A stretch of 64,000 nucleotides of DNA, taken from Natrarchaeobaculum aegyptiacum. GTDB lineage: Archaea > Halobacteriota > Halobacteria > Halobacteriales > Natrialbaceae. The position numbers and the translations under genes were made by a program. Below, piece by piece: positions 1 through 64,000 of this stretch. The stretch spans positions 2,666,001 to 2,730,000 of the forward strand of contig NZ_CP019893.1 in the NCBI RefSeq assembly GCF_002156705.1. The letters run 5' to 3'. The notes beneath the pieces are model-generated. The model ran no database searches. It was given only the letters and a program-made list of their open reading frames with translations, and was not told the origin of the DNA. The first letter of the stretch is position 1. The number at the start of each line of letters is the position of its first letter.

Positions 1-493
1 CGGTCGAACTCGGCCAAGTGGCCCCACTGCAATCAACGCTCGCGTGAGGGTATTTCTCTGTTCGATCGACCGATCTGAGGCCGATTCGAACGAATCTCTA
101 TACCTCGTCGAACACATTGCATAACAGTATATTATATTGATGGTTCGTGGAAATGGTCCCTCAGAGTGAGTCGTACCTGTACCGAATGATTCCGTACCTT
201 GCCCCATATTCGGGGTATTTTGCGGGATTTGCCCTGTCTGACCGCACGCCTGCACGATTGGACTGCCGCCGGTCGAGAGCTGGCCTCAAATGACCGATAG
301 CGCCCGACGTTCGCCCGAAGGACCACGAACTGCCATCGAGGTTGCTGAAACGCGCCTACTACTATAGTTCTGATATTTTTATCGAATGATATTCTTTCCG
401 ACAAGATGTCCTCGTCGTCGTTCGATCCCGCCTCACCGCGGTCACAGAGGATAGACTCGAGAATTTATATACGAACGTGCGGCCAACGGGGCT
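1..493. other. Intergenic / unassigned left edge
   Basis: No convincing gene is seen. One plus-strand frame stays open from the edge to a stop at about 45 and could be the last residues of a gene lying to the left, but it is too short to identify. The stretch is clearly richer in A and T than the rest of the window (AT run near 118-140; 361-395) and holds small hairpins, such as GATTCG-AA-CGAATC near 82-95 and CCCC/GGGG around an ATATT loop near 205-218. A 90-codon minus-strand frame (132-404) starts with TTG and resembles nothing I know, so it is not called. Confidence 0.4.
464..471 (+). promoter_or_regulatory. TATA box of the DUF3006-like gene
   Basis: TTTATATA is centred about 27 bp before the ATG at 494. 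This is the usual spacing for a haloarchaeal promoter giving a leaderless or nearly leaderless transcript, and it supports the chosen start. Confidence 0.6.
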
Positions 494-907
494 ATGTCGC
501 AACGACGACCACCAAGTCGCAGATCGTTCCTCGTCGGCGCCCTCGCGTCGAGCGTCATCGTCCCCACGGCTGTACGTGCACGGTCACCACCCCGAACGAT
601 CGACTTCTCGGCCGAACCCTCGAGAGACGATTCGGAGTCCGACGATCCCGACGACGCTGACGGGGACGAAGACTGTCGAGACGACGACCGCCAGCGAGTC
701 GAACTGTTCGTCGCCGTCGTCGACCGAATCGTCGACGGTGAACACGTCGTCTTGCTCCTCGAGGACGGTGGCGAGCTCGTCGACCAGCACGTCGAGCCCG
801 TCGGGTCGTTCGAGGCGGTCGCCGAGAGCGATATCCTCTTCGTCGCACTCGAGGACGACGCCCTCCTCGCGTACCAACACCTCGAGGAACGACCGGCGAT
901 ACGGTGA
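494..907 (+). CDS. Tat-exported DUF3006-like small protein
   Basis: 137-residue protein. Residues 1-30 form a twin-arginine signal (RRSFLVGALASS) without a lipobox, so export in folded form is expected. A very acidic Asp/Glu linker follows (about 40-65). The C-terminal 65 residues (VDRIVDGEHVVLLLEDGG) resemble DUF3006, a small beta-rich domain of unknown function built around a V-D-R-I/F-E-x-x-x-A-V-L motif. The start is supported by a TATA box 27 bp upstream. The stop overlaps a longer reading of the next gene, but that gene's real start is further on. Assignment to DUF3006 rests on motif resemblance only; the molecular role is unknown. Confidence 0.7.
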   Translation: MSQRRPPSRRSFLVGALASSVIVPTAVRARSPPRTIDFSAEPSRDDSESDDPDDADGDEDCRDDDRQRVELFVAVVDRIVDGEHVVLLLEDGGELVDQHVEPVGSFEAVAESDILFVALEDDALLAYQHLEERPAIR

Positions 908-996
908 CGGACTCGAGGGTCTTTGCCGAACACTGTTCGGGCCATGCCCAGTTCGAAGAAACGATGGTTCGATTCGAACGGACAATCATGAACGAA

Positions 997-1004
997 TTTA
1001 TGTA
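997..1004 (+). promoter_or_regulatory. TATA box of SDR gene
   Basis: TTTATGTA lies about 26 bp before the ATG at 1027. It supports that start over the longer open frame that begins at 904 and over the in-frame ATG at 988. Confidence 0.6.
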
Positions 1005-1026
1005 TCAGTCGGCCGTTGCCGTGCGT

Positions 1027-1788
1027 ATGCGACTGGAAGACAAGACGGTGGTCATCACGGGTGCGGCATCGGGGATCGGACGCGAAACGGCACGCCGATG
1101 CGCCGAGGAGGACGCCCACGTCGTCGTGACGGACGTCGACACTGCCGGCGGCGAGGACGCCGTCGCCGAACTCGAGGAGATCGGGGCCGAAGCGACGTTT
1201 TACGAACTCGACGTCACCGACAGCGACCGTGTCCACGAGGTCGTCGACGAGGTCGCCGACACGATCGGTCTCGACGTGATGGTCAACAACGCCGGCACCG
1301 GACATCCCGGGGACAGTCTCGAGGACATCGACGACGGCGTTCGGGACTTCGTGATCGACATCAACGTCAACGGCGTCTGGAACGGCTGCCACGCTGCCTT
1401 GCCCCACATGAAAGAACAGGGTCACGGCTCGATCGTCAACGTCGGCTCGCTGGCAAGCATCCTCGGGCTTCCCAAGCAAGCCGCCTACTCGACGACGAAG
1501 GCAGCCGTCCTCAACCTCACCCGGACGATCGCCGCCGAAGCCGGCCCCTACGGTGTCCGTGCCAACGCCGTCTGTCCCGGCTTTACGGAAACCCAGATGC
1601 TAGAGCAGTACCTCGAGACCCAGGGTGACCCGGAGGCGGCTCGAGAGGCGATGGCCGAGCAGTACCCGCTCAAGCGGCTGGGTGAACCCGAGGAGATCGC
1701 CAACTCGATCCTGTTTCTCGCGAGCGACGAATCGTCGTTCGTCAGCGGGCACGGCCTCGTCGTCGACGGCGGGTTCTCGACCTGCTGA
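1027..1788 (+). CDS. Short-chain dehydrogenase/reductase (FabG/glucose dehydrogenase-like)
   Basis: 253-residue classical SDR: NAD(P)-dependent oxidation of an alcohol or reduction of a ketone, in the cytosol. Visible motifs: TGAASGIG dinucleotide-binding loop (about residue 12), acidic D at the end of beta-2 (VVTDVD), NNAG (about 90), catalytic Ser in NVGSLAS and Tyr/Lys in AYSTTK (about 155-159), then the C-terminal VVDGGFS common to FabG-like enzymes. The acidic residue after beta-2 favours NAD over NADP. The start at 1027 rather than 904 is chosen because family homology begins there and a TATA box sits 26 bp upstream. The substrate cannot be told from sequence. Confidence 0.88.
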   Translation: MRLEDKTVVITGAASGIGRETARRCAEEDAHVVVTDVDTAGGEDAVAELEEIGAEATFYELDVTDSDRVHEVVDEVADTIGLDVMVNNAGTGHPGDSLEDIDDGVRDFVIDINVNGVWNGCHAALPHMKEQGHGSIVNVGSLASILGLPKQAAYSTTKAAVLNLTRTIAAEAGPYGVRANAVCPGFTETQMLEQYLETQGDPEAAREAMAEQYPLKRLGEPEEIANSILFLASDESSFVSGHGLVVDGGFSTC

Positions 1789-1833
1789 CACCGACGACTC
1801 TCTGGGCGAGCAGTGGTCTCACAGGTCGGATCG

Positions 1834-1846
1834 AAACCGGTTTTTT
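1834..1846 (+). terminator. Possible transcription terminator after SDR
   Basis: AAACCGGTTT runs into six T residues 45 bp past the SDR stop. Archaeal termination uses T-runs, so this is a plausible end of the SDR transcript. It is not certain. Confidence 0.35.
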
Positions 1847-1895
1847 GCCTCGGATCGTTTCACCAGAGTAACCAGTCCACAACTCCCCGTGACCT

Positions 1896-2402
1896 ATGAC
1901 CCTCACTCCAGCACTCGTCGACGTCGGTTCCACCCTCGAGGGGACGTCCGGCGTCGTCCAGTACCTCCTCGTCTTCGTCTTCGCGATGATCCCGTTGATC
2001 GAGCCGTTCATCGTGATCCCCGTGGCCATCGGCCTCGGTCTCGACCCCGTTGCGACCGGCCTCGCCGCCTTCGGAGGCAGCGTCACTGCGGTCACGCTCA
2101 TCGTCCTCGCCCACGAGCGCGTAGTAACCTGGTGGATGCGTCGACGTGCCAGCCCGGACGACGGCGCCGACTCGAGCGCACGGTACGATCGCGCCCGTCG
2201 GCTCTGGGACCGGTACGGCAACGCCGGTCTCGCGTTCGCCGGCCCACTTCTCGCCGGCTTGCACCTCACGGCGCTCGTCGGCGCAGTCGTCGGTCGTGAC
2301 ACCCGCATACTGCTCGGCTGGCTCACGATCGGTCTCGGCGCCTGGACGGGCGCCATCGTCGCCGCTTCGGTGTTCGGACTCTCGTTGCTCGGGCTCGCGT
2401 GA
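1896..2402 (+). CDS. Small multidrug export family membrane protein
   Basis: 168-residue integral membrane protein with about four hydrophobic helices: residues ~20-45, 50-70, 105-125 and 135-165. The loop between helices 2 and 3 is charged and ends in RRRASPDDG. The N-terminal block containing FVFAMIPLIEPFIVIPVAIG is typical of the Sm_multidrug_ex family (COG2426 type), whose name comes from weak evidence; true transport substrates are not established. It stands alone between a T-run and a convergent hydrolase gene 23 bp away. Confidence 0.72.
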   Translation: MTLTPALVDVGSTLEGTSGVVQYLLVFVFAMIPLIEPFIVIPVAIGLGLDPVATGLAAFGGSVTAVTLIVLAHERVVTWWMRRRASPDDGADSSARYDRARRLWDRYGNAGLAFAGPLLAGLHLTALVGAVVGRDTRILLGWLTIGLGAWTGAIVAASVFGLSLLGLA

Positions 2403-2425
2403 CCGACCCGTGGACCGGTCGCCGA

Positions 2426-3397
2426 TCACTCCTCCTGACGGATTGCGACGCTCGCGAGCTGGTCACCCGCCGTCACCGTCGCCTCCCGTGTCAGCGCGTA
2501 GAGGACGCCACTGCGGTCGGCGACGGCCTCCTGTACCGGCTCGTACGTCTGTGGATCGTAGATCGTGCCGAGATCGGTCCCTTCGTCGAGTTCCTCGCCC
2601 ACCTCGAGAGCCGGATTCGGACGGAACAACCCCGATCCGGTCGCCGTAACCTGACCCAGGTGATTCCGGGCGGCCGTCGGCGACCGATCCGGAACGTCGC
2701 CGGGCAGCATCTCGAGGTAGCGACAGACCGCGAGCAGGCCGTCGACACCGAGTTCGACGGCATCCTCGAGAATCTGTTTGTTGTGGGCGAGTTCGGGCGT
2801 GATCGCGGGAACGCCGTTCTCGGCGGCGGCGACCCGAAGTTTGCCCGCGAAGCCGCGGCGGTGCCACTTCTCGGAGGCGTCGTCGTCTGCGGGTTCGGCG
2901 ACCAGCAGGCCGGTACCGAACCCTCGCGCGAGCCGTCGCGATCGCTCGTCGCCCTCGCGGTAGACGACGTGCGGGAGCATGTTCGGACTACCAGTGTGGA
3001 GGTCGACGACCGCGTCGGCGTCGGCGACGTACTCCCAGAGTCGCGCAGCCATCCGCTGGTGGAGCGTCCCCTCCTCGTCCCCGGGCCACACGCGGTTCAT
3101 GTTCGGGTGGACGCTGTCGATCACCTCGGGCGTCGTGTAGGAGACGCGATCGAACGTCAGTGGATTCGCGACGGGAACGGCGACGATCGTTCCGGCGAGG
3201 TCCTCGAGCGGCAGTCGGTCGTGGAACCGTCGAAGCGTCTCCGTGCCGTTGATCTCGCGGCCGTGCTGGGCGGCCTGCACGTAGAGCGTCGGTCCATCTT
3301 CGGACCCGCGGTAGGTGTGGACCGTCGTCGAGATGGTCAGCCCGGAGGGCAACGTCTCGAGGGTCACGGTCTCGGCCGTGTGCGTTCCGGCGGTCAT
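2426..3397 (-). CDS. Succinylglutamate desuccinylase/aspartoacylase-family metallo-hydrolase
   Basis: 323 residues, M14-like zinc amidohydrolase. Zinc ligands are visible as H and E in QHGREING (about 43-50) and H in VDLHTG (about 135); a conserved TPELAH segment (near 200) may supply the catalytic Glu. The C-terminal third (LFRPNPALEVGEELDEGTDLG) is the beta-barrel domain seen in AstE/AspA relatives. Enzymes of this family remove acyl groups from amino acids, but the haloarchaeal members are uncharacterised and no arginine-succinylation genes are nearby. The gene converges on the preceding small membrane protein and is divergent from the cyclophilin gene. Confidence 0.82.
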   Translation of the reverse strand: MTAGTHTAETVTLETLPSGLTISTTVHTYRGSEDGPTLYVQAAQHGREINGTETLRRFHDRLPLEDLAGTIVAVPVANPLTFDRVSYTTPEVIDSVHPNMNRVWPGDEEGTLHQRMAARLWEYVADADAVVDLHTGSPNMLPHVVYREGDERSRRLARGFGTGLLVAEPADDDASEKWHRRGFAGKLRVAAAENGVPAITPELAHNKQILEDAVELGVDGLLAVCRYLEMLPGDVPDRSPTAARNHLGQVTATGSGLFRPNPALEVGEELDEGTDLGTIYDPQTYEPVQEAVADRSGVLYALTREATVTAGDQLASVAIRQEE

Positions 3398-3543
3398 AGT
3401 GGGCCGTACTTCCGCTGGCGGTATGTAGCTGCGGGACGGTTGCAGGACACTCGAGACGGCATCCGAGCCGTGATCACGCCCGTTCGTGGAGACACCGTGA
3501 CCAGACCACCATCGTTTTCACCTGGCGCGCCGTCGGCGGGGAT

Positions 3544-4062
3544 ATGGGAGACGTTACTGCGACACTCCACACGAATAGAGGAGACATCGAGGTCGAACTG
3601 TACGACGAGCGCGCACCGCGCACGGTCGACAACTTCGTCGGCCTCGCCACCGGCGGCAAGACCTGGACGGACCCCGAGACGGGCGAAGAAATCGAGGGCG
3701 AGCCGCTGTACGACGACGTGGCGTTCCACCGCGTCATCGAGGACTTCATGATCCAGGGTGGCGACCCGACCGAGACCGGCCGTGGCGGCCCCGGCTACCA
3801 GTTCGACGACGAGTTCCACGACGACCTGCGCCACGACGACGAGGGTATCCTGAGCATGGCCAACTCCGGGCCGGACACCAACGGCTCGCAGTTCTTCATC
3901 ACGCTCGGCCCCCAGCCCCACCTCGACGGCCGCCACTCCGTCTTCGGAAAAGTCACCGACGGGATGGACGTCGTCCACGAAATCGGCAGCGTCGACACCG
4001 ACCCCAACGACCGCCCGCGCGAGGACGTCGTCCTCGAGTCGGTGTCGGTGAACTACGACTGA
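3544..4062 (+). CDS. Cytosolic cyclophilin-type peptidyl-prolyl isomerase
   Basis: 172 residues, one cyclophilin domain covering nearly the whole chain, no signal peptide. Active-site features: [15 protein letters not shown] (Arg of F-H-R, Gln of Q-G-G-D), [17 protein letters not shown] (substrate pocket) and [11 protein letters not shown]. Catalyses proline cis-trans isomerisation during folding. The ATG at 3544 begins directly with the first beta-strand. It is followed 117 bp later by a lipoprotein paralogue with long stretches of identical DNA. Confidence 0.93.
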
Positions 4063-4147
4063 TCACCGGTTCGAACTGGAACGATACCGTATCGATTCGG
4101 CCGGGCTGGATCGACTGTACCGATCGACCGGACTCGAACCGATATCG

Positions 4148-4152
4148 TTTTT
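4148..4152 (+). terminator. T-run between the two cyclophilin genes
   Basis: A GTTTTTG tract 86 bp after the first cyclophilin stop and just ahead of the second gene; a weak candidate terminator. It could equally be part of the second gene's promoter region. Confidence 0.25.
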
Positions 4153-4179
4153 GTCTACTCGAGCGCACTGACCGCCACG

Positions 4180-4830
4180 TTGTCCACCCCACGATCCCAC
4201 CGACGGACCTATCTCTCACTCCCAGCCTCGAGTCTCGGTATCGCCGTCGCCGGCTGTCTCGACCGCTCGGCGGACGAGGTACCTGAACGGACTTCCACCG
4301 ACGCCGACGACGATCGACAATCGGACGCAACCTTGCACACGAGTCTGGGCGACGTCGCGGTCGAGCTATATGCCGACCGTGCCCCGCGTACGGTCGACAA
4401 TTTCGTCGGCCTCGCTACCGGTGACCGGACGTGGACCCACCCCGAGACTGGCGAAGAGATGGCGGGGAAACCGCTGTACGCCGACGTCCTCGTTCACCGC
4501 GTCGTCGAGGGGTTCGTGATCCAGACCGGCGATCCAACCGGCACCGGTCGTGGCGGCCCCGGCTACCAGTTCCACGACGAGTTCCACGACGACCTGCGCC
4601 ACGACGACGAGGGTATCCTGAGCATGGCCAACTCCGGGCCGGACACCAACGGCTCGCAGTTTTTCATCACGCTCGCCCCGACGCCTAACCTCGACGGTCG
4701 CTACTCCGTCTTCGGAAAAGTCACCGACGGGATGGACGTCGTCCACGAAATCGGTGCCGTCGACACCGACGAGACGGATCGACCGCTCGAGGACGTCTTC
4801 CTCGAATCGGTGTCCGTCCACGGCGACTGA
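4180..4830 (+). CDS. Exported cyclophilin, Tat lipoprotein paralogue
   Basis: 216 residues read from a TTG codon at 4180; no ATG or GTG fits better ahead of the signal. Residues 7-27 look like a Tat signal (HRRTYLSL) ending in a lipobox (AVAGC), then an acidic linker (about 28-48) and a full cyclophilin domain. Against the upstream paralogue the active-site block Q-G-G-D is Q-T-G-D here, while F-H-R has become V-H-R; both changes touch catalytic-groove positions. It is expected to be anchored outside the membrane and help fold secreted proteins. Much of the 3' half is identical in DNA to the upstream gene, which points to tandem duplication with recent gene conversion. Confidence 0.85.
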   Translation: MSTPRSHRRTYLSLPASSLGIAVAGCLDRSADEVPERTSTDADDDRQSDATLHTSLGDVAVELYADRAPRTVDNFVGLATGDRTWTHPETGEEMAGKPLYADVLVHRVVEGFVIQTGDPTGTGRGGPGYQFHDEFHDDLRHDDEGILSMANSGPDTNGSQFFITLAPTPNLDGRYSVFGKVTDGMDVVHEIGAVDTDETDRPLEDVFLESVSVHGD

Positions 4831-4937
4831 GTGTCCAGTCGCCGCGACGGGGCCGGTGGGAGGGTTGTGCCTCGAGCCGATCGCCCACGCCAGAATCGGG
4901 GACGGGTCTTTAGGCCGCTCGACGGTGTACCCGACCC

Positions 4938-5894
4938 ATGACCTTCACGGCAGCCGACGTCCCCGACCAGACCGGTCGAACGATCGTCGTCACGGGCGCA
5001 AACAGCGGCATCGGCCTCGAGGCGACGCGCGAACTCACACGTAACGGCGCGACGGTCGTCATGGCCTGCCGGAGCCCCGAGCGGGGTGACGACGCTGCAG
5101 CCGACGTTCGCCGAGACGTCCCCGACGCCGACCTCCGGATCGAGCACTGTGACCTTGGGGACCTCGAGTCGGTTCGTGCGTTTGCCGACCGTATCGACGA
5201 GCCGATCGACGTGCTGGTCAACAACGCCGGGACGATGGCGATCCCGCGCTCGGAGACCGTCGACGGGTTCGAGACCCAGTTCGGGGTCAACCACCTCGGT
5301 CACTTCGCGCTCACGGGACTCCTCCTCGAGACCCTGCTCACAGGAACCGACGACGGCCCGGCGGCGCGAGTCGTGACGGTCTCGAGCGGCGTCCACGAAC
5401 GCGGCGAGATCGACTTCGACGATCTGTACGGTGAGCAGTCGTACGATCCATGGAGCGCCTACGCCCAGTCGAAACTCGCGAACGTACTGTTCGCCTACGA
5501 ACTCGAGCGGCGGTTCCGGACGGCCGACGCGAACGCGAAGAGTCTCGCCGTCCACCCGGGATACGCCGACACGGAACTCCAGTTTCGCGGTCCCAGGGAG
5601 GCGGGGTCCCATCTCGGATTACTCGTTCGCCGGGTCATGAACGCGGTGCTCGCCCAGTCACCCGAGCAGGGTGCGCTGGCGACCCTGTACGCCGCCACCG
5701 CACCGGAGGCAGAAGGCGGCGGATACTACGGCCCCGGCGGACTCGCCTCGATGCGTGGCTCGCCCGACCGGCAGGCGTCGTCGGACCTGTCCTACGACCG
5801 CGACCTCGCACGGCGGCTCTGGCGGGTGTCACGCGAGGAAACCGGCGTGTCCTACGACCTCCCGCGCCCTGCCCCGACCGTCGAGTCGTCGTAA
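4938..5894 (+). CDS. Short-chain dehydrogenase (retinol-dehydrogenase-like)
   Basis: 318-residue extended SDR of the kind annotated as retinol dehydrogenase or WW-domain oxidoreductase-like. Motifs: TGANSGIG (about 21-28), R after beta-2 in CRSPER, suggesting NADP(H); NNAGTMA (about 95); catalytic Ser in TVSSGVHE; Y-x3-K in AYAQSKLANVLF. The C-terminal 100 residues (arm YYGPGG) are longer than in FabG-like SDRs, as expected for this group. Start at 4938 gives the normal MTFTAADVPDQTGR lead. Substrate unknown. Confidence 0.85.
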   Translation: MTFTAADVPDQTGRTIVVTGANSGIGLEATRELTRNGATVVMACRSPERGDDAAADVRRDVPDADLRIEHCDLGDLESVRAFADRIDEPIDVLVNNAGTMAIPRSETVDGFETQFGVNHLGHFALTGLLLETLLTGTDDGPAARVVTVSSGVHERGEIDFDDLYGEQSYDPWSAYAQSKLANVLFAYELERRFRTADANAKSLAVHPGYADTELQFRGPREAGSHLGLLVRRVMNAVLAQSPEQGALATLYAATAPEAEGGGYYGPGGLASMRGSPDRQASSDLSYDRDLARRLWRVSREETGVSYDLPRPAPTVESS

Positions 5895-5957
5895 CAGCTG
5901 GCGGCCGTATCTGTCGGGACCGCAACTCGAAAGACCGCCGGCCCGAACCGTCGCCCA

Positions 5958-6296
5958 ATGAGCGACGACGGCATCCAGCGAGCCAGCGACGTCGGCTCGA
6001 GCGACGCACCCCCGGTCGAGGAGAAGCCCTACAAGATCGTCTTCGAGGCCAACCGCTGTTTCGGTGCGGGCAAGTGCGCCGAGGTCAGCGACAACTGGAT
6101 CATGTCCCTCGAGTCCGGCATCGCCAGACCCCGCTCGTTCTTCGTCGGTGAAGACGACCTCGAGCACAACGTCCGTGCCGCAGCGGTCTGTCCGGCGAAG
6201 AAAGACGATGGCTGCATCCACGTGATCGACCGACGAACCGACGAGGAGGTCGCGCCCGACCCGCACGGTGATGGTACGCTGAGCGTCGACTGGTAA
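5958..6296 (+). CDS. Single-cluster ferredoxin ([3Fe-4S]-type spacing)
   Basis: 112 residues. The cysteines are arranged C-x5-C (CFGAGKC, residues ~34-40) and later VCPAKKDDGC near residue 80. The first cysteine group lacks the middle Cys of a [4Fe-4S] cluster, like the C-V-G-A-G-x-C pattern of actinobacterial ferredoxins that carry a [3Fe-4S] centre and serve P450s. An extra Cys seven positions after the C-P motif is unusual. The N-terminal 25 residues are acidic and disordered-looking. It lies 63 bp after the SDR gene and could be co-transcribed, suggesting a redox partnership; that link is inference. Confidence 0.75.
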   Translation: MSDDGIQRASDVGSSDAPPVEEKPYKIVFEANRCFGAGKCAEVSDNWIMSLESGIARPRSFFVGEDDLEHNVRAAAVCPAKKDDGCIHVIDRRTDEEVAPDPHGDGTLSVDW

Positions 6297-6342
6297 GGAC
6301 GCTCGTGGACTTTTCTCCCGCCTGATTGGATCGAACAACTGG

Positions 6343-6447
6343 CCGCGGGAACGGACGCGAACATCGAAACGCACATTCCCTATGGGAGATACCCGTCGAC
6401 TGCTTCTGTGCGAGGGTAGCCAAGCCAGGCCAACGGCGGTGGGCTTA
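6343..6447 (+). repeat. Direct repeat, upstream copy: tRNA-Leu promoter plus 5' half
   Basis: 105 bp that recur at 6628-6732 with one mismatch (C at 6392, A at 6677). The last 38 bp (6410-6447) equal the first 38 nucleotides of tRNA-Leu(UAA); identity stops inside the anticodon loop. Past the break the sequence has no tRNA 3' half, so this copy cannot make a working tRNA. The upstream 67 bp duplicate the promoter region, so a short RNA could in principle be transcribed. Confidence 0.9.
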
Positions 6448-6627
6448 CCACGCCGGGACCTTTTGCTGCGTTCTGCTCACTGACTCGCGGGTTTCACCCG
6501 CTCGTCTACGCGCGGCGAAGCCGCGCTATCGTTCGCGTCACTGGCAAAATCTCCACCAAAAGCCATCGTCACCCCCTCCGGGGGTTCCTCGGCCCGCGAT
6601 CTCACGCCGTTCGATCGCGGTACTCGA
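6448..6627. other. Palindrome-rich spacer between the two tRNA-Leu repeats
   Basis: 180 bp with no gene. It contains three perfect stem-loops with three-base loops: GCGGGT-TTC-ACCCGC (6487-6501), GCGCGGC-GAA-GCCGCGC (6510-6526) and ACCCCC-TCC-GGGGGT (6571-6585). Similar triloop hairpins occur in the other protein-poor stretches of the window. This looks like accumulated intergenic filler or an inserted remnant that split an older tRNA copy. Confidence 0.6.
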
Positions 6628-6732
6628 CCGCGGGAACGGACGCGAACATCGAAACGCACATTCCCTATGGGAGATAACCGTCGACTGCTTCTGTGCGAGG
6701 GTAGCCAAGCCAGGCCAACGGCGGTGGGCTTA
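6628..6732 (+). repeat. Direct repeat, downstream copy (promoter and 5' half of the intact tRNA)
   Basis: Second copy of the 105-bp repeat, 285 bp from the first. It includes the real tRNA promoter region, where CCTATGGG around 6663-6670 sits about 27 bp before the tRNA, and continues into the intact tRNA-Leu gene. Confidence 0.9.
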
Positions 6733-6779
6733 AGACCCGCTCCCGTAGGGGTCCTTGGGTTCGAATCCCAACCCTCGCA
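6695..6779 (+). tRNA. tRNA-Leu (anticodon UAA)
   Basis: 85-nt gene. The acceptor stem GCGAGGG (6695-6701) pairs with CCCTCGC (6772-6778), discriminator A at 6779. The anticodon stem GTGGG/CCCGC encloses loop CTTAAGA with TAA at 6731-6733. A long variable arm (class II, about 6741-6752) and the T-arm GGTTCGAATCC (6757-6770) identify leucine. No CCA is encoded and no intron is seen. The decoded codon is UUA, the rarest leucine codon in such GC-rich genomes. Confidence 0.96.
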
Positions 6780-7229
6780 TTGCTGCTGCGAGCAATCCAC
6801 CAGCGGCTGCTGCCCATTCCAGAACCGCATCACGGTTGGCGTAGAACTCGAAGTCGGAATCGTCGAACTGTCGCTCCGTCTTCGAAGTTTTAGTTCGATT
6901 CAGTACTTATATTGGTCACTCGAGCGGACGGCACCCGAGACTCGAGTCACTCCGATACCGATGGCGGCCCTGCCTCAACTGGTTAGTTTCCTAACGTTCT
7001 TAACTGATGATTACGAATAGAACAAACGCGCACGAAAGTGCGCAGAGCCGGAGTGGCCAGTTTCAATGAACTACTCCGGCTCAACGACCTGCCCCCGCGA
7101 AGCGGGAGCAATCCATCATTGACACTGGCGAAATAAAGACCTGCCGACGTTTCGCCGACCCGGCCACACCTGTGGCTGGCACGCTCGCTGGATTGGCTGC
7201 TGCTGCGTCGGGGCCTGAACACGACACGC
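6780..7229. other. Intergenic stretch with nested inverted repeats
   Basis: No protein gene is supported. 6880-7020 is relatively AT-rich and contains TATA-like sites (TTATAT near 6907; CTTAAC at 6999). The structured segment 7028-7129 is listed separately. After it comes GCCACA-CC-TGTGGC near 7163-7176, another short palindrome. Nothing else is recognisable. Confidence 0.5.
7028..7129 (+). ncRNA. Putative structured RNA with pseudoknot architecture
   Basis: Four pairings fit in 102 bp. P1: GCGCAC-GAAA-GTGCGC (7028-7043), closed by a GNRA tetraloop. P2: GAGCCGGAGT (7045-7054) with ACTCCGGCTC (7073-7082), ten perfect pairs. P3: 7056-7069 with 7116-7129, 13 of 14 pairs, starting inside the P2 loop and ending beyond P2. 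P4: CCCGC-GAA-GCGGG (7094-7106). P2 and P3 interleave, so they form an H-type pseudoknot or two exclusive folds. A TATA-like CTTAAC at 6999 would start transcription close to 7028. No protein frame of note lies here. The strand is assumed from that promoter and the GNRA loop. A decayed mobile-element end is the main alternative. Confidence 0.45.
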
Positions 7230-7418
7230 ATGGTCTCGAGACTCACCATCCACTCTGACTGTGGCACCGACATACGAATCGTACCGACCGACGACCCGCC
7301 GGTCTGTCCGGACTGCACGACTGCGTTCAGGCTGTCGCTCGTCGACCGTTCCACCACTGACTCCAGCACACATGCACCCGGCACTCGCAACGGCAGTGTC
7401 TCGTATCGCGGCCCGTGA
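7230..7418 (+). CDS. Possible small C-x2-C protein
   Basis: 62-codon frame with ATG at 7230. Its first half (HSDCGTD, then CPDC) looks like a minimal zinc-binding motif of two Cys plus possible His, and composition up to residue ~45 is normal for the organism. The last 16 codons overlap the HalOD1 gene in another frame, and no promoter is evident. It may be a small real gene translationally linked to the next one, or a chance frame. Confidence 0.3.
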   Translation: MVSRLTIHSDCGTDIRIVPTDDPPVCPDCTTAFRLSLVDRSTTDSSTHAPGTRNGSVSYRGP

Positions 7419-7590
7419 AAACCGCGTCCCGACGGCCCTGCCACCGCTGTACGAGGCCGTCGACCCCGAGGCGCTGTCCACGCTGCTCGAGTCGCCCGCG
7501 CCGGTCACCGTCTGTCTCGAGTACGAGGGCTACCGGATCGTCATCGGCCCCGATCCCCACGAGGTGGCGGTGATCGACGAGGATCGCTGA
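7372..7590 (+). CDS. HalOD1 output-domain protein
   Basis: 72-residue protein consisting of one HalOD1 domain: helical N-terminus, then LPPLYEAVDPEALSTLL and a beta hairpin (CLEYEGYRIVIGPDPHEVAV). HalOD1 occurs almost only in haloarchaea, alone or at the end of response regulators, and is thought to be a signalling output module; its exact target is unknown. The ATG at 7372 gives a domain of typical length. A second, larger HalOD1 protein lies at 12730. Confidence 0.78.
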   Translation: MHPALATAVSRIAARENRVPTALPPLYEAVDPEALSTLLESPAPVTVCLEYEGYRIVIGPDPHEVAVIDEDR

Positions 7591-7703
7591 CGGGTCGCCG
7601 ATCACCGACCCGTCACCACCGGTGGCGGTCCACGCCTGAACTGGTGCGTGAAACCGAGCGCGGGTGGCCGATTTTCACTCCTCAGTCGACGCCTGGAACG
7701 GTC

Positions 7704-8336
7704 TTACGATCCGGTTTCGACAATCGAACCGTCGACCTCGGCATCGACCGAGACGTCCACGGACCGACCGGTGACGTCGCCGTCGACCACTGGCCCGTCC
7801 TCGAGGATCACGTCACCCGCCGCGACGAGGTCGCCGTCGACCTCGGCACCCCCTCGAAGGAGCACGTTCCGGCCGGCCTCGAGGTCGCCGTCGACTGCCG
7901 TGCCGGAGAAGAGGACGACGTGTCCACCCGCGATGACGTCGCCGTCGAGTTCGGCGTCGTCTTCGAGGAGGACGTGACCCTCGACGTTGACCAGTCCGTC
8001 GACCTCGACACGCTGCTCGAGTCGGGCGTGTCCCAGCGCGTCGACGTTCCCGTCGACCGCGGAACCGCGTTCGAGGACGACCGATCCCTCGGCCGTGATT
8101 CCACCGTCCATGTCGACGCCCGCGGGAACCACGACGTCGTCGGCCGTCTCGAGGTCCCCGTCGCCATCCCTGGTGACGGTCGCGTTTTCGCGGTCGTCGA
8201 TCGGCCACGTCTCCTCGAGGTCGTCGGCCGTCTGTGCACTCCCGGCGGACCCAAAAATGGCGAGTGTCGCAGCCGCACTTGTCACCTGCAGAACTCGCCG
8301 ACGCGAGGGGGCTCGTCCCATCGGGTACAGCGCCAT
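7704..8336 (-). CDS. Tat-exported bactofilin-like polymer-forming protein
   Basis: 210 residues from the ATG at 8336; an alternative ATG at 8321 would start at MGRAPSRRR. A twin-arginine signal (SRRRVLQVTS, hydrophobic to about residue 35, ending SAGSAQ) precedes a repetitive domain. From residue ~65 to 205, units of about 17-18 residues recur with the pattern (D/E)GDV-x-(A/V)-x-G-x-V-x-L-x-x-G-x-x-V. This is the right-handed beta-solenoid of bactofilins. Typical bactofilins are cytosolic or membrane-bound in bacteria; here an exported form would polymerise outside or at the cell surface. It lies last in line behind the tungstate operon, with a 245-bp gap. Confidence 0.72.
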   Translation of the reverse strand: MALYPMGRAPSRRRVLQVTSAAATLAIFGSAGSAQTADDLEETWPIDDRENATVTRDGDGDLETADDVVVPAGVDMDGGITAEGSVVLERGSAVDGNVDALGHARLEQRVEVDGLVNVEGHVLLEDDAELDGDVIAGGHVVLFSGTAVDGDLEAGRNVLLRGGAEVDGDLVAAGDVILEDGPVVDGDVTGRSVDVSVDAEVDGSIVETGS

Positions 8337-8581
8337 CGGGAGACCGGATAACACATTCTCAATTTCACGGAGAAGATAGTCGAATCTGACAGGTGTATGG
8401 TCGGCATACTGGTGCCGTACGGATCGTGAACTGCCGTCGGGCGAGCACCGACCGTCGTGTGAGTCGACGAGGCGAGCAGGTTCGGCGGCAGCGGGGGCGG
8501 CGTCACCACTCGAGCGGTGCTGTGGCTGACTCGTCACGGTCTGCGATGACCGGGAGAAACTCGAGGCTGTGCCGAGAGGGG

Positions 8582-9316
8582 TCACTCGTCGGTATCGGCG
8601 GTCGAACTGGCGGTCGAGTTCGAACCGGGATCGACTGCGATCGCCCGCGCAGCCGTCGCCTTGAACGAGGCGGTGATCGGTCGTCCGGCCTCGAGTGCCA
8701 GTCGGTCCGCACTCGTCTTCGTCACGAGTGCCTGAATCGTCCGTTCCTCGGTAAGGTCGACCGTCACCCTCGTGATTGCAGTGCCGGAGTCGAGCCTCGA
8801 GACGGTGCCGGAAAACTGGTTCCGGAGGCTCGTGCCGTCTGCACGAGGTGTGTCTTCGGGATCGGTCAGGACGACTGCGTCGGAGCGGACGGCCACCTGG
8901 ACGGTGGTCGCGCCCTCGGGTGCGAGTGCACGGATCGGGCCGACGTCGGTGTCGACGGTCACGAGTTCGCCGGTTCGCTCGGTGACGGTTCCCGGGAAGA
9001 CGGATTTCGTGGCCCGTGCGACGCCGTCGAGTTCGGCCTCGTGGCGGTCGAACTGGCGGCGCAACTCGTCTGCGGTCGCAGTCAGCGTGGTGCCGCCGCC
9101 ACCGCTGCCGCCGCGCTGGCGCTCGGTGATCGATCCGACCGCGGATTCGATCTCGACGACACGGTTCTGGAGGCGGGCGTACGAGCGGCCGAGTGCCTCG
9201 GCTGCCCCGTGCATCGACCCGTGCTCGTCGATGGCCTCGAGCATCTCGATGTCGCGCCGATCGATCGTGATCCCGTCGACCGCGAGTTTCGTGCTGTAAT
9301 CCCGTTCGATCGTCAT
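8582..9316 (-). CDS. ModE-type molybdate/tungstate-responsive regulator with TOBE domain
   Basis: 244 residues. Residues ~15-95 are the winged-helix LysR-like N-terminal domain of ModE (IEMLEAIDEHGSMHGAAEALGRSYARLQNRV). Residues ~105-235 carry two TOBE/Mop-like segments (FPGTVTERTGELVTVDTDVG and FSGTVSRLDSGTAITRVTVD), the part that binds oxyanions. A Gly-rich loop (GGSGGGG) lies in the wing. It follows the transporter ATPase by 46 bp on the same strand, so the sensor is encoded with the system it should control: repression of uptake when tungstate or molybdate is plentiful. Ligand preference cannot be read from sequence. Confidence 0.85.
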   Translation of the reverse strand: MTIERDYSTKLAVDGITIDRRDIEMLEAIDEHGSMHGAAEALGRSYARLQNRVVEIESAVGSITERQRGGSGGGGTTLTATADELRRQFDRHEAELDGVARATKSVFPGTVTERTGELVTVDTDVGPIRALAPEGATTVQVAVRSDAVVLTDPEDTPRADGTSLRNQFSGTVSRLDSGTAITRVTVDLTEERTIQALVTKTSADRLALEAGRPITASFKATAARAIAVDPGSNSTASSTADTDE

Positions 9317-9362
9317 TTCGTGACCCTCGAGAACGTCGCCGGCTGCGTTTCCCGTTCGATGG

Positions 9363-10130
9363 TCAGTATATCAGTTCGCCTGCGATAAATTTCCGGGTAC
9401 GTTCGTCCGCGGGATTCTCGAAGACGGTGTCGGTCGCCCCAATCTCGATGATCTCGTTCCCGAGGAGCACCGCGACCCGATCTGCGATCCGTTCGGCCTG
9501 GTGCATGTCGTGAGTCGCGATCGCCACACCGATGCCACGGCGTTTGGCCTCGAGCACGGCGTCTTCGATGACCGCCGTGTTCCGCGGATCGAGGTCCGAC
9601 GTCGGTTCGTCGAGCAGCAGGACCTCCGGGTCGTACGCCAGCGCACGGGCGAACGCGACGCGCTGGGCCTCACCGCCGGAGAGCGACGAGGCACTCTGGT
9701 CGGCCTTCTCGCTCAACCCGACCGTCGCGAGGGCGTCGATCGCGTCGCCGGTCCCGTTCCGTCTGGCGACCAGACTCGAGAGTTCGTAGCGGAGTCGGTC
9801 GGCCCACGATTTGCGAATTCGGAGTCCGTACTCGACGTTCCGGCGGACGCTCGCGTCGAACAGGCTCGCCTCCTGGAACACCATGCCAATCTGTCGGCGG
9901 TACGCGAGGCGCTGGCGCTCGGAGACCTGCCAGACGTCTTCGCCCTCGTACCGAACGGTTCCCTCGTCGGGCGCGTCGAAGAGGGCGAGCAACCGGAGAA
10001 GCGTGGACTTCCCCACCCCGGAGGGACCGATAATTCCGAGCACCTCGCCCGGTTCGACCGACAGCGAGACGCCGTCGAAGACCGGGTCGGAACCGTAGGC
10101 GTGCTGGACGTCGGTCGCCTCGAGGGTCAT
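9363..10130 (-). CDS. tupC: Tungstate ABC transporter, ATP-binding protein
   Basis: 255 residues. Walker [10 protein letters not shown] (about 36-44), Q-loop MVFQEA, ABC signature SLSGGEAQ (about 140), Walker B VLLLDEP, and switch His in ATHDMHQ. Energises uptake through the membrane subunit encoded immediately upstream; its ATG overlaps the permease stop (ATGA at 10127-10130), a sign of translational coupling. It lacks the C-terminal TOBE domain of ModC-type ATPases, which fits the Tup type. Confidence 0.88.
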
Positions 10131-10846
10131 CCGTATCGACCTCCGCCGCCGTTGCCGAGTCGGACGACGATCGCGTTGACGATCAGGACGAGGACGACGA
10201 GGATCGTCCCGAGGATCATCGCCGTCTCGAACCGGCCCTGACGGGCCTCGAGCTGGATCGCGGTGGTGAGGGTTCGCGTCACGGAGGTGCCGTCCGCGCT
10301 CGCGATGTTGCCGCCGACGATGAGGACGGAGCCGACCTCGCTGATCGCCCGTCCGAAGCCAGCGAGGACGGCCGTCGCGATGCCGTAGCGGGCCTCCTTG
10401 ATCGTCACGAGCGCGACGTCGGTTCTCGTGCCGCCCATCGCGAAGGCCGCGTCGCGGACGTTCTGTTCGACGCTACTCACCGCGGCGAGGCTCACGCCCG
10501 TGATGACCGGTGCAGCGAGGACGAACTGGGACATGATCATCGCCTCCGTGGTAAAGACGAGGTCCCACGAGCCGAGTGGCCCCTCGTTCGAGACCGTAAA
10601 GAGGACGAGCAGTCCGACGACGACGCTCGGGAATCCCATCCCCGTGTTGATGATCGAGGTCACGAGCGTCTTCCCGTGGAAGTCGGTGAAGCCGACGAGG
10701 AGGGCGACCGGGATGCTAACCAGCGTACTCAACACGACGGCCGTGATGCTCACGTACAGCGAGACGACGATGATACTCCGGATGTAGTTCCACTCGAAGG
10801 GGAACTCTGCGAGCAGTACCGGGAGCGTCGGTGACTCGAGTGGCAT
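10127..10846 (-). CDS. tupB: Tungstate ABC transporter, permease
   Basis: 239 residues with about five or six membrane helices. The central segment ([23 protein letters not shown], read as separate conserved pieces EARYGI and AMGG) is the EAA loop that docks to the ATPase. Length and order of helices fit TupB-type permeases. It lies between the binding protein (62 bp upstream) and the ATPase (4-bp overlap). Confidence 0.86.
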
Positions 10847-10908
10847 TGGAGTGGTCGTTCTGGCGGAGCGAGATGCGTGTCAGGTCGTGATGCTGGCGTG
10901 GCAGTCGG

Positions 10909-11838
10909 TCAATCGTCGCTTTCGCCACCGGTCCAGTCCTCGGGGACGTACTGGGCGAAGTTCGGGTCCTCCGAGAGGGCTTCGGGGAAGAACAGTTGCT
11001 CTCCCTCGACGGTGTACTCTTCGATTATCCGCTGACCCTCGAGACTCGTGAGGAAGCCGATGTAGGCCATCGCGAGGTCGTAGTTGACGTGCTCGTGGAC
11101 GTCGGGGTTGATCGCGAAGATTCCGTACGGATTCGAGAGGATCTCTGGACCGTCCTCGACCGGTCCCTCGACGTGGATCTCGAGGTCGGTCTCGGTGATC
11201 ATCGAGAGGTAGGTTCCACGGTCTGAGAGCGTGTATCCGCCGGACTGACCGGTCTGGGTGATGACTTCGCCCATCCCCTGCCCGGCTTCCTGGTACCACT
11301 CGCCGAAGTCGTCGGCACCGAGGCCGGCTTCGTCCCAGATCTCGCGTTCCTGGGTGTGGGTCCCCGAGTTGTCCCCGCGCGAAACGAACGTGGATTCGGA
11401 TTCGGCGATCGCCTGGAACGCCTCGATAGCGTCGTCTCCACCGCCGATTCCGGCGGGGTCGTCGGCATCGCCGATGATGACGAAGTCGTTGAACATGAGG
11501 TCGCGACGGTTGATCGCGTACCCCTCCTCCATGAACTCGTCTTCCTGAGAACGGGCGTGTACCATCACGACGTCCGAATCGCCACTCCGTCCGGTTTCGA
11601 TCGCTGCGCCGGTCCCCTGCGAGACGGTGTCGACGGTAACGCCGAATCGATCCTGGAACGGCGCGTTGAGTTCGTCGAGCAGGCCTGTATCGTACGTACT
11701 CGTCGTCGTCGTGAGCGTCAGCGTCTCACCGCTGATCTCCGGTGCGTCATCGTCTCCTTCGGCAGCCGTACAGCCTGCCAGTCCGGCGGCAGCCACACCG
11801 CCGACCGCGGCGACGAACTGCCTTCGTTGTATCGTCAT
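10909..11838 (-). CDS. tupA: Tungstate-binding Tat lipoprotein
   Basis: 309 residues. Tat signal [10 protein letters not shown] and lipobox GLAGC (Cys about 22), then an acidic linker. The mature part starts [17 protein letters not shown], the Ser/Thr-rich oxyanion-binding start of TupA; later DVVMVHA, NDFVIIG and [11 protein letters not shown] are also TupA hallmarks. Captures tungstate outside the membrane for the TupBC complex; tungsten serves aldehyde:ferredoxin oxidoreductases in haloarchaea. First gene of the operon, with a TATA element at 11861-11868 flanked by inverted TACGTT/AACGTA boxes. TupA proteins strongly prefer tungstate over molybdate, but that is family knowledge. Confidence 0.9.
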
Positions 11839-12266
11839 GGATACTACGTTAGAACCGACGGTAAAATAGCTTGCGACACCAACGTAACCAGATAATGTTT
11901 CGATTCCGGGGTAAACAGCCGAAATCGACCGCTGCGTAATGTGGCCGGGTTACGCCTGTCACTCGAGTTCGACAACCAACGTCGCCGACTCCCTGCTGGT
12001 CGTGCCTCCCCCACAGTCTTCGACGTGGTGTCCTCGTTGTCGCCGTGCGATTCGAACTCCCCCACTGGCCCGGCAGTTGGAAAGCGGCGGTGGGGACAGA
12101 GGCTACCTCACCGTTGTTCGTTCACCAGTGTGATGACGGAAACAATCGTCCGGGTCGGGTGGTGGCTGCTAATTTCGTAACAGATGTCGTATGTGTACGG
12201 TTTCAGCATAGAACTGGCCGTTCCGTTGCGAAAAGCCTAACAAAGAAAACTCCGTTTAGCGCTATC
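11839..12266. other. 428-bp intergenic region between divergent tupA and asnC-type gene
   Basis: Apart from the tupA promoter, no gene is seen. Short frames across it have no recognisable content. A T-loop-like GATTCGAACTCCC near 12050 does not build a tRNA. AT-rich sequence near 12170-12262 (GCGAAAAGCCTAACAAAG) probably carries the promoter of the gene at 12267. Confidence 0.5.
11845..11886 (-). promoter_or_regulatory. tupA promoter with flanking inverted motifs
   Basis: On the minus strand a GCTATTTTACC TATA-type element (11860-11870) lies about 27 bp before tupA, implying a leaderless transcript. TACGTT (11845-11850) and AACGTA (11881-11886) form an inverted pair on either side of it, a candidate operator for the ModE-like regulator. 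Confidence 0.4.
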
Positions 12267-12749
12267 ATGGAATTGGATGACACGGATAAAGGGATTCTCT
12301 ACCTTCTCCAGCGGGATGCGAGGCGGCTCACGACACAGGAGATGGCGACGAACGTCGGCGTCTCAGCGAGCACGGTTCGCAATCGAATCGACCGACTCGA
12401 GAAGGAAGGGATCATCCGGGGGTATCACCCCGACATCGACTACGACAACGCGGGATTGCAGCTGTACGTCGAGATCATCTGCAGCGCCCCGAATCCGAAG
12501 CGCGAGGCGATGGTCAAGGAAGCACGCGACGTCGCGGGGGTCGTCGCCCTTCGAGAAGTCTTAAACGGCAAGGAGAACGTCCAGATCGACGCCGTCGGAA
12601 CCGAGTCTGACGACGTCGCCCGCATCACCGACGAACTCTGTGACATCGGACTCGAGGTCGTCAACACGAAGATCATCAAGGAGACCTACACCCAGCCGTT
12701 CAATCACTTCGGCCAGCACCTCGTGGAGGATGCGACCGTTGAACAGTGA
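12267..12749 (+). CDS. Lrp/AsnC-family transcriptional regulator
   Basis: 160 residues. Helix-turn-helix in residues 1-60 (TQEMATNVGVSASTVRNRIDRLEKEGIIRGY), then the RAM/AsnC ligand-binding beta-alpha sandwich to about 145. Start chosen at 12267: the longer frame back to 12045 has no family similarity. Haloarchaeal members regulate amino-acid or metabolic genes, sometimes with small effectors. The 3' end overlaps the next gene by 20 bp, tying the regulator to a HalOD1 protein. Confidence 0.85.
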   Translation: MELDDTDKGILYLLQRDARRLTTQEMATNVGVSASTVRNRIDRLEKEGIIRGYHPDIDYDNAGLQLYVEIICSAPNPKREAMVKEARDVAGVVALREVLNGKENVQIDAVGTESDDVARITDELCDIGLEVVNTKIIKETYTQPFNHFGQHLVEDATVEQ

Positions 12750-13188
12750 CTCGAACGCCTCGTCGGACATCTTCGAGCACGACCCGGCGTCGAACACCTA
12801 CTACACGACACTCGAGTGGACGACCCACGATCCGAGCGTGGCCGTCGTCGAACTCATCGCACGTCTGCTCGACGCCGATCCCACCGACCTCGAGCCGCTG
12901 GCTTGGTCGATCGATCCGTCGGCGCTCGACGCGATCCTCCAGGGCCAGCAGGAGGGACCGTCAACCACGCCGTGTACGGTCGATTTCTCCTACCTCGGCC
13001 ATCGGATTACGGTCTCGAGCGACGGCCGTGTCGAGGTCGAACCGCCGGACGATGTCGAGGTCGGTAATCGACCCACGAATTCCAGCGAGACCAACAGCGC
13101 GGACCTCGATCGGGAGGAGCCTGCTGCCAGCGAGGAGTCTACTGTAACGGATGAGAACGGCGACGAGGACCTCCCTCGTCCCGACTGA
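12730..13188 (+). CDS. HalOD1 output-domain protein with acidic tail
   Basis: 152 residues; HalOD1 domain in about residues 25-105 (VAVVELIARLLDADPTDLEPL, then CTVDFSYLGHRITVSSDGRVEVEP), followed by a long acidic, Ser/Thr-rich tail of about 45 residues. Its ATG lies inside the end of the AsnC gene (20-bp overlap), which implies translational coupling. Function unknown; the link to a transcription regulator is the only clue. Confidence 0.78.
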   Translation: MRPLNSDSNASSDIFEHDPASNTYYTTLEWTTHDPSVAVVELIARLLDADPTDLEPLAWSIDPSALDAILQGQQEGPSTTPCTVDFSYLGHRITVSSDGRVEVEPPDDVEVGNRPTNSSETNSADLDREEPAASEESTVTDENGDEDLPRPD

Positions 13189-13365
13189 ACGGGGAACGAC
13201 GGCGTTCAGTACCGGATCAGAGCGCCGATCGACTCGAGTGACTCGTCGCCAACACCGTGGGTGAGGCGGGGTCGAGCCGGCCGATTCCGGAGTCGCCGAA
13301 AGCTCCAGGCAGGTGTGAGAGTCGAAGACGAGAGCCCGTCTTTTCGTCTGTCAGGGCGCGCCACG

Positions 13366-14100
13366 CTAGAGCGTGACTCGCTCCCCGTCGTCCGGCACGC
13401 GAACGTCGTCTACTGCAGCCCGCAGTGTCTGGCGGGACAGCAGACAGTGGTTGATCGCTTCCATGTGCACGACGACGACCGTGGCGTCGGTGGCGTCACG
13501 GACGGCGGCGACGTCGTCGACGCCCATCGTGATGGGCTCTCCGGCGGTGAATCGGGCTTCACCGCCGTTCAGAACGACCAGGTCGGGCTCGAAGTCCTCG
13601 AGGGTTCGTTCGACGCCGTCGTACCAGACAGTATCGCCAGCGAGGTATACCGTCCGGTCTGCCTCGAAGACGAACCCGGACACGGGGCTCATTTTCTCGG
13701 CCCAGTCGTCGTGACCGTGGCGACCCGGGGTCCGGTGGATCGTGACGTCGTCGAACGAGGCGGAGTCGTCGACGGGTCGTACGTCGCTGAACCCGTCCTC
13801 GGTAAACACGTCTGCGTCGGCGGGTTGACAGAACAGCGGAACGTCGGCCTCGAGGTCACGCATCGCGGCGTCGTCGAAGTGGTCGACGTGCCGGTGGGTG
13901 ACCACCACGGCGTCGTGAGACAGGTCCACGTCGGGCATCGGAACGAGTGGGTTTGGTCGGTCGTTCGGCGTCTGCTCGATCGGTGGGAGGTCGCCAGGAG
14001 ATGCGAACAACGGATCGACGAGGAACGTCGTTTCGCCGATCGCTACGAGGACGGTGGCGTTCCGGACGAGACGGACGCTGACGGCTGACTGAGTCGACAT
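13366..14100 (-). CDS. MBL-fold metal-dependent hydrolase (UlaG-like)
   Basis: 244 residues, metallo-beta-lactamase fold. Metal ligands: THRHVDHFD (about 65-73), H in PGRHGHDD (about 123), D in YLAGDT (about 150), and a late H in VHMEAINH (about 215). Compact UlaG/YtnP-like hydrolases act on lactones, phosphodiesters or similar; the substrate is unknown. It stands alone, divergent from the HalOD1 gene and followed by an intergenic gap before the histidine kinase, all on the minus strand. Confidence 0.82.
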   Translation of the reverse strand: MSTQSAVSVRLVRNATVLVAIGETTFLVDPLFASPGDLPPIEQTPNDRPNPLVPMPDVDLSHDAVVVTHRHVDHFDDAAMRDLEADVPLFCQPADADVFTEDGFSDVRPVDDSASFDDVTIHRTPGRHGHDDWAEKMSPVSGFVFEADRTVYLAGDTVWYDGVERTLEDFEPDLVVLNGGEARFTAGEPITMGVDDVAAVRDATDATVVVVHMEAINHCLLSRQTLRAAVDDVRVPDDGERVTL

Positions 14101-14261
14101 GCGAATATCGTTGTGGCGACGGCGAGATGAGCGTTTACATCAGTCACCCGGGTCGTTCGCGCTACCGTCCGGACGAAGAGTGCCCTCCTCGCGGCCGTCA
14201 CTCACGGCCGGCAACCGAACGTGAACGTCGGCCGGTTACCGGAGTCGGGCTCGCGAGTCCG

Positions 14262-16355
14262 TCACCCGCTCACGGCCGGTAACCGGATCGTAAACGCCGA
14301 TCCCTCGCCGGGTTCTGAGTCGACCCGGATCTCGCCGCCGTGACGCTCGAGGATGCGCTGGCTGAGCGCCAGTCCGATCCCCGTGCCGGCGTACTGCTCA
14401 CGGCTGTGAAGGCGTTCGAACACCTCGAAGATGCGTTCCTGGTCGGCCTCGTCGATCCCGATTCCGTTGTCGCAGACGGTGATCTCCCACATCGCCGTGC
14501 ACTCGTCGTACGCCGACTCGAGGTGGACCCGCGGGGGGTCCGGGTCGGCGCGGTTGTAGGTGATCGCGTTGGTAACGAGGTTCTGGAAGACCCGTCGAAG
14601 CTGGGCCGGATCGCCCATGACCTCGGGCAGGTCGTCCCGGGTAACCGTCGCGTCGTGGTCGTCGATCCTGACCTGCAGGTCCGCGAGGACGTCGTCGACG
14701 ATGTCGTCGAGGTCCACCGGTTCGAGCGGCTGGCCCTGGGTGTCGACCCGGGAGTACGCGAGCAGCCCGTCGATCATCGCACGCATGCGGTCGGCACCGT
14801 CAACGGCGAACGCGAGGAACTCCGCGGCGTCATCGTCCAGCTGGTCTCCGTACCGTGACTCGAGCAACGTGAGGTAACTCGAGACCATCCTGAGTGGCTC
14901 CTGCAGGTCGTGAGAGGCGGCGTACGCGAACTGCTCGAGGCGGCGGTTGGACTCGGCGAGCCGGCGTTCGCGCTCGACCTGTTCGGTGACGTCCTGAGCG
15001 ATGGTCATCCCGCCGAAGACGTCGGGGTGCGTGTCGACGTCGTCACTCGGCTCGCCGCCGATGTCGTCTCCGTGGCCGTCACGCTGGCCACCAGCCGGCT
15101 GTGCGACGCCGTCCGGCACGCTCTCTGGCACGTCGTCGTCGTTGGGGGTGTCCTGGGCCGTCAACGGGACGATGCGGATCACCCACTCGCGACCGGCGTA
15201 CTCGCCCTCGACGACCTGCGTCTCGCCACGGAGCGTATCGGCGAAGGCGGACTCGAGCGTCGGTCCCATCTCGCCGTCCCAGACGTCGCCGACGTACTCA
15301 CCTTCGACCTCCGCGGCGGAGATCGGGAGGTCCTCGAACCCACGGCCCGCGGCGAGCGTGTACCGTCGGTCGGCGTCGAACATGGTCACGATGCCGTTGG
15401 GAAAGTTCTCCGCGAGCGTCCGGTACCGCTGCTCTGACTTGCGGAGTTCGCGCTCGCGCTCGCGCCGGTCGCTGACGTCCCGGTCCGATACGATGATCGA
15501 GACGACGTCGCCGTCGTCGTCGGTCACTGGCCGAAACACGCCCTCGAGCGTGTAGCCCGTCCCGTCGGGCCGGATCAGGTCGGCCTGAAAGTCGACGTAT
15601 TCGCCGGCGGCCGCGCGTTCGGTCCACTCTCTGACGTCCTCCCGAACGTCTCGGCCGCGGCCCCACCAGGGCGTCTCCCAGAACGGTTCCCCGACGACGT
15701 CCACCAGATCGGCGTCGACGTACTCCATCGCGGTCTGGTTGATGTCGACGACGGTGCCGTCGGGCTCGAGCAGGCCCACGAGGATGTTCGGGTCCTCGAA
15801 GATGGCTTCGAATCGCCGCTGGGTCTGGGTGGTCTCGATGGCCGACGCCAGCAGGTTGGCGACGTTCTGGACGAAGGTGGCGTCGTGCTCGGAGAAGGCC
15901 CCCGGCTCGGTCGCGTGAACACCGAGGACGCCCCACGGATCCTCGACGGAACCGATGACGGCGCTGACGCCGCTCGCGACGCCGTGGTCGGTCAGCAGGT
16001 CCGGCCCCGAAAAGCGCGACTCCTGCTCGAGGTCGTCGACGACGACCGGCGCTTCCCGCAGGAGGGTGAAGCCAGCCTGTGAGTCCCGGTCGGTGGGGAC
16101 GGTCGCCGAACCCACGAGCCCGTCACGCCAGCCGACGCCGCTTCGCAGTCGAAGCGTCTCGCCGTCGGGCTGGTGCTCGAGCACTTTGGCGTACTGACAC
16201 TCGAGTATCTCGGCGACGCGGGCGACGGTGTCGGCGAACAGCGCGTCGAGGTCGTCGGACTCGAGGGCCTGCTGGCCCAGCGCAGCGACGGCGTTTTGCT
16301 GGCGACGGCTGACGCTCGCCGCGGCGGCCTTCCCTTCCTGTTCACCAGGGGACAT
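14262..16355 (-). CDS. Multi-sensor histidine kinase (GAF-PAS-PAS-HisKA-HATPase)
   Basis: 697 residues, no membrane helix, so a cytosolic sensor. GAF domain about 20-175 (CQYAKVLEHQPDGETLRLRS); PAS about 180-300 (FEAIFEDPNILVGLLEPDGT) and about 305-435; phospho-acceptor His in ASHDLQEPLRMV (about 465); N-box NLVTNAITYN, G1 DNGIGID, G2 GTGIGLALS and a closing RLP. An acidic 45-residue linker interrupts the second PAS region. Two PAS and one GAF domain suggest redox, light or ligand input, as in many haloarchaeal kinases. No response regulator is encoded next to it. Confidence 0.9.
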   Translation of the reverse strand: MSPGEQEGKAAAASVSRRQQNAVAALGQQALESDDLDALFADTVARVAEILECQYAKVLEHQPDGETLRLRSGVGWRDGLVGSATVPTDRDSQAGFTLLREAPVVVDDLEQESRFSGPDLLTDHGVASGVSAVIGSVEDPWGVLGVHATEPGAFSEHDATFVQNVANLLASAIETTQTQRRFEAIFEDPNILVGLLEPDGTVVDINQTAMEYVDADLVDVVGEPFWETPWWGRGRDVREDVREWTERAAAGEYVDFQADLIRPDGTGYTLEGVFRPVTDDDGDVVSIIVSDRDVSDRRERERELRKSEQRYRTLAENFPNGIVTMFDADRRYTLAAGRGFEDLPISAAEVEGEYVGDVWDGEMGPTLESAFADTLRGETQVVEGEYAGREWVIRIVPLTAQDTPNDDDVPESVPDGVAQPAGGQRDGHGDDIGGEPSDDVDTHPDVFGGMTIAQDVTEQVERERRLAESNRRLEQFAYAASHDLQEPLRMVSSYLTLLESRYGDQLDDDAAEFLAFAVDGADRMRAMIDGLLAYSRVDTQGQPLEPVDLDDIVDDVLADLQVRIDDHDATVTRDDLPEVMGDPAQLRRVFQNLVTNAITYNRADPDPPRVHLESAYDECTAMWEITVCDNGIGIDEADQERIFEVFERLHSREQYAGTGIGLALSQRILERHGGEIRVDSEPGEGSAFTIRLPAVSG

Positions 16356-16431
16356 TCAGCAACCCTATCGCCGGCACGGCCAAAAGGGATTCCATAAACT
16401 GTCAATCATTTTGACCCAGCGGTGTCCCCGG

Positions 16432-17208
16432 TCACTCGAGGTCGGCCGCGTCCTCGAGTGTGTCCTCCTCGAAGGCGCCTTCGTACTGGGCGAGCGTGTC
16501 GGTGTAGCCCTCGACGGCGCGCTCGTAGGTCGCACGCAGGTCCTCGATCGGGGTCTCGCTGGCGTCGATCCGGAGGTCGGCGTAGAGCGGATCGAGAACG
16601 TGCGATTCGGTACTCGCGACGACGACGGCGGCGCTCTGGATCGGCAGTTCCTCGCGTTTGTCGCCGCCGACGCGATGGCCGGCGGCGAGAGCATCGAGCA
16701 ATCGTTTCGCGAGCGGTTCGGTCTCGGGCTCGAGGTCGGGGTCGACGCTCCGGGGACCCGTCCACGGATCTGTCGTCTCGTGAACTGCCGAGCCGGCGTA
16801 GGCGTCGGCGGTCGCCTCGAGGACGTCCGGCCCGGTGAGCATGTTGCCCGCGACAGTGAGGTGGTCGTACTCCTCGTGGCCGAACCACTCGACGCACTCG
16901 GACCCGGAGAAGGCGAAGGTTCCCTCGGCGTCGACGCCGTGGAGCTGGCGCTGGGGTGCGCCCTCGTCGGCGTTGAGCAGAGCCTCGAGCGCGTCGGAAA
17001 CGGCGACCCCGTCCGCGAGGTACTGGAGGCCCTTGCGGCCGAGTTCGACGTTGACGAGGCTCTGTGTCGCGACCGCGCCGTGGTCGTCGACGAACGGACA
17101 GAGCGTGCCGACGGCGGGCAGTCGGGTGGTTACGGCCACGCCGTATCGGTGGTGGTCCTCACCGTCGTCGTTCTCGTAGGCCTCGTGAACGCAGATGCTG
17201 AACGTCAT
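16432..17208 (-). CDS. DUF1028 family protein
   Basis: 258 residues with ATG at 17208. The start (MTFSICVHE) and later AVATQSLVNVELGRKGL and FAFSGSECVEWFGHEEYDHLTVAGN are typical of DUF1028, an Ntn-hydrolase-like fold of unproved function that in bacteria often accompanies Rid/YjgF enzymes or amidases. The frame continues upstream but without family similarity. A helical, charged C-terminal tail follows the fold. It is not obviously in an operon. Confidence 0.82.
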   Translation of the reverse strand: MTFSICVHEAYENDDGEDHHRYGVAVTTRLPAVGTLCPFVDDHGAVATQSLVNVELGRKGLQYLADGVAVSDALEALLNADEGAPQRQLHGVDAEGTFAFSGSECVEWFGHEEYDHLTVAGNMLTGPDVLEATADAYAGSAVHETTDPWTGPRSVDPDLEPETEPLAKRLLDALAAGHRVGGDKREELPIQSAAVVVASTESHVLDPLYADLRIDASETPIEDLRATYERAVEGYTDTLAQYEGAFEEDTLEDAADLE

Positions 17209-17452
17209 CGTTCGACGACACGACGTGGGGAAAGAAAAGGTTCGGGTCGCGGGCTGTTGTCCGTTCTCGACGCTCGAGTCCCCTGTCGTGACCAGGTGTC
17301 CTGACGCACCCGTAGTTCCACGCAGTGGCGCTCTCGAGGGTATCTCGGTCGCGTTTTGACGACTGTCGAGGGCACACCTCGAGGCCTCGTCAAAACGAGG
17401 TGAACAGTGTCTGACGTAAGAACTATACTGGCAGCGACAGTGGGTACGGGCG

Positions 17453-17812
17453 ATGGGACTCATGAGCAGAATCATCGGCGGGACCCAGTCCCGGTCTGCC
17501 GATGATTACGTCGAACTGGATCTCAACGACGTCTCGGCGGGGGCGACGGAGGCGACGATGCAGGTACACATCGCCGAAGTCAACGGCCAGGCCGACGCGA
17601 TCGACATCAAGGAAGCCGTCTACGACGGCGACATCGTCGTCGCGGATATCACCCGCCTCCGTACCGAAGACAGCACCGTCGAATACATCGTCGACGAACT
17701 CCGACAGGTCGCCCAGGAAGTCGACGGCGACATCGTCCGGAAAGGCGACGACCAGATGATTATCACGCCGACTGGCGTCCGCGTCAGCCGCGAGAAGCTG
17801 GGCCAGCACTGA
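17453..17812 (+). CDS. sepF: Cell division protein SepF
   Basis: 119 residues. The N-terminal MGLMSRIIGG is a short amphipathic membrane-binding helix, followed by a linker and a SepF core of about 80 residues (YVELDLNDVS, VEYIVDELRQVAQEVDGDIVR, MIITPTGVRVS). In haloarchaea SepF anchors FtsZ to the membrane and is essential for division (established for Haloferax volcanii SepF). A TATA-like ACTATACT at about 17423 lies close to 27 bp ahead, supporting this ATG. It stands alone, as in other haloarchaea. Confidence 0.88.
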   Translation: MGLMSRIIGGTQSRSADDYVELDLNDVSAGATEATMQVHIAEVNGQADAIDIKEAVYDGDIVVADITRLRTEDSTVEYIVDELRQVAQEVDGDIVRKGDDQMIITPTGVRVSREKLGQH

Positions 17813-18024
17813 GCCGACCGTCCTCTCGACCCGTTCGTCTCACTTCGTTTCCGACGCCGATTTCTCACGATGGCTCTCTCGTCGGACGCGTCTCCTCTTC
17901 ATCCTCGAGACGCTGCCAGAGCGACCGACTCACCAGTGGCCTGCCGACGGCAGAGCCGCCTGCGAATTTTCATCCCGCGGGAATTCCAGTCCGGGTTATG
18001 GCGAATCGGTGCGTAGGGTGGGAT

Positions 18025-18684
18025 ATGACAGGCTTTCGTGCAACCGTCGTCGTGGACGAACCCACCGGCTGCCCGGTCGCGAGCGTCTCGGAAACGACCG
18101 ACGAACCGATCGATGGCGTCAACCGAACGCGTTCCCGAACCGACGGGGGGATGGTCGTCGAGGAGTTCAGCGCCGACGCAAGCGCCGACGTCGACCGATG
18201 TGACATAGAGCGCCCGGACGACCTCGAATTCACGCCGATGCAGTCGTTCGACTCCGAGACGGTGTACCGGTTCGAACGCGATGCGGACGACAACTGCGCC
18301 TGCGAGGTCGTCGAAGATCTCGGGACGCCGATCACGTCCGTGCGCGCCCAGGGCGGCTCGTTGCTCCTCTCCTTTCACACCGCCGATCTCGAGGCGATCT
18401 CGGAGATCGTCGCTGCCCTGCGCGACCGGTTCGACGGCGTCGTCGTCGAGGAACTCGGCCAGTCCGCTGACGACTCGAGCGATCCCGTCGTCGTCGACCG
18501 AGACGTGCTCACCGACCGCCAGCGCGAAATCGTCGAGACGGCCCACGAACTGGGATACTTCAGCTACCCGAAGGGTGCCAATGCAACCGACGTCGCCGAG
18601 GAACTCGGGATCGCACGCTCGACGTTCACCGAACACCTCGCGGCCGCACAGACGAAGCTGATGGACGCCGTCCTCGAGAGCTGA
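18025..18684 (+). CDS. Bacterioopsin-activator-type HTH_10 transcription regulator
   Basis: 219 residues from ATG 18025 (an ATG at 17998 would add nine residues). The N-terminal 150 residues form the Bat-associated sensor region (FRATVVVDEPTGCPVASVSE) with three cysteines in TGCPV and NCACEV. The C-terminal HTH_10 (VLTDRQREIVETAHELGYFSYPKGANATDVAEELGIARSTFTEHL) binds DNA. Proteins of this group regulate retinal protein, stress or metabolic genes. The clustered cysteines could sense redox or metal; that is inference. Monocistronic. Confidence 0.83.
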   Translation: MTGFRATVVVDEPTGCPVASVSETTDEPIDGVNRTRSRTDGGMVVEEFSADASADVDRCDIERPDDLEFTPMQSFDSETVYRFERDADDNCACEVVEDLGTPITSVRAQGGSLLLSFHTADLEAISEIVAALRDRFDGVVVEELGQSADDSSDPVVVDRDVLTDRQREIVETAHELGYFSYPKGANATDVAEELGIARSTFTEHLAAAQTKLMDAVLES

Positions 18685-18897
18685 GGTTCCCCGCCGGGTA
18701 GCGGTGACCGATCTGTCGGCATCTGTTGCTGTTCCTTCCCGAAACGCCCGAGACGGGCGTGCTCGGCCGCCACGTCGTACATCGTCGTTCGTGACAGTTC
18801 TGAAACGGAAGCGATCTCGCCGGTGACGTCACGGACTGTAGTGGGATGGGCGACCAAACGGCAATACTTTTCCATAGGCCGGGAAAATCCACACAGT

Positions 18898-20046
18898 ATG
18901 GCAGACGACCTCAATAAAGGGCTGGAGGGTGTCTTAGTTGCAGAGTCAGCACTCAGCTCGATCGACGGCGACGCCGGTCGACTGATCTACCGCGGCTACT
19001 CGATCGAGGACCTCGCCGAAGGCGCGAGCTACGAGGAAGTCGTCTACCTCCTCTGGCACGGCCGCCTCCCAACCGCCGACGAACTCGAGGAGTTCACGGC
19101 GGCGATCAACGAGGAACGGGAGGTCAGCGAGGACGTCCTCGCGACGATGGAGCGACTCGCCGCAGCCGACGAGGAACCGATGGCTGCCCTCCGAACCGCC
19201 GTCTCGATGTTCTCGGCGAGCGAACCCGAGACCGACGCCGACCCCGAGGACCTCGAGGCCGCTCTTCGGAAGGGTCGACGCATCACCGCAAAGATCCCGA
19301 CCGCGCTCGCGGCGTACGAGCGCTACCGCCTCGACGAAGACCCCGTCGACCCGCACCCGGACCTCGGACTCGCGGCGAACTTCCTCTACATGCTCTCCGG
19401 TGAGGAGCCAGACGACGTCGCCGCCGAGACGTTCGACCAGGCGCTCATCCTGCACGCCGACCATGGCCTGAACGCCTCGACCTTTACGTCGATGGTCATC
19501 GGCTCGACGATGGCCGACATCTACGGCGCGGTCACCGGCGGCGTCGCCGCCCTCTCCGGGCCGCTTCACGGCGGTGCGAACCAGGACGTCATGGAGGTTC
19601 TCTTCGAAATCGACGAGAGCGGCAAAGACCCCCTCGAGTGGGTCGAACAGGCAACTGACGAGGGTCGACGCATCCCCGGATTCGGCCACCGCGTCTACAA
19701 CGTCAAGGACCCCCGTGCGAAGATCCTGCAGGCCCGCAGCGAGGAACTCGCCGAGACCGGCGACGACAAGTGGTACGACATCACCACCACGATCGAAGCG
19801 TACCTCACCGAGGAGAAAGGCCTCGTCGAGAAGGGAATCGCCCCGAACGTCGACTTCTACTCCGGGTCGGTCTACTACCAGCTCGGCATTCCGATCGACA
19901 TGTACACGCCCATCTTCGCGATGAGCCGCGTCGGTGGCTGGGTCGGACACGTCCTCGAGTACCAGGAGGACAACCGCCTCATCCGCCCGCGCGCTCGCTA
20001 CACCGGCTCGGACGACGAGGAACTCGTCCCGATCGACGAACGGTAA
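18898..20046 (+). CDS. citZ: Citrate synthase
   Basis: 382 residues, type I short citrate synthase as found in archaea and Gram-positives. Catalytic His in LHGGANQDVM (about 223) and His in GFGHRVYNVKDPRAKIL (about 263), Asp in NVDFYSGSVYYQLGIP (about 318). Condenses oxaloacetate with acetyl-CoA at entry to the TCA cycle. Start at ATG 18898 (MADDLNKGLEGVLVAESALS); a TATA-like CAATACTTTT sits about 30-37 bp upstream. Converges on the small membrane protein gene at 20081. Confidence 0.95.
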   Translation: MADDLNKGLEGVLVAESALSSIDGDAGRLIYRGYSIEDLAEGASYEEVVYLLWHGRLPTADELEEFTAAINEEREVSEDVLATMERLAAADEEPMAALRTAVSMFSASEPETDADPEDLEAALRKGRRITAKIPTALAAYERYRLDEDPVDPHPDLGLAANFLYMLSGEEPDDVAAETFDQALILHADHGLNASTFTSMVIGSTMADIYGAVTGGVAALSGPLHGGANQDVMEVLFEIDESGKDPLEWVEQATDEGRRIPGFGHRVYNVKDPRAKILQARSEELAETGDDKWYDITTTIEAYLTEEKGLVEKGIAPNVDFYSGSVYYQLGIPIDMYTPIFAMSRVGGWVGHVLEYQEDNRLIRPRARYTGSDDEELVPIDER

Positions 20047-20080
20047 GCAGGCGCGTCAGCGTCCCCACTTTTAGGCCCGC

Positions 20081-20440
20081 TCACTCACTCAGTTCGCGCA
20101 GTAGCGCCGAGATCCCGATCAGCGACAGCAAGACGACCACGAGGTTGAACGCCGCCTGAGCGATCGGCTGGTGTCTCGAGTCGATCCAGAGGTCGATCGC
20201 GTCGGTCACGCTCCCGTAGAACTGGATCACGGCGACGACCACGAGCAACGAACAGATCGCGAGCGCGCCCCAGGCGAGGAGGCGACGGACGTCGTCGACG
20301 TTCGGCCCGAGTCGCGAGTCGGTGCTGGCCGGCGACCCGGGGGCAGTACCGTCAGTCGGTGGCTGAGCACCCGCGTCGGCTGGCTGGTGACGGTCGGCGT
20401 CCGGTTCGATCGGTGAGTCGGCGCTGTGTGGGTCGGTCAT
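20081..20440 (-). CDS. Hypothetical two-helix membrane protein
   Basis: 119 residues from ATG 20440. The first 50 residues are Pro/Asp/Ala-rich and disordered-looking; two hydrophobic helices follow (about 58-80, LLAWGALAICSLLVVVAVIQ, and 95-113). I do not recognise a family. The gene is 42 bp downstream of the PGF-CTERM protein gene on the same strand, so co-transcription is possible. Confidence 0.6.
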   Translation of the reverse strand: MTDPHSADSPIEPDADRHQPADAGAQPPTDGTAPGSPASTDSRLGPNVDDVRRLLAWGALAICSLLVVVAVIQFYGSVTDAIDLWIDSRHQPIAQAAFNLVVVLLSLIGISALLRELSE

Positions 20441-20482
20441 GGATCTGGGGCGGTTGGTTTGTTGGTGCACTCGAGTGGCGTC

Positions 20483-21565
20483 TCAGGGCGTTCGGCGATT
20501 GGGCTCCGGTCGTTTTCGTCGCCGGCTGGCCGCGCCGACGAGTGCGAGGCCCACTGCGACGGCCACGGCAGCGCCGAGTGGGCCGAAGCCGGGTGTGCCG
20601 TCGCCTGCTTCTTCGGCGACGTCGTCGCGAACCGGTCCGCTGTCGTCTGCGGGGACCGTCTCCACGCCGTCGGTTTCCTCGAAGTCGGTGGCGTCGAGAC
20701 CACGCTCGTCGGCGTCGCTCGCGTTCTCGACGACTGACTCGGGCCGGAGGTCGGCACCCGCTCGCTCGGTGGCGACGATCGAGCCGTCGCGCCAGAGGAT
20801 GGCGTCGAGGTGGTACCGGTACTCGTCGGGGACCTCGAGGTCGGTCGTCGGCGCGACCGTCTCACCGGGGTCGACGTCCTCGACGGGGACGGTCTCGCGG
20901 TCGGCGACGATGTTCGAGTCGGCCTGCCGGGCTTTCACCTCGAGTTCGAGGTCGCCTGCGGCGTCCTCGCCGCCGTTGGTCAGGTAACTGGCGACCTCGA
21001 GGTGGGCGGTCTGGCCGTCGGCCGACTGGATCGTGTACTCGAGTGCGGGGACGTCAGCGAGCGCGTAGCCCTCGTCACCGAAGCGGTGGAAGTCGAGACT
21101 CGAGTCGGCGTACGTCGGGGGTAGCGAGTCCATTCCGGAGACCCGGTAGCTCGTCGCGTCGGTCCGCGTGCCGTCGACGTAGACGAGCGTCTCGATCTCG
21201 TGGCTCCCGTCTCGTGGCACGTCGATCGTGCTGGTGACGACTTCCTCGGCACCGTCGTCGATCGGGTCGACGCCGATGGTGGTGGTGTCTTCGACCAGTC
21301 CGGTGTCGCCGTTGGTCGCACGGTGGACGAGCGTCGCGTTCTCAGTGTGACCAGCGCGGGCCTCGAGGTGCGTGTCGACGACCAGCGTGGCCGTCTCGCC
21401 GGAGACCTCGTCGGCCGCGAGGGTGGTCTCGAGGACGGATGGCGCGACCTCCCGCGGGGCATCCGGTTCGTCGGGGTTGGTGATGGCCCCGCCGAGGAGG
21501 AGGGTCGACAGGGTCGCGACCACGACCACGAGGGCGGCGATCGCGAGGAGGGACTCCCGATTCAT
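20483..21565 (-). CDS. PGF-CTERM-anchored surface protein (DUF7490-like)
   Basis: 360 residues. An N-terminal membrane anchor/signal (ESLLAIAALVVVVATLSTLL) is followed by two similar beta-rich domains (about 40-165 and 165-285). An acidic Thr/Asp linker then leads to the sorting tail GDGTPGFGPLGA, a hydrophobic helix and RRRKR. PGF-CTERM tails are cut by archaeosortase A and the protein is lipid-linked to the membrane, so this should face the outside. The repeated modules (TLVVDTHLEARAGHTENATL, HLEVASYLTNGGEDAAGDLE) resemble DUF7490/CARDB-like folds. A minus-strand TTATCGTA about 25 bp upstream supports ATG 21565. Its function is unknown. Confidence 0.8.
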   Translation of the reverse strand: MNRESLLAIAALVVVVATLSTLLLGGAITNPDEPDAPREVAPSVLETTLAADEVSGETATLVVDTHLEARAGHTENATLVHRATNGDTGLVEDTTTIGVDPIDDGAEEVVTSTIDVPRDGSHEIETLVYVDGTRTDATSYRVSGMDSLPPTYADSSLDFHRFGDEGYALADVPALEYTIQSADGQTAHLEVASYLTNGGEDAAGDLELEVKARQADSNIVADRETVPVEDVDPGETVAPTTDLEVPDEYRYHLDAILWRDGSIVATERAGADLRPESVVENASDADERGLDATDFEETDGVETVPADDSGPVRDDVAEEAGDGTPGFGPLGAAVAVAVGLALVGAASRRRKRPEPNRRTP

Positions 21566-22103
21566 GAACTGTCGTCTCGAGTGATACGATAAGTGTCTTG
21601 TGCTGTCAACGAACGAATATTTCGGCCCGGTTTCGACCGCCACTCGAGGCGGATGACGACCGGCGGACACCCGTCTGACGCGACAGTTACCCCGCTTCCG
21701 TCTGGCGATTTCACTTTCACCCCGGAGGGATTGGTTTTATGGTCTCGGCGTTCCCTCCTCCAACTGCACGTCACACGCCGTGCATCCTGTATTCCCTGTC
21801 GTGCTGACCCGTGCCCGGTGATCGTCACGGCAGCACGTTCCCTGTCCGGATCGTCACGAGAGCGATCGGTGGCACTCGTCGTACGATCACCGATAGTAGA
21901 GACCGGCCGGCCCGGTGATACTTAAAAAAGCAACTCTTCCGGTGATTGGACTCTCCGTGGCCGATCGGGTGACAGCGAGTACTCCCTCGGGGCGGCGCTG
22001 CATTCTCCTGATTTTCCTGTTGTTGCGACCGCTCCCCTCCGTCGCCACTGATACCGGATAGCGTTACACTTATGTAGAAGGACAAACAACGAATCGGCTG
22101 ACT
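21566..22103. other. 538-bp intergenic region upstream of thermosome
   Basis: No gene is supported; short frames (for example a 110-codon frame at 21593) lack recognisable content. A TATA-like CTTAAAAAAG at about 21921 has no clear gene after it. The promoter of the thermosome lies at its right end. Confidence 0.5.
22070..22077 (+). promoter_or_regulatory. Thermosome TATA box
   Basis: CTTATGTA about 30 bp before the ATG at 22104. Haloarchaeal chaperonin genes are heat-inducible from such promoters; no special heat element could be recognised. Confidence 0.55.
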
Positions 22104-23798
22104 ATGAGCCAGCGAATGCAGCAGGGACAGCCGATGATCGTCATGAGCGAGGACGCCCAGCGCGTCAAAGACAAAGACGCCCAGGACTACAACATTAGCG
22201 CCGCTCGAGCGGTCGCCGAAGCCGTCCGTTCGACGCTCGGCCCGAAAGGAATGGACAAGATGCTCGTCGACTCGCTGGGATCGGTAACGGTCACCAACGA
22301 CGGCGTGACCATCCTCAAAGAGATGGACATCGACAATCCGACGGCCGAGATGATCATCGAGGTCGCCGAAACGCAGGAGGACGAAGCCGGTGACGGGACC
22401 ACGACGGCCGTCGCGGTCACGGGTGAACTCCTCAAGAACGCAGAGGACCTCCTGGAGCAGGACATCCATCCGACGGCGATCATCAAGGGCTTCCACCTCG
22501 CCGCCGAACAGGCCCGCGAGGAGATCGACGACATCGCCACGGAGATCGACACCGAGGACGAGGACCTCCTGCGCAAGACCGCCGAAACCTCGATGACCGG
22601 CAAGGGAGCCGAGGTCAACAAAGAACACCTCTCTCAGTTGATCGTCGACGCCGTCGGTGCCGTCACCGTCGAAGACGAAGACGGCGGTAACGTCGTCGAC
22701 CTCGAGTTCCTGAACATCGAGACCCAGACCGGTTCGGGCGTCGGCGAGTCCGACCTGCTCGAGGGTGGCATCGTCGACAAGGACCCCGTCCACGACGACA
22801 TGCCCACCGAGGCCGAAGACGCCGACATCCTGCTGTTGAACTCCCCGATCGAGGTCGAAGAGACCGACATCGACACCGAGGTCTCCGTCACCGACCCCGA
22901 TCAGCTCCAGCAGTTCTTAGACCGCGAAGAACAGCAGCTTCGCGAGAAGGTCGACCAGATCGTCGACCTCGATGCCGACGTCGTCTTCTGCCAGAAGGGC
23001 ATCGACGACCTCGCCCAGCACTACCTCGCAAAGGAGGGCATCCTCGCCGTCCGGCGCGCCAAGAAGTCCGACCTCGAGTTCCTGCAGGAGGTCGTCGGCG
23101 CGTCCATCGTCTCCGATCTCAAGAGTGCGACCGAAGACGACCTCGGCCACGGTGACGTCACCCGCGACGACGAGGACGAACTGTTCTACGTCGAGGGCGA
23201 GGAAGCCCACGGCGTCACGCTCTTGCTCTGTGGCTCGACCGACCACGTCGTCGACGAACTCGAGCGCGGCGTTCAGGACGCCCTCGACGTCGTCGCCCAG
23301 ACTGTCGCCGACGGCCGCGTCCTCGCCGGTGGCGGTGCGATCGAGGTCGAACTCGCCTCGCGCCTCCGTGACTACGCCGACTCCGTCTCCGGTCGCGAAC
23401 AGCTCGCCGTCGAGGCCTTCGCCGACTCGCTCGAGCTCGTCCCGCGCGTGCTCGCCGAGAACGCCGGTCTCGACTCCATCGACACGCTCGTCGACCTGCG
23501 CGCTGCCCACGACGACGGCGACGTCCGCGCTGGCCTGAACGTCTTTACCGGCGACGTCGAGGACACCTTCGACGCCGGCGTCGTCGAGCCCGCTCACGCC
23601 AAAGAACAGGCCGTTTCCTCCGCTGCCGAGGCCGCGAACCTCGTCCTCAAGATCGACGACATCATCTCCGCTGGCGACCTCTCCACCGACAAAGGCGATG
23701 ACGAAGAGATGCCCGATGCCGGCGGCATGGGCGGCGGCATGGGAGGCATGGGCGGCGGCATGGGCGGCATGGGCGGCGGCATGGGCGGCATGATGTGA
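22104..23798 (+). CDS. Thermosome subunit (group II chaperonin)
   Basis: 564 residues, usual length. Equatorial domain with ATP motifs [15 protein letters not shown] (about 48) and [13 protein letters not shown] (about 98), intermediate and apical domains with the built-in lid, and a second equatorial part ([29 protein letters not shown]). The last 28 residues are repeats of Gly-Gly-Met (GGMGGGMGG...), a C-terminal tail that projects into the cavity. Encodes one subunit type of the ring complex that folds cytosolic proteins with ATP; other subunits must be elsewhere. Monocistronic, preceded by a clear TATA box. Confidence 0.95.
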
Positions 23799-24100
23799 AA
23801 CTGAATTTTGCTCTGTAGGCGCGGCTCCGCCGCACCCTCGGCAAAATTCAGTACAAGAGCACTCCTCCTTCCGCTCCGGTCCCTTCGGGATCTCCCCATC
23901 AGTCGTCGGCCCGAGCGCGGGGCGCTCGGTGAACGGCGTCGGTCACGGACCACTTCGTTCCCCGTTCACCATTCGCGGGTCTCACTCGCACCGCTCGTTC
24001 CGAACTGCGCTCCACTCGGGCTCTTCGAACCGCTCACTCGCCGAGATTTGACCCGAGGTTCGTCTCGATTGTGAGAATCGTCGTTTGATTGCCCTGGTTG
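23799..24100. other. Palindrome-rich intergenic filler
   Basis: About 300 bp without a gene between the thermosome and a convergent alcohol dehydrogenase gene. Beyond the inverted repeat it has a triloop hairpin CGAGCGC-GGG-GCGCTCG (23912-23928) and many short ACTCG/GTTCG motifs, like the spacer near the tRNA gene. Confidence 0.5.
23800..23852. repeat. Inverted repeat downstream of thermosome
   Basis: ACTGAATTTTGC (23800-23811) and GCAAAATTCAGT (23841-23852) are perfect 12-bp inverted copies around an inner triloop hairpin GCGGC-TCC-GCCGC (23821-23833). It starts two bases after the stop and could act as a terminator or RNA-end stabiliser for the thermosome transcript, or be a MITE-like remnant. 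Confidence 0.6.
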
Positions 24101-25294
24101 CTACAGCACGTTCTCGTACTCGAGAGTCCCCTCGAAGGCTCGCTCGAGAATCGTCTCGAGATCGCCGACGTCGGTGTCGCGCGGATTGCCGATCAGCGAG
24201 CCGTCGCGCATGGCCTGGGCTGCGAGGCCCTCGATCGCGTCGGGGTCGGCGTCGACGTCCTCGAGCGTCCGGGGGATATCGACGTCGTCGCACAGTCGTC
24301 GGACGGCGCGGACGGCCCTGTACCCCTCTCGGCGGGCAGGCTCGGTCGAATCGACGGCTTCGCCGAGTGCCTCGGCGACGTCGACCAGTTCCTCGGGGAC
24401 CACTGGGAGGTTGTACTCCATCACGTACGGCAGCAAGACGGCGTTGGCGAGGCCGTGAGGGACGTGGAACTGTGCACCGACCTGGTGGGACAGTGCGTGG
24501 ACGGCACCGAGTCCTGCGCCGTTGAACGCCATGCCCGCCTGGTTGCTGGCTTTTGCCATCGCGGTTAGCGCCTCGCGGTCCGTCCCGCGGCGACCGACGG
24601 CACGGGGGAGGAAGGCACCGATCTTCTCGATCGAGTCGAGCGCGAGCGCAGAGGTCTGGCTCTGCCGGTGGACGGAGACGTACGCCTCGATCGCGTGGGT
24701 GAGCGCGTCCATTCCGGTCGCCGCCGCGATGGGGACGGGGACGCTCTCGGTCAGTTCGGGGTCGACGATTGCCGCATCCGGGAGGAGGGCCTGATCGCCG
24801 ATCGACCGCTTGACCCCCTCTGCTTCGTCGCGGATGACGCTCCACGTCGTCGCTTCGCTTCCGGTCCCCGACGTCGTCGGAAGGATCACGAGCGGTGGCG
24901 TATCGTTCGGAAGCTGGCCGAGACCCGCGTACTCGAGGATCGATCCGTCGGTTGTCGTCATCGCCGCCGCGGCTTTGGCCGTGTCGATCGACGACCCGCC
25001 ACCGACAGCGACGATCCCGTCGGCGTCGACGGCGCCGTATCGATCGGCCGCGGTTGCGACGACGCTCGCGGTCGGATCCGGAACCGTCCCGTCGAACAGT
25101 TCGTAAGCCACGCCAGCCGCCTCGAGCGAGTCCGTTATCGGATCGAGGACGCCCGCATCTTTGACGCCGTCGTCCGTGACGACGAGCACCGTCGAGCACT
25201 CGAGGTCGTCGACGACGCTCCCTGCCGTTCGTGCCGTTCCCCAGCCGAAGACGTTCCGTGGTGGGACGAACCACCGTTCTAGTGTCGATGTCAT
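24101..25294 (-). CDS. Iron-containing (group III) alcohol dehydrogenase
   Basis: 397 residues. NAD-binding GGGSSIDTAK (about 97-106) and PTTSGTGSEAT (about 138). Metal ligands D in IVDPEL and the His set in GMDALTHAIEAYVS and GAVHALSHQVGAQFHVPHG (about 255-273). Oxidises or reduces a primary alcohol/aldehyde using NAD(P); several haloarchaeal homologues act on glycerol, butanol or maleylacetate-like substrates, so the substrate is open. The upstream 330 bp is unusually AT-rich and bears an inverted repeat, pointing to regulated transcription. Confidence 0.86.
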   Translation of the reverse strand: MTSTLERWFVPPRNVFGWGTARTAGSVVDDLECSTVLVVTDDGVKDAGVLDPITDSLEAAGVAYELFDGTVPDPTASVVATAADRYGAVDADGIVAVGGGSSIDTAKAAAAMTTTDGSILEYAGLGQLPNDTPPLVILPTTSGTGSEATTWSVIRDEAEGVKRSIGDQALLPDAAIVDPELTESVPVPIAAATGMDALTHAIEAYVSVHRQSQTSALALDSIEKIGAFLPRAVGRRGTDREALTAMAKASNQAGMAFNGAGLGAVHALSHQVGAQFHVPHGLANAVLLPYVMEYNLPVVPEELVDVAEALGEAVDSTEPARREGYRAVRAVRRLCDDVDIPRTLEDVDADPDAIEGLAAQAMRDGSLIGNPRDTDVGDLETILERAFEGTLEYENVL

Positions 25295-25623
25295 CGCTAT
25301 CTCTCGGGCGCGTCAGTGTACCCGTTACTGTCAATTCTCCGTACATCGGTAATAATATTCGGATTTTGAACACCAGTATTAGTATATAGGCTAGAATTGA
25401 TTTCCAACGTTTACTATTCCATGTCGCGCATTTCGATCGGTCGTCGACGCCACGGGTGCCAACGTCTTCTACGCCACTCGCCCGTAGCTGCTCGAGTGTC
25501 ATCGTCGAACGCGCGATTAGACGCCGCGAGACGGTTCTCGAGTGGTTGCACCGTCGTCCGGTGCCGAGTCGTCGGAAATGTGACAGGGGGGCAACCTTTG
25601 TGTCCCGCCGTCGTACGCCGGCT
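25295..25623. other. 329-bp intergenic region, AT-rich promoter with inverted repeat
   Basis: Between the divergent alcohol dehydrogenase and a small membrane protein. TCAATTCT (25331-25338) and AGAATTGA (25393-25400) form an 8-bp inverted pair around several TATA-like elements (AATAATATT, GTATATAGG). The right half is GC-rich and shows no gene. Confidence 0.5.
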
Positions 25624-25764
25624 ATGGCCTACCAGACGACACTCGGCTGGTCGCTGTTCTCATCGGGCATCGTCACGTTGATTCTGAAGGTCCTCCCCGG
25701 CGACTCGCTGTGGTGGGGGCTGTTGTTACTCGCACTCGGATTGCTCGTCCTTTACGTGCGGTGA
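25624..25764 (+). CDS. Small conserved-looking membrane protein
   Basis: 46 residues, nearly all hydrophobic: two short helices, about 5-22 (GWSLFSSGIVTLILKVLPG) and 28-44 (WWGLLLLALGLLVLYV), ending in Arg. ATG at 25624 is the only sensible start. Proteins of this size and make-up are widespread in haloarchaea, but function is unknown. It is isolated. Confidence 0.55.
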   Translation: MAYQTTLGWSLFSSGIVTLILKVLPGDSLWWGLLLLALGLLVLYVR

Positions 25765-25865
25765 CCGACGCGTCGACCGGCCCCGTCGCAGTTCGCACTC
25801 CCCTGTGGGCGTGATCGCAGTCCTTCGGACGACGATCCTCGGGAGAGCGTTCAGCTCCTGCAGAA

Positions 25866-26330
25866 TCAGGCGTCTTCGCCAACTTCGAGTTCGAACTGTT
25901 CGTTCTCCGTGACGGCGTTGAGGACGACGCTGGTGTTCGAGGCTTTGATGTCGGGATCGGTGAGCAACTGTTTGATCTGGTCGTTCATACCGTCCGTATC
26001 TTTGAACTTGCCGATGGCGATGACGTCGTAGTCGCCGGTCACCTCGTAGACGGAGGTCATCTGACGGTGGTCGCGAAGGCTGTCGGTGATGTCGGGAAGG
26101 GCGTTCCCTTCGACCTGGAGCTGGATCACGGCGGTGACGTCGTAGCCGACGGCGTCGTAATCGATTTTTGGCGTGTAGCCCTCGATAACGCCCTCTTCTT
26201 CGAGGTCAGAGAGGTGGTTCGAGACGGTGGTCACGGAGACGTCGAGCTCTTCGGCGAGGCTGCGCAAACTCGCGCGGCCATCGCCCAGAAGTGCATTTAC
26301 TAGTTTCGCATCGAGATTTTCGTACGTCAT
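25866..26330 (-). CDS. lrp: Lrp-type transcription regulator next to glnA
   Basis: 154 residues. HTH about 5-55 ([36 protein letters not shown]), RAM domain about 65-145 with the effector-loop sequence [19 protein letters not shown]. Divergent to glnA, with 126 bp between; in Halobacterium salinarum the same pairing exists, and the Lrp protein there regulates glnA (family knowledge). Direct nitrogen or amino-acid-responsive control of glnA is therefore likely, perhaps through the palindrome at 26359-26381. Confidence 0.88.
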
Positions 26331-26358
26331 CAGCTTGATCCTCTCACTCAGGGCATTA

Positions 26359-26381
26359 GAAATTTACGAATATACAATTTC
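26359..26381. promoter_or_regulatory. Candidate Lrp operator / divergent promoter of lrp and glnA
   Basis: GAAATT (26359-26364) and AATTTC (26376-26381) are inverted around an AT-rich core that also reads as a TATA element for lrp on the minus strand (TATATT). Placed about 30 bp ahead of lrp and 75 bp ahead of glnA, it is well positioned for autoregulation and for control of glnA. Confidence 0.45.
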
Positions 26382-26456
26382 GATCGGGCAGGAGAAGATT
26401 TGCTTGGAGCAGTAGTGTTTTAGTAGGGGGGATGCTTGGATACGACGACGAGAAAG

Positions 26457-27812
26457 ATGACAAGCGGAAAGCTTACTGCAGCCGAACGGGCTGTACTCGA
26501 GGAGATCGAAGCTAACGACGTCGACTTCCTTCGACTTCAGTTTACGGACATTCTTGGAACGGTGAAGAACGTCTCCGTCCCGGCCCGGCAGGCCGAGAAG
26601 GCCTTCACCGAGGGGATCTACTTCGACGGCTCCTCGATCGAGGGCTTCGTCCGCATTCAGGAATCTGACATGCGTCTGGTTCCGGACCCAGATACCTTCG
26701 CGATTCTCCCCTGGCGGCAGAAAGAAGACAGCGCCGCCGCTCGTCTCATCTGCGACGTCTACGACACGTCCTCCGGCGAGCCGTTCGAGGGCGACCCACG
26801 CCGCGTTCTCCGGAACGCGATCGACCGTGCCGAGGAGATGGGCTATCAGGTCAACGCCGCACCAGAGCCAGAGTTCTTCCTCTTCGAAGAGGACGAGGAG
26901 GGCCGCGCAACGACGAAGACCAACGACGCCGGCGGTTACTTCGACCTCGCGCCAAAGGACCTCGCACAGGACGTCCGACGTGACATCATCTACGGTCTCG
27001 AGGACATGGGCTTCGAGATCGAAGCCAGCCACCACGAGGTCGCCGAGGGACAACACGAGATCAATTTCGAGTACGACGACGCGCTCGCGACGGCCGACAA
27101 CGTCGCGACGTTCCGGACGGTCGTTCGCGCCATCGCCGCCCAGCACGACCTCCACGCGACGTTCATGCCCAAACCCATCGCAAAGGTCGCTGGCTCGGGG
27201 ATGCACACGCACATCTCGCTGTTCACCGAGCACGGCGAGAACGCGTTCCACGACGAGGACGACGAGTTCAACCTGAGCGAGGAGGCCCACGCGTTCACAG
27301 CCGGCATTCTCGAGCACGCCCCCGCGATCACGGCGGTCGCGAACCCCACCGTGAACAGCTACAAGCGCCTCGTCCCCGGCTACGAAGCACCGGTCTACAT
27401 CGCCTGGTCCGACCGCAACCGGTCCGTGCTCGTCCGCAAGCCGGCCGCGCGCGTTCCGGCTGCCTCGCGTATCGAACTGCGCTCGCCGGATCCCTCGTGT
27501 AACCCTTACCTCACCCTCGCCGTCATGATCCACGCCGGTCTCGACGGCATCGAACAGGACCTCGAGTGTCCCGACCCGGTCCGAGAGAACATCTACGAGT
27601 TCGACGAGGAAACTCGCGACGAGTACGGTATCGAGACGCTACCCAGCAACCTCGGTGAGGCCATCGAGGCACTCGAAGCGGACGAGGCCGTCTACGACGC
27701 CCTCGGCGAGCACGTCGCACCCAAGTTCGTCGAAGCGAAGAAACAGGAGTTCGAGGAGTACCTGATCGACGTCTCCGAGTGGGAACTCGACCGGTATCTG
27801 GAAACCTTCTAG
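26457..27812 (+). CDS. glnA: Glutamine synthetase (GlnA)
   Basis: 451 residues, type I. Start taken at ATG 26457 ([21 protein letters not shown]); a TTG at 26436 would add seven residues. Motifs: FDGSSIEGF (about 55), metal Glu in [11 protein letters not shown] (about 138), [16 protein letters not shown] motif [18 protein letters not shown] and [11 protein letters not shown]. The adenylylation-type Tyr site (NLYxLP) is not apparent, as expected for archaeal enzymes. Condenses ammonia with glutamate, the main nitrogen entry route. Divergent from lrp. Confidence 0.95.
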
Positions 27813-28056
27813 GACTGCATCGTCGGCGATTTTCGAGCTGTGTTCCGTCGGACCTGTGTCTCGAGGAGTCGGTCTGACCGCGCGATCGGGTTGTAACTGG
27901 TCGGAAAACGACTGGAAAGGGAACGAGAGGAGAATCGACGGAACTGCTGGCACACGGGACCCAGCCGGGTACGGCGGGGTCCGACGAGGGTCGGTTTCCG
28001 TGTCGCTGTGGGAGTGAGTGTGACGGAACTGCAGGTGCGTATCCGGCGAGGACCGA

Positions 28057-28632
28057 TCAGGAGCGCCGTTCGCCGATCGCGTCCAGCAGGCGCCGCGGTG
28101 CCTGCATCGCAGACAGTCCCGCGCCGAACAGCACCATCAGGACGTAGACGCCCAGCGTGGAGGTCCAGACGACGAACATCGCGAGGATCGCCCAGATGCC
28201 GTCGAGATAGTAGAACGCCCCCAGCGCGAGCACCGTCCCGTACAGCAAGACGACGTACGGCCCCCAGCCGCGGGCGTGGCCACGCCGGATCTTGCGGCGA
28301 ACGTAGCGTTTCAGGTCCCCCTCGAGGGAGTCACGCTGGACAGTCCGGCTCTCGACGGAATCTTCGAACTCGTCGACGCGGTCGCGCAGTCGCTCGATCT
28401 CCTCGCGGAGCGCTTCGGGGTCGTCGGCGCGATCCCGGGTCCGAGCGCTCGAGCGCGTGGCGCCACCTGCGGCGTCGGTCCCGGCCGCGTGGACGTCCCC
28501 GACGTCGACGTCGTGTCCGTCGTCGCCACCGCCTGCGCCGCCGGTTTCGCCGTCGCTACCGTCGACGCCGTCGTCGCCGCTCGAGCGGTCCTCCGGCGCT
28601 CCCTCGTCGGCACCCGTTTCGTCGTCGGTCAT
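28057..28632 (-). CDS. Coiled-coil membrane protein, function unknown
   Basis: 191 residues: a 65-residue Gly/Asp-rich acidic head, a coiled coil (about 70-100, EALREEIERLRDRVDEFEDSVE), a basic stretch (RRKIRRGHARGW) and two membrane helices (about 125-145 and 150-172). Such haloarchaeal proteins are often labelled bZIP-like because of the coil, which is misleading. Starts 9 bp after the BrkB-like gene, almost surely the same transcript. Confidence 0.7.
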   Translation of the reverse strand: MTDDETGADEGAPEDRSSGDDGVDGSDGETGGAGGGDDGHDVDVGDVHAAGTDAAGGATRSSARTRDRADDPEALREEIERLRDRVDEFEDSVESRTVQRDSLEGDLKRYVRRKIRRGHARGWGPYVVLLYGTVLALGAFYYLDGIWAILAMFVVWTSTLGVYVLMVLFGAGLSAMQAPRRLLDAIGERRS

Positions 28633-28641
28633 CGCTTCTGT

Positions 28642-29460
28642 TCAGACCTGTCGAGCGCCGGGACTTTGTAGCTGCCGATCCCGTTCACGGTCGGCGAGGA
28701 CGACGTTGCAGACGGCCCCAAGCAGGAGGACGATGGCACCGACGTAGAGCCAGATCATGACGAGGAAGACGCCGCCGAGGGCACCGTAGACGGCGTTCTC
28801 GGTTGCGATCGCGGCGTAGATGGAGAACGTCCGACTCAGGGCGAACCAGCCGACGGCAGCGATGATCGTCCCCGGCAATGCCTCCACGATCCCGACGTCT
28901 GCATCGGGAAAGATCACGTACAGCGGGAGGAAGGTTACGAGCAGCCCCACGACGAGGAACGCCGGGCCAAACCAGCCGAGGTCGATCACCGGGAGAAATC
29001 GAATGACGACCTCGACCGTGCCGACGATCGCCAGTCCCAGCGCGATTGCGAGGAAGACGACCGTCGCGTCCCAGAACGTCTTCAGGAACGACTTCGATCC
29101 GGCCGTTCCGTACAGCTGGGAGAACGCCCGGTCGAGCCCTCGCAGGACGCGACTCGAGCCCCACAGCAGGCCGAGTGCGCCGGCGACGGTCGCGCTCTGT
29201 CGGCCGGACTCGTCGAGGACGGTCTCGGTGAGCAACTCCCGTGCGGGTTCGGTGAGCACGTCCGTCGCGGCCGCGGTGAGCCGATTCGCCAGCGGTTCGC
29301 CGCCGATGGAGGCGGCGATACCGAGTGCGAGCAACATGAGCGGAACGAGCGAGATGAAGCCGTAGAAGGCGACGCCAGCGGCCAGCAGCGTGAGCTGTTG
29401 CTCACGGGCGATCGTCGCCACCCGGATGGCGAACCTGAGAACGCGTCTGAACTGGGACAC
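28642..29460 (-). CDS. YihY/BrkB-family membrane protein
   Basis: 272 residues with about six membrane helices; the block LLAAGVAFYGFISLVPLML near the start is the family's hallmark, followed by GLLWGSSRVLRGLDRAF and a typical C-terminal pair of helices. Members were once called RNase BN but are membrane proteins of uncertain, possibly transporter-like role. First gene of a two-gene operon with the coiled-coil protein. Confidence 0.85.
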   Translation of the reverse strand: MSQFRRVLRFAIRVATIAREQQLTLLAAGVAFYGFISLVPLMLLALGIAASIGGEPLANRLTAAATDVLTEPARELLTETVLDESGRQSATVAGALGLLWGSSRVLRGLDRAFSQLYGTAGSKSFLKTFWDATVVFLAIALGLAIVGTVEVVIRFLPVIDLGWFGPAFLVVGLLVTFLPLYVIFPDADVGIVEALPGTIIAAVGWFALSRTFSIYAAIATENAVYGALGGVFLVMIWLYVGAIVLLLGAVCNVVLADRERDRQLQSPGARQV

Positions 29461-29557
29461 GGCTACGGGAGACTACCACGCGACGCCACAAAACAACAAT
29501 TCACCGCGAGTGAACGGTTCTCGCCCTGCTCGTTCGTCCGTCGGTGACGTCCACAGC

Positions 29558-30673
29558 TCACTCGAGATTCGCCTCGGTTGCCGCGTAAATCTCGCCGACG
29601 GTGGCGTCGGTCTTGAACGTCGTCCCGCCGTAGTGGGCTCGAGCGGCCTCGAACCCGGCCGCACGGAGGTCCGCGAGGAAGTCGTCCATCGCGTTGGCAG
29701 GGAGCCCCCAGTTCTTGCAGAGCTTGTGCTGGTCGTAGTGGGTGGGGCGGTCGAGTTCGGTCACGAGTTCGTCACAGAGTTCGCGCGCAGCGTCGGCGGT
29801 ACCGAACTCGTCTGGGATTTCCGCACGCACGTCCGCGACGAACTCCCGATCACGGATCGGCCCGAGCCAGATCGGCCCCGCGGTGAGCACGCGCTCGCCG
29901 TCACAGTGAGGACAGCGCTCGAGCGGGTCGGCGACCAGCCCGGGATCGGCCTCGCGGTAGAGGCAGTCCTCGCAGTGATACAGGTGGCCGAGTTCGTCGA
30001 TCGCCGCGTCTGCGGCCGTCGCCTTCCGGTCTAACTCGAGGTAGGTCCGGACGTAGTGACTGGTCGCGTGGGTCAGTAGTGGGGTGGCGCCGACGTCGAA
30101 CCGGGCGGCGCTGCGGGCGAGCGCCGACAGCAGGATCCGGACGCCCATCTCGGTGTGGTAGTCAGTGTTTCGCGGCACTGCGGAGTACGATCGGACGCCG
30201 CTCTGGAAGTGCGCCCCACACAGTGGCGCGGTGTCCGTCGCGGTGACACAGACCAGGTCCCGGCACTTCGCGAACGCGGCGTCTGCGAAGGGCATCGGCG
30301 TGCCGTACGGATCGAGGTCGATCACGTCGAACGGGCGCTCGTGCATCACCGCGTTGGCGTTTCGGCGCTCGACCGTCGCCTCGAGCCCGTTGCGCTCGAG
30401 ATTCGCCCGGGCGAGGGCGACGGCGTCGTCGCTGACGTCGGTGCAGGTGACGTCCCAGCCGTCTGCGGCGGCCCGGACCCCGCGGATTCCGCTCGCGGTC
30501 ATCGCGTCGAGGTACGACCCGGCGCGTGGCTCGCGCTCGCGGAAGGCTCGCAACGTGGCGATCGTCAGGTCCCGATTCAGCTCCTGTCGGGGGTTGTAGA
30601 AGACCGACTCCTCGACGCCCTCGGTCTGCTCCCCGGGGACCTCGAGCTCGAGTCCGCCCTCGGTGACGCGCAT
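29558..30673 (-). CDS. trm1: tRNA (guanine26-N2)-dimethyltransferase
   Basis: 371 residues from ATG 30673 ([19 protein letters not shown]). SAM-binding Rossmann fold: [16 protein letters not shown] (about 58), catalytic DLDPYGTP (about 128), and a C-terminal domain with four cysteines (CEDCLYR and CPHCDGE) binding zinc. It makes m2,2G at position 26 of tRNA. The frame continues upstream to 31120, but family similarity begins at the ATG 30673. Divergent from a SWIM-finger gene, 126 bp between starts. Confidence 0.94.
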
Positions 30674-30771
30674 ACCACCTCTGGGCGGGGCCGGGCGAAA
30701 AACGGTGTGGTCTCGGGCGATGGGGCCGTTCGAGGTTGGCGCTCGGGTGTGTCGAACGACACCCAAATCGA

Positions 30772-30779
30772 TTTTACAG
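30772..30779 (+). promoter_or_regulatory. TATA-like element of SWIM-protein gene
   Basis: TTTTACAG, about 24 bp before the GTG at 30800; supports use of that GTG as start of a leaderless mRNA. Confidence 0.5.
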
Positions 30780-30799
30780 TCCGGGCGAGAGACTCGAGC

Positions 30800-31156
30800 G
30801 TGACCGACGAGAACCCCGTCGAGCGCTGGCAGGCTCGCCTCGAGGAGGAAGGTGAGCTGACGCCGACGATCGTCGAGCAGATCGCTCGCGTCCACGGCGA
30901 CCGCGGGGTTCGCGCTATCGAAGCCGTCGGCGAGGGTCGGGTCAAGGCCTATCGCGATTTCACGATCGTCGTCGGCTACGAGGACGAGTACATCGTCGAG
31001 GGCGAGGGCTGTACCTGCAAGGACAGCGAGTACAACATCGACCCTGACGATCCGACCGATCGCTGCTGGCACGTGCTCGCGGTGGCGATCGCGCGCCGCG
31101 TGGGCCACGTCGATTACCACGACATGTGGTATTCAGAGGTCCGGGAACTGCTGTAG
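30800..31156 (+). CDS. SWIM zinc-finger protein
   Basis: 118 residues starting at GTG 30800 ([17 protein letters not shown]). The SWIM motif is C-x-C ... C-x-[10 protein letters not shown] (about 73) and [12 protein letters not shown] (about 94-96). Such fingers bind DNA or protein; small haloarchaeal members are conserved but uncharacterised. The N-terminal half is helical and highly charged ([18 protein letters not shown]). Divergent to trm1. Confidence 0.78.
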
Positions 31157-31234
31157 CGCGCCGGCTGTTCGTTACTCGAGAGTCCGCTCCCGTATCGAAA
31201 CGCCGCGGTTGTCCGGATCCGGGACAGGAACCGA

Positions 31235-32149
31235 TTAGTTGCTGACTCGAGCGGCATCTGCAGCCGCCGTCGATCCAGCGTCCGAATTCCCACCCTGCTC
31301 GTCGGATTCGAGGGCGTCCCGAACCCGATCGATCGTCTCCGTGATCACGTCGACGTCGTCGGGGTGAGTCCCGTAGACGATCCGGTCGACGTGCGGGGCG
31401 ACCTGTCGGGAGAGCCCGGTCAGTCGCTCGACGTCTGCCTCGGGGGCCGACACCTGGACCGACAGCGACGGCTCGAGGCCCTCGAGTTCGGTGGCGAACC
31501 CGCGGGCGAGCGACTCGACCCAGTAGGTGGTCTCGTAGCCGATCGAACACAGCGGGACGAGGAACTCGTCGACGTGTTGGGCCAGCGCCTGTGGGTCGAG
31601 GCCAGCGCGCTCGCGGAGGTGGTTCGGATACGGGTCCGGGTACAGCGTCGCGGTCAGTCGCCCGTCGACGCGGGCGGCGGCGTCCGCGACGAACGAGGTG
31701 ACGACGTCGGTGCGCCAGTCGGTCCAGTCGTCGTGGTCGCTCGCGCCGAACTGCTGGCGACAGCGTCCACAGCGGCAGAACCCGTCACCGGGGAACCCCA
31801 GCGTGGTGAGTCGCACGTCGCCGACGCGGCCAACCTGCTCGAGGCGCTCGAGCACCCCGTCCCGGTAGTCGGAATCGGTCGGGCAGACGGTCGCCCAGTG
31901 GTGGCCCTCGGTCGCGGGAACGGCTCGAACGCCGTCGGCCGTCACGGCTGCTCGATCGGGACGGTCGCGAACGGCGGCCGTATCGCCCCAGCAGGCCACC
32001 GAGTTGATCGCATCGGGCAACGGCTCCCGTCGGGTGCCGTCGACGCCCTCGGCGAGGTAGTACGTCGCGTCGGCGAGGTCCGCTCGAGCGAGGGCCGCGT
32101 CGTCGGTCAGTATTCCGAACATACCGGGAGGTGGGCCCTCGTCAGTCAT
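31235..32149 (-). CDS. Uncharacterised protein, possibly TIM-barrel glycosidase-like
   Basis: 304 residues, no signal peptide. The middle holds FCRCGRCRQQFG (about 122-133), a three-Cys motif resembling the metal-binding or dimer loop C-x-C-x2-C of GH42-like and other glycoside-hydrolase-like TIM barrels. A characteristic segment with T-L-Y-P-D-P-Y-P follows. Alternating beta/alpha pattern fits a barrel. No catalytic acid pair is assigned. Ends in a 30-residue Ser/Ala/Asp-rich tail. Alone on the minus strand. Confidence 0.6.
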   Translation of the reverse strand: MTDEGPPPGMFGILTDDAALARADLADATYYLAEGVDGTRREPLPDAINSVACWGDTAAVRDRPDRAAVTADGVRAVPATEGHHWATVCPTDSDYRDGVLERLEQVGRVGDVRLTTLGFPGDGFCRCGRCRQQFGASDHDDWTDWRTDVVTSFVADAAARVDGRLTATLYPDPYPNHLRERAGLDPQALAQHVDEFLVPLCSIGYETTYWVESLARGFATELEGLEPSLSVQVSAPEADVERLTGLSRQVAPHVDRIVYGTHPDDVDVITETIDRVRDALESDEQGGNSDAGSTAAADAARVSN

Positions 32150-32220
32150 AAATGATCGTGATCAACGAAAACTCTGGCAGCCACCCAGTTCGCCGTGATG
32201 TGGTTTTGGATGTGGGCACG

Positions 32221-32709
32221 TCAGGCCGACCAGAGCATGAGGACGCTCAGGCCGACGAGGACGGCCATCGTTCCGACGAGGATCGTCGCCACCTGCCGCG
32301 TGGAGGGCTCTCGGTCTTCGGGACGGCCGTGGCGGATGTGCTGGATGCCGACGGCAGCGAAGGCGACGCCGGCTCCGACGGTCAGGAGCGCGTACATCGA
32401 CAGGTCGGCGCTCTGGACGAGTCCCGAAATCGCCATGTAGGCCCCGAGGAAGACGAACCCGAGCGAGAACAGGTCCCACCAGCCGACCGTTCGACCGGCC
32501 ACGCTCACCCGTTCTCGAAGACCAGCGATCACGAACGCGAGTCCGCCGAGCAGCAGCGTCAGTCCGGCAACGGCGGACGCAACGGTCGTGGGGGTAACCG
32601 CGACCTGCTCGAGCGACCATCCCTCGAGGCCCACCCACAGCACCCCGGCAAAGACGACGAGGAGGACGATCCCGACCCCGAGACTCGCCCGCTGTTCGAA
32701 CTCGGACAT
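32221..32709 (-). CDS. Hypothetical five-helix membrane protein
   Basis: 162 residues with about five hydrophobic helices: 10-30, 42-62, 75-98, 105-125, 140-160. A short polar stretch (HGRPEDREPSTRQ) precedes the last helix. No family recognised. It stands alone between the barrel-like gene and the transducer. Confidence 0.65.
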   Translation of the reverse strand: MSEFEQRASLGVGIVLLVVFAGVLWVGLEGWSLEQVAVTPTTVASAVAGLTLLLGGLAFVIAGLRERVSVAGRTVGWWDLFSLGFVFLGAYMAISGLVQSADLSMYALLTVGAGVAFAAVGIQHIRHGRPEDREPSTRQVATILVGTMAVLVGLSVLMLWSA

Positions 32710-32777
32710 AGACGTACTGTCACTCCCGGACCAGATAAACGTGGGCGACTCGGCGCACGTTCGCGCTCGAGTCTGCG

Positions 32778-34319
32778 TCAGGGCGTCCGCACGACGGCGA
32801 CGTCAGGTCCCGGTTCGACGCGAACCACCTGATCGGCCGCGCCGGCGTAGAACTCTCCGAGTGTGGCCGGTACTGCCTCGCCGACGACGTTCACGACCGT
32901 ATCCGCGGCCTCGAGGACGCCACCGTCGTTGTCGTAGGTCGTCTCCCGGGCGGCCTGTTCGCCGAACGCGTGGATCTCGCCTGCGATGTTTCCGATCACC
33001 AGAAGTCGGCGGTCACGTCGGCGATCGATCCGCTCGTTGACGTCGCCCAGCGACCGGCTTCGGACGTCGAAGACGTTCTCGTCGTCTCGCCACGTGTCGA
33101 AGAGGTCGATGACGAACAGGTCGTCCCGGTCGAACGCCCGGCGGAGGTCAACGTCTCGGTCGCGGCAGGTACGCTCGAGCGTCCGCCGGTCGAGACTCTC
33201 GGTCAGCGAGAGGGAGACGGCGTACTCGTTTGCGAGCGCGCTGGCGACGAGCGAGGCGACCACGTCGTCGACGTCCGGGCCGGGCGTTCCGGAGGCGACC
33301 TCGACCACGCCACGACAGCCCTCCGGGATTCCGCCAGCCGCGTCGATCCCCCGAACGCCTGCCGGCACTTTCGGCCCGTTCCCGAACCGGTTTCGACGGG
33401 CGTCGGTCGCCACCTCGAGGGCGTGATCGACTTCGCCGATCATGTCCGTCTGGCGGGAGCGCATCGCCTCGATCTCGTCGATCGCGTCGTCGATTTGCTC
33501 GGCGGAGTCTGCGGTCTCGTCACACCGATGGGCCACGCGTTCGCTCGCCTTCGCCCCCTCGCTCGTGGCCCCGGAGACCTCCTCGAGTCCCGTCGCGACG
33601 TCGTCGACGGCCCCGGAGACGGTCTCGAGTTCGGCTTCGGCGTCCCCGGCGCGCTCGGCACCGGTTTCGGCGACTTCGACGGCTGACTCGAGGCGTTCGG
33701 TGAGCGTTTCGGTGGCTGCGGTGATCTCGGAGACGACGCCTTCGACCTCGCTGGCGCGCTCCTGGGACTGGTTGGCCAGCGATTTGACTTCGTTGGCGAC
33801 GACACCGAATCCCGCGCCGTCCTCGCCGGCCTGTGCGGCCTGTATCGAGGCGTTGAGCGCGAGCAGGTTCGTCTCGTCGGCGATCCCCGAGATGACGTCG
33901 ACGATCTCGTCGATGCGCTCGACGCTCTCGGCCAGTCGATCGACGTCCGTCGCGACCGTCTCGACGATCTCCACGACGTCGTCCATCGCCGCCGCAGCGT
34001 CGGTCGACGCCTGGGTACCCGCCTCGACGGCGTCGGCTGCCCGCTCGCTTCGGTTGGCCATCTCCGAGGCACTCGAGGCGACCTCCTCGATCGTCGCGCT
34101 CAGGTCTGAGACGTCCTCGGCGACGGCGATCATACTCTCGACCTGTACGGTCGCGAGGTCGTTGATCGCCTCGAGTTCGTCGTCGACCGTCTCGGAGGTC
34201 TGGTGGACCACGCCGATGGCCCCCTGTGCGGTCGCGAGCACGTCGTCGTCGGGTTCGAATCCGCCCTCGTCGCGTGCGGCCGTCGACTCGACTCCGCCCG
34301 CCGATTCGAAGTGGGACAT
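32778..34319 (-). CDS. Soluble chemotaxis transducer fused to a RecA/KaiC-like domain
   Basis: 513 residues from ATG 34319, no membrane helix and no HAMP domain. Residues ~40-305 form the long coiled-coil signalling domain of methyl-accepting proteins; the hairpin tip that contacts CheA/CheW is intact (ETNLLALNASIQAAQAGEDG, about 150; FGVVANEVKSLANQSQ). From about 310 a different domain begins: PAGVRGIDAAGGIPEGCRGVVE, a KaiC/RecA-type lead, but the Walker A lysine is missing (ASGTPGPDVDD), and later strands (LFVIDLFDTW, RLLVIGNIAGE) fit a RecA fold that probably does not bind ATP normally. A cytoplasmic sensor for taxis, with the C-terminal domain as input or partner-binding module, is inferred. 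Confidence 0.72.
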   Translation of the reverse strand: MSHFESAGGVESTAARDEGGFEPDDDVLATAQGAIGVVHQTSETVDDELEAINDLATVQVESMIAVAEDVSDLSATIEEVASSASEMANRSERAADAVEAGTQASTDAAAAMDDVVEIVETVATDVDRLAESVERIDEIVDVISGIADETNLLALNASIQAAQAGEDGAGFGVVANEVKSLANQSQERASEVEGVVSEITAATETLTERLESAVEVAETGAERAGDAEAELETVSGAVDDVATGLEEVSGATSEGAKASERVAHRCDETADSAEQIDDAIDEIEAMRSRQTDMIGEVDHALEVATDARRNRFGNGPKVPAGVRGIDAAGGIPEGCRGVVEVASGTPGPDVDDVVASLVASALANEYAVSLSLTESLDRRTLERTCRDRDVDLRRAFDRDDLFVIDLFDTWRDDENVFDVRSRSLGDVNERIDRRRDRRLLVIGNIAGEIHAFGEQAARETTYDNDGGVLEAADTVVNVVGEAVPATLGEFYAGAADQVVRVEPGPDVAVVRTP

Positions 34320-34578
34320 GACCGAGTGATCCCCCGCTCGCGTCAAAAGGTTTGATTTGAATATAATTAAGGAACAGATACATACCAGTGTCCTAGTATT
34401 CGATTAGCGCTACTAGGATACTGGACAGCCGTCGGGTACGTTCCAGCCCCGGTCGTGGGTCGCGTCACCGAACCAGCAGATGGCTGTCACCCTCGCTCTC
34501 TCCGGGAATCGGTCGCGTTGGCACTCGAGCGTCGTGTCGCCTGTCCCGCGAAAACCGAATCGTGGTCGTAGCTGGCAG

Positions 34579-35253
34579 TCAGTCCGAGACGCAGATGTCG
34601 ACGAAGTTCCGGAGGATCTGCAACCCGGTCTCGCCGCTTTTTTCGGGGTGAAACTGGGTGCCGAAGACGGTGCCGTCCTCGTTGGCGACGATGGCGGGGA
34701 ACTCCCGTTCGTAGTCCGTACTCGCCACCGTCGCGTCTTCGTCGTCAGGGACCGCGTAGTAGGAGTGGACGAAGTAGGCGTATTCACCCTCGACGCCGTC
34801 GACGAGCGGGTGGTCGTGCTCAACTTCGAGTTCGTTCCAGCCCATGTGGGGGACCTTCTGCCCCTCCGAGAACCGCACGTTGGTGCCTGGAATCAGGTCG
34901 AGGCCCTCGACGGCCGCGTCGCCGTCGGTCGCGCCTTCCTCGCTCGTCGTCAACAGCATCTGCATGCCGAGACAGATGCCAAAGAGCGGCTGGTCGCGCT
35001 CGGCGACGGCGAGCAGGTCCTCGCGGATCGGATCGGCGTTTTCGACGCCCTCGCGGAACGCGCCCACGCCCGGGAGGACGACGCCGTCTGCCGCCTCGAA
35101 CGCGTCGGGATCGTCCGTAATCTCGACGGCCGCGCCCGCGCGCTCGAGACCCCGGGTAACGCTCCGGAGGTTCCCGAGGCCGTAGTCGACGACGACGACC
35201 GAGGCCCGCGCCTCCCCGGCTGACTGCTCGAGATCGGCGGTCTGGGTGCTCAT
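34579..35253 (-). CDS. hisH: Imidazole glycerol phosphate synthase, glutaminase subunit HisH
   Basis: 224 residues. Class I glutamine amidotransferase triad: Cys in FGICLGMQML (about 95), His and Glu in GTQFHPEKSG (about 202-204). It releases ammonia from glutamine for HisF in histidine biosynthesis. The first 17 residues (STQTADLEQSAGEARAS) are an extra acidic lead; the family core starts at VVVVDYGLGNLRSV. hisF is not in this window, a scattered arrangement common in haloarchaea. Confidence 0.94.
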   Translation of the reverse strand: MSTQTADLEQSAGEARASVVVVDYGLGNLRSVTRGLERAGAAVEITDDPDAFEAADGVVLPGVGAFREGVENADPIREDLLAVAERDQPLFGICLGMQMLLTTSEEGATDGDAAVEGLDLIPGTNVRFSEGQKVPHMGWNELEVEHDHPLVDGVEGEYAYFVHSYYAVPDDEDATVASTDYEREFPAIVANEDGTVFGTQFHPEKSGETGLQILRNFVDICVSD

Positions 35254-35392
35254 ACCGGATCTGGGGTGGGCGCGCTAAAGTGCGTTGCTGTTCGCGCAAG
35301 CCGTCGTCGGCCCACTGTTGGTCACTCTACGGGAGTTGCGTCCGCTCTCGAGACCCCGAACCGTTGAAGGGTGAGCCCACGAACACCACCGT

Positions 35393-36418
35393 ATGGAACT
35401 GACTGGGACGATTCTACGGGGTCGAGAGTTCGAACCGGTCGAGGGGCGGGTGATCGTCGGCGAGGACGGCCGCATCGAGGCCGTCGAGGAGGCGGCGGTA
35501 CACAGTGCCGACCTGATCTGTCCAGCGTTCGTCAACGCTCACACGCACGTCGGCGACTCGATCGCCAAGGAAGCCGGCCGGGGGCTCACGCTCGAGGAGC
35601 TCGTCGCCCCGCCGGACGGACTGAAACACCGGTTGCTCCGCGCGGCCGACCGCGAGGAACTCGTCGCCGCCGTTCGCCGATCGCTGTCGTTCATGCAACG
35701 CGGTGGGACCGCAGCCTGTCTGGACTTCCGCGAGGGTGACGTGGAGGGCGTCGAGATGCTCCGGGACGCGGGTGACGGACTCGAGATCGACGCCCTCGCG
35801 TTCGCCCGCGGCTCGGTCGACGCCATGCACGCGGGCGACGGATTCGGTGCCAGCGGAGCCAACGACGCGGACTTCGACCGCGAGCGGCGAGCAACTCGCG
35901 AGGCAGGCAAGCCTTTCGGCATCCACGCGGGCGAAGTCGATTCGAGCGACATCAACCCCGCGCTGGACCTCGACCCGGACTTTCTCGTCCACGTCGTCCA
36001 CCCGGAATCGGTCCACCTCGATCGGATCGCCGACAGCGAGGTACCGATCGTGGTCTGTCCGCGCTCGAATCTCGTCACCGGCGTCGGCCTCTCGCCGTAC
36101 GAGGACCTGTCCGAGCGGACGACGCTGGCGCTCGGCACGGACAACGTGATGCTCAACTCGCCGTCGATGTTCCGCGAGATGGCGTTTCTCTCGAAACTCT
36201 CCGACCTGTCGGACGACGAAATCCTCAGGATGGCGACCGTCAACGGGGCCGACCTCGCCAACCTCGAGTACGGGCTAATCGAGCCGGGTCGGGAGGCACG
36301 GTTGCTCGTCCTCGACGGCGACTCGGACAATCTCAGCGGCGTGCGAGACCCGGTGCGTGCCGTCGTCCGACGGGCGAGCGTCGACGACGTCCGTAACGTC
36401 GTCTTCCCGTCTGCGTGA
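35393..36418 (+). CDS. Amidohydrolase-superfamily enzyme (deaminase-like)
   Basis: 341 residues. Metal site NAHTHVGD (about 49-52), KPFGIHAGEVD (His about 183), VHVVHPESVH, VVCPRSN and the Asp in LALGTDNVML (about 248) match the cytosine/adenosine deaminase and SAH/MTA deaminase groups of amidohydrolases. The C-terminal part returns to the composite beta domain (GLIEPGREARLLVLDGDS). Substrate not known; a purine or pteridine-like amine is likely by family. Divergent from hisH. Confidence 0.82.
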   Translation: MELTGTILRGREFEPVEGRVIVGEDGRIEAVEEAAVHSADLICPAFVNAHTHVGDSIAKEAGRGLTLEELVAPPDGLKHRLLRAADREELVAAVRRSLSFMQRGGTAACLDFREGDVEGVEMLRDAGDGLEIDALAFARGSVDAMHAGDGFGASGANDADFDRERRATREAGKPFGIHAGEVDSSDINPALDLDPDFLVHVVHPESVHLDRIADSEVPIVVCPRSNLVTGVGLSPYEDLSERTTLALGTDNVMLNSPSMFREMAFLSKLSDLSDDEILRMATVNGADLANLEYGLIEPGREARLLVLDGDSDNLSGVRDPVRAVVRRASVDDVRNVVFPSA

Positions 36419-36513
36419 TCGGATCGCCCCGATCTACCGACTGGTGACGAAGCTGTACGATGCTGCGTAAAAACGCTTATGGCTGCTCCCGTGTTATGTG
36501 CTATCGCACGACT

Positions 36514-36993
36514 ATGTACGACCAGCTCCTCGCCCCCACGGACGGTTCCCCGGAGGTCGAACAGGCACTCGAGTACGCCGTCGACCTCGCGCGGGAACAC
36601 GACGCCACCATCCGCGGGCTCTACGTCGTCAACGCGGCCGGCTACGTCGGCCTGCCGATGGAGACCGCCTGGGACGGCGTCAGCGACGTTCTCAGGGGGG
36701 ACGGGGAACGAGCCCTTCGGCGACTCGAGGAGATCGTTCCGTCGGATATCCCGGTCGAGACGGTCGTTCGCGAGGGTTCTCCCAGTCGCGCGATCGTCGA
36801 GGAAGCCGAGACCAGCGACTGCGACCTCGTCGTCATGGGAACACACGGTCGTGGCGGCATCGATCGCCTCCTGCTGGGCAGCATCACCGAGTGCGTCGTC
36901 AGGCGCGCGCCGGTTCCCGTCCTGACGATTCAGGTCGACCGTGACGGCGTCGAGGACCGGCCGGAGCCGACCTCCCGGGTCACCCTCGAGTGA
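36514..36993 (+). CDS. Universal stress protein (UspA family)
   Basis: 159 residues from ATG 36514; the longer frame to 36460 lacks similarity. Family signature: LAPTDGSPE start and the ATP-binding G-2x-G-9x-G(S/T) as GTHGRGGIDRLLLGSIT (about 127-143). Likely a dimeric nucleotide-binding stress protein. TATA-like GTTATGTG (36493-36500) is close upstream. The last 20 residues are an acidic extension. Confidence 0.9.
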   Translation: MYDQLLAPTDGSPEVEQALEYAVDLAREHDATIRGLYVVNAAGYVGLPMETAWDGVSDVLRGDGERALRRLEEIVPSDIPVETVVREGSPSRAIVEEAETSDCDLVVMGTHGRGGIDRLLLGSITECVVRRAPVPVLTIQVDRDGVEDRPEPTSRVTLE

Positions 36994-37020
36994 TCGTCTG
37001 GTCCGTATCCGCGTGAGCGA

Positions 37021-37959
37021 TCAGACCGGTCGGAGGTGTTCGCAGTCGCCAGCCGAGACCGTCGTTCGGCCCTCGTCGGTTCGCACCACGAGCGCGCCGG
37101 TGTCGGTGACGTCGACCGCCTCGCCCTCGAGCGTGCCGCCCGGTCGATCGACGCGGACGCGCTGACCGAGGGTCAGGGCGAGGTCCCGCCACGCGGGGAC
37201 GACCGTCTCGAGGTCGCTCCGGAGGCTCTCGAACTCCTCGAGCAGCCGCTGGACGAACACGCGACGGTCCACATCGTTTGCTTCCTCGCTGACGCTCGTC
37301 GACCCCTCGGGAAGGTCCTCGGCCTCGAGGTTCGCGTTGACGCCGATCCCGACGACGAGCCACTCGACGCGGTCTGTCTCGCCTTCCATCTCCGTGAGGA
37401 TGCCCGAGAGCTTCCGGTAGTCGCCGTCCTCGCCGACGGGGACCACCACGTCGTTGGGCCACTTGATCCGGGCGTCGACGCCGGCCTCGCGAGCCGTGCG
37501 AGCCGTGGCGACCGACGCCGCGAGCGTGTACAGCGGCGCCTCTGCGGGCGGAATCGTCGGCCTGCAGACGACGCTCATCCAGACGCCACCCGACGGCGAA
37601 GACCACTCGCGCTCGAGTCGTCCGCGGCCGCCGACCTGCTCGTCTGCGAGGACGACGACGTCCGCCGCGCCCTCGGTCGCCAGTTCGCGCCCGCGATCGT
37701 TCGTCGAGCCGATCGAGTCGTGGTACTCGACCTCGAAGGGTGCCTCGAGGCCGAACTCGACCGTGGGCCCGTTGTAGGGGCCGACGGCCGTCAGTTCGTA
37801 GCCGTCGGCTTTTCCTTCGATCTCGAAGCCATCCGCTCGCAGCGCGTCGACGTGTTTCCAGACTGCCGCCCGGGAGATCTCGAGGCGCTCGGCCAGTTCC
37901 GGTCCCGATACCGGGCCGTCGGCGATCGCCTCGATGATGGCGCGTCGCGTCTCGTTCAT
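37021..37959 (-). CDS. birA: Biotin-protein ligase with N-terminal HTH (BirA)
   Basis: 312 residues from ATG 37959. Winged HTH about 1-60 (GPVSGPELAERLEISRAAVWKHVDALRADGF). Ligase core: HDSIGSTNDRGRELA (about 85), biotin loop GGRGRLEREWSS (about 122), IKWPNDVVV (about 170), VGIGVNANL, and C-terminal SH3-like domain (VRVDRPGGTLEGEAVDVTDTGALVV). Adds biotin to carboxylase carrier proteins and may repress biotin genes through its HTH. Start chosen at MNETRRAII; a frame upstream to 37989 adds nothing conserved. Confidence 0.92.
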   Translation of the reverse strand: MNETRRAIIEAIADGPVSGPELAERLEISRAAVWKHVDALRADGFEIEGKADGYELTAVGPYNGPTVEFGLEAPFEVEYHDSIGSTNDRGRELATEGAADVVVLADEQVGGRGRLEREWSSPSGGVWMSVVCRPTIPPAEAPLYTLAASVATARTAREAGVDARIKWPNDVVVPVGEDGDYRKLSGILTEMEGETDRVEWLVVGIGVNANLEAEDLPEGSTSVSEEANDVDRRVFVQRLLEEFESLRSDLETVVPAWRDLALTLGQRVRVDRPGGTLEGEAVDVTDTGALVVRTDEGRTTVSAGDCEHLRPV

Positions 37960-38109
37960 GCCACTCGATGGGAGTCGAGACCATTTCAATCGGGCGGGTG
38001 TGTCGGTATCGGTCGCGGTGCCGGGGCTCTACGGGCCCGCCAGCGGTGGCCGAACACCACCCGCACTCGCCACCCCAACACTGTTGTCGCTCTCGAGGAT
38101 ACGGCACCT

Positions 38110-38349
38110 GTGACCGACGAACATCAGGACGGCCACGAACACCCACTCGAGGCCGAGTACCTGTCTCCGACGGACGCCACCGTGGTCGAAATCGCCGAGG
38201 ACGAGTCTGGCGAGGGATCGATTCGGGTCGACCTCATCGTCCCGTGTCCAACCTGTAGCGAACCGGTGCGGGCAATCGCGCAGGTCGAGGCGGCCGTCGA
38301 CGCCGACATCGACCTTCCGATCGAGGACGTCGAAGATCTCTACGACTGA
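38110..38349 (+). CDS. Small acidic C-x2-C protein
   Basis: 79 residues starting at GTG 38110. Acidic and with one CPTC motif (about 47-50) in a beta-rich middle (SIRVDLIVPCPTCSEPVRAIAQVEA). Such short haloarchaeal proteins are conserved, but the role is unknown; the C-x2-C may bind zinc as a dimer. Divergent from birA and convergent with tyrS. Confidence 0.62.
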   Translation: MTDEHQDGHEHPLEAEYLSPTDATVVEIAEDESGEGSIRVDLIVPCPTCSEPVRAIAQVEAAVDADIDLPIEDVEDLYD

Positions 38350-38388
38350 TTCGTCTCCGCGAGAGGAATCAGGTGAAATCAGCAGCGA

Positions 38389-39369
38389 TCAGTCGCGCAG
38401 TTCGCGAAGCTTCTCGCGACCGGGCTCGATCAGTTCGTCGAGGTGGGCCGCGAGCGTGCTCTTTGCGTCTGCGGGGTGCAGTTCACCCGACTCGAGGTCT
38501 GCGGCCAGCGACTCGTAGTCGTCGTAGGTGAGGTCGCCGCCGTACTTCTCGGGGCGTTCGACGACGACTTCCTCGAAGCGGGGGAAGACGTGGTACTCGA
38601 ACAGTTCGAGGACGGGGTTCTCGAGGTCGCCTTCCGGATCGCGCGTCGGCGGGCAAAACGCCGAGTTGACCTTCTCTTCGATTTCGTCGGTCGAGTCCTC
38701 CATCGAGATAGTGACGCCTGCGCTCGAGGACATCTTGCCCTCGCCGGAGGTGAGGTCGGCGACGATCGGCGTATGCAGGCAGGGACGGGCCTCGTAGCCG
38801 AGGTCGGGGACCTCCTCGCGGTGGAGCATGTGGACCTTTCGCTGGTCCATTCCGCCGACGGCGAGATCCAGGTCGAGGTACTCGATGTCCAGTGCCTGCA
38901 TCAGCGGGTAGACGAGGTGGCTGACCTTCGCCGTCTCGTCACCGGCCAGTTCCGCCATCGCACGCTGGGCACGATTCATCGTCGTCGAGAGCTCGAGTTT
39001 GTGGAGGTCGAGCGTGTAGTCTTCGTCGAGCTGAAACTCCGAGCCGTAGACGAACTCCGTGGACTCTTCCTCGAGGCCGTAGGCGATGAACTGGGCTTTC
39101 ATCCGTTCTGCGGTCTCTCGGATCTCTTCGAAGCTACCCTTGCCGTTGAGGTAGGCGTGGACGTCCGCAAGCAGGACGACGACCTCCATCCCGGCTTCCT
39201 GCAGGTCGATGAGTTTGTTCGCCGTCAGCAGGTGGCCGATGTGGAGCACGCCGGATGGCTCGTAGCCGACGTAGGCCCGTTTTCCCTCGGGATCGGCTGT
39301 CAGGTCGCGCACCTCAGATTCGGTAACGACCTCCTCGGCGTTTCGCGTTATCAGGTCGTAGGTATCCAT
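38389..39369 (-). CDS. tyrS: Tyrosyl-tRNA synthetase
   Basis: 326 residues, archaeal/eukaryotic class I TyrRS. HIGH motif as SGVLHIGHLLTANKL (about 39-45), KMSKS as EGKMSSSAG (about 213), Tyr-binding VGYEPSG, and AVGGMDQRKVHML. Charges tRNA-Tyr. TATA (CATAAATC on the minus strand, about 39390-39397) lies about 25 bp ahead. A near-perfect CCGTACGG palindrome lies further upstream at 39421-39439. Confidence 0.95.
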   Translation of the reverse strand: MDTYDLITRNAEEVVTESEVRDLTADPEGKRAYVGYEPSGVLHIGHLLTANKLIDLQEAGMEVVVLLADVHAYLNGKGSFEEIRETAERMKAQFIAYGLEEESTEFVYGSEFQLDEDYTLDLHKLELSTTMNRAQRAMAELAGDETAKVSHLVYPLMQALDIEYLDLDLAVGGMDQRKVHMLHREEVPDLGYEARPCLHTPIVADLTSGEGKMSSSAGVTISMEDSTDEIEEKVNSAFCPPTRDPEGDLENPVLELFEYHVFPRFEEVVVERPEKYGGDLTYDDYESLAADLESGELHPADAKSTLAAHLDELIEPGREKLRELRD

Positions 39370-39684
39370 GCTATCTGAGCGGAATCAGCGGACGGATTTA
39401 TGCCTTTGTGAACGACGGTAGTGTACCGTACGGTCACACGTCGGTCAGTTTGGTGGCTCTACACCGAACGATCGCCGCCTGTCTCTCGAGACGCTCGTTG
39501 AACGCGTTCTGACGCAGTACCGTCCACCCGACCGATTGGACTGGTGCCCACTGGATCGTTCGAACCCGGACCGGGGCGTCGGCGTGGTTGTCGTCACCTC
39601 CGCGGGACGAATACTGAGAATGTCCTGCACGGTTTCGAGAGCCGAACCAGAATACCGATTATAATACAACATGGGATACGATGT
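39370..39684. other. Intergenic region between tyrS and metal-handling operon
   Basis: No gene. Contains the tyrS promoter, the GTGT-ACCGTACGGT-C-ACAC palindrome at 39421-39439 and, at the right end, a TATA element ATTATAATAC (about 39658-39667) some 25 bp before the beta-propeller gene. A short terminal-like frame at 39544 has no recognisable content. Confidence 0.55.
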
Positions 39685-40950
39685 ATGAAACGACCCGTTA
39701 TTCGACGGCAGTTTTTACAGGTTGCTGGAGGAAGTCTCGCGATCGGCCTCGCTGGCTGTCTCGAGGATGAAGCGGAGACGACTGACGACGAATCGGGAGA
39801 CGAAGACGACGACCACGACCACGACCACGATCACGACCACGACGATGACGACGAGAACGGCGAGGAGCCGGGATCGGACGGACTCCTCTACGCGTTCTCC
39901 CCCGACGAGATTGCCGTCGTGGATCCCGACTCCGGGGAGATTGTCGACGAAATCACCGACGGGATCGACGGTGCCGACTGGAGCGATCCGCAGCTCACTC
40001 ACGACTACGGGAAGCTCTTCGTCGGCGAGAACTCACTCGACCAGCTCCTCGTGATCGACACCGCATCCCGCGAGGTGATCGACGAGGTCGACGTCGGCCC
40101 CGGTGTCACGCACATCTACCACCCGACCGACGACGAAATCTGGGCCCACGCCGACGACGAGGGCGCGTTCTACGTCGTCGACGTCGACTCACACGACGTC
40201 CGCGAGGTCGTCCAGTCGGGTCTCGAGGACGAGGGCCACGGCAAATTGCTCTACCACGAGGACATGGACGGCGTCGGCTACGCGACGAACGTCAACGACC
40301 CCGGCGTCCCGGTGATCGACCTCGAGAATTACGAACGGTCGGACTTCCTCGAGTTCGCCGACGAGGACGATCAGGGAACCCACTACAAGGCCTACAGCCC
40401 GTCCAACGGGCTCGCGTACGTCGAGTTCGGCGACGAGACGGTCGTTGTCGATCCATCCGAAGACGAGGTCGTCGACACGCTCTCGTTCTCCGGCGGGATG
40501 TACCTCACACCCGACGAAACGCTCATGGGTGTCCTCGACGGGGATACGATCCGATTCCTCGACGTTACCGACGAGGAGAACGAGGAAGTCGGGACGGTCG
40601 AGGTCGACGGTGGCCCCGACGCGCTCCGATACCACGACGGTGAGGACGGAATCTACGCGTTTACGGCGAACACGATGGACGATCAGGGTGCGGTGATCGA
40701 CCTCGAGTCGTTCGAGGTCGTCGAAACGATCACGGTCGGCGACATCGAGCGCCCGGAAGACGCCCACCACCTCCACCGGTCGGGTGTCGCAGGCGGTGGC
40801 TACTTCCTCACCCCGGCCGAAGCAGACGGCTATCTGACGGTCGTCGACATGGAGACATTCGACGTCGTGACAGTCGAGGTCGCAGACGGCGTCGACACGG
40901 TCCAGTACGTCGGCGACTCGGGCGTCGGCTACACCGGTCGTATCCGCTAA
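39685..40950 (+). CDS. His-rich Tat lipoprotein beta-propeller (possible metallochaperone)
   Basis: 421 residues from ATG 39685. Tat signal IRRQFLQVAGGS and lipobox GLAGC (Cys about 26). An acidic linker with alternating His/Asp (DHDHDHDHDHDDDD, about 48-62) should bind metal. From about 70 on, seven or so YVTN-type repeats (AVVDPDSGEIVDEI, LLVIDTASREVIDEVDVGP, TVVDMETFDVVTVEV) form a beta-propeller; the sequence GVTHIYHP, HEDMDG and HHLHRSG adds more His. The architecture resembles bacterial zinc chaperone AztD, but that is an analogy. Three bases separate it from the CopC-CopD gene, so they form one operon. Confidence 0.72.
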   Translation: MKRPVIRRQFLQVAGGSLAIGLAGCLEDEAETTDDESGDEDDDHDHDHDHDHDDDDENGEEPGSDGLLYAFSPDEIAVVDPDSGEIVDEITDGIDGADWSDPQLTHDYGKLFVGENSLDQLLVIDTASREVIDEVDVGPGVTHIYHPTDDEIWAHADDEGAFYVVDVDSHDVREVVQSGLEDEGHGKLLYHEDMDGVGYATNVNDPGVPVIDLENYERSDFLEFADEDDQGTHYKAYSPSNGLAYVEFGDETVVVDPSEDEVVDTLSFSGGMYLTPDETLMGVLDGDTIRFLDVTDEENEEVGTVEVDGGPDALRYHDGEDGIYAFTANTMDDQGAVIDLESFEVVETITVGDIERPEDAHHLHRSGVAGGGYFLTPAEADGYLTVVDMETFDVVTVEVADGVDTVQYVGDSGVGYTGRIR

Positions 40951-40953
40951 GCA

Positions 40954-43107
40954 ATGAGACAGCGCAACTCGAGCAGTTCGGACGGTCGGAACGATCGGTC
41001 GAGCGCTGCTCGAGTCGCATCTCGCTCGCTGGTCGCCTGTCTGCTGGTCCTGCTGGTCCTCGCGACAGTGACGATGCCGGCCGCCGGTCACGCCTACCTC
41101 AGCGAGACCGACCCCGGAAACGGTGAACAGGTTGATGAACTCCCCGAGGAGGTCGTTCTCTCGTTTTCGGGCGACGGTGTGCAGGTCGCAGACATCGAGA
41201 TACTCGACCCCGACGGCGAGGTAATCGCTGACGACCCCGAAATCGACCCGGACGACACCCAGATCGTGCGAGTTCCGGTCGAAGACGGTGCCGACGCCGA
41301 GGGAATGTACACCGTCGAATGGGAGGTGCTGGCTGACGACGGCCACACGACGAGCGGGTCGTTCTTCTTCAGCGTGGGCGACGAACCACTCGACCGTGAT
41401 GCCGTCCTCGAGGCGTACGAAGAGGACGAAACCGACGACGACCTCTCGGCCGCCGAAGCCGGGGCGAAGGGTCTCGTGTTGATCGCACTCGTTGGCCTCC
41501 TCGGTGCACCCATCGCGGCCGGTCTCGCTGTCTACCCGGCTGCTGGTCGCAGGGCTGGCGCAACCGATGGTCGATCCGGAGTGTCGAGTGCGTACGCCGT
41601 CGTCGATCGACGCCTCGCCACTCTGCTCACCGGGTTTATCGCACTCCTGTTCGTGGGCGTCCTCGCACTTGGCTTCGCCCGCGTCGCAGGCATCGACGGA
41701 GCGCCACTCGAGGCCCTCGGGTCCTATCTCGAGACGCCACTTGGGCAGGCGTGGCTGGTGCAACTCGGTGCAGTGGTGGCGGTCGCCGCGCTCTCCGCTG
41801 TGGCCCATCGAAACCTGTGTTCGCGGCGGACGTGGCTCGGTGGGACGGTTCTGGGTGCGCTCGTCGTGACCGGAACGATCAGCTGGACGAGCCACTCGGC
41901 GACTGCGATCGATCGGCTCCAGGGTTTCGTGGTCGACTTCGGACACATCGCTGGCGCTGGACTCTGGGTCGGCGGCCTGATCGTCCTCGCGGTCGTACTC
42001 ACACCGCTCCTCGAGACGGTCGAGCCGGCCGAGCGACGCTCACTCGCCGCTGCCGTGATCCGCCGATACTCACTTGTCGCCCTCGCCGGCGTCACCCTCG
42101 CCGGCGCGACCGGTCTCGCACTCGCCGCCTGGCACGTCCCCTCGCTTTCGGCCCTCTTCGAGACGCTGTACGGCCTCTCGCTCTCGGTGAAGACGCTGGC
42201 GGTGTTGCTGGCGCTCGGATTCGGCGGATTTACCCGGTTCGTCCTCCTGCGACGGCTCGAGGCAGACTCGCCGTCGCCAGGCGGACTTCTGCGGCGACTC
42301 ACGGATCGAGGTCGAACCGTTCGCGAGGACGGTGGCGAATCCACTGACGCGGGGACGACCGCGCTCGTCACCCGAACGGTCAGACTCGAAGTTGCCGTCC
42401 TCGTCTTCGTGCTCCTCCTCTCGGGACTGCTGACCTCGGCACCGACAGCCGCGGTCGCCGGTGATGACGACGGGATCTCCACCGCGACGATCGAACGCGA
42501 GGCCGGAGACGACCTCTCCCTCCACCTCGAGGCGTTGCCCGCCAAGTCGGACGACGACGATCGACTCCACCTCGAGGCCACCGAACCCGTCGTCTTCGAG
42601 GTGACCTTCACTGATGCAGGGTCGGGAGACGGTGCGGAGGATGGTGGCGATCCACTCGAGTCGGAACAACCGGTTCGATTGCTCGCCACGAGTGCCGACG
42701 GCGAGACGACCTTCGACGTGGAACTCGAGGAGACAGACGACGGATCGTACGCGACGGTTCAGACGTTCACCGACGAGGGTGACTGGGAACTCCGGTTCAC
42801 GGGCGGTCCGGATGGGGCGTTCGTGAGCGAGTGGGTCGACGTGTCTGTTGGCCCTGACGGTGCGGACGGTCACGATCACTCTGACCACGACCACGCTGAT
42901 AACGACCACTCGGACCACGAACACGATCATGAAAGCGGCGAGCACGACCACGCCACCGACGAGCACGACGAGCACGCGCTGAGCGATGGCGATGACGCCG
43001 CTTCGCCGTTTACCGTCGCGCTTCAGTTCGGTGCCGTTTCGGTCGCCGTCCTCGGCACGCTCGCTGTAACCGTCGAATCGATTCGACTCAGAGACCGGCG
43101 TCCGTGA
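40954..43107 (+). CDS. CopC-CopD fusion with His-rich extracellular loop (copper/zinc handling)
   Basis: 717 residues. N-terminal signal (about 25-47), then a CopC domain whose first mature residue is His (HAYLSETDPG, about 48) and with DDGHTTSGSFFF (about 130), the Cu(II) ligands of CopC. About eight membrane helices (about 170-455) make the CopD part, with DFGHIAGAGLWVGGL characteristic. An extracellular beta domain (about 500-630) follows, then a tail with 12 His in 37 residues (about 638-674) and a final membrane helix. It should take copper, or zinc, from outside towards the membrane. Second gene after the beta-propeller lipoprotein. Confidence 0.84.
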   Translation: MRQRNSSSSDGRNDRSSAARVASRSLVACLLVLLVLATVTMPAAGHAYLSETDPGNGEQVDELPEEVVLSFSGDGVQVADIEILDPDGEVIADDPEIDPDDTQIVRVPVEDGADAEGMYTVEWEVLADDGHTTSGSFFFSVGDEPLDRDAVLEAYEEDETDDDLSAAEAGAKGLVLIALVGLLGAPIAAGLAVYPAAGRRAGATDGRSGVSSAYAVVDRRLATLLTGFIALLFVGVLALGFARVAGIDGAPLEALGSYLETPLGQAWLVQLGAVVAVAALSAVAHRNLCSRRTWLGGTVLGALVVTGTISWTSHSATAIDRLQGFVVDFGHIAGAGLWVGGLIVLAVVLTPLLETVEPAERRSLAAAVIRRYSLVALAGVTLAGATGLALAAWHVPSLSALFETLYGLSLSVKTLAVLLALGFGGFTRFVLLRRLEADSPSPGGLLRRLTDRGRTVREDGGESTDAGTTALVTRTVRLEVAVLVFVLLLSGLLTSAPTAAVAGDDDGISTATIEREAGDDLSLHLEALPAKSDDDDRLHLEATEPVVFEVTFTDAGSGDGAEDGGDPLESEQPVRLLATSADGETTFDVELEETDDGSYATVQTFTDEGDWELRFTGGPDGAFVSEWVDVSVGPDGADGHDHSDHDHADNDHSDHEHDHESGEHDHATDEHDEHALSDGDDAASPFTVALQFGAVSVAVLGTLAVTVESIRLRDRRP

Positions 43108-43222
43108 GCGTGATGTGGAGATCGAACCTGTTTCTGTCTGCTCGGTCGTCTGGCGAACGAACCGCCGATTTCGCTCGAGAAAACGCGAATACTTAGTACG
43201 GTGGTGTGCAACAGCAACCGAC

Positions 43223-44158
43223 ATGGGATTCGACGAGATGGACGTCGACACGATCTGGATGGACGGGGAGTTCGTCGACTGGGACGACGCCCAGGTGCAC
43301 GTGCTCACCCACGGACTCCACTACGGGACCGGTGTCTTCGAGGGTGCACGCTGTTACGACACCGAGCGTGGCCCTGCACTCTTCCGCTGGGAGGAACACC
43401 TCGAGCGACTCTACCAGTCTGCAAAGCCATACGAGATGGACATCGACTTTTCGATGGACGAGTTGACCGAGGCGACGAAAGAACTCATCACCCGGCAGGA
43501 ACTTCCCTCCTGTTACATCCGCCCGATCGCCTTCTACGGTTACAACTCACTCGGTGTGAGCCCGCAGGATTGCCCCACCCGCGTCGCCATCGCCGTCTGG
43601 CCGTGGGGTGCTTACCTCGGTGAGGAGGCCCTCGAGAACGGCATCGACGTGATGATCTCCTCGTGGCGCAAGCACGCCTCGAGTCAGGTGCCGACGAACG
43701 CGAAGACGACGGGGCTGTACGTCAACAGCCTCCTCGCGGGCGAGGAGGCCCGACGGAACGGCTACGCCGAGGCGATCGTCCTCAACAAGGAGGGGAACGT
43801 CGCCGAAGGGCCCGGCGAGAACGTCTTCCTCGTGCGCGACGGCGAGATCTACACACCCGGGCTCTCGGAGTCCATCCTCGACGGTATCACCCGCGACACC
43901 GTCATCGAACTCGCCGAAGATCTGGGCTACACCGTCCACGACGACGTCTCGATCTCGCGTGGCGAACTCAACACGGCCGACGAACTCTTCTTCACCGGCT
44001 CTGCAGCCGAAGTCACGCCGATCCGGAAGGTCGACAACGTCGTCATCGGCGACGGCTCCCGCGGGCCGGTCACCGAGGACATCCAGTCGACGTTCTTCGA
44101 CGTCGTCGAGCGCAAGACCGACGAGTACGACGAGTGGTTCGAGTACGTCGACGTCTAG
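43223..44158 (+). CDS. ilvE: Branched-chain amino acid aminotransferase (IlvE)
   Basis: 311 residues from ATG 43223; another ATG 15 bp on is possible. PLP enzyme of fold type IV: GLHYGTGVFEG (about 31-41), PLP-Lys in NAKTTGLYVNSLLA (about 158), EGPGENVFLV (about 195), GITRDTVIELA and SAAEVTPIRKVD. Transfers amino groups between glutamate and branched-chain keto acids. TATA-like ATACTTAG (about 43190) suits a leaderless start. A class-IV D-amino-acid aminotransferase is the main alternative; IlvE fits the length. Confidence 0.93.
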   Translation: MGFDEMDVDTIWMDGEFVDWDDAQVHVLTHGLHYGTGVFEGARCYDTERGPALFRWEEHLERLYQSAKPYEMDIDFSMDELTEATKELITRQELPSCYIRPIAFYGYNSLGVSPQDCPTRVAIAVWPWGAYLGEEALENGIDVMISSWRKHASSQVPTNAKTTGLYVNSLLAGEEARRNGYAEAIVLNKEGNVAEGPGENVFLVRDGEIYTPGLSESILDGITRDTVIELAEDLGYTVHDDVSISRGELNTADELFFTGSAAEVTPIRKVDNVVIGDGSRGPVTEDIQSTFFDVVERKTDEYDEWFEYVDV

Positions 44159-44371
44159 AGGCGGCTGTCTACGCGCGTTCGCGTTCGTTCTCCTGTTTCT
44201 GGCGGTCCGTCAACCGAATGCGTCGAGGATTCGAACCGCCCACAGCCCGACTCCGTCCGTTTCGAGTGGTGTCGTCCCGGGCGAACAGGCTCGAGTCGAA
44301 TCATCCCGACGCCGGGGCTGAACCGCCATTGCAGGCGAGATTGAATTATTGCGCCGATCGCCGATCGCCGA

Positions 44372-45121
44372 TCAGTCGTCGTTCGCCTCCGAGCCGGAGG
44401 CGTCTCGAGCGTCCCGTGAGTCCGATCCACGCCCTCCGCTCCCCGATCCGCTGGTCGCCGCCTCGTCGATCACGTCGATCGGGACACCACCCTCGAGACC
44501 GCGACGGTCGGCGTCGCCGAACCCGGCGCTCAGGACGCGCGTGAGTGCGTCTTCGACGTCCTCGTCGATGTCCTCGAATCGGTCGGGGTGGACCTCGATG
44601 ACGAACCCGGTCGTGATGTTCGGCGACGTCGGTAAGAAGAGGACCTCGCGGCCGTCGTCGGTCGTCTTGCCGGTCTTGAACGCCGTCATCCGGAGGCCGT
44701 CCCAGACCTCGAGTTTGACGGGTTTCTGGAGGGATTCCTGTTCGCCGAAGGCGGTTTCGGCGGCCATCTTCGAGGCGTTGTAGACCACGCGCATCACGGG
44801 GACCCGGTTGGCGACGTTGTCGACGATGCGTTCGGCCAGCCCGCCGACGGTCGTCCGCATGAGGTAGCCTACCGAGAGCGTGAGGATGATGAAGACTGTC
44901 AGGGTGACGACGACGCGGACGAACTGGGCGAGCTGCGTCCGCGTCTGCTGGGCCTGCTCGCTGCCACCCGGGACGAGCGGCTCGAGATCAGCAGGTGAGA
45001 GGATAAGACCGGGCGTGACGCCAGCCACGAGTCCGTAGAGCCAGTAGATCACGTAGAGCGTGATGAGGATGGGGCCGAGAACGATGAGGCCGCTGGCGAA
45101 GTCCCGTTTCCACGAGGCCAT
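44372..45121 (-). CDS. DUF502 family membrane protein
   Basis: 249 residues with two long membrane helices (about 10-35, GLIVLGPILITLYVIYWLYG, and 65-90). The conserved FKTGKTTDDG, VLFLPTSPNITTGFVIEV and TRVLSAGF of DUF502 are present after them. The tail is Gly/Ser/Asp-rich. Function unknown; widespread in haloarchaea, commonly near carS, as here (divergent, 140 bp apart). Confidence 0.82.
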   Translation of the reverse strand: MASWKRDFASGLIVLGPILITLYVIYWLYGLVAGVTPGLILSPADLEPLVPGGSEQAQQTRTQLAQFVRVVVTLTVFIILTLSVGYLMRTTVGGLAERIVDNVANRVPVMRVVYNASKMAAETAFGEQESLQKPVKLEVWDGLRMTAFKTGKTTDDGREVLFLPTSPNITTGFVIEVHPDRFEDIDEDVEDALTRVLSAGFGDADRRGLEGGVPIDVIDEAATSGSGSGGRGSDSRDARDASGSEANDD

Positions 45122-45261
45122 GTACGGGGAGTCTCACCAGTGGGTAATGAGCCCTTCCCTTCGGTCGTCGCCGGTATCACCGGCGAGCGGGCGCGACCTG
45201 ACGTGTCGACTGCGCGGTCAAACCACCGAAGGTTAAGACGTGCCGGTTCGTCGCGCCGATC

Positions 45262-45807
45262 ATGGCAGTACTCGAGACGATCGTCGTCGCGTTCTGGGCG
45301 ATGTTGCCCGCCTACGTGCCGAACAACGCCGCGGTGCTGGCCGGTGGCGGACGACCGATCGACGGCGGCCGAGAGTGGGGTGGCCGTCGCGTCCTCGGCG
45401 ACGGGAAAACCTGGCGAGGGACTGCCGGGGGGATTCTCGCCGGTCTCGCGCTCGCGGCCGTTCTCACGGTACTGGCCCCCGAGGTGAGCTCTGCGATCGG
45501 TATCGACGTCCCGGCGTTTACCGCTCCGGCGGCGATCGGGCTTGCGGCCGGGGCGATGCTGGGTGACATCCTCGCGTCGTTCCTCAAGCGCCGGACCGGC
45601 CGCCAGCGCGGGGCGATGTTCCCCGGCGTCGATCAACTCGATTTCGTCGTCGTCTCGCTCCCACTGACGGCACTGTTCGCGACCGAGTGGTTCCTCGAGT
45701 GGTTCACCTGGGACGTCATCCTCGTCGTCGTCGTGCTGACGCCGATCCTGCACGTGACGACGAACGTGATCGCGTACAAACTCGGCCTGAAGAACGAACC
45801 CTGGTAA
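45262..45807 (+). CDS. carS: CDP-archaeol synthase CarS
   Basis: 181 residues, five or six membrane helices. Signature of the archaeal CDP-archaeol synthase: AYVPNNAAVLAGGGRPIDGG near the start, LGDGKTWRGTAGG (about 47-58), GAMLGDILASFLKRRTGRQRG (about 95-114) and FPGVDQLDFVV (about 118-128). It transfers CMP to the unsaturated archaetidic acid in ether-lipid synthesis, at the membrane. Start chosen at ATG 45262. Confidence 0.92.
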   Translation: MAVLETIVVAFWAMLPAYVPNNAAVLAGGGRPIDGGREWGGRRVLGDGKTWRGTAGGILAGLALAAVLTVLAPEVSSAIGIDVPAFTAPAAIGLAAGAMLGDILASFLKRRTGRQRGAMFPGVDQLDFVVVSLPLTALFATEWFLEWFTWDVILVVVVLTPILHVTTNVIAYKLGLKNEPW

Positions 45808-45824
45808 CGGCCGCGTCGAGGACC

Positions 45825-46616
45825 CTACTCCTCCGGAACGTCCCCTACCCATTCCGGACGGACGTCTTCGGCGGTTTCTCTGGCCTCGTACTCGAGCGTC
45901 GTCGTCCAGGCGTCTCGCTCGAGAAGGTACTCGCCCCACGTCTCGGCGTCGGTCCGCTCGAGAGTGACGTTTGCGTAGTGGAGTCGACCGCCCTCGCCGA
46001 CGTGTACTTCGCCGCCAGCGTTGGAGACGTACATCGCCTCCCGGTTGGTGTCTTCGCTGTCGATCGCCGTCCATCCAGTCTGTGGTTCGTGTATCTCGAC
46101 CGGTTCACCGTCGACGACCGTCGAGTTCGTTTCCTCGAACGCGATCATCCGGAGCTGTGAGCCCACGAGGCGATCCGGGAAGACGTAGCTGGACGGTCCA
46201 TCGTTTGCCGAATCGACGTCTGCAGGGGGCCTCGTGATCGCTGCGTACTCGCCCTCGAGTTCCCGGACCACCTGGTCGTCGGACTCCTCCAGAGCGTCGT
46301 CGAGTCGCTGGGCGCTGCTGGTGGTGATCTTCGTGTATCGCTCGCCATCACCGGCCCAGTAATGGTCGTACTCGACGTCCTCGAACGCGATGACGGCTCG
46401 CTGTTCGCCAGCGTCGGCGTCGACGATCGTTTCGCGAGCGAAGAAGTGCTCGCCGTCGACGAGTACCCGTTCGGAGGCCGTGAACGACCCCTCGAGTTCG
46501 CCCGCCGTTGCTGGCGACGATGCGCTCTCAGCAGCCGGTGTGACGATCATCGCCGCCCCGACTCCGAGGGCGACCAGCGCGACGGCGATTCCAGCGATCA
46601 CGAACCTGCGACCCAT
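45825..46616 (-). CDS. Hypothetical exported protein
   Basis: 263 residues. An N-terminal hydrophobic segment (about 4-28, RRFVIAGIAVALVALGVGAAM) acts as signal or anchor; the rest is a soluble beta-rich region with many acidic residues (VIAFEDVEYDHYWAGDGERYTK, YEARETAEDVRPEW). No family recognised. Ends 17 bp from the convergent carS stop. TATA-like sequence near 46640-46650 on this strand supports ATG 46616. Confidence 0.68.
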   Translation of the reverse strand: MGRRFVIAGIAVALVALGVGAAMIVTPAAESASSPATAGELEGSFTASERVLVDGEHFFARETIVDADAGEQRAVIAFEDVEYDHYWAGDGERYTKITTSSAQRLDDALEESDDQVVRELEGEYAAITRPPADVDSANDGPSSYVFPDRLVGSQLRMIAFEETNSTVVDGEPVEIHEPQTGWTAIDSEDTNREAMYVSNAGGEVHVGEGGRLHYANVTLERTDAETWGEYLLERDAWTTTLEYEARETAEDVRPEWVGDVPEE

Positions 46617-46682
46617 ACGATGACCTAAGATAACAGCGGCATAAAAATTACTATACGTTGACTAAAAGACGACAGTCTTCGC

Positions 46683-47657
46683 TCACTCGAGGGCCGTCCG
46701 CAAGTCTGCCTCGAGCCGCTCGTAGACCCCGTGGGCGGCCTCGAGGTCGACTGGTGGGCTGATCATGCTGAAGAAGCCGTGTATCATGCCCGGGTAGTGG
46801 TGGCTGGTGACGGGGACGCCCGCGTTCTCGAGGCGGTCGGCGTACGCAGCGCCATCGTCGCGCAGCGGGTCGAAGCCGGCCGTGACGACGGTCGCTGGCG
46901 GGAGGTCAGCGAGGTCGTGGGCGCGCCGGGGCATCGCGTAGACGTTCCCTTCGTCGACGTCGTGGGCGAAGTAGTGGTCGCGGAACCAGGCCACGTCCTC
47001 GGCGGTGAGGAAGTAGCCGTCGTCGTTTTCCTCGTAGGCGGGCGTCTCGGTGACGTCGCCGGTGCCGGGATAGACGAGCACCTGATAGGCGATCGATGGG
47101 CCGCCGCGATCTCGTGCCAGCAGTGTCGTCCCCGCAGCGAGTGCGGCGCCGGCGCTGTCGCCGGCCAGCGCGATCCGGTCGGGGTCGCCGCCGAACGCCG
47201 GGGCCGATCCGGCGGCCCACTCGAGGGCAGCGTAGCAGTCGAGCAGTCCCTCCGGGAAGGGGTGTTCGGGCGCGAGGCCGTAGTCGACGCTGGCGACGGG
47301 GTAGCCGGTCGTGTCGGCCAGCTTGCGACAGACGTGGTCGTGGGTCTCGATGCTGCCGACGACCCAGCCGCCGCCGTGGAAGTAGAGGACGAACGGTCGG
47401 TCCTCGTCGTCGCCACCGTCGTCCTCAGCAGCCGGGTCGTAGATCCGGATCGTGACCTCGCCACTCGCTCCGTCGATCGTTCGGTCCTCGACGGACGCCA
47501 CCTCGACGTCGGGGTCACCGCCTGCACGCATTCGTTCGAACTGCGCTCGAGCCTCCTGTGGCGACACCTCGTCGAACGAGGGAACGTCCAGCGACTCGTA
47601 CAGCTCGAGAAATCGCTGTAGGTCAGGGTGGGGTTCCTCAGCACGTGGTAGTGTCAT
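46683..47657 (-). CDS. Alpha/beta hydrolase, hormone-sensitive-lipase type esterase
   Basis: 324 residues. Oxyanion-hole motif YFHGGGWVVGS (about 92-101), catalytic Ser in GDSAGAALAAG (about 166), Asp in TAGFDPLRDDG (about 265) and His in PGMIHGFFSM (about 296). Alpha/beta-hydrolase fold-3 carboxylesterases act on short acyl esters. An acidic linker at about 80 (EDDGGDDEDRP) is typical haloarchaeal surface padding. Alone on this strand. Confidence 0.88.
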   Translation of the reverse strand: MTLPRAEEPHPDLQRFLELYESLDVPSFDEVSPQEARAQFERMRAGGDPDVEVASVEDRTIDGASGEVTIRIYDPAAEDDGGDDEDRPFVLYFHGGGWVVGSIETHDHVCRKLADTTGYPVASVDYGLAPEHPFPEGLLDCYAALEWAAGSAPAFGGDPDRIALAGDSAGAALAAGTTLLARDRGGPSIAYQVLVYPGTGDVTETPAYEENDDGYFLTAEDVAWFRDHYFAHDVDEGNVYAMPRRAHDLADLPPATVVTAGFDPLRDDGAAYADRLENAGVPVTSHHYPGMIHGFFSMISPPVDLEAAHGVYERLEADLRTALE

Positions 47658-47742
47658 CAGGTAACACAGAGTGTGGCAACAAGTTAACTGATCCGGCGGT
47701 TGCGGCGTCAGCCGCTCCGGTTCCCGTGTAAACCCAGCGCCG

Positions 47743-48990
47743 TCACTCGAGTCGCGCGAGCCGGTTGAGCGCGTACACCGTCCGCAAGATATCGACGCTC
47801 TTGCCCCGGTCGAAGACCAGTTCGTCCGTCTCGAGGACGTGCTCCAGGGTATCGCGGGAGGCGTGTTCCGGTGCGGCGGCGATCCCGGTCTCTGTGTCGG
47901 CGACCCACTCCATCACCCGAAGGTCGCTCTTGGAGTCGCCCATCACGAGCGCGAACGGTTCGGCCACGTCGAGCACGTCGAACGCGCGCTCGACGCCGAC
48001 GACCTTGTTCAGCTCGAGGCTACCGATTTCGGCCGCGTCCGCCTCGTAGTAGGCCACGTCGATTCGATCCAGCACGTCGGCGAGTTCGTCGGGGAGGTCG
48101 TCGTCGACTTCGGGATAGGCGCGCTCGCTCTCGAGGACGGCCCTGATCTCCGGATCCTGATCGGCGTAGAACGCCCGCGCCCACGCCGTGACCGAGTCGG
48201 GGTCCGACTCGAGATCGAGGGCCGAGCCGACGGCGTCTGCGAGCAGGTCGATCAGGTAGACCAGTGCCTCGTCGATGATCTCCCGGGCCTGCGAGGAGCC
48301 GGTCTCGTAGTTGGGCTTCATCGTGACGTTGAACTCGTTGCCCTGCAGGTGGCAGCCGCGACGGAGATCCTCCGGCGCGTCGGGGAGGACGCGCGAGCGG
48401 ACGTCGTCGAAGACCGTCCGGATCTCCTCGTCTAGGTCCTCGAAGAGCAACTGTTTGGTCTGGGCGCCGTGGCCCGGCGTAAACACGCCCGTGCCGGCCT
48501 CGTAGACGATCGAGAAGTTCCCCGAGTGGACGATCTCGCTGCCCAGCCCCTGGATTGCAAAGCCCTTGACGTTCTCCAGAGTCTGGCCGGTGCAGATGAC
48601 GATCGGAACGCCTGCCTCGTGGAACTCCGTCAGCATGTGCAGCGTCTCTCGGGGAATCTCGTTGTCCGTCCCACCCGCCGAACGTAACGTCTCGTCGACG
48701 TCGAGCACGAGGACGTTCACCGCCCGGCCGTACTTCGCCTCGAGGTCGAGCGCGGTAAAGGCCTGATCTCGGGTCGCACGAGCGGCGATTTCGGCGAACG
48801 TCTCGCCGGCGGCGAAGTCGGCCCGGATCTCGTCCTTGCGGGCCTCGAGTTCGTCGGTCGCGTCCTGCCAGTGTTCCAGGGCGACCCGGGAGTCGACCGG
48901 TGGGAAAACGTCGACGAACTCCTGGAACTCGCGCACGGTTTTGGCGTCGTACTCGTCGTAGAGCCGATAGACGAGGTCGTATCGTTCCAT
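47743..48990 (-). CDS. HAD-superfamily phosphatase with N-terminal helical domain
   Basis: 415 residues from ATG 48990 (MERYDLVYRLYDEYDAKTV). Helical domain about 1-85, then a HAD fold: motif I VLDVDETLRS (about 98), motif II CTGQTLENV (about 135), Lys about 320 (ELNKVVG) and motif IV MGDSKSDLRVM (about 345). A large cap lies in between. The catalytic Asp and general D+2 acid are present, so phosphatase activity is expected; substrate unknown, and the C2-type cap suggests sugars or similar. Divergent from gfcR. Confidence 0.8.
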   Translation of the reverse strand: MERYDLVYRLYDEYDAKTVREFQEFVDVFPPVDSRVALEHWQDATDELEARKDEIRADFAAGETFAEIAARATRDQAFTALDLEAKYGRAVNVLVLDVDETLRSAGGTDNEIPRETLHMLTEFHEAGVPIVICTGQTLENVKGFAIQGLGSEIVHSGNFSIVYEAGTGVFTPGHGAQTKQLLFEDLDEEIRTVFDDVRSRVLPDAPEDLRRGCHLQGNEFNVTMKPNYETGSSQAREIIDEALVYLIDLLADAVGSALDLESDPDSVTAWARAFYADQDPEIRAVLESERAYPEVDDDLPDELADVLDRIDVAYYEADAAEIGSLELNKVVGVERAFDVLDVAEPFALVMGDSKSDLRVMEWVADTETGIAAAPEHASRDTLEHVLETDELVFDRGKSVDILRTVYALNRLARLE

Positions 48991-49141
48991 GTCCCTATCC
49001 GGACGGGCGAGTCGCATAATCGTTTTCCGTCTTCTCGTCTGCGTTCGGGACGTCGTCGCCCGGACGTCCTGTCCGGATAGCACCACCGTCCGTCCGGCAG
49101 ACGCGACAACTCTTTAAAAAGGGCACACGAACCGCCCGCAC

Positions 49142-49798
49142 ATGAAGAACGTGGACGACCTCATCGAGAGCGCAGCCGAGCTCGCTGCCCGCGGCCTCTC
49201 GAAGGGCGAGATTGCCGACGAACTGAACGTCTCCCGCGAGACGGCGAGCTGGCTCGTCGAACGAAGCGGTGCGACGGCCCAGCCGAACGACCAGTCTGCC
49301 ACGGACGCCGACACGGCGTCGATCGGCGGTCCACAGGACATCCACGTCGACTGGTCGGCCATCGGCCGGGACAGCAAACGGATGCGCTACATCGCAGCCG
49401 CGATGGCCGATCTGCTCGCGAAACACGGCGAGGACGTCGACCTCACCGTCGGTATCGAGAAAGCCGGCGGTCCCGTCGCGACGCTCGTCGCGCGCGAACT
49501 CGAGACCGACCTCGCAACCTACACGCCCGCGAAACACCAGTGGGAAGAAGGCGACATCGAGGACCTGGGTGGGACGTTTAGCCGCAACTTCGCCGGCATC
49601 CGCGATCGCGAGTGCTACGTCGTCGACGACACGATCACCAGCGGAACGACCATGCGCGAGACGATCGAAGCCATCCGCGCCGACGGCGGCGACCCCCTCG
49701 CCTGCGTCGTTCTCGCGGACAAACAGGGCGTCGACGAGATCGAGGGCGTGCCGGTCTACTCGCTCTTGCAGGTCATCAGCGTCGGTAAAGCCGATTAA
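49142..49798 (+). CDS. gfcR: GfcR, orotate-phosphoribosyltransferase-like transcription regulator
   Basis: 218 residues. N-terminal HTH (about 5-40, LAARGLSKGEIADELNVSRETASWLV) and a PRTase-like domain with the PRPP-binding loop CYVVDDTITSGTTMRETIEA (about 160). In Haloferax volcanii GfcR activates glucose and fructose catabolism genes in response to a glycolytic intermediate (family knowledge); it has no PRTase function. The ATG follows a TTTAAAAA-type TATA (about 49112-49119). Confidence 0.88.
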   Translation: MKNVDDLIESAAELAARGLSKGEIADELNVSRETASWLVERSGATAQPNDQSATDADTASIGGPQDIHVDWSAIGRDSKRMRYIAAAMADLLAKHGEDVDLTVGIEKAGGPVATLVARELETDLATYTPAKHQWEEGDIEDLGGTFSRNFAGIRDRECYVVDDTITSGTTMRETIEAIRADGGDPLACVVLADKQGVDEIEGVPVYSLLQVISVGKAD

Positions 49799-50092
49799 CC
49801 GGTCCCGGTGACCACCCGATAGCCGGCGAATCCGCAGTTGAGCCGGGTCGAAACAGTTGCCACCACGCCGCGGCGATCGGCCGCGGTCAGTAATGCTTCC
49901 TTTCAGGACAGGTTTCCGGACATTGCTGTCCCCCGGTTTCGCTCGCTCGGTTCTTCGATCTGACCTGAACGCTCTCGTGACGATCGACGGTGCCTATTCC
50001 GTCGGATAGAGGGGGACAGATAAGCCGGGACTGTGGAATCGTTTCGGTTGATATGTCCCGCATTCTCTTGACTCCCGGCGTGTCCCACCTGC

Positions 50093-50491
50093 ATGGCGAT
50101 GGACGACAAGATCACACGCAGACGGATGATCGCAACGAGTGGCGTCGTCGGCGCGGTCGCGCTGGCTGGCTGCCCTGACGATCCGGAAGAAGACGACGAC
50201 GTCGAGGAGGACCCGGCCGAGCCTGACGACGACCCGGCTGAACCCGACGACGATCCGATGGATGACGACGTTGACGACGACGTCGACGACGACGTTGACG
50301 ACGACGTCGACGACGACGACGAGGAAGAGGACGACGTTGACGACGACGTCGATGATGACGAAGAAGACGACGATCCGATGGACGATGACGAAGATGACGA
50401 CGTCGATGACGACGAAGACGACGATCCGATGGATGACGACGAAGACGATGACGAAGACGATGACGAAGACGACGAAGACGACGAGGTGTAG
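50093..50491 (+). CDS. Tat lipoprotein with poly-Asp/Glu tail
   Basis: 132 residues (an ATG at 50099 would drop two). Tat signal (TRRRMIATSGVVGAVALAG) with lipobox ALAGC (Cys about 26). All of the remaining ~105 residues are Asp and Glu with spaced Val, Pro and Met: DDPMDDDEDDD units occur three times and DDDVDDD units several times. The DNA is a low-complexity gac/gat/gaa repeat prone to slippage. The mature part has no fold-forming core; it may act as an ion-binding or charge layer outside the membrane. Function unknown; the antisense poly-Ser frame is an artefact. Confidence 0.72.
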   Translation: MAMDDKITRRRMIATSGVVGAVALAGCPDDPEEDDDVEEDPAEPDDDPAEPDDDPMDDDVDDDVDDDVDDDVDDDDEEEDDVDDDVDDDEEDDDPMDDDEDDDVDDDEDDDPMDDDEDDDEDDDEDDEDDEV

Positions 50492-50875
50492 GCACCGACC
50501 GGATCGTCAGTCACCTCGTTTCGCCCACTGACCGCACTCGAGGCGTCGCTCGTGCGAGGATGGGGACGGGCTTCGGTGGGATGAGCCACGCGTACTCGAA
50601 GGCTATCGAGTCACGTGGTCCTCGAGTCACTGTTTTGGTCGGGTATCCTCGCCCGACGTTTTCGTCGACGAGCCGTCGGTGTGCCCTGCTCCACCCCCTC
50701 GGATCACTTGCGCGACTCGTTTTCGGACCGTCGGTGATGGCTCACTGATGGGGCAGTGATAGGTCGGTGAACACGTCGGCTGGCGAACGGCCTCGAGAAC
50801 CCGCCGTCGCCCGCGAGGCTGATCCGCCGGTAATCGCGGTCGACGCCGGTCCGAAAAAGTCGCGGTCGAACGGCG
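50492..50875. other. Intergenic region between acidic lipoprotein and tfb
   Basis: 384 bp with no convincing gene; a 62-codon frame at 50560 has no similarity. The tfb gene ends at its right edge. Some short GC palindromes, nothing definite. Confidence 0.5.
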
Positions 50876-51838
50876 CTAGCCGTGGATGCCCATCGCTTCG
50901 ATCTGTTCCTGGTACCGGTTCCGAATCGTGACCTCGGTCACCTGTGCGACGTCAGCGACCTCTCGCTGGGTTTTCTTCTCGTTGCACAGCAGCGACGCGG
51001 CGTAGATCGCGGCCGCGGCGTATCCGGTCGGCGACTTGCCCGAGAGCAGTCCTTCCTCGGCCGTCTTCTCGATGATCTCGTTGGCCTTGGTCTGGACCTC
51101 CTCGGAAAGTTCGAGTTCAGAACAGAAGCGCGGGACGTATTTCTTCGGGTCGACGGGGCGCATCTCGAGGCCGAGTTCCTGTGAGATGTACCGATACGTG
51201 CGACCGATTTCTTTGCGTTCGACGCGTGAGACTTCCGAAATTTCTTCGAGGCTGCGCGGGATACCCTCCTTTCGACAGGCGGCATACAGCGCAGACGTGG
51301 CGACGCCTTCGATCGACCGGCCACGGATGAGGTCCTCTTTGAGTGCACGTCGGTAGATGACCGACGCGACCTCCCGAACCGACCGCGGGACCCCCAGCGC
51401 CGACGCCATCCGGTCGATCTCGGAGAGGGCGAACTGCAGGTTCCGTTCGCCGGCGTCTTTCGTCCGGATGCGCTCTTGCCACTTGCGCAGGCGATGCATC
51501 TGGCTGCGCTTCTTCGAGGAGATCGATCGACCGTAGGCGTCTTTGTCCTTCCAGTCGATCGTGGTCGTCAGCCCCTTGTCGTGCATCGTCTGGGTCGTCG
51601 GTGCACCAACCCGGGACTTCTCCTGGCGTTCCTGGTGGTTGAACGCCCGCCACTCCGGACCGGGGTCGATCTTCTCTTCCTCCACGACGAGCCCACAGTC
51701 TTCGCAGATGAGCTCACCCCGGTCGGAGTCCTTGACGAGATTCTCCGATTCACACTCGGGACAGGCACGTACCCCTTCCTGATCCTCGGACTCGTCCATC
51801 TCACGCGCTCGCTCCCGCTGACGGGTGGACCGTGTCAT
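50876..51838 (-). CDS. tfb: Transcription initiation factor IIB (TFB)
   Basis: 320 residues. Zinc ribbon CPECESEN ... [12 protein letters not shown] (about 27-55), B-reader/linker [42 protein letters not shown], and two cyclin-like repeats (about 120-215 and 215-310), ending IEAMGIHG. Binds BRE and TBP-DNA and recruits RNA polymerase. Haloarchaea carry several TFBs that respond to stress; this is one paralogue. Promoter in the AT-rich 51839-51880 region (TATAAAAG/TTTATGTA on this strand). Confidence 0.95.
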
Positions 51839-51968
51839 CGCACTTTTATAGTAGTATCACCATCGTACATAAACCCTTTGGAACAGTTTTCGACGATTAC
51901 CTGTTATTCGCCGAAATCGAGTGCTGTGGGCGCTCAGGTGCGAGGTTTACGATGAGAAACCGGAAAGA

Positions 51969-51976
51969 CTTTATCC
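51969..51976 (+). promoter_or_regulatory. TATA box of rnhA
   Basis: CTTTATCC about 28 bp before ATG 52001, giving a near-leaderless transcript; supports this start. Confidence 0.6.
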
Positions 51977-52000
51977 GGAACTGGCGGATCTGCGCACCGA

Positions 52001-52594
52001 ATGCCGGTCATCGAGTGTGACGTCGACGACGCTCGCAAACGCCTCGAGGACGCCGGTGTGACGGTCGACTCCGGACACACCGACCACGAACGCTGGCGAG
52101 CGTCCCACGGCGACGCGACGGCGGTGGCGTACGACGACAAGGTCGTCATCCAGGGGCAAAATCCCCGCGATCTCGAGGCACTGCTCCGCGAGGGCGGCGG
52201 CCGCGCCCACGTCTACTTCGACGGCGCGGCCCGCGGTAATCCCGGTCCTGCGGCGATCGGCTGGGTGATCGTCACGGGCAACGGCATCGTCGCCGAGGGG
52301 AGCGAACGGATCGGCCGCGCGACGAACAATCAGGCCGAGTACGAGGCGCTGATCGCCGCCCTCGAGGCCGCTCGCGACTACGGCTACGACGAACTCCACG
52401 TCCGTGGGGACTCCGAACTGATCGTCAAGCAGGTCCACGGCGAGTACAACACGAACAATCCGACGCTGCGAGAGAAACGGGTGACCGTCCACGAACTTCT
52501 GCGGGCGTTCGACGAGTGGACGCTCGAGCACGTTCCACGCGACGTCAACGAGCACGCCGACGAACTGGCCAACAAAGCGCTCGATCGCTCCTGA
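52001..52594 (+). CDS. rnhA: Ribonuclease HI (archaeal, with N-terminal extension)
   Basis: 197 residues. About 65 residues of N-terminal extension (CDVDDARKRLEDAGVTVDSG), then an RNase H1 fold with catalytic acids D (YFDGAARGNPGPAAIG, about 73), E (NNQAEYEALIAAL, about 112), D (VRGDSELIVKQ, about 137) and D (NEHADELANKA, about 188). Removes RNA from RNA-DNA hybrids in replication and repair. Its downstream companion is the DUF7108 gene at 52721. Confidence 0.93.
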   Translation: MPVIECDVDDARKRLEDAGVTVDSGHTDHERWRASHGDATAVAYDDKVVIQGQNPRDLEALLREGGGRAHVYFDGAARGNPGPAAIGWVIVTGNGIVAEGSERIGRATNNQAEYEALIAALEAARDYGYDELHVRGDSELIVKQVHGEYNTNNPTLREKRVTVHELLRAFDEWTLEHVPRDVNEHADELANKALDRS

Positions 52595-52720
52595 GCGGCC
52601 CCCACGACGGTCTGAGGGTTCGACACGGCGGCTGCTCAGACCGTCGATTCCGTTTCTGATCGGACACCACCTGCGGACCGACAGCCCGAAATCCGTTCGG
52701 TGACGACGCTTACATAGCAA

Positions 52721-53443
52721 ATGACCGACCGGGAGCACCCTGCGGATCGACCGACACCGAACCGATCGGCGGGCGAGTCCGATTCTGACTCCAGCCTCGA
52801 GGGAGTGGATACGGGAGGCGAAGCGACTTCCGAGGGGACGGGGACCGACGAGGAAACGAGCGCGGGCCGGACGGATGCGGGAGCCGAGACGCTTCCCGCC
52901 GACGTCGTCGACGACGTCGAGCGACTGACGCGCCTCGAGCGGTCGACCCGCGACGACCACGAGGCTGCCCAGTACGCCGAGCGCGTCGACGACCTGCTAT
53001 CGGCGCACGGATTCACGGCCCGTATTCGCGAGGACGACGGTGGCGACGTCCTCGTCTGTCACCCCGACTCGTGGCTCGCCGATGGCGTCGTCCACCCGGG
53101 TCGGATCGACGACGTCTCTCGAGCGGTCGAGATTCCGCTCGAGGGAACCGAGGATCCGGACGACTGGACGACCGTCGACACACACAACCGGGACCTCGCG
53201 AGCGCGGTTCGGGAAGCCCACGGCGACGTTCACGGTGCCAACGCAGCGGCGCTCGCGGATTTCGTCTCGAATCATTACGCGAAGGAGATCGAGTCGCTTT
53301 CGGGGCCGGAACTTCGCGAGTTCCGGGAGGAATACTTCGTCAGAAACGCGTGGCCGTCTGACCGCCAGCGATCCGCGATCGACGAGTCGATTCGACTCGT
53401 TTTCGAGGTGGCAGACGTGCCTGTGCCCGAGTACGACCGCTAG
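52721..53443 (+). CDS. RnhA-operon protein (DUF7108-like), acidic
   Basis: 240 residues. An unstructured Ser/Asp/Glu/Thr-rich head (about 1-65), then a mixed alpha/beta core (about 70-240) with DHEAAQYAERVDDLLSAHGF, ADFVSNHYAKEIESLSGPEL and EFREEYFVRNAWPSDRQR. Haloarchaeal proteins of this type follow rnhA and are named for that; function unknown. The gap of 126 bp to rnhA allows one transcript, but a TTACATAG near 52709 could be an own promoter. Confidence 0.75.
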   Translation: MTDREHPADRPTPNRSAGESDSDSSLEGVDTGGEATSEGTGTDEETSAGRTDAGAETLPADVVDDVERLTRLERSTRDDHEAAQYAERVDDLLSAHGFTARIREDDGGDVLVCHPDSWLADGVVHPGRIDDVSRAVEIPLEGTEDPDDWTTVDTHNRDLASAVREAHGDVHGANAAALADFVSNHYAKEIESLSGPELREFREEYFVRNAWPSDRQRSAIDESIRLVFEVADVPVPEYDR

Positions 53444-53452
53444 TGCAGTCGT

Positions 53453-53812
53453 TCAGTAACTCTCGTCGACGATCTCTCGGATCTCGTCGGCGCGGTCGTC
53501 GCCGGTAACGACCTTCGAGAGGGTCCAGCGGACGCCGTCGAGAACGGCCTCGTAGCCGTCGTCGGTCAGGGCGTACTGGTTGGTCCGCTTGTCGAGTTCG
53601 CTCTTTTCGACCAGACCGAGGTCGACGAGCTCGTCGAGGTTCGGGTAGAGACGACCGTGGTTTACTTCGGTCCCGTAGTACTCCTCGAGTTCGCGTTTGA
53701 TCGCCAGCCCGTACATGGGCTCTTTCGCGAGGATCGTGAGGATGTTTGTCTGGAACGCGGTGAGTTCACGCGCAATGCTCTGTTCGCCGGTAATTGATTG
53801 TGCCTCTGACAT
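53453..53812 (-). CDS. PadR-family transcription regulator
   Basis: 119 residues, winged helix about 15-85 (TAFQTNILTILAKEPMYGLAIKRELEEYYGTEVNHGRLYPNLDELVDLGLVEKSE). PadR proteins repress target genes and dimerise by a C-terminal helix, here short. A TATA-like TTAAATAG (about 53838-53845 on this strand) lies about 30 bp ahead of ATG 53812. Converges with the DUF7108 gene, 9 bp between stops. Target unknown; the divergent pyrophosphatase gene is a possibility. Confidence 0.88.
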   Translation of the reverse strand: MSEAQSITGEQSIARELTAFQTNILTILAKEPMYGLAIKRELEEYYGTEVNHGRLYPNLDELVDLGLVEKSELDKRTNQYALTDDGYEAVLDGVRWTLSKVVTGDDRADEIREIVDESY

Positions 53813-54011
53813 GCGTTTGTAAATGTCACCAGACTATTTAAGACTTGCCAACTATTCGATCTGATGCCGATTAGATGCCGTCTAACCGACTGCGGCGGTG
53901 CCGGACGAGCCGCATTGTGGGGGTTCGTCTGTCGGCTGTCTGGCAGCCGTCAATTGACTGTTGAGAAGTGATTACGAAAGTACTTTTTGATCCACTGTGG
54001 ATTTTCGGAGT

Positions 54012-54545
54012 ATGGTTAACCTCTGGGAAGACCTGGAAACCGGACCGAACGCACCCGAAGAAATCTACGCGGTCGTCGAGTGTCTCAAGGGGGAGCGAAA
54101 CAAGTACGAGTACGACAAGGATATCCCGGGCGTCGTCCTTGACCGCGTCCTCCACTCGAACGTTCACTACCCGTCTGACTACGGCTTCATCCCGCAGTCC
54201 TACTACGACGACGAGGACCCCTTCGACGTGCTCGTCCTCGTCGAAGACCAGACGTTCCCCGGCTGTGTCATCGAAGCCCGCCCCGTCGCGCTCATGAAGA
54301 TGGACGACGACGGCGAACAGGACGACAAGGTCATCGCCGTCCCAAGCGAGGACCCCCGGTTCGACCACATCGAGGACCTCGAGGACATCACCCAGCAGAC
54401 CCGTGACGAGATCGACGAGTTCTTCGCGACCTACAAGAACCTGGAGGAAGGCAAAGAGGTCGAGACGCTGGGCTGGGAGGACAGGCAGGCCGCCTACGAC
54501 GCGATCGAGCACGCACAGGACCTCTACGAGGAACACTTCGGCTAG
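54012..54545 (+). CDS. ppa: Inorganic pyrophosphatase (class I)
   Basis: 177 residues from ATG 54012. Active-site residues: E in VVECLKGERNKYEYDKD (about 26), HYPSDYGFIPQSYYDDEDPFDVLV (D residues about 64-74) and the K in VIAVPSEDPRFD region. Hydrolyses PPi and drives biosynthetic reactions. A TATA-like ACTTTTTG (53982-53989) is about 27 bp ahead. An N-terminal VNLWEDLETGPNAPEEIYAV precedes the core. Divergent from padR, 199 bp between the start codons. Confidence 0.94.
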   Translation: MVNLWEDLETGPNAPEEIYAVVECLKGERNKYEYDKDIPGVVLDRVLHSNVHYPSDYGFIPQSYYDDEDPFDVLVLVEDQTFPGCVIEARPVALMKMDDDGEQDDKVIAVPSEDPRFDHIEDLEDITQQTRDEIDEFFATYKNLEEGKEVETLGWEDRQAAYDAIEHAQDLYEEHFG

Positions 54546-54609
54546 ATTTCCGACGCACCGTTTTCCCGCTGATACGCACCGGTTATCCGACGGTGGCGAT
54601 CGATGCATT

Positions 54610-54792
54610 ATGAGCATGGGTAATTTTATTGGTGTGTCAGTCGTAGCCGTACTCGTTATGGCAGCGACTGATTCGTCACCCCACGAGGCGGCCCAGGCCG
54701 ACGACCTCCCCGAGTCCGGGGTCGGTATGGATCACCCGACGGCCGTCCCGACGAACTTCGATCCGACGGCGAACGGCTGCCGGCGCGATTGA
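54610..54792 (+). CDS. Possible small signal-bearing protein
   Basis: 60 codons from ATG 54610 with a hydrophobic start (IGVSVVAVLVMAAT) and a polar tail containing one Cys. A TATA-like AATTTTATT at 54622-54630 would instead favour the inner ATG 54658 (44 codons, no hydrophobic start). Neither is supported by a family; listed because 54546-54913 has no other content. Confidence 0.3.
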   Translation: MSMGNFIGVSVVAVLVMAATDSSPHEAAQADDLPESGVGMDHPTAVPTNFDPTANGCRRD

Positions 54793-54913
54793 CCGCTCGA
54801 GGTCACGGCGTGCTGTCCGCTGGTCCCGGATTCGACCTGCAGACTCTCGGCAAACGTTCTCAGGACACTGTCTCGAAACGAACCTTCTTGTATCCGGTCG
54901 GTCTACGACCGCT

Positions 54914-56257
54914 ATGGGTCTGTTCGATCGATTGCGGGGTGACGGCGACCCCCGGGTTGCATTTATCGGAGTCGACGGTGTGCCGTTCAGTCTCCTCTCG
55001 GAGCACGAAGCGCAGTTCCCGAACTTCGCAGCGATCGCCGAGGAGGGAAGCGCCGGCGAAATCTCGAGTATCGTGCCGCCGGAATCGAGCGCGTGCTGGC
55101 CCGCTCTCACTACGGGGTCGAACCCCGGTGAAACCGGCGTCTACGGTTTTCAGGACCGCGAAGTCGGGACCTACGACACCTACGTCCCGATGGGTAACGA
55201 GGTCCAGGCCGACCGCATCTGGGACCGCGTCCAGGAGGCCGGCCGCCGGGCTACCGTGATGAACGTTCCCGTCACCTTTCCGCCCCAGCGGAACGTCCAG
55301 CGGATGGTCTCGGGCTTTCTCTCTCCCGGCCTCGAGAAGGCGGCCTATCCCGACGACCTCCGGGAGTACCTCGAGGGCCTCGACTACCGGATCGACGTCA
55401 ACCCGAAGCTGGGTCACGAGGAGGACAAAGCCGACTTCATCGAGGACGCTCACGCGACGCTGGACGCCCGGTTCGAGGCCTTCGAACACTACATCGCGGA
55501 AGACGACTGGGATCTGTTCTTCGGCGTCTTCATGACGACCGACCGGGTCAACCACTTCCTCTTCGAGGACTACGAGCGCGACGGCGAGTACAAAGCGGAG
55601 TTCCTCGAGTTCTACCAGAAGGTCGACGACTACATCGGCCGTCTGCGCGAGGCTATGGCCGACGACGTCACCATGGTCGTCGCCTCCGACCACGGCTTTA
55701 CGAGCCTCGACTACGAGGTCCACTTCAACGAGTGGCTCCGCGAGGAAGGCTGGCTCTCCTTTTCGACCGACGACCCCTCGGAACTCGGCGACATCAGCGA
55801 CGACACCACGGCCTACTCGTTCATCCCCGGTCGGTTCTACCTCAACCTCGAGGGACGCGAACCCCGTGGGTCGGTCCCCGAGGAGGAGTACGACGACGTT
55901 CGCGACGAACTCGCCGACGCCCTCCTCGACCTCGAGGGCCCGGACGGCAGGCAGGTAGTCGACCGCGTCGTGCCCAAGGAGGAGGCGTTCCGCGGTGACC
56001 ACGACGACATCGCGCCGGACCTCGTGGCGATCCCTGCGAAGGGCTTTGACCTCAAGTCCGGGTTCAAAGCCGACTCAGACGTCTTCACGAGCGGTCCGCG
56101 AAACGGCATGCACAGCTTCGACGACACGTCCCTGTACGTCGACCGCCCGGACGTTACGATCGACGACGCCGACCTCTTCGACATCGCCCCGACGATCCTC
56201 GACCTGATGGACCTCGAGTACAGTCGCAGTGAGTTCGACGGCGCGAGTCTGGTCTAG
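54914..56257 (+). CDS. Alkaline-phosphatase-superfamily hydrolase (type I phosphodiesterase-like)
   Basis: 447 residues. Metal site D in FIGVDGVPF (about 19) and S/T nucleophile region in SSACWPALTTGSNPGETGVYGF (about 58-78); DRVNHFLF (about 208), SDHGFTSLDYE (about 258), GMHSFDD (about 400) complete the two-metal site. Hydrolyses phosphodiester, phosphonate or sulfate-type bonds; family members include nucleotide pyrophosphatase and phosphoglycerate mutase relatives. Acidic loops (about 270-330) are haloadaptation. Start by homology at MGLFDRLRGD. Confidence 0.85.
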   Translation: MGLFDRLRGDGDPRVAFIGVDGVPFSLLSEHEAQFPNFAAIAEEGSAGEISSIVPPESSACWPALTTGSNPGETGVYGFQDREVGTYDTYVPMGNEVQADRIWDRVQEAGRRATVMNVPVTFPPQRNVQRMVSGFLSPGLEKAAYPDDLREYLEGLDYRIDVNPKLGHEEDKADFIEDAHATLDARFEAFEHYIAEDDWDLFFGVFMTTDRVNHFLFEDYERDGEYKAEFLEFYQKVDDYIGRLREAMADDVTMVVASDHGFTSLDYEVHFNEWLREEGWLSFSTDDPSELGDISDDTTAYSFIPGRFYLNLEGREPRGSVPEEEYDDVRDELADALLDLEGPDGRQVVDRVVPKEEAFRGDHDDIAPDLVAIPAKGFDLKSGFKADSDVFTSGPRNGMHSFDDTSLYVDRPDVTIDDADLFDIAPTILDLMDLEYSRSEFDGASLV

Positions 56258-56326
56258 ATCGGCACTCGTCCACCGCCCGGACGTCGAATCCGCGGTCGTT
56301 TTCCGACCGGGCGCGAACCTGCGTCC

Positions 56327-56752
56327 ATGAAGGAGATTATCCACGCCCGCGGCCACGAGCACGTCAGCGCCGAGCACGCGAGCACGTTCGAGGTGACGAC
56401 CGACGACTACCTCACGCCCGCCGGCGACTGCATCCTCGCGATCGAGGCCGATCGAGCGCCCGCGGACTTCGATCCCGAGTTCGTCGACGCCTGCCGAGAC
56501 GCCGACGCCACGATCACGGTCACCGTCGAGGCCGACGGCTACTCGGATTCGGTCACGGGCCGGGGCGACCCCGACCTCGAGTTCACGAACGACCGCAGCG
56601 CCGTCGGGCGGACGAGCGAGTACGTCGACGACCGCACGATCGTGCTCGAGGCCGACCACGCCGCCGAAGGGTTCGATCGCGACCTCGTCGACGCGCTGGC
56701 CGACGGTGCCGGGGCGACGATCACGCTCGAGGTGACAGAAACCGACGCGTGA
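56327..56752 (+). CDS. DUF371 family protein
   Basis: 141 residues, small beta-rich protein: KEIIHARGHEHVSAEHASTFEVTTDDYLTPAGDCILAIEAD is the start pattern of DUF371, a conserved archaeal family of unknown function. The His pair (HARGHEHVSAEH) is typical. It lies 70 bp after the phosphatase gene on the same strand. Confidence 0.84.
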   Translation: MKEIIHARGHEHVSAEHASTFEVTTDDYLTPAGDCILAIEADRAPADFDPEFVDACRDADATITVTVEADGYSDSVTGRGDPDLEFTNDRSAVGRTSEYVDDRTIVLEADHAAEGFDRDLVDALADGAGATITLEVTETDA

Positions 56753-56803
56753 GTGACAGGAGCGGCCGAAACCATGATGTTCTGAAATTTGAAATCCAGT
56801 AGT

Positions 56804-56989
56804 ATGTCCCAACGGGTGAGGTGCCCTCACTGTTCGGAACGGGTGTACATCGATATCGAACGCAAGGTCCTTCGGACGCGAAAGAAGATCGGCTCGCTGA
56901 CGGACGGCTACGACCGATCTGCGGTCTGTCCTGACTGTAACGAGAAGTTCGCCTGCAAGATCGACGATCCGATCGGCGGTAGCTGGTAG
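56804..56989 (+). CDS. Small zinc-ribbon protein
   Basis: 61 residues from ATG 56804 (TTG 56789 is less likely). Two C-x2-C knuckles, CPHCSERVYIDIE (about 7-10) and CPDCNEKFACK (about 42-45), 31 residues apart with a basic loop (RKVLRTRKKIGSLTDGY). Probable nucleic-acid or protein-binding zinc ribbon. Not in an obvious operon. Confidence 0.68.
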   Translation: MSQRVRCPHCSERVYIDIERKVLRTRKKIGSLTDGYDRSAVCPDCNEKFACKIDDPIGGSW

Positions 56990-57215
56990 GACCGACTCGA
57001 CTGTGGGGAGTGGAGTCGACGGAACGTGGATTCGAACTCGACTTCGGTGACGATCGACACTCACGGACTCGGATTTCGACACCAGCGAGTCGTCCGGCTG
57101 TCGACGTCTCGAGTCGCCAGTCGAGTTCCCGGTCTGATCGACGGCCTCGGGCCGTCCCGAGTGGCGATGGCGTTACGGGGAAAGAGTCAATCCGTTCGCC
57201 ACCCGGAACTGGAAT

Positions 57216-58037
57216 ATGAGCGACGATCCGGAGCCGACGGTCAACATCAGCGGCGGTACCGACGGCGGCGGCGTCGTGGCCACCTTCGATCCGGCGACCG
57301 CCGACAGCCGGGCCGAGCGCGTGGTCGATCGCCTCGGTGGACTGTACTGGCAGAAGACATACGGCGGGCAGGACGCCTTCACCTGTCTTGTCCGAACGAT
57401 CCTGAGCCAGAACACGAGCGACGTCGCCAGCCAGCCCGCCCACGACGCGCTGCTCGAGCGCTACGAACCGTCGGCCGAGAGCGACGCGGACCTCGCAACT
57501 GCGCTCGCCGACGCCGAGCAATCGGTTCTCGCGGGGACGATCAGCGCCGCGGGTCTGTACAACCAGAAGTCACGGGTCCTGATCGCGACCGCCGAGTGGG
57601 TACTCGAGTCATTCGGCACCGCAGCGGCCTTCGACGCGTTCGTCAAAGACGAGGACCCCGAGACCGTCCGGGAGACGCTGCTCGAGGTCACCGGCGTCGG
57701 TCCCAAGACGGCCGACTGCGTGTTGCTGTTCGCTGGCGGCCGTGGCGGCGTCTTTCCCGTCGACACCCACGTCCACCGGATTTACAGGCGGCTGGGCGTC
57801 GCGCCGCCGGACGCCGATCACGAGGAAGTTCGGGCCATCCTCGAGCGCGAGGTCCCCGCAGCGAAGTGCGGATTCGGCCACACGGCGACGATCCAGTTCG
57901 GCCGCGAGTACTGCTCTGCGAGAACCCCGGCATGCCTCGAGGATCCCGACGCCTGCCCGATGGGCGACCGCTGTGACCAGGTCGGCGTCTTTCCCGACTC
58001 GAGTGAGGTCGTCGATCCGGCCGACGCCCCAGATTGA
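57216..58037 (+). CDS. nth: Endonuclease III (DNA glycosylase/AP lyase)
   Basis: 273 residues. The first 35 are an acidic lead. HhH motif LLEVTGVGPKTADCVLLF (about 150-167) with catalytic Lys (K in GPKTAD) and catalytic Asp in VDTHVHRIYRRLG (about 183). FeS cluster cysteines at the end: C-x6-C-x6-C-x5-C (YCSARTPACLEDPDACPMGDRC), whereas the classical enzyme has C-x6-C-x2-C-x5-C, a four-residue insert. Excises oxidised pyrimidines. A gap of about 225 bp precedes it. Confidence 0.9.
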   Translation: MSDDPEPTVNISGGTDGGGVVATFDPATADSRAERVVDRLGGLYWQKTYGGQDAFTCLVRTILSQNTSDVASQPAHDALLERYEPSAESDADLATALADAEQSVLAGTISAAGLYNQKSRVLIATAEWVLESFGTAAAFDAFVKDEDPETVRETLLEVTGVGPKTADCVLLFAGGRGGVFPVDTHVHRIYRRLGVAPPDADHEEVRAILEREVPAAKCGFGHTATIQFGREYCSARTPACLEDPDACPMGDRCDQVGVFPDSSEVVDPADAPD

Positions 58038-58113
58038 GCCAGTGGCTTCGTCGATGCGAACATCCGTCCGATCGTGACGACCACGACTCGAGACGCGACG
58101 GACGTTTCACTGT

Positions 58114-58121
58114 CTTTATCA
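58114..58121 (+). promoter_or_regulatory. TATA box of bluB
   Basis: CTTTATCA about 29 bp ahead of ATG 58146; favours that start over the longer frame from 58074. Confidence 0.55.
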
Positions 58122-58145
58122 AAAATCAGTTTAGCTACTGCAACG

Positions 58146-58811
58146 ATGGCTGCATTCACGGACGCCGACCGGGACGCCGTCTACCGAACCATCTTCACCC
58201 GCCGGGACATCCGGCGCTTTCGCGACGACCCGATCCCCGAAGACGCTCTCGAGCGGATTCTCGAGGCGGCACACCACGCCCCGAGCGTGGGCTTCTCCCA
58301 GCCGTGGGATCTGCTGGTCGTCCGACGCGAGGAGACGAAAGCTGCCGTCGCAGAGGTCGCAGACCGGGCCATCGCGGCCGCCCGCGAGGCCTACGACGAC
58401 CCCGACCGGGCTGCCTTCGACGACCTTAAACTCGAGGGTATCCGCGAGTCGCCGGTGAACGTCTGCGTGACCTGCGATCCGACGCGTGGCGCGCCCCACG
58501 TGCTCGGCCGAAGTTCGATGCGCCGGACGGACGTCTACTCGACCTGTCTCGCGGTCCAGAACCTCTGGCTCGCCGCCCGCGCCGAGGGCATCGGCGTTGG
58601 CTGGGTGAGTTTTCTGTATCCCTACGAACTGCAGGAACTGCTCGAGATTCCGCCCCACGTGAAACCGATCGCGTACCTCTGTCTGGGCTACCCCGAGGAT
58701 GGGTTTCCCGCCGAGCCGGTGCTCCAGCAGGAGGGGTGGCGCGAGCGACTCGACCTCGAGGCGCTGGTCCACGAGGAACGGTGGGACGGCGAAACGACGC
58801 CGGCCGAGTAA
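58146..58811 (+). CDS. bluB: 5,6-dimethylbenzimidazole synthase BluB (nitroreductase fold)
   Basis: 221 residues from ATG 58146. FMN-binding signature RRDIRRFRDDPIPEDALERIL (about 19), HHAPSVGFSQPWDLLVV (about 42-58), TCLAVQNLWLAARAEGIGVGWVSFL (about 140-165) and CLGYPEDGF match BluB-type enzymes, which split FMN to make the lower ligand of vitamin B12. A general nitroreductase-family oxidoreductase cannot be excluded. Neighbouring genes have no cobalamin link, so its role rests on sequence alone. Confidence 0.75.
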   Translation: MAAFTDADRDAVYRTIFTRRDIRRFRDDPIPEDALERILEAAHHAPSVGFSQPWDLLVVRREETKAAVAEVADRAIAAAREAYDDPDRAAFDDLKLEGIRESPVNVCVTCDPTRGAPHVLGRSSMRRTDVYSTCLAVQNLWLAARAEGIGVGWVSFLYPYELQELLEIPPHVKPIAYLCLGYPEDGFPAEPVLQQEGWRERLDLEALVHEERWDGETTPAE

Positions 58812-58825
58812 CGACTCACAGCAGG

Positions 58826-59914
58826 TCAGTCGGCCTGTAGAAACAGCGACTCACAGAGGGCGTCTTCGCCTTCTTCCTCGAGCAGTCGACGCTGTCGCTC
58901 GGCCCCGCTCTCACGCTCGTAGACCTCGCGGATCCCGTCGATTCCCAGCCGGTCACACTCGCGTGCGACGACGTCGCCGAGGTCGACGGTGCCCTCGAGG
59001 TCGCGGGCGATGAAGGAGGCGTCGTGGCCGTGGCGAATGGCCCGCCACTTGTTCTCGTCGAGCAGTTCCCGGCGCTGCTCGTCGGCGTGGCCGGTCGCGC
59101 CGTCGTCGTACTCCGCTGCGAGCCACTCGACGAGCGCGTGAGTGTACTCGACGAACGCGAAGACGACGTCGGGGTCGGCCTGTCCGTCTGGCGCGCGGAT
59201 CTCGACGGTCCCGTGGGCGGTGTGCGGACGGACGTCGAACCAGAGTTCGCCCCGGTCGTCGATCGACCCGGTCTCGACCATCGTCCGTTCGAACCGATCG
59301 AAAGCCTCGAAGTCCTCGAAGTACGTCGGGATGCCGGTGTTTGGCAGTCCCTCGAAGAGCTTCGCGCGGGCAGACTCGAGGCCGGTGTCGAAGCCGTTCC
59401 AGAACGGCGAGTTCGCCGAGAGTGCGAGCATCACCGGCATGTACCAGCGCAACTCGTTTGCGATCCAGACGGCCTTGTCGGCGTCGTCGACGCCGACGTG
59501 GACGTGGACTCCGGCGGTCGTGTTCCGGTGCTGGGGGTACTGTATGCGGTCGAGTTGTGACTGGTACCGCGGTTTCTCGGCGTGCTCGAGTTCGCGCCAC
59601 TTCGCGAGCGGGTGCAGACCCGCCGCCGCGATGCGATAGCCGTGGGCTTCCGCGTGGTCGATCAGCGCCTGGCGAACTGCACACATCGAGTCGCGGGCCT
59701 CGTCGAGGGCTTCGATCAGCGGCGTCTGGGTCTCGATCACGAATTTGAACAGTTCGTGATCGAGTCGCCCCTCGAGGAGTTCCGGCGGGTCGTGTTCGTA
59801 GACGAGTTCGTCCGTGCCGCTGGTCGGACGGCCGGCCTCGTCGACGACGAAGAATTCCTCTTCGATCCCCAGCGTGCCCATGCGCGTAAACGAATCCCGG
59901 GACCCGCGTTCCAT
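58826..59914 (-). CDS. gshA: Glutamate-cysteine ligase, carboxylate-amine ligase type (GshA)
   Basis: 362 residues. Family signature [23 protein letters not shown] (about 8-30), [20 protein letters not shown] (about 92), [19 protein letters not shown] (about 135) and [20 protein letters not shown]. Haloarchaea make gamma-glutamylcysteine, their main thiol, with this enzyme (YbdK-like fold). ATG 59914 is used; a minus-strand TATATA (59940-59945) about 28 bp ahead supports it over ATG 59881. Follows dapD by 58 bp on the same strand, though with its own TATA. Confidence 0.9.
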
Positions 59915-59939
59915 CGTGGAGTGCTTTCGTCGCCGGCCC

Positions 59940-59945
59940 TATATA
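59940..59945 (-). promoter_or_regulatory. TATA box of gshA
   Basis: TATATA on the minus strand in the 58-bp gap between dapD and gshA, about 28 bp before ATG 59914; suggests gshA can be transcribed apart from the dap genes. Confidence 0.55.
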
Positions 59946-59972
59946 CGGTTTGGAGTCGGAGAAGTGGCCGCC

Positions 59973-60809
59973 TTATTCGCGAAGCGCGTCCTCGCGCTCG
60001 GTCGCCTCGAGCGTCTCGGTCTCGAGATCCGTGGCGACGACGGCGGGCTTGTATGCGCCGCCCTCGAAGAGGTCGTGGTCGCTGACCGACGACTCGACGT
60101 AGCGGATGAACGCCCGGCGCTCGGGCGGCAGTTCGCCGTAGATAATCTCTTCCTCGACGAGGTCGTAGACCGGAATACGTGGCGTCAGGAGCGTGTTCTC
60201 GCCGACGACGCTGTTCTCGCCGACGACGAAGCCGCTCGTGACGCGACAGCCGGCACCCAGCGAGACGCCGTCCTCGAGGATGACGGGTGCGTTCTCGACG
60301 GGCTCTAAGACGCCGCCGATCAGCGTGTTCGCGCCGATCTTGACGTTCTCGCCGATCTGGGCGCAGGAGCCGATCGTGTCACAGGAGTCGACGAGCGTGC
60401 CGTCGCCGACGTAGGCCCCGATGTTCACGAAACTCGGGCTCATCATGATGCAGTCTTTCCCGAGGTAGGCCCCGCGTCGGATCGCCGTCCCGTTCGGCGT
60501 GTTTCGGGTGCCGCGCGCACCGAGGTCCTCGGTCTCGCGCAGTGGCAGGACGTCGTAGTGGTCGACGCCGCCGTAGCCGAACGGCTGGTTCTCCCGGAGG
60601 CCGAAGTTGAGCAGAATGCCCTGCTTGACCCACTCGTTGGCTTCCCACTCGCCGTCGCGCTTCTCGGCGGCCCGAACCTCGCCCGCCTCGAGCGCTTCGA
60701 GGAAGGCCTCGAGCGTGTCTATGGCGTCCGATCCGGCCGACTGGGCGTCGATTTCGCCGGCCTGCTTGCGGTCCCACAGCTCGGTTACGTCTGACTGGAG
60801 CGTACTCAT
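59973..60809 (-). CDS. dapD: Tetrahydrodipicolinate N-succinyltransferase
   Basis: 278 residues; left-handed beta-helix hexapeptide repeats in the middle (INIGAYVGDGTLVDSC-type units, about 125-205; GENVKIGANTLIGGVLEP). N-terminal helical domain about 1-90; ILLNFGLRENQPFGYGG about 65 is typical of DapD. Uses succinyl-CoA on tetrahydrodipicolinate in lysine and DAP synthesis. Its start overlaps the dapB stop by 4 bp (ATGA). Confidence 0.93.
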   Translation of the reverse strand: MSTLQSDVTELWDRKQAGEIDAQSAGSDAIDTLEAFLEALEAGEVRAAEKRDGEWEANEWVKQGILLNFGLRENQPFGYGGVDHYDVLPLRETEDLGARGTRNTPNGTAIRRGAYLGKDCIMMSPSFVNIGAYVGDGTLVDSCDTIGSCAQIGENVKIGANTLIGGVLEPVENAPVILEDGVSLGAGCRVTSGFVVGENSVVGENTLLTPRIPVYDLVEEEIIYGELPPERRAFIRYVESSVSDHDLFEGGAYKPAVVATDLETETLEATEREDALRE

Positions 60810-61573
60810 GCGTCGATCACGTCCGCGAAGTCGTACCAGCCTGCCTTTGCTCCTGCGATCCAGACCGCCGCGTCGACCGCGCCCGCGGCGAAGACGCCGC
60901 GATCCTCGGCGCGGTGGGTGAGCCGAACCTCCTCGTGGTTGCCGGCGATGAGGATCTCGTGTTCGCCCGTGACGTCGCCGGCGCGCAGGACGTGGATGCC
61001 GATCTCGTCCTCCTCGCGCGGGTCGAAGCCCTCGCGGCCGTGCTTGCGTCCGGAAAACTCGCCGTGGGCTTCGATCTCTTCGAGCAGTCGGTTGGCGGTC
61101 CCGCTCGGGGCGTCGCGCTTTGCGTTGTGGTGGGTCTCGACGACCTCGACGTCGTAGCCCGGGAGGCTCCGGACGGCCTCGCCGACGACGTTGACCAGCG
61201 CCTGCACCCCGCGGGCGAAGTTGGGGGCGTGTAACACCGGGATTTCGTCGCTCAGCGACTCGAGGGCGTCGCGCTGGTCGTCGTCGAACCCGGTCGTCCC
61301 GGTGACGAAGGCGACGCCAGCCGCGGCACAGGCGCGGGCGTACTCGAGGGCCGACCCGGGGCCGGTGAAGTCGACCACGACGTCGGGTTCGTGGTCGGTG
61401 ACGAGCGCGTCGAACTCGGCGGCTGGCTCGAGGCCGACACCCTCGACGGTCGCGCCGTCGGGGTCGCGGTTGACCGCGAATGCGGTCGTACAGTCGTCGT
61501 GATCGGCGACGGCCGCGAGTACCTCACGGCCCATCCGGCCCGTCGCGCCGGTGACGCCGATCCGTACCGTCAT
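60806..61573 (-). CDS. dapB: Dihydrodipicolinate reductase
   Basis: 255 residues. NAD(P) motif GVTGATGRMGREVL (about 7-19), VVDFTGPGSALEYA (about 72), TGTTGFDDDQ (about 95), and the active-site His pair with Lys in VVETHHNAKRDAPSGTA (about 145-160). Reduces dihydrodipicolinate. Overlaps dapA by 4 bp and dapD by 4 bp, so the three are translationally coupled. Confidence 0.94.
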   Translation of the reverse strand: MTVRIGVTGATGRMGREVLAAVADHDDCTTAFAVNRDPDGATVEGVGLEPAAEFDALVTDHEPDVVVDFTGPGSALEYARACAAAGVAFVTGTTGFDDDQRDALESLSDEIPVLHAPNFARGVQALVNVVGEAVRSLPGYDVEVVETHHNAKRDAPSGTANRLLEEIEAHGEFSGRKHGREGFDPREEDEIGIHVLRAGDVTGEHEILIAGNHEEVRLTHRAEDRGVFAAGAVDAAVWIAGAKAGWYDFADVIDA

Positions 61574-62490
61574 CGATCACCCTCCGCCGCGTCGAGGACC
61601 GGCCGTTCTTCCGCGAGGTCTTCGAGGATGCGCTCCATCTCGCCGACGTGTTCCTCGGAGAGTCGCGTCAGGGGCGAGCGCAGGCGGGCAGGACCGTAGC
61701 CGCGGATCTCCATCGCCTCCTTGACCGGGATTGGGTTGGTCTCGACGAATAGGTGGCGAAACAGCGGCCCGAGTTCGTGGTGGAGGTCTCGAGCGCGGTC
61801 GTAGTCGCCGTCGAGGGCCGCACCGACCATCGCACAGGTGCGTTCGGGTTCGACGTTCGCGGCGACGCTGATCGTCCCCGTCGCGCCGACGGAGATGGCC
61901 GGCACCGTCAGGGCGTCGTCACCGGAGAGGACCGCGAAGTCCTCGTCGACCGTTCGCTCGGCGATCTCGCCGATCTGGCCGAGGTCCCCGCTGGCGGCCT
62001 TGTAGCCCGTGATATTCTCGTGGCTGGCCAGTTCGACGGCCGTGTCCGGCTCGACGTTCTGCCCCGTCCGCGAGGGCACGTTGTAGACGATCTGTGGCAG
62101 GTCGACCGCGTCCGCGATCGTCCGGAAGTGCTCGACCAGCCCGCGCTGTTCGGGCTTGTTGTAGTACGGCGAAATCAGGAGCAGGCCGTCGGCACCGGCC
62201 GCTGCGGCGCGCTCTGAAAGCTCGAGCGCCTCGCGGGTGTTGTTCGAGCCGGTGCCGGCGATGACGGGGACGTCGTCGACGGCCTCGATGACGGCCTCGA
62301 CGACGCGGACGTGTTCGTCGTGGGACAGCGTCGCCGATTCGCCGGTCGAGCCGACGGGGACGAGCCCGTCGACGCCGGCGGCCTCGAGGCGCTGGGCGTC
62401 TTCCTGCAGGGTGTCGAAGTCGATACGGTCGTCGTCGTCGAAGGGCGTGCACATCGCAGGGAACACGCCGGTGAAGTCGATTGCTGTCAT
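61570..62490 (-). CDS. dapA: Dihydrodipicolinate synthase
   Basis: 306 residues from ATG 62490 (MTAIDFTGVFPAMCTPFDDD). TIM barrel; VPVGSTGESATLSHDEH (about 42-56) with Thr motif, catalytic Tyr in YNVPSRTGQNVEPDT (about 137) and Schiff-base Lys in ITGYKAASGDLGQI (about 165). First step towards DAP/lysine. First gene of the dapA-dapB-dapD operon. The in-frame extension to 62697 is not conserved. A strong hairpin lies 63-96 bp upstream. Confidence 0.94.
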   Translation of the reverse strand: MTAIDFTGVFPAMCTPFDDDDRIDFDTLQEDAQRLEAAGVDGLVPVGSTGESATLSHDEHVRVVEAVIEAVDDVPVIAGTGSNNTREALELSERAAAAGADGLLLISPYYNKPEQRGLVEHFRTIADAVDLPQIVYNVPSRTGQNVEPDTAVELASHENITGYKAASGDLGQIGEIAERTVDEDFAVLSGDDALTVPAISVGATGTISVAANVEPERTCAMVGAALDGDYDRARDLHHELGPLFRHLFVETNPIPVKEAMEIRGYGPARLRSPLTRLSEEHVGEMERILEDLAEERPVLDAAEGDR

Positions 62491-62949
62491 TGGTCTGGTA
62501 GCGTTGGTGTCGTGTCTGTCGTGTGTATCGTCGCTGTCGTGAGCCGTGGTGTGGTGATCGGTCGATTCGACGAATCGACGATCACCAGATCTCGTCTTCG
62601 ATCGTCTGTCGACGATCGGTGTGTAGTCTTCGATCGATCGTGGTGGACCGAACCGCGCCCGGGACGGGGGTGCCACTCCCGCCGCGAGCGCTCTCACGCA
62701 CGTTTACGTTTCGGAAAACGGGGAGCGACGCCGCTCACGCCGGGATCGGCGGTCGAACCGACGGTCGGTCGAGCGACGTGCATCGTTACCCGAGATACGT
62801 CTCCGGGGCAACTTAGCCGTTGTGACTTCTCTCGGTCGTGTAGGCCACTGGCACGCTCGAGTCGGTCGTCCCCGACCCGTGATCGGCGTCGGCCTCCGCT
62901 TCGACTGTGGTTGGCGTCGCTCTCATCCCCGAGCGTGAGCAGCGTCGGC
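62491..62949. other. Intergenic region upstream of dapA
   Basis: 459 bp. The left part is a leader for dapA on the minus strand, with GT-rich direct repeats near 62500-62555 (TGTCGTGT/GTGTATCG-like) and the hairpin listed separately. The right part (62650-62949) is GC-rich with no convincing gene and separates dapA from the beta-CASP gene. Confidence 0.5.
62553..62586 (-). promoter_or_regulatory. Long hairpin in the dapA leader region
   Basis: GGTGATC (62553-62559), one bulged G, GTCGATTCG (62561-62569), a one-base centre, CGAATCGAC (62571-62579) and GATCACC (62580-62586): a 16-pair palindrome. On either strand it is a candidate operator, attenuator or RNA structure 63-96 bp from the dapA start. 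No TATA box is certain, so its position relative to the transcript start is unknown. Confidence 0.5.
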
Positions 62950-64000
62950 CTACGCCTCGAGGTCCACCCGCTCTCCGAGGGCTGGCGCACTCGCGTCGAA
63001 TCCCTCGGCACGGAGTTCCTCGGCGAACGTCTCACAGCGGTCGCCGTGGACGACGAGAACCCGACTGTCCCTGTACGAATCGAGGAAGGCGAGCAGGCCC
63101 TCGCGGTCTGCGTGTGCAGAGAAGTCGTACTGTTCGACCTGCGCGCTGACGGGCATCACGCGACCGTCGATCTCTGCGCTGCCGGTCTCGAGTAAGTCCC
63201 GGCCGGGTGTGCCCTCGACCTGGTAGCCAGTCATGGCGATCTTGTTCGCCGGGTGCGAGCGAATCGCGGGCACGTAGGTCATCGCCGGCCCGCCGTGGAG
63301 CATGCCGCTCGTGGTGACGATGACGGTGTTTTGTTCGGCGATCCGCTTTCGTTGCCCATCCCGGCCGTCGACGAACCGGGCGTTGCCTTTCCCGCGGCGC
63401 AACTCGGCTGCGTCGCGCAGGAACGGCCGGTTCTGCTCCCGGAGGAACAACTCGGTGACGCGCTGGCCCATCCCGTCGACGTAGCACTCGAGGTCGTGAC
63501 GGGCACAGAGACAGAGCACCTCCTGAGTGCGGCCGATGGCGAACGCGGGGACGACGACGGTGCCGCCCTCCCAGATGGTCGTCTGGAGACTCTCGACGAA
63601 CGCCCGTTCGATCTCTGCGCGCGGAGGGCGTGTCGTGTCCGCGTACGTACTCTCGGTGATGACGACGTCGGCGTCCGGGCGCGCCGTGGTTCCGGCGACC
63701 AGCCGCTGGTCCTCGGTGTGGTAGTCGCCCGTATAGAGCAGTCGAGTATCATCGCCGGCTATCAGGACGTGGGCGCTTCCGGGGACGTGCCCCGCATCGT
63801 AGAAGGTAACCTCGAAGCCGGCGGCCTCGAACGGCTCGTCGTAGCCGTGGGTTCGGGATACTTGCGTCAACCGCGCGAGTTCGGTCTCGGTGAACGGACA
63901 GTCGTAGGTCCCGCCGTGCAGCTCGAGGGTGTCTCTGGCGAGCACCATCGCGAGGTCGTAGGTCGGTGGCGTCCAGTGGACTTCCGGACGGGCGTCACCC
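62950..64000 (-). CDS. Beta-CASP MBL ribonuclease (RNA 3'-end processing/exonuclease), 5' part missing
   Basis: At least 350 residues are visible; the frame is still open at the window edge, so the N-terminus with the HxHxDH motif lies beyond 64000. Visible parts: DAGHVPGSAHVL and LLYTGDYH (motifs 3-4), ITESTYAD (beta-CASP start), GGTVVVPAFAIGRTQEVL, IVTTSGMLHGGPAM, DFSAHADREGL and VHGD (motifs A-C). Homologues are the archaeal CPSF/RNase J-like group labelled mRNA 3'-end processing factor. The ATG at 63948 is internal. An exo- or endonuclease acting on RNA is expected. Confidence 0.85.
   Translation of the reverse strand, partial: GDARPEVHWTPPTYDLAMVLARDTLELHGGTYDCPFTETELARLTQVSRTHGYDEPFEAAGFEVTFYDAGHVPGSAHVLIAGDDTRLLYTGDYHTEDQRLVAGTTARPDADVVITESTYADTTRPPRAEIERAFVESLQTTIWEGGTVVVPAFAIGRTQEVLCLCARHDLECYVDGMGQRVTELFLREQNRPFLRDAAELRRGKGNARFVDGRDGQRKRIAEQNTVIVTTSGMLHGGPAMTYVPAIRSHPANKIAMTGYQVEGTPGRDLLETGSAEIDGRVMPVSAQVEQYDFSAHADREGLLAFLDSYRDSRVLVVHGDRCETFAEELRAEGFDASAPALGERVDLEA

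What the first reader, a model, noticed from the sequence alone, without database searches (positions are those of the whole stretch)
6343..6779. Promoter and 5' half of tRNA-Leu(UAA) repeated upstream, cut exactly in the anticodon loop
A 105-bp block with one mismatch occurs at 6343-6447 and 6628-6732. The second copy continues into the complete tRNA; the first stops within the anticodon loop, the usual crossover point of tyrosine integrases in tRNA genes. Seen directly. Inference: integration/excision scar or partial tandem duplication. Normally integrases duplicate the 3' tRNA half; a duplicated 5' half with promoter is the reverse and could also make a stand-alone 5' tRNA half, like a natural tRNA fragment. 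The single mismatch implies a recent event or repeated conversion.
Basis: partly seen in the sequence, partly recalled or inferred. Interest (0 to 1): 0.7.

Follow-up and report, generated by a model that had tools for sequence, protein, structure and literature searches.

The report
Duplicated front half of tRNA-Leu gene
In this salt-loving archaeon the promoter and front half of a leucine tRNA gene stand as an extra truncated copy just upstream of the intact gene; the same arrangement recurs, with an identical junction, in several related genera, so it is a shared, recombining relic rather than a fresh virus scar.

Summary
In detail: 105 bp (promoter plus tRNA-Leu(UAA) bases 1-38) occur at 6343-6447 and 6628-6732 with one mismatch; copy 1 breaks inside the anticodon (UA|A). 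The host is a Natrialbaceae haloarchaeon. It is not a fresh excision scar of this genome. In 11 of 107 family genomes inspected (6 genera) the same half copy is followed by the same junction (..ACGCCGGGACCTTTTG, nearly invariant), a dispersed haloarchaeal repeat, then a second promoter and the intact tRNA; 19 of 107 (10 genera) show at least remnants. Most genomes have only ~60-120 bp between a ferredoxin gene and the tRNA, so the extra unit is an insertion between 5' and 3' tRNA halves. In Natrinema mahii promoter 1 is native-type and promoter 2 foreign-type; here the two are near-identical, which points to gene conversion. No integrase, element, virus or plasmid carrier was found. A stand-alone 5' tRNA-half RNA is possible, untested and disfavoured by decay in relatives. 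Noticed: about half of this genome's tRNA genes are followed by a structured unit ending in a copy of their own 3' end.

The parts
5958..6296 (+). ferredoxin-like gene (112 aa) that is the ancestral upstream neighbour of tRNA-Leu(UAA) in the family
   Evidence: ORF; in most family genomes its homologue lies ~60-120 bp upstream of tRNA-Leu(UAA)
6343..6409 (+). promoter 1 and leader, copy of the tRNA-Leu(UAA) promoter (single difference C6392)
   Evidence: direct repeat; conserved CGAAACGCACAT block of family tRNA-Leu(UAA) promoters
6410..6447 (+). truncated tRNA-Leu(UAA): bases 1-38, broken between the 2nd and 3rd anticodon base
   Evidence: same half in 10 other family genomes
6448..6457 (+). 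junction segment CCACGCCGGG, shared as YMACGCCGGG or close variants by all carriers
6458..6606 (+). spacer: member of a dispersed haloarchaeal non-coding repeat (ACCTTTTGCTGCG..GGCAAAATCTCCACCAAAAGCC..TCGTCACCCCC..GGGGGTTCCTCGGCCCG..)
   Evidence: homologous copies elsewhere in other families (L039, L040, L044); only one copy in this genome
6628..6694 (+). promoter 2 and leader of the intact tRNA-Leu(UAA)
   Evidence: direct repeat; alignment with family promoters
6695..6779 (+). complete tRNA-Leu(UAA) gene
   Evidence: Rfam tRNA 47.9 bits, ARAGORN

Best explanation
The locus carries a small non-coding insertion unit, [10-nt junction + dispersed haloarchaeal repeat + tRNA-Leu(UAA) promoter + tRNA 5' half], lodged in the anticodon loop of tRNA-Leu(UAA). 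The insertion left the old promoter and 5' half as a truncated copy next to the ferredoxin gene and rebuilt an intact tRNA under the incoming promoter, the outcome seen when a pTN3-like integrase uses a tRNA 5' half. The original event predates this species: the identical junction is shared by several genera. It was since moved between genomes and lost again, most simply by homologous recombination through the 5' half, and the two promoter/half copies are repeatedly homogenised by gene conversion, which is efficient in polyploid haloarchaea. In this genome copy 1 is most likely a transcribable but functionless relic. Shown: anatomy, shared junction, patchy distribution, ancestral spacing, intragenomic similarity of promoters, decay in relatives, absence of an integrase or element. 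Inferred: the integrase-like birth, lateral movement, gene conversion as the agent, lack of function.
For: Anatomy and identity. Same half, junction and spacer type in 11 of 107 genomes in 6 genera, remnants in 19 of 107 in 10 genera; junction columns nearly invariant against ~80% elsewhere in the spacer. Of 84 genomes with the ferredoxin gene adjacent, 55 have a gap of 120 bp or less, against 398 here. Half copies track their own genome's tRNA (AAGCCAGGCC here and in G014, AAGCAGGCC in others) and in 7 of 11 carriers promoter 1's best match is the own promoter 2. In Natrinema mahii (G127; name) promoter 1 is Natrinema-like (0.89) while promoter 2 is of the ATC/ATTCC type (0.74 to promoter 1) and the tRNA 3' half keeps a variable arm found in congeners: a unit inserted between native halves. 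Decay states: one substitution in G139 and G142, an ~87-nt hairpin insert in G022 and G045, two degenerate halves in G050. Nearest integrase 182 kb away. pTN3 precedent: PMC5495485, PMC8371274. Gene conversion in Haloferax: PMC8223754.
Against: No integrase, attP-bearing element or circular form was found, so the site-specific birth is inferred from the break point alone. A purely vertical history (one ancestral partial duplication, many losses, promoter paralogues) explains most of the pattern; only the mixed promoters of G127, and more weakly G045, speak for lateral insertion. G131 (Natrinema, no unit) also carries the ATC/ATTCC promoter type, so 'foreign' is not proven. Junction conservation could reflect selection for a terminator or small RNA rather than shared descent alone.
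Confidence: 0.55

Rival explanations
1. One ancestral partial tandem duplication in the Natrialbaceae (promoter + 5' half, with the dispersed repeat in between), inherited vertically, lost many times by recombination between the direct repeats and homogenised by gene conversion. No mobile element or site-specific recombinase was ever involved.
For: Single shared junction, remnants in 10 genera, promoter similarity within genomes, direct repeats easily lost.
Against: G127 and G045 promoter 1 matches congeners better than own promoter 2; the break lies in the anticodon loop, which needs a coincidence; repeats only in genomes scattered over 6 of 29 genera, with same-genus G003 lacking the half.
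Confidence: 0.27
2. A stand-alone small-RNA gene: promoter 1 drives a ~38-55-nt RNA made of the tRNA-Leu 5' half ending in a hairpin (GGCCAACGGCGGUGGGCUUACCACGCCGGGACC) and a U4 tract; it would act like a 5' tRNA fragment, for example on the ribosome as Val-tRF of Haloferax volcanii does.
For: Intact promoter-like block in most carriers; hairpin plus UUUU (z -2.0, 7 of 200 shuffles); ACGCCGGGACCTTTTG kept in nearly all carriers, even where the half is interrupted; precedent of a 5' Val-tRF (PMC3544259).
Against: Fold of the whole half plus tail is no better than shuffles (z -0.4); half mutated in G139 and G142, interrupted in G022 and G045, degenerate in G050 and G107; absent from most relatives; the CAA junction variant breaks a hairpin pair; TTTT also belongs to the dispersed repeat found elsewhere.
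Confidence: 0.12
3. Genuine remnant of a specific provirus or plasmid with a pTN3-like (suicidal) integrase that integrated here and was later deleted except for 180 bp.
For: 5' half of a tRNA-Leu, break in the anticodon loop and a rebuilt tRNA, as for pTN3.
Against: No integrase remnant or coding sequence in the spacer, which is a dispersed non-coding repeat; no larger element between the copies in any of 107 genomes; larger ferredoxin-tRNA gaps hold ordinary transporter or enzyme genes; no viral, phage or plasmid carrier of the half.
Confidence: 0.06

Closest known systems
pTN3-like tyrosine integrases of Thermococcales (IntpTN3; attB = 5' half of tRNA-Leu)
   Same: 5' half of a tRNA-Leu up to the anticodon loop is the shared sequence; an intact tRNA is rebuilt away from its original promoter; the original promoter with the 5' part remains on the other side.
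   Different: No integrase gene, ~180 bp instead of a plasmid/virus genome, repeat includes the tRNA promoter, haloarchaeal host, two promoters homogenised.
3'-type tRNA integration scars of haloarchaeal proviruses (e.g. Haloquadratum walsbyi partial tRNA duplications)
   Same: Partial tRNA duplication next to an intact gene (PMC3119063).
   Different: Those duplicate the 3' part downstream, with prophage genes or integrases; here the 5' part with promoter lies upstream, with none.
5' tRNA-derived fragments (Val-tRF of Haloferax volcanii)
   Same: A 5' tRNA piece could be the RNA product.
   Different: Val-tRF is a 26-nt processing product of a whole tRNA (PMC3544259); here a separate truncated gene, expression unknown.
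Split / trans-spliced tRNA genes (Nanoarchaeum equitans; from general knowledge)
   Same: A free 5' half broken in the anticodon loop.
   Different: An intact tRNA-Leu(UAA) is next door and no free 3' half exists in the window.

Membership tests
pTN3-like 5'-half integrative element | direct repeat consists of the tRNA 5' half including the anticodon region | tested here: met
pTN3-like 5'-half integrative element | intact tRNA rebuilt at the distal end, old promoter plus 5' part left at the other end | tested here: met
   clearest in G127
pTN3-like 5'-half integrative element | tyrosine integrase gene carried by, or split by, the element | tested here: not met
   no integrase between the copies; nearest PF00589 match 182 kb away
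pTN3-like 5'-half integrative element | recombination of the two sites by an integrase in vitro or in vivo | not testable with these tools
   needs experiment
Stand-alone 5' tRNA-half RNA gene | own promoter retained | tested here: inconclusive
   promoter-like block intact in most carriers, mutated in G139, broken in G160; no expression data
Stand-alone 5' tRNA-half RNA gene | sequence or structure conserved by selection independent of the tRNA | tested here: inconclusive
   junction nearly invariant but half decays in several relatives and fold of the whole is not better than shuffles
Stand-alone 5' tRNA-half RNA gene | transcript detected | not testable with these tools
   no RNA data held
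Split tRNA gene (trans-splicing) | separate 3' half gene and no intact gene | tested here: not met
   intact tRNA-Leu(UAA) at 6695-6779; no separate 3' half in the window
Typical 3'-half integration scar | copy of the tRNA 3' part at the far end of an element | tested here: not met
   no 3' fragment of this tRNA elsewhere in the window

The most novel reading that the evidence does not exclude
The 5'-half unit is one form of a wider class of tiny non-coding cassettes in haloarchaea that are bounded by copies of a host tRNA fragment and shuffle between genomes through that homology, swapping tRNA promoters or 3' trailers; the 5'-half form would in addition express a free 5' tRNA-Leu half with its own terminator.
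Probability: 0.13. Interest if true: 0.75.

Novelty: new variant of a known kind. Interest (0 to 1): 0.42.

Why it matters
It shows a tRNA gene whose promoter and 5' half can be duplicated, exchanged and homogenised over the history of a family without losing the tRNA, and it extends 5'-half tRNA insertion (known for pTN3-like integrases) to a haloarchaeal locus with no integrase. It also warns annotators: ARAGORN reports the half copy as a tRNA-Gly(ACC). The side finding, own-tRNA 3' fragments behind about half of the tRNA genes in structured units not matched in Rfam, may matter more than the finding itself.

Tried and rejected
Fold-back origin of the junction (CCACGCCGGGACC as reverse complement of the end of the half): 29% of shuffles match as well. 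Conserved RNA structure of half plus tail: z -0.2 to -0.6 for uninterrupted halves. Integrated element in larger ferredoxin-tRNA gaps: G108 and G146 hold TRAP-transporter-like genes, G005 an AI-2E-type transporter, G010 a peptidyl-prolyl isomerase, the g3 genomes a small enzyme gene, none an integrase (by eye, not profile-tested). Carrier plasmid: the seven Haladaptatus plasmid matches are whole tRNA-Leu(UAA) genes in the three records opened, not halves. Viral contigs and phages: none. Assembly artefact: excluded by recurrence. Independent duplication in each genome: excluded by the shared junction. tRNA-Gly(ACC) at 6409-6490 by ARAGORN: rejected, no Rfam match. Covariation in the second spacer hairpin: weak, 1 cell with a two-sided change in 12 sequences, and the structure I entered had one column out of register. 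Literature searches for such tRNA-flanking units in haloarchaea found no description in the held library.

Full report
Observation. The window holds two copies of a 105-bp block, 6343-6447 and 6628-6732, 99% identical, 285 bp apart; the only difference is C6392/A6677. The second runs into a complete tRNA-Leu(UAA), 6695-6779. The first stops after tRNA base 38, between the second and third anticodon base, and continues with CCACGCCGGGACCTTTTGC. ARAGORN's tRNA-Gly(ACC) on the first copy is not confirmed by Rfam. In this genome (3.93 Mb, one contig, 46 tRNA genes) tRNA-Leu(UAA) is, besides a tandem tRNA-Gly(CCC) cluster, the only tRNA gene with an upstream copy of its own 5' half.

Relatives. Search of 125 family genomes for the junction found 10 carriers in 5 genera, and inspection added an eleventh, G022. 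In every carrier the order is promoter 1 - 5' half - (two variable bases)ACGCCGGGACCTTTTG - spacer - promoter 2 - intact tRNA. The junction was not found outside the family in 392 genomes of the order, apart from one two-mismatch match in another family whose context was not read. Counting remnants, 19 of 107 genomes in 10 genera show promoter, half, junction or spacer traces. Most genomes have a short gap between the ferredoxin-like gene and the tRNA (55 of 84 at 120 bp or less; 398 here), so the two-copy state is derived and the truncated copy occupies the ancestral position. Two carriers were named through a public contig: Natronosalvus hydrolyticus (G160) and Natrinema mahii (G127).

Spacer. 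From ACCTTTTGCTGCG on, the spacer is a member of a dispersed repeat that in other haloarchaeal families lies behind tRNA-Val, tRNA-Pro and a protein gene. This genome holds only this copy. It has no integrase-like reading frame. So the unit between the native 5' half and the native 3' half is 10 nt of junction, the repeat, a promoter and a 5' half.

Concerted evolution and mixed promoters. The half copy follows its own genome's tRNA: AAGCCAGGCC here and in G014, AAGCAGGCC in other carriers. In 7 of 11 carriers the best match of promoter 1 is the own promoter 2 (identical in G014 and G054, one difference here). The exceptions inform: in Natrinema mahii promoter 1 matches other Natrinema (0.89) while promoter 2 (0.74 to promoter 1) is of the ATC/ATTCC type best matched in other genera; the tRNA's variable arm is one found in congeners. 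In G045 promoter 1 matches its congener G021 better (0.96) than its own promoter 2 (0.87). This is what insertion of a unit between the halves would leave before conversion evens out the copies. Gene conversion in Haloferax volcanii is documented as very efficient (PMC8223754), between genome copies; conversion between repeats within a locus is my inference.

Decay. G139 and G142 share a substitution of the conserved T8 in the half; G022 and G045 carry an ~87-nt hairpin insert in the D-loop of the half; G050 has two degenerate halves in tandem and G107 one. This argues against strong selection for an RNA from the half. The junction and T tract are nevertheless nearly invariant, which I cannot fully explain; common descent with the repeat's own conservation is the simplest reading, selection for transcription termination the alternative.

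Mobile-element origin. The nearest tyrosine integrases are 182 kb and 267 kb away. Larger gaps in relatives hold ordinary genes. Exact-pattern scans of viral contigs and blastn of phage records found no carrier; plasmid matches are Haladaptatus plasmids, and the three opened have complete tRNA-Leu(UAA) genes. Our anatomy matches that outcome, but the integrase, a defining feature, was tested and not found, so this is 'works like', not 'is a'.

Small RNA. A transcript from promoter 1 could end at the TTTT after a hairpin (z -2.0 for the hairpin alone, -0.4 for half plus tail in this genome). Haloarchaeal 5' tRNA fragments can act on ribosomes (PMC3544259). Without RNA data this remains open; I give it 0.12.

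Wider context. Behind 23 of 47 tRNA genes of this genome there is, within 300 nt, a copy of that tRNA's own 3' end (off-diagonal control 0.8%; this count includes two members of the tandem tRNA-Gly cluster, where the match is the next gene). The typical unit is: tRNA end, a hairpin, a partial reverse complement of the tRNA 3' end, a second hairpin with a common core (AATCAGGGAG..GACCGTGGTT in 14 units), a copy of the tRNA 3' end. In the 14 units the arms pair better with their own fragment than with those of other units (12.5 against 10.5 of 16). Most relatives have one to three such units behind tRNA-Leu(UAA), with the first hairpin differing between congeners; this genome's tRNA-Leu(UAA) has none. 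No Rfam family matches beyond the tRNA itself in the seven loci scanned. From general knowledge the E. coli tyrT repeats are the nearest parallel; not tested here. I found no evidence that these 3' units and the 5'-half unit share a mechanism.

Verdict. Real, not chance, not an artefact; a shared relic of a 5'-half insertion or duplication kept alike by recombination. New variant of a known kind, interest 0.42.

Noticed in passing
whole genome G000; e.g. L172 (tRNA-Leu(TAG), 4 units), L169 (tRNA-His, 2), L162 (tRNA-Met, 2), L144, L159: 23 of 47 tRNA genes are followed within 300 nt by a copy of their own 3' end (T arm plus acceptor strand; two of these are members of a tandem tRNA-Gly cluster), usually in a structured unit: hairpin, partial reverse complement of that tRNA's end, second hairpin with a common core, copy of the tRNA end. 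Off-diagonal control 0.8%; no Rfam match in related loci.
   Followed up: partly
downstream of tRNA-Leu(UAA) in relatives, e.g. L070 (3 units), L072, L076, L084: One to three tRNA-Leu 3' fragments spaced ~115-120 bp follow the gene in most family genomes, each like the own tRNA variant; the first hairpin differs between congeners, as if cassettes were shuffled. This genome's copy of the gene has none.
   Followed up: partly
window 6981-7150: Dispersed structured element (118 nt fold -47.7 kcal/mol, z -6.3; GCGCAC-GAAA-GTGCGC hairpin, AGCCGGAGTG..CACTCCGGCT-type hairpin, CCCGC..GCGGG hairpin); matches in 14 of 61 family genomes, 9 genera, up to 9 copies in one genome, 3 here; only a sub-threshold GA-cis hit in Rfam.
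   Followed up: partly
window 6458-6606; L039, L040, L042, L044, L045: Dispersed non-coding repeat of Halobacteriales starting ACCTTTTGCTGCG, often just behind 3' ends of genes including tRNA-Val and tRNA-Pro, many copies per genome in some families.
   Followed up: partly
L109 and L108 (G022, G045): The truncated tRNA half of two genera is interrupted in the D-loop by an ~87-nt hairpin with complementary ends (TCCCAT/ATGGGA against TCCTAT/ATAGGA); whole RNA folds z -3.4 and -3.6.
   Followed up: partly
L042 (G092): tRNA-Tyr followed ~115 bp on by its own 3' fragment and then the dispersed repeat, in another haloarchaeal family.
   Followed up: no
L181, L182, L183: Haladaptatus megaplasmids carry complete tRNA-Leu(UAA) genes with no gene annotated there in the plasmid table.
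   Followed up: no
G000:C1:1400922-1401379 (L150): Three tRNA-Gly(CCC) genes in tandem with near-identical upstream sequences, ~143 bp spacing.
   Followed up: no
window 7704-8585, - strand: Reading frame with repeats of 54 bp (18 aa) in a likely exported protein of bactofilin-like beta-helix type, judged by eye only.
   Followed up: no
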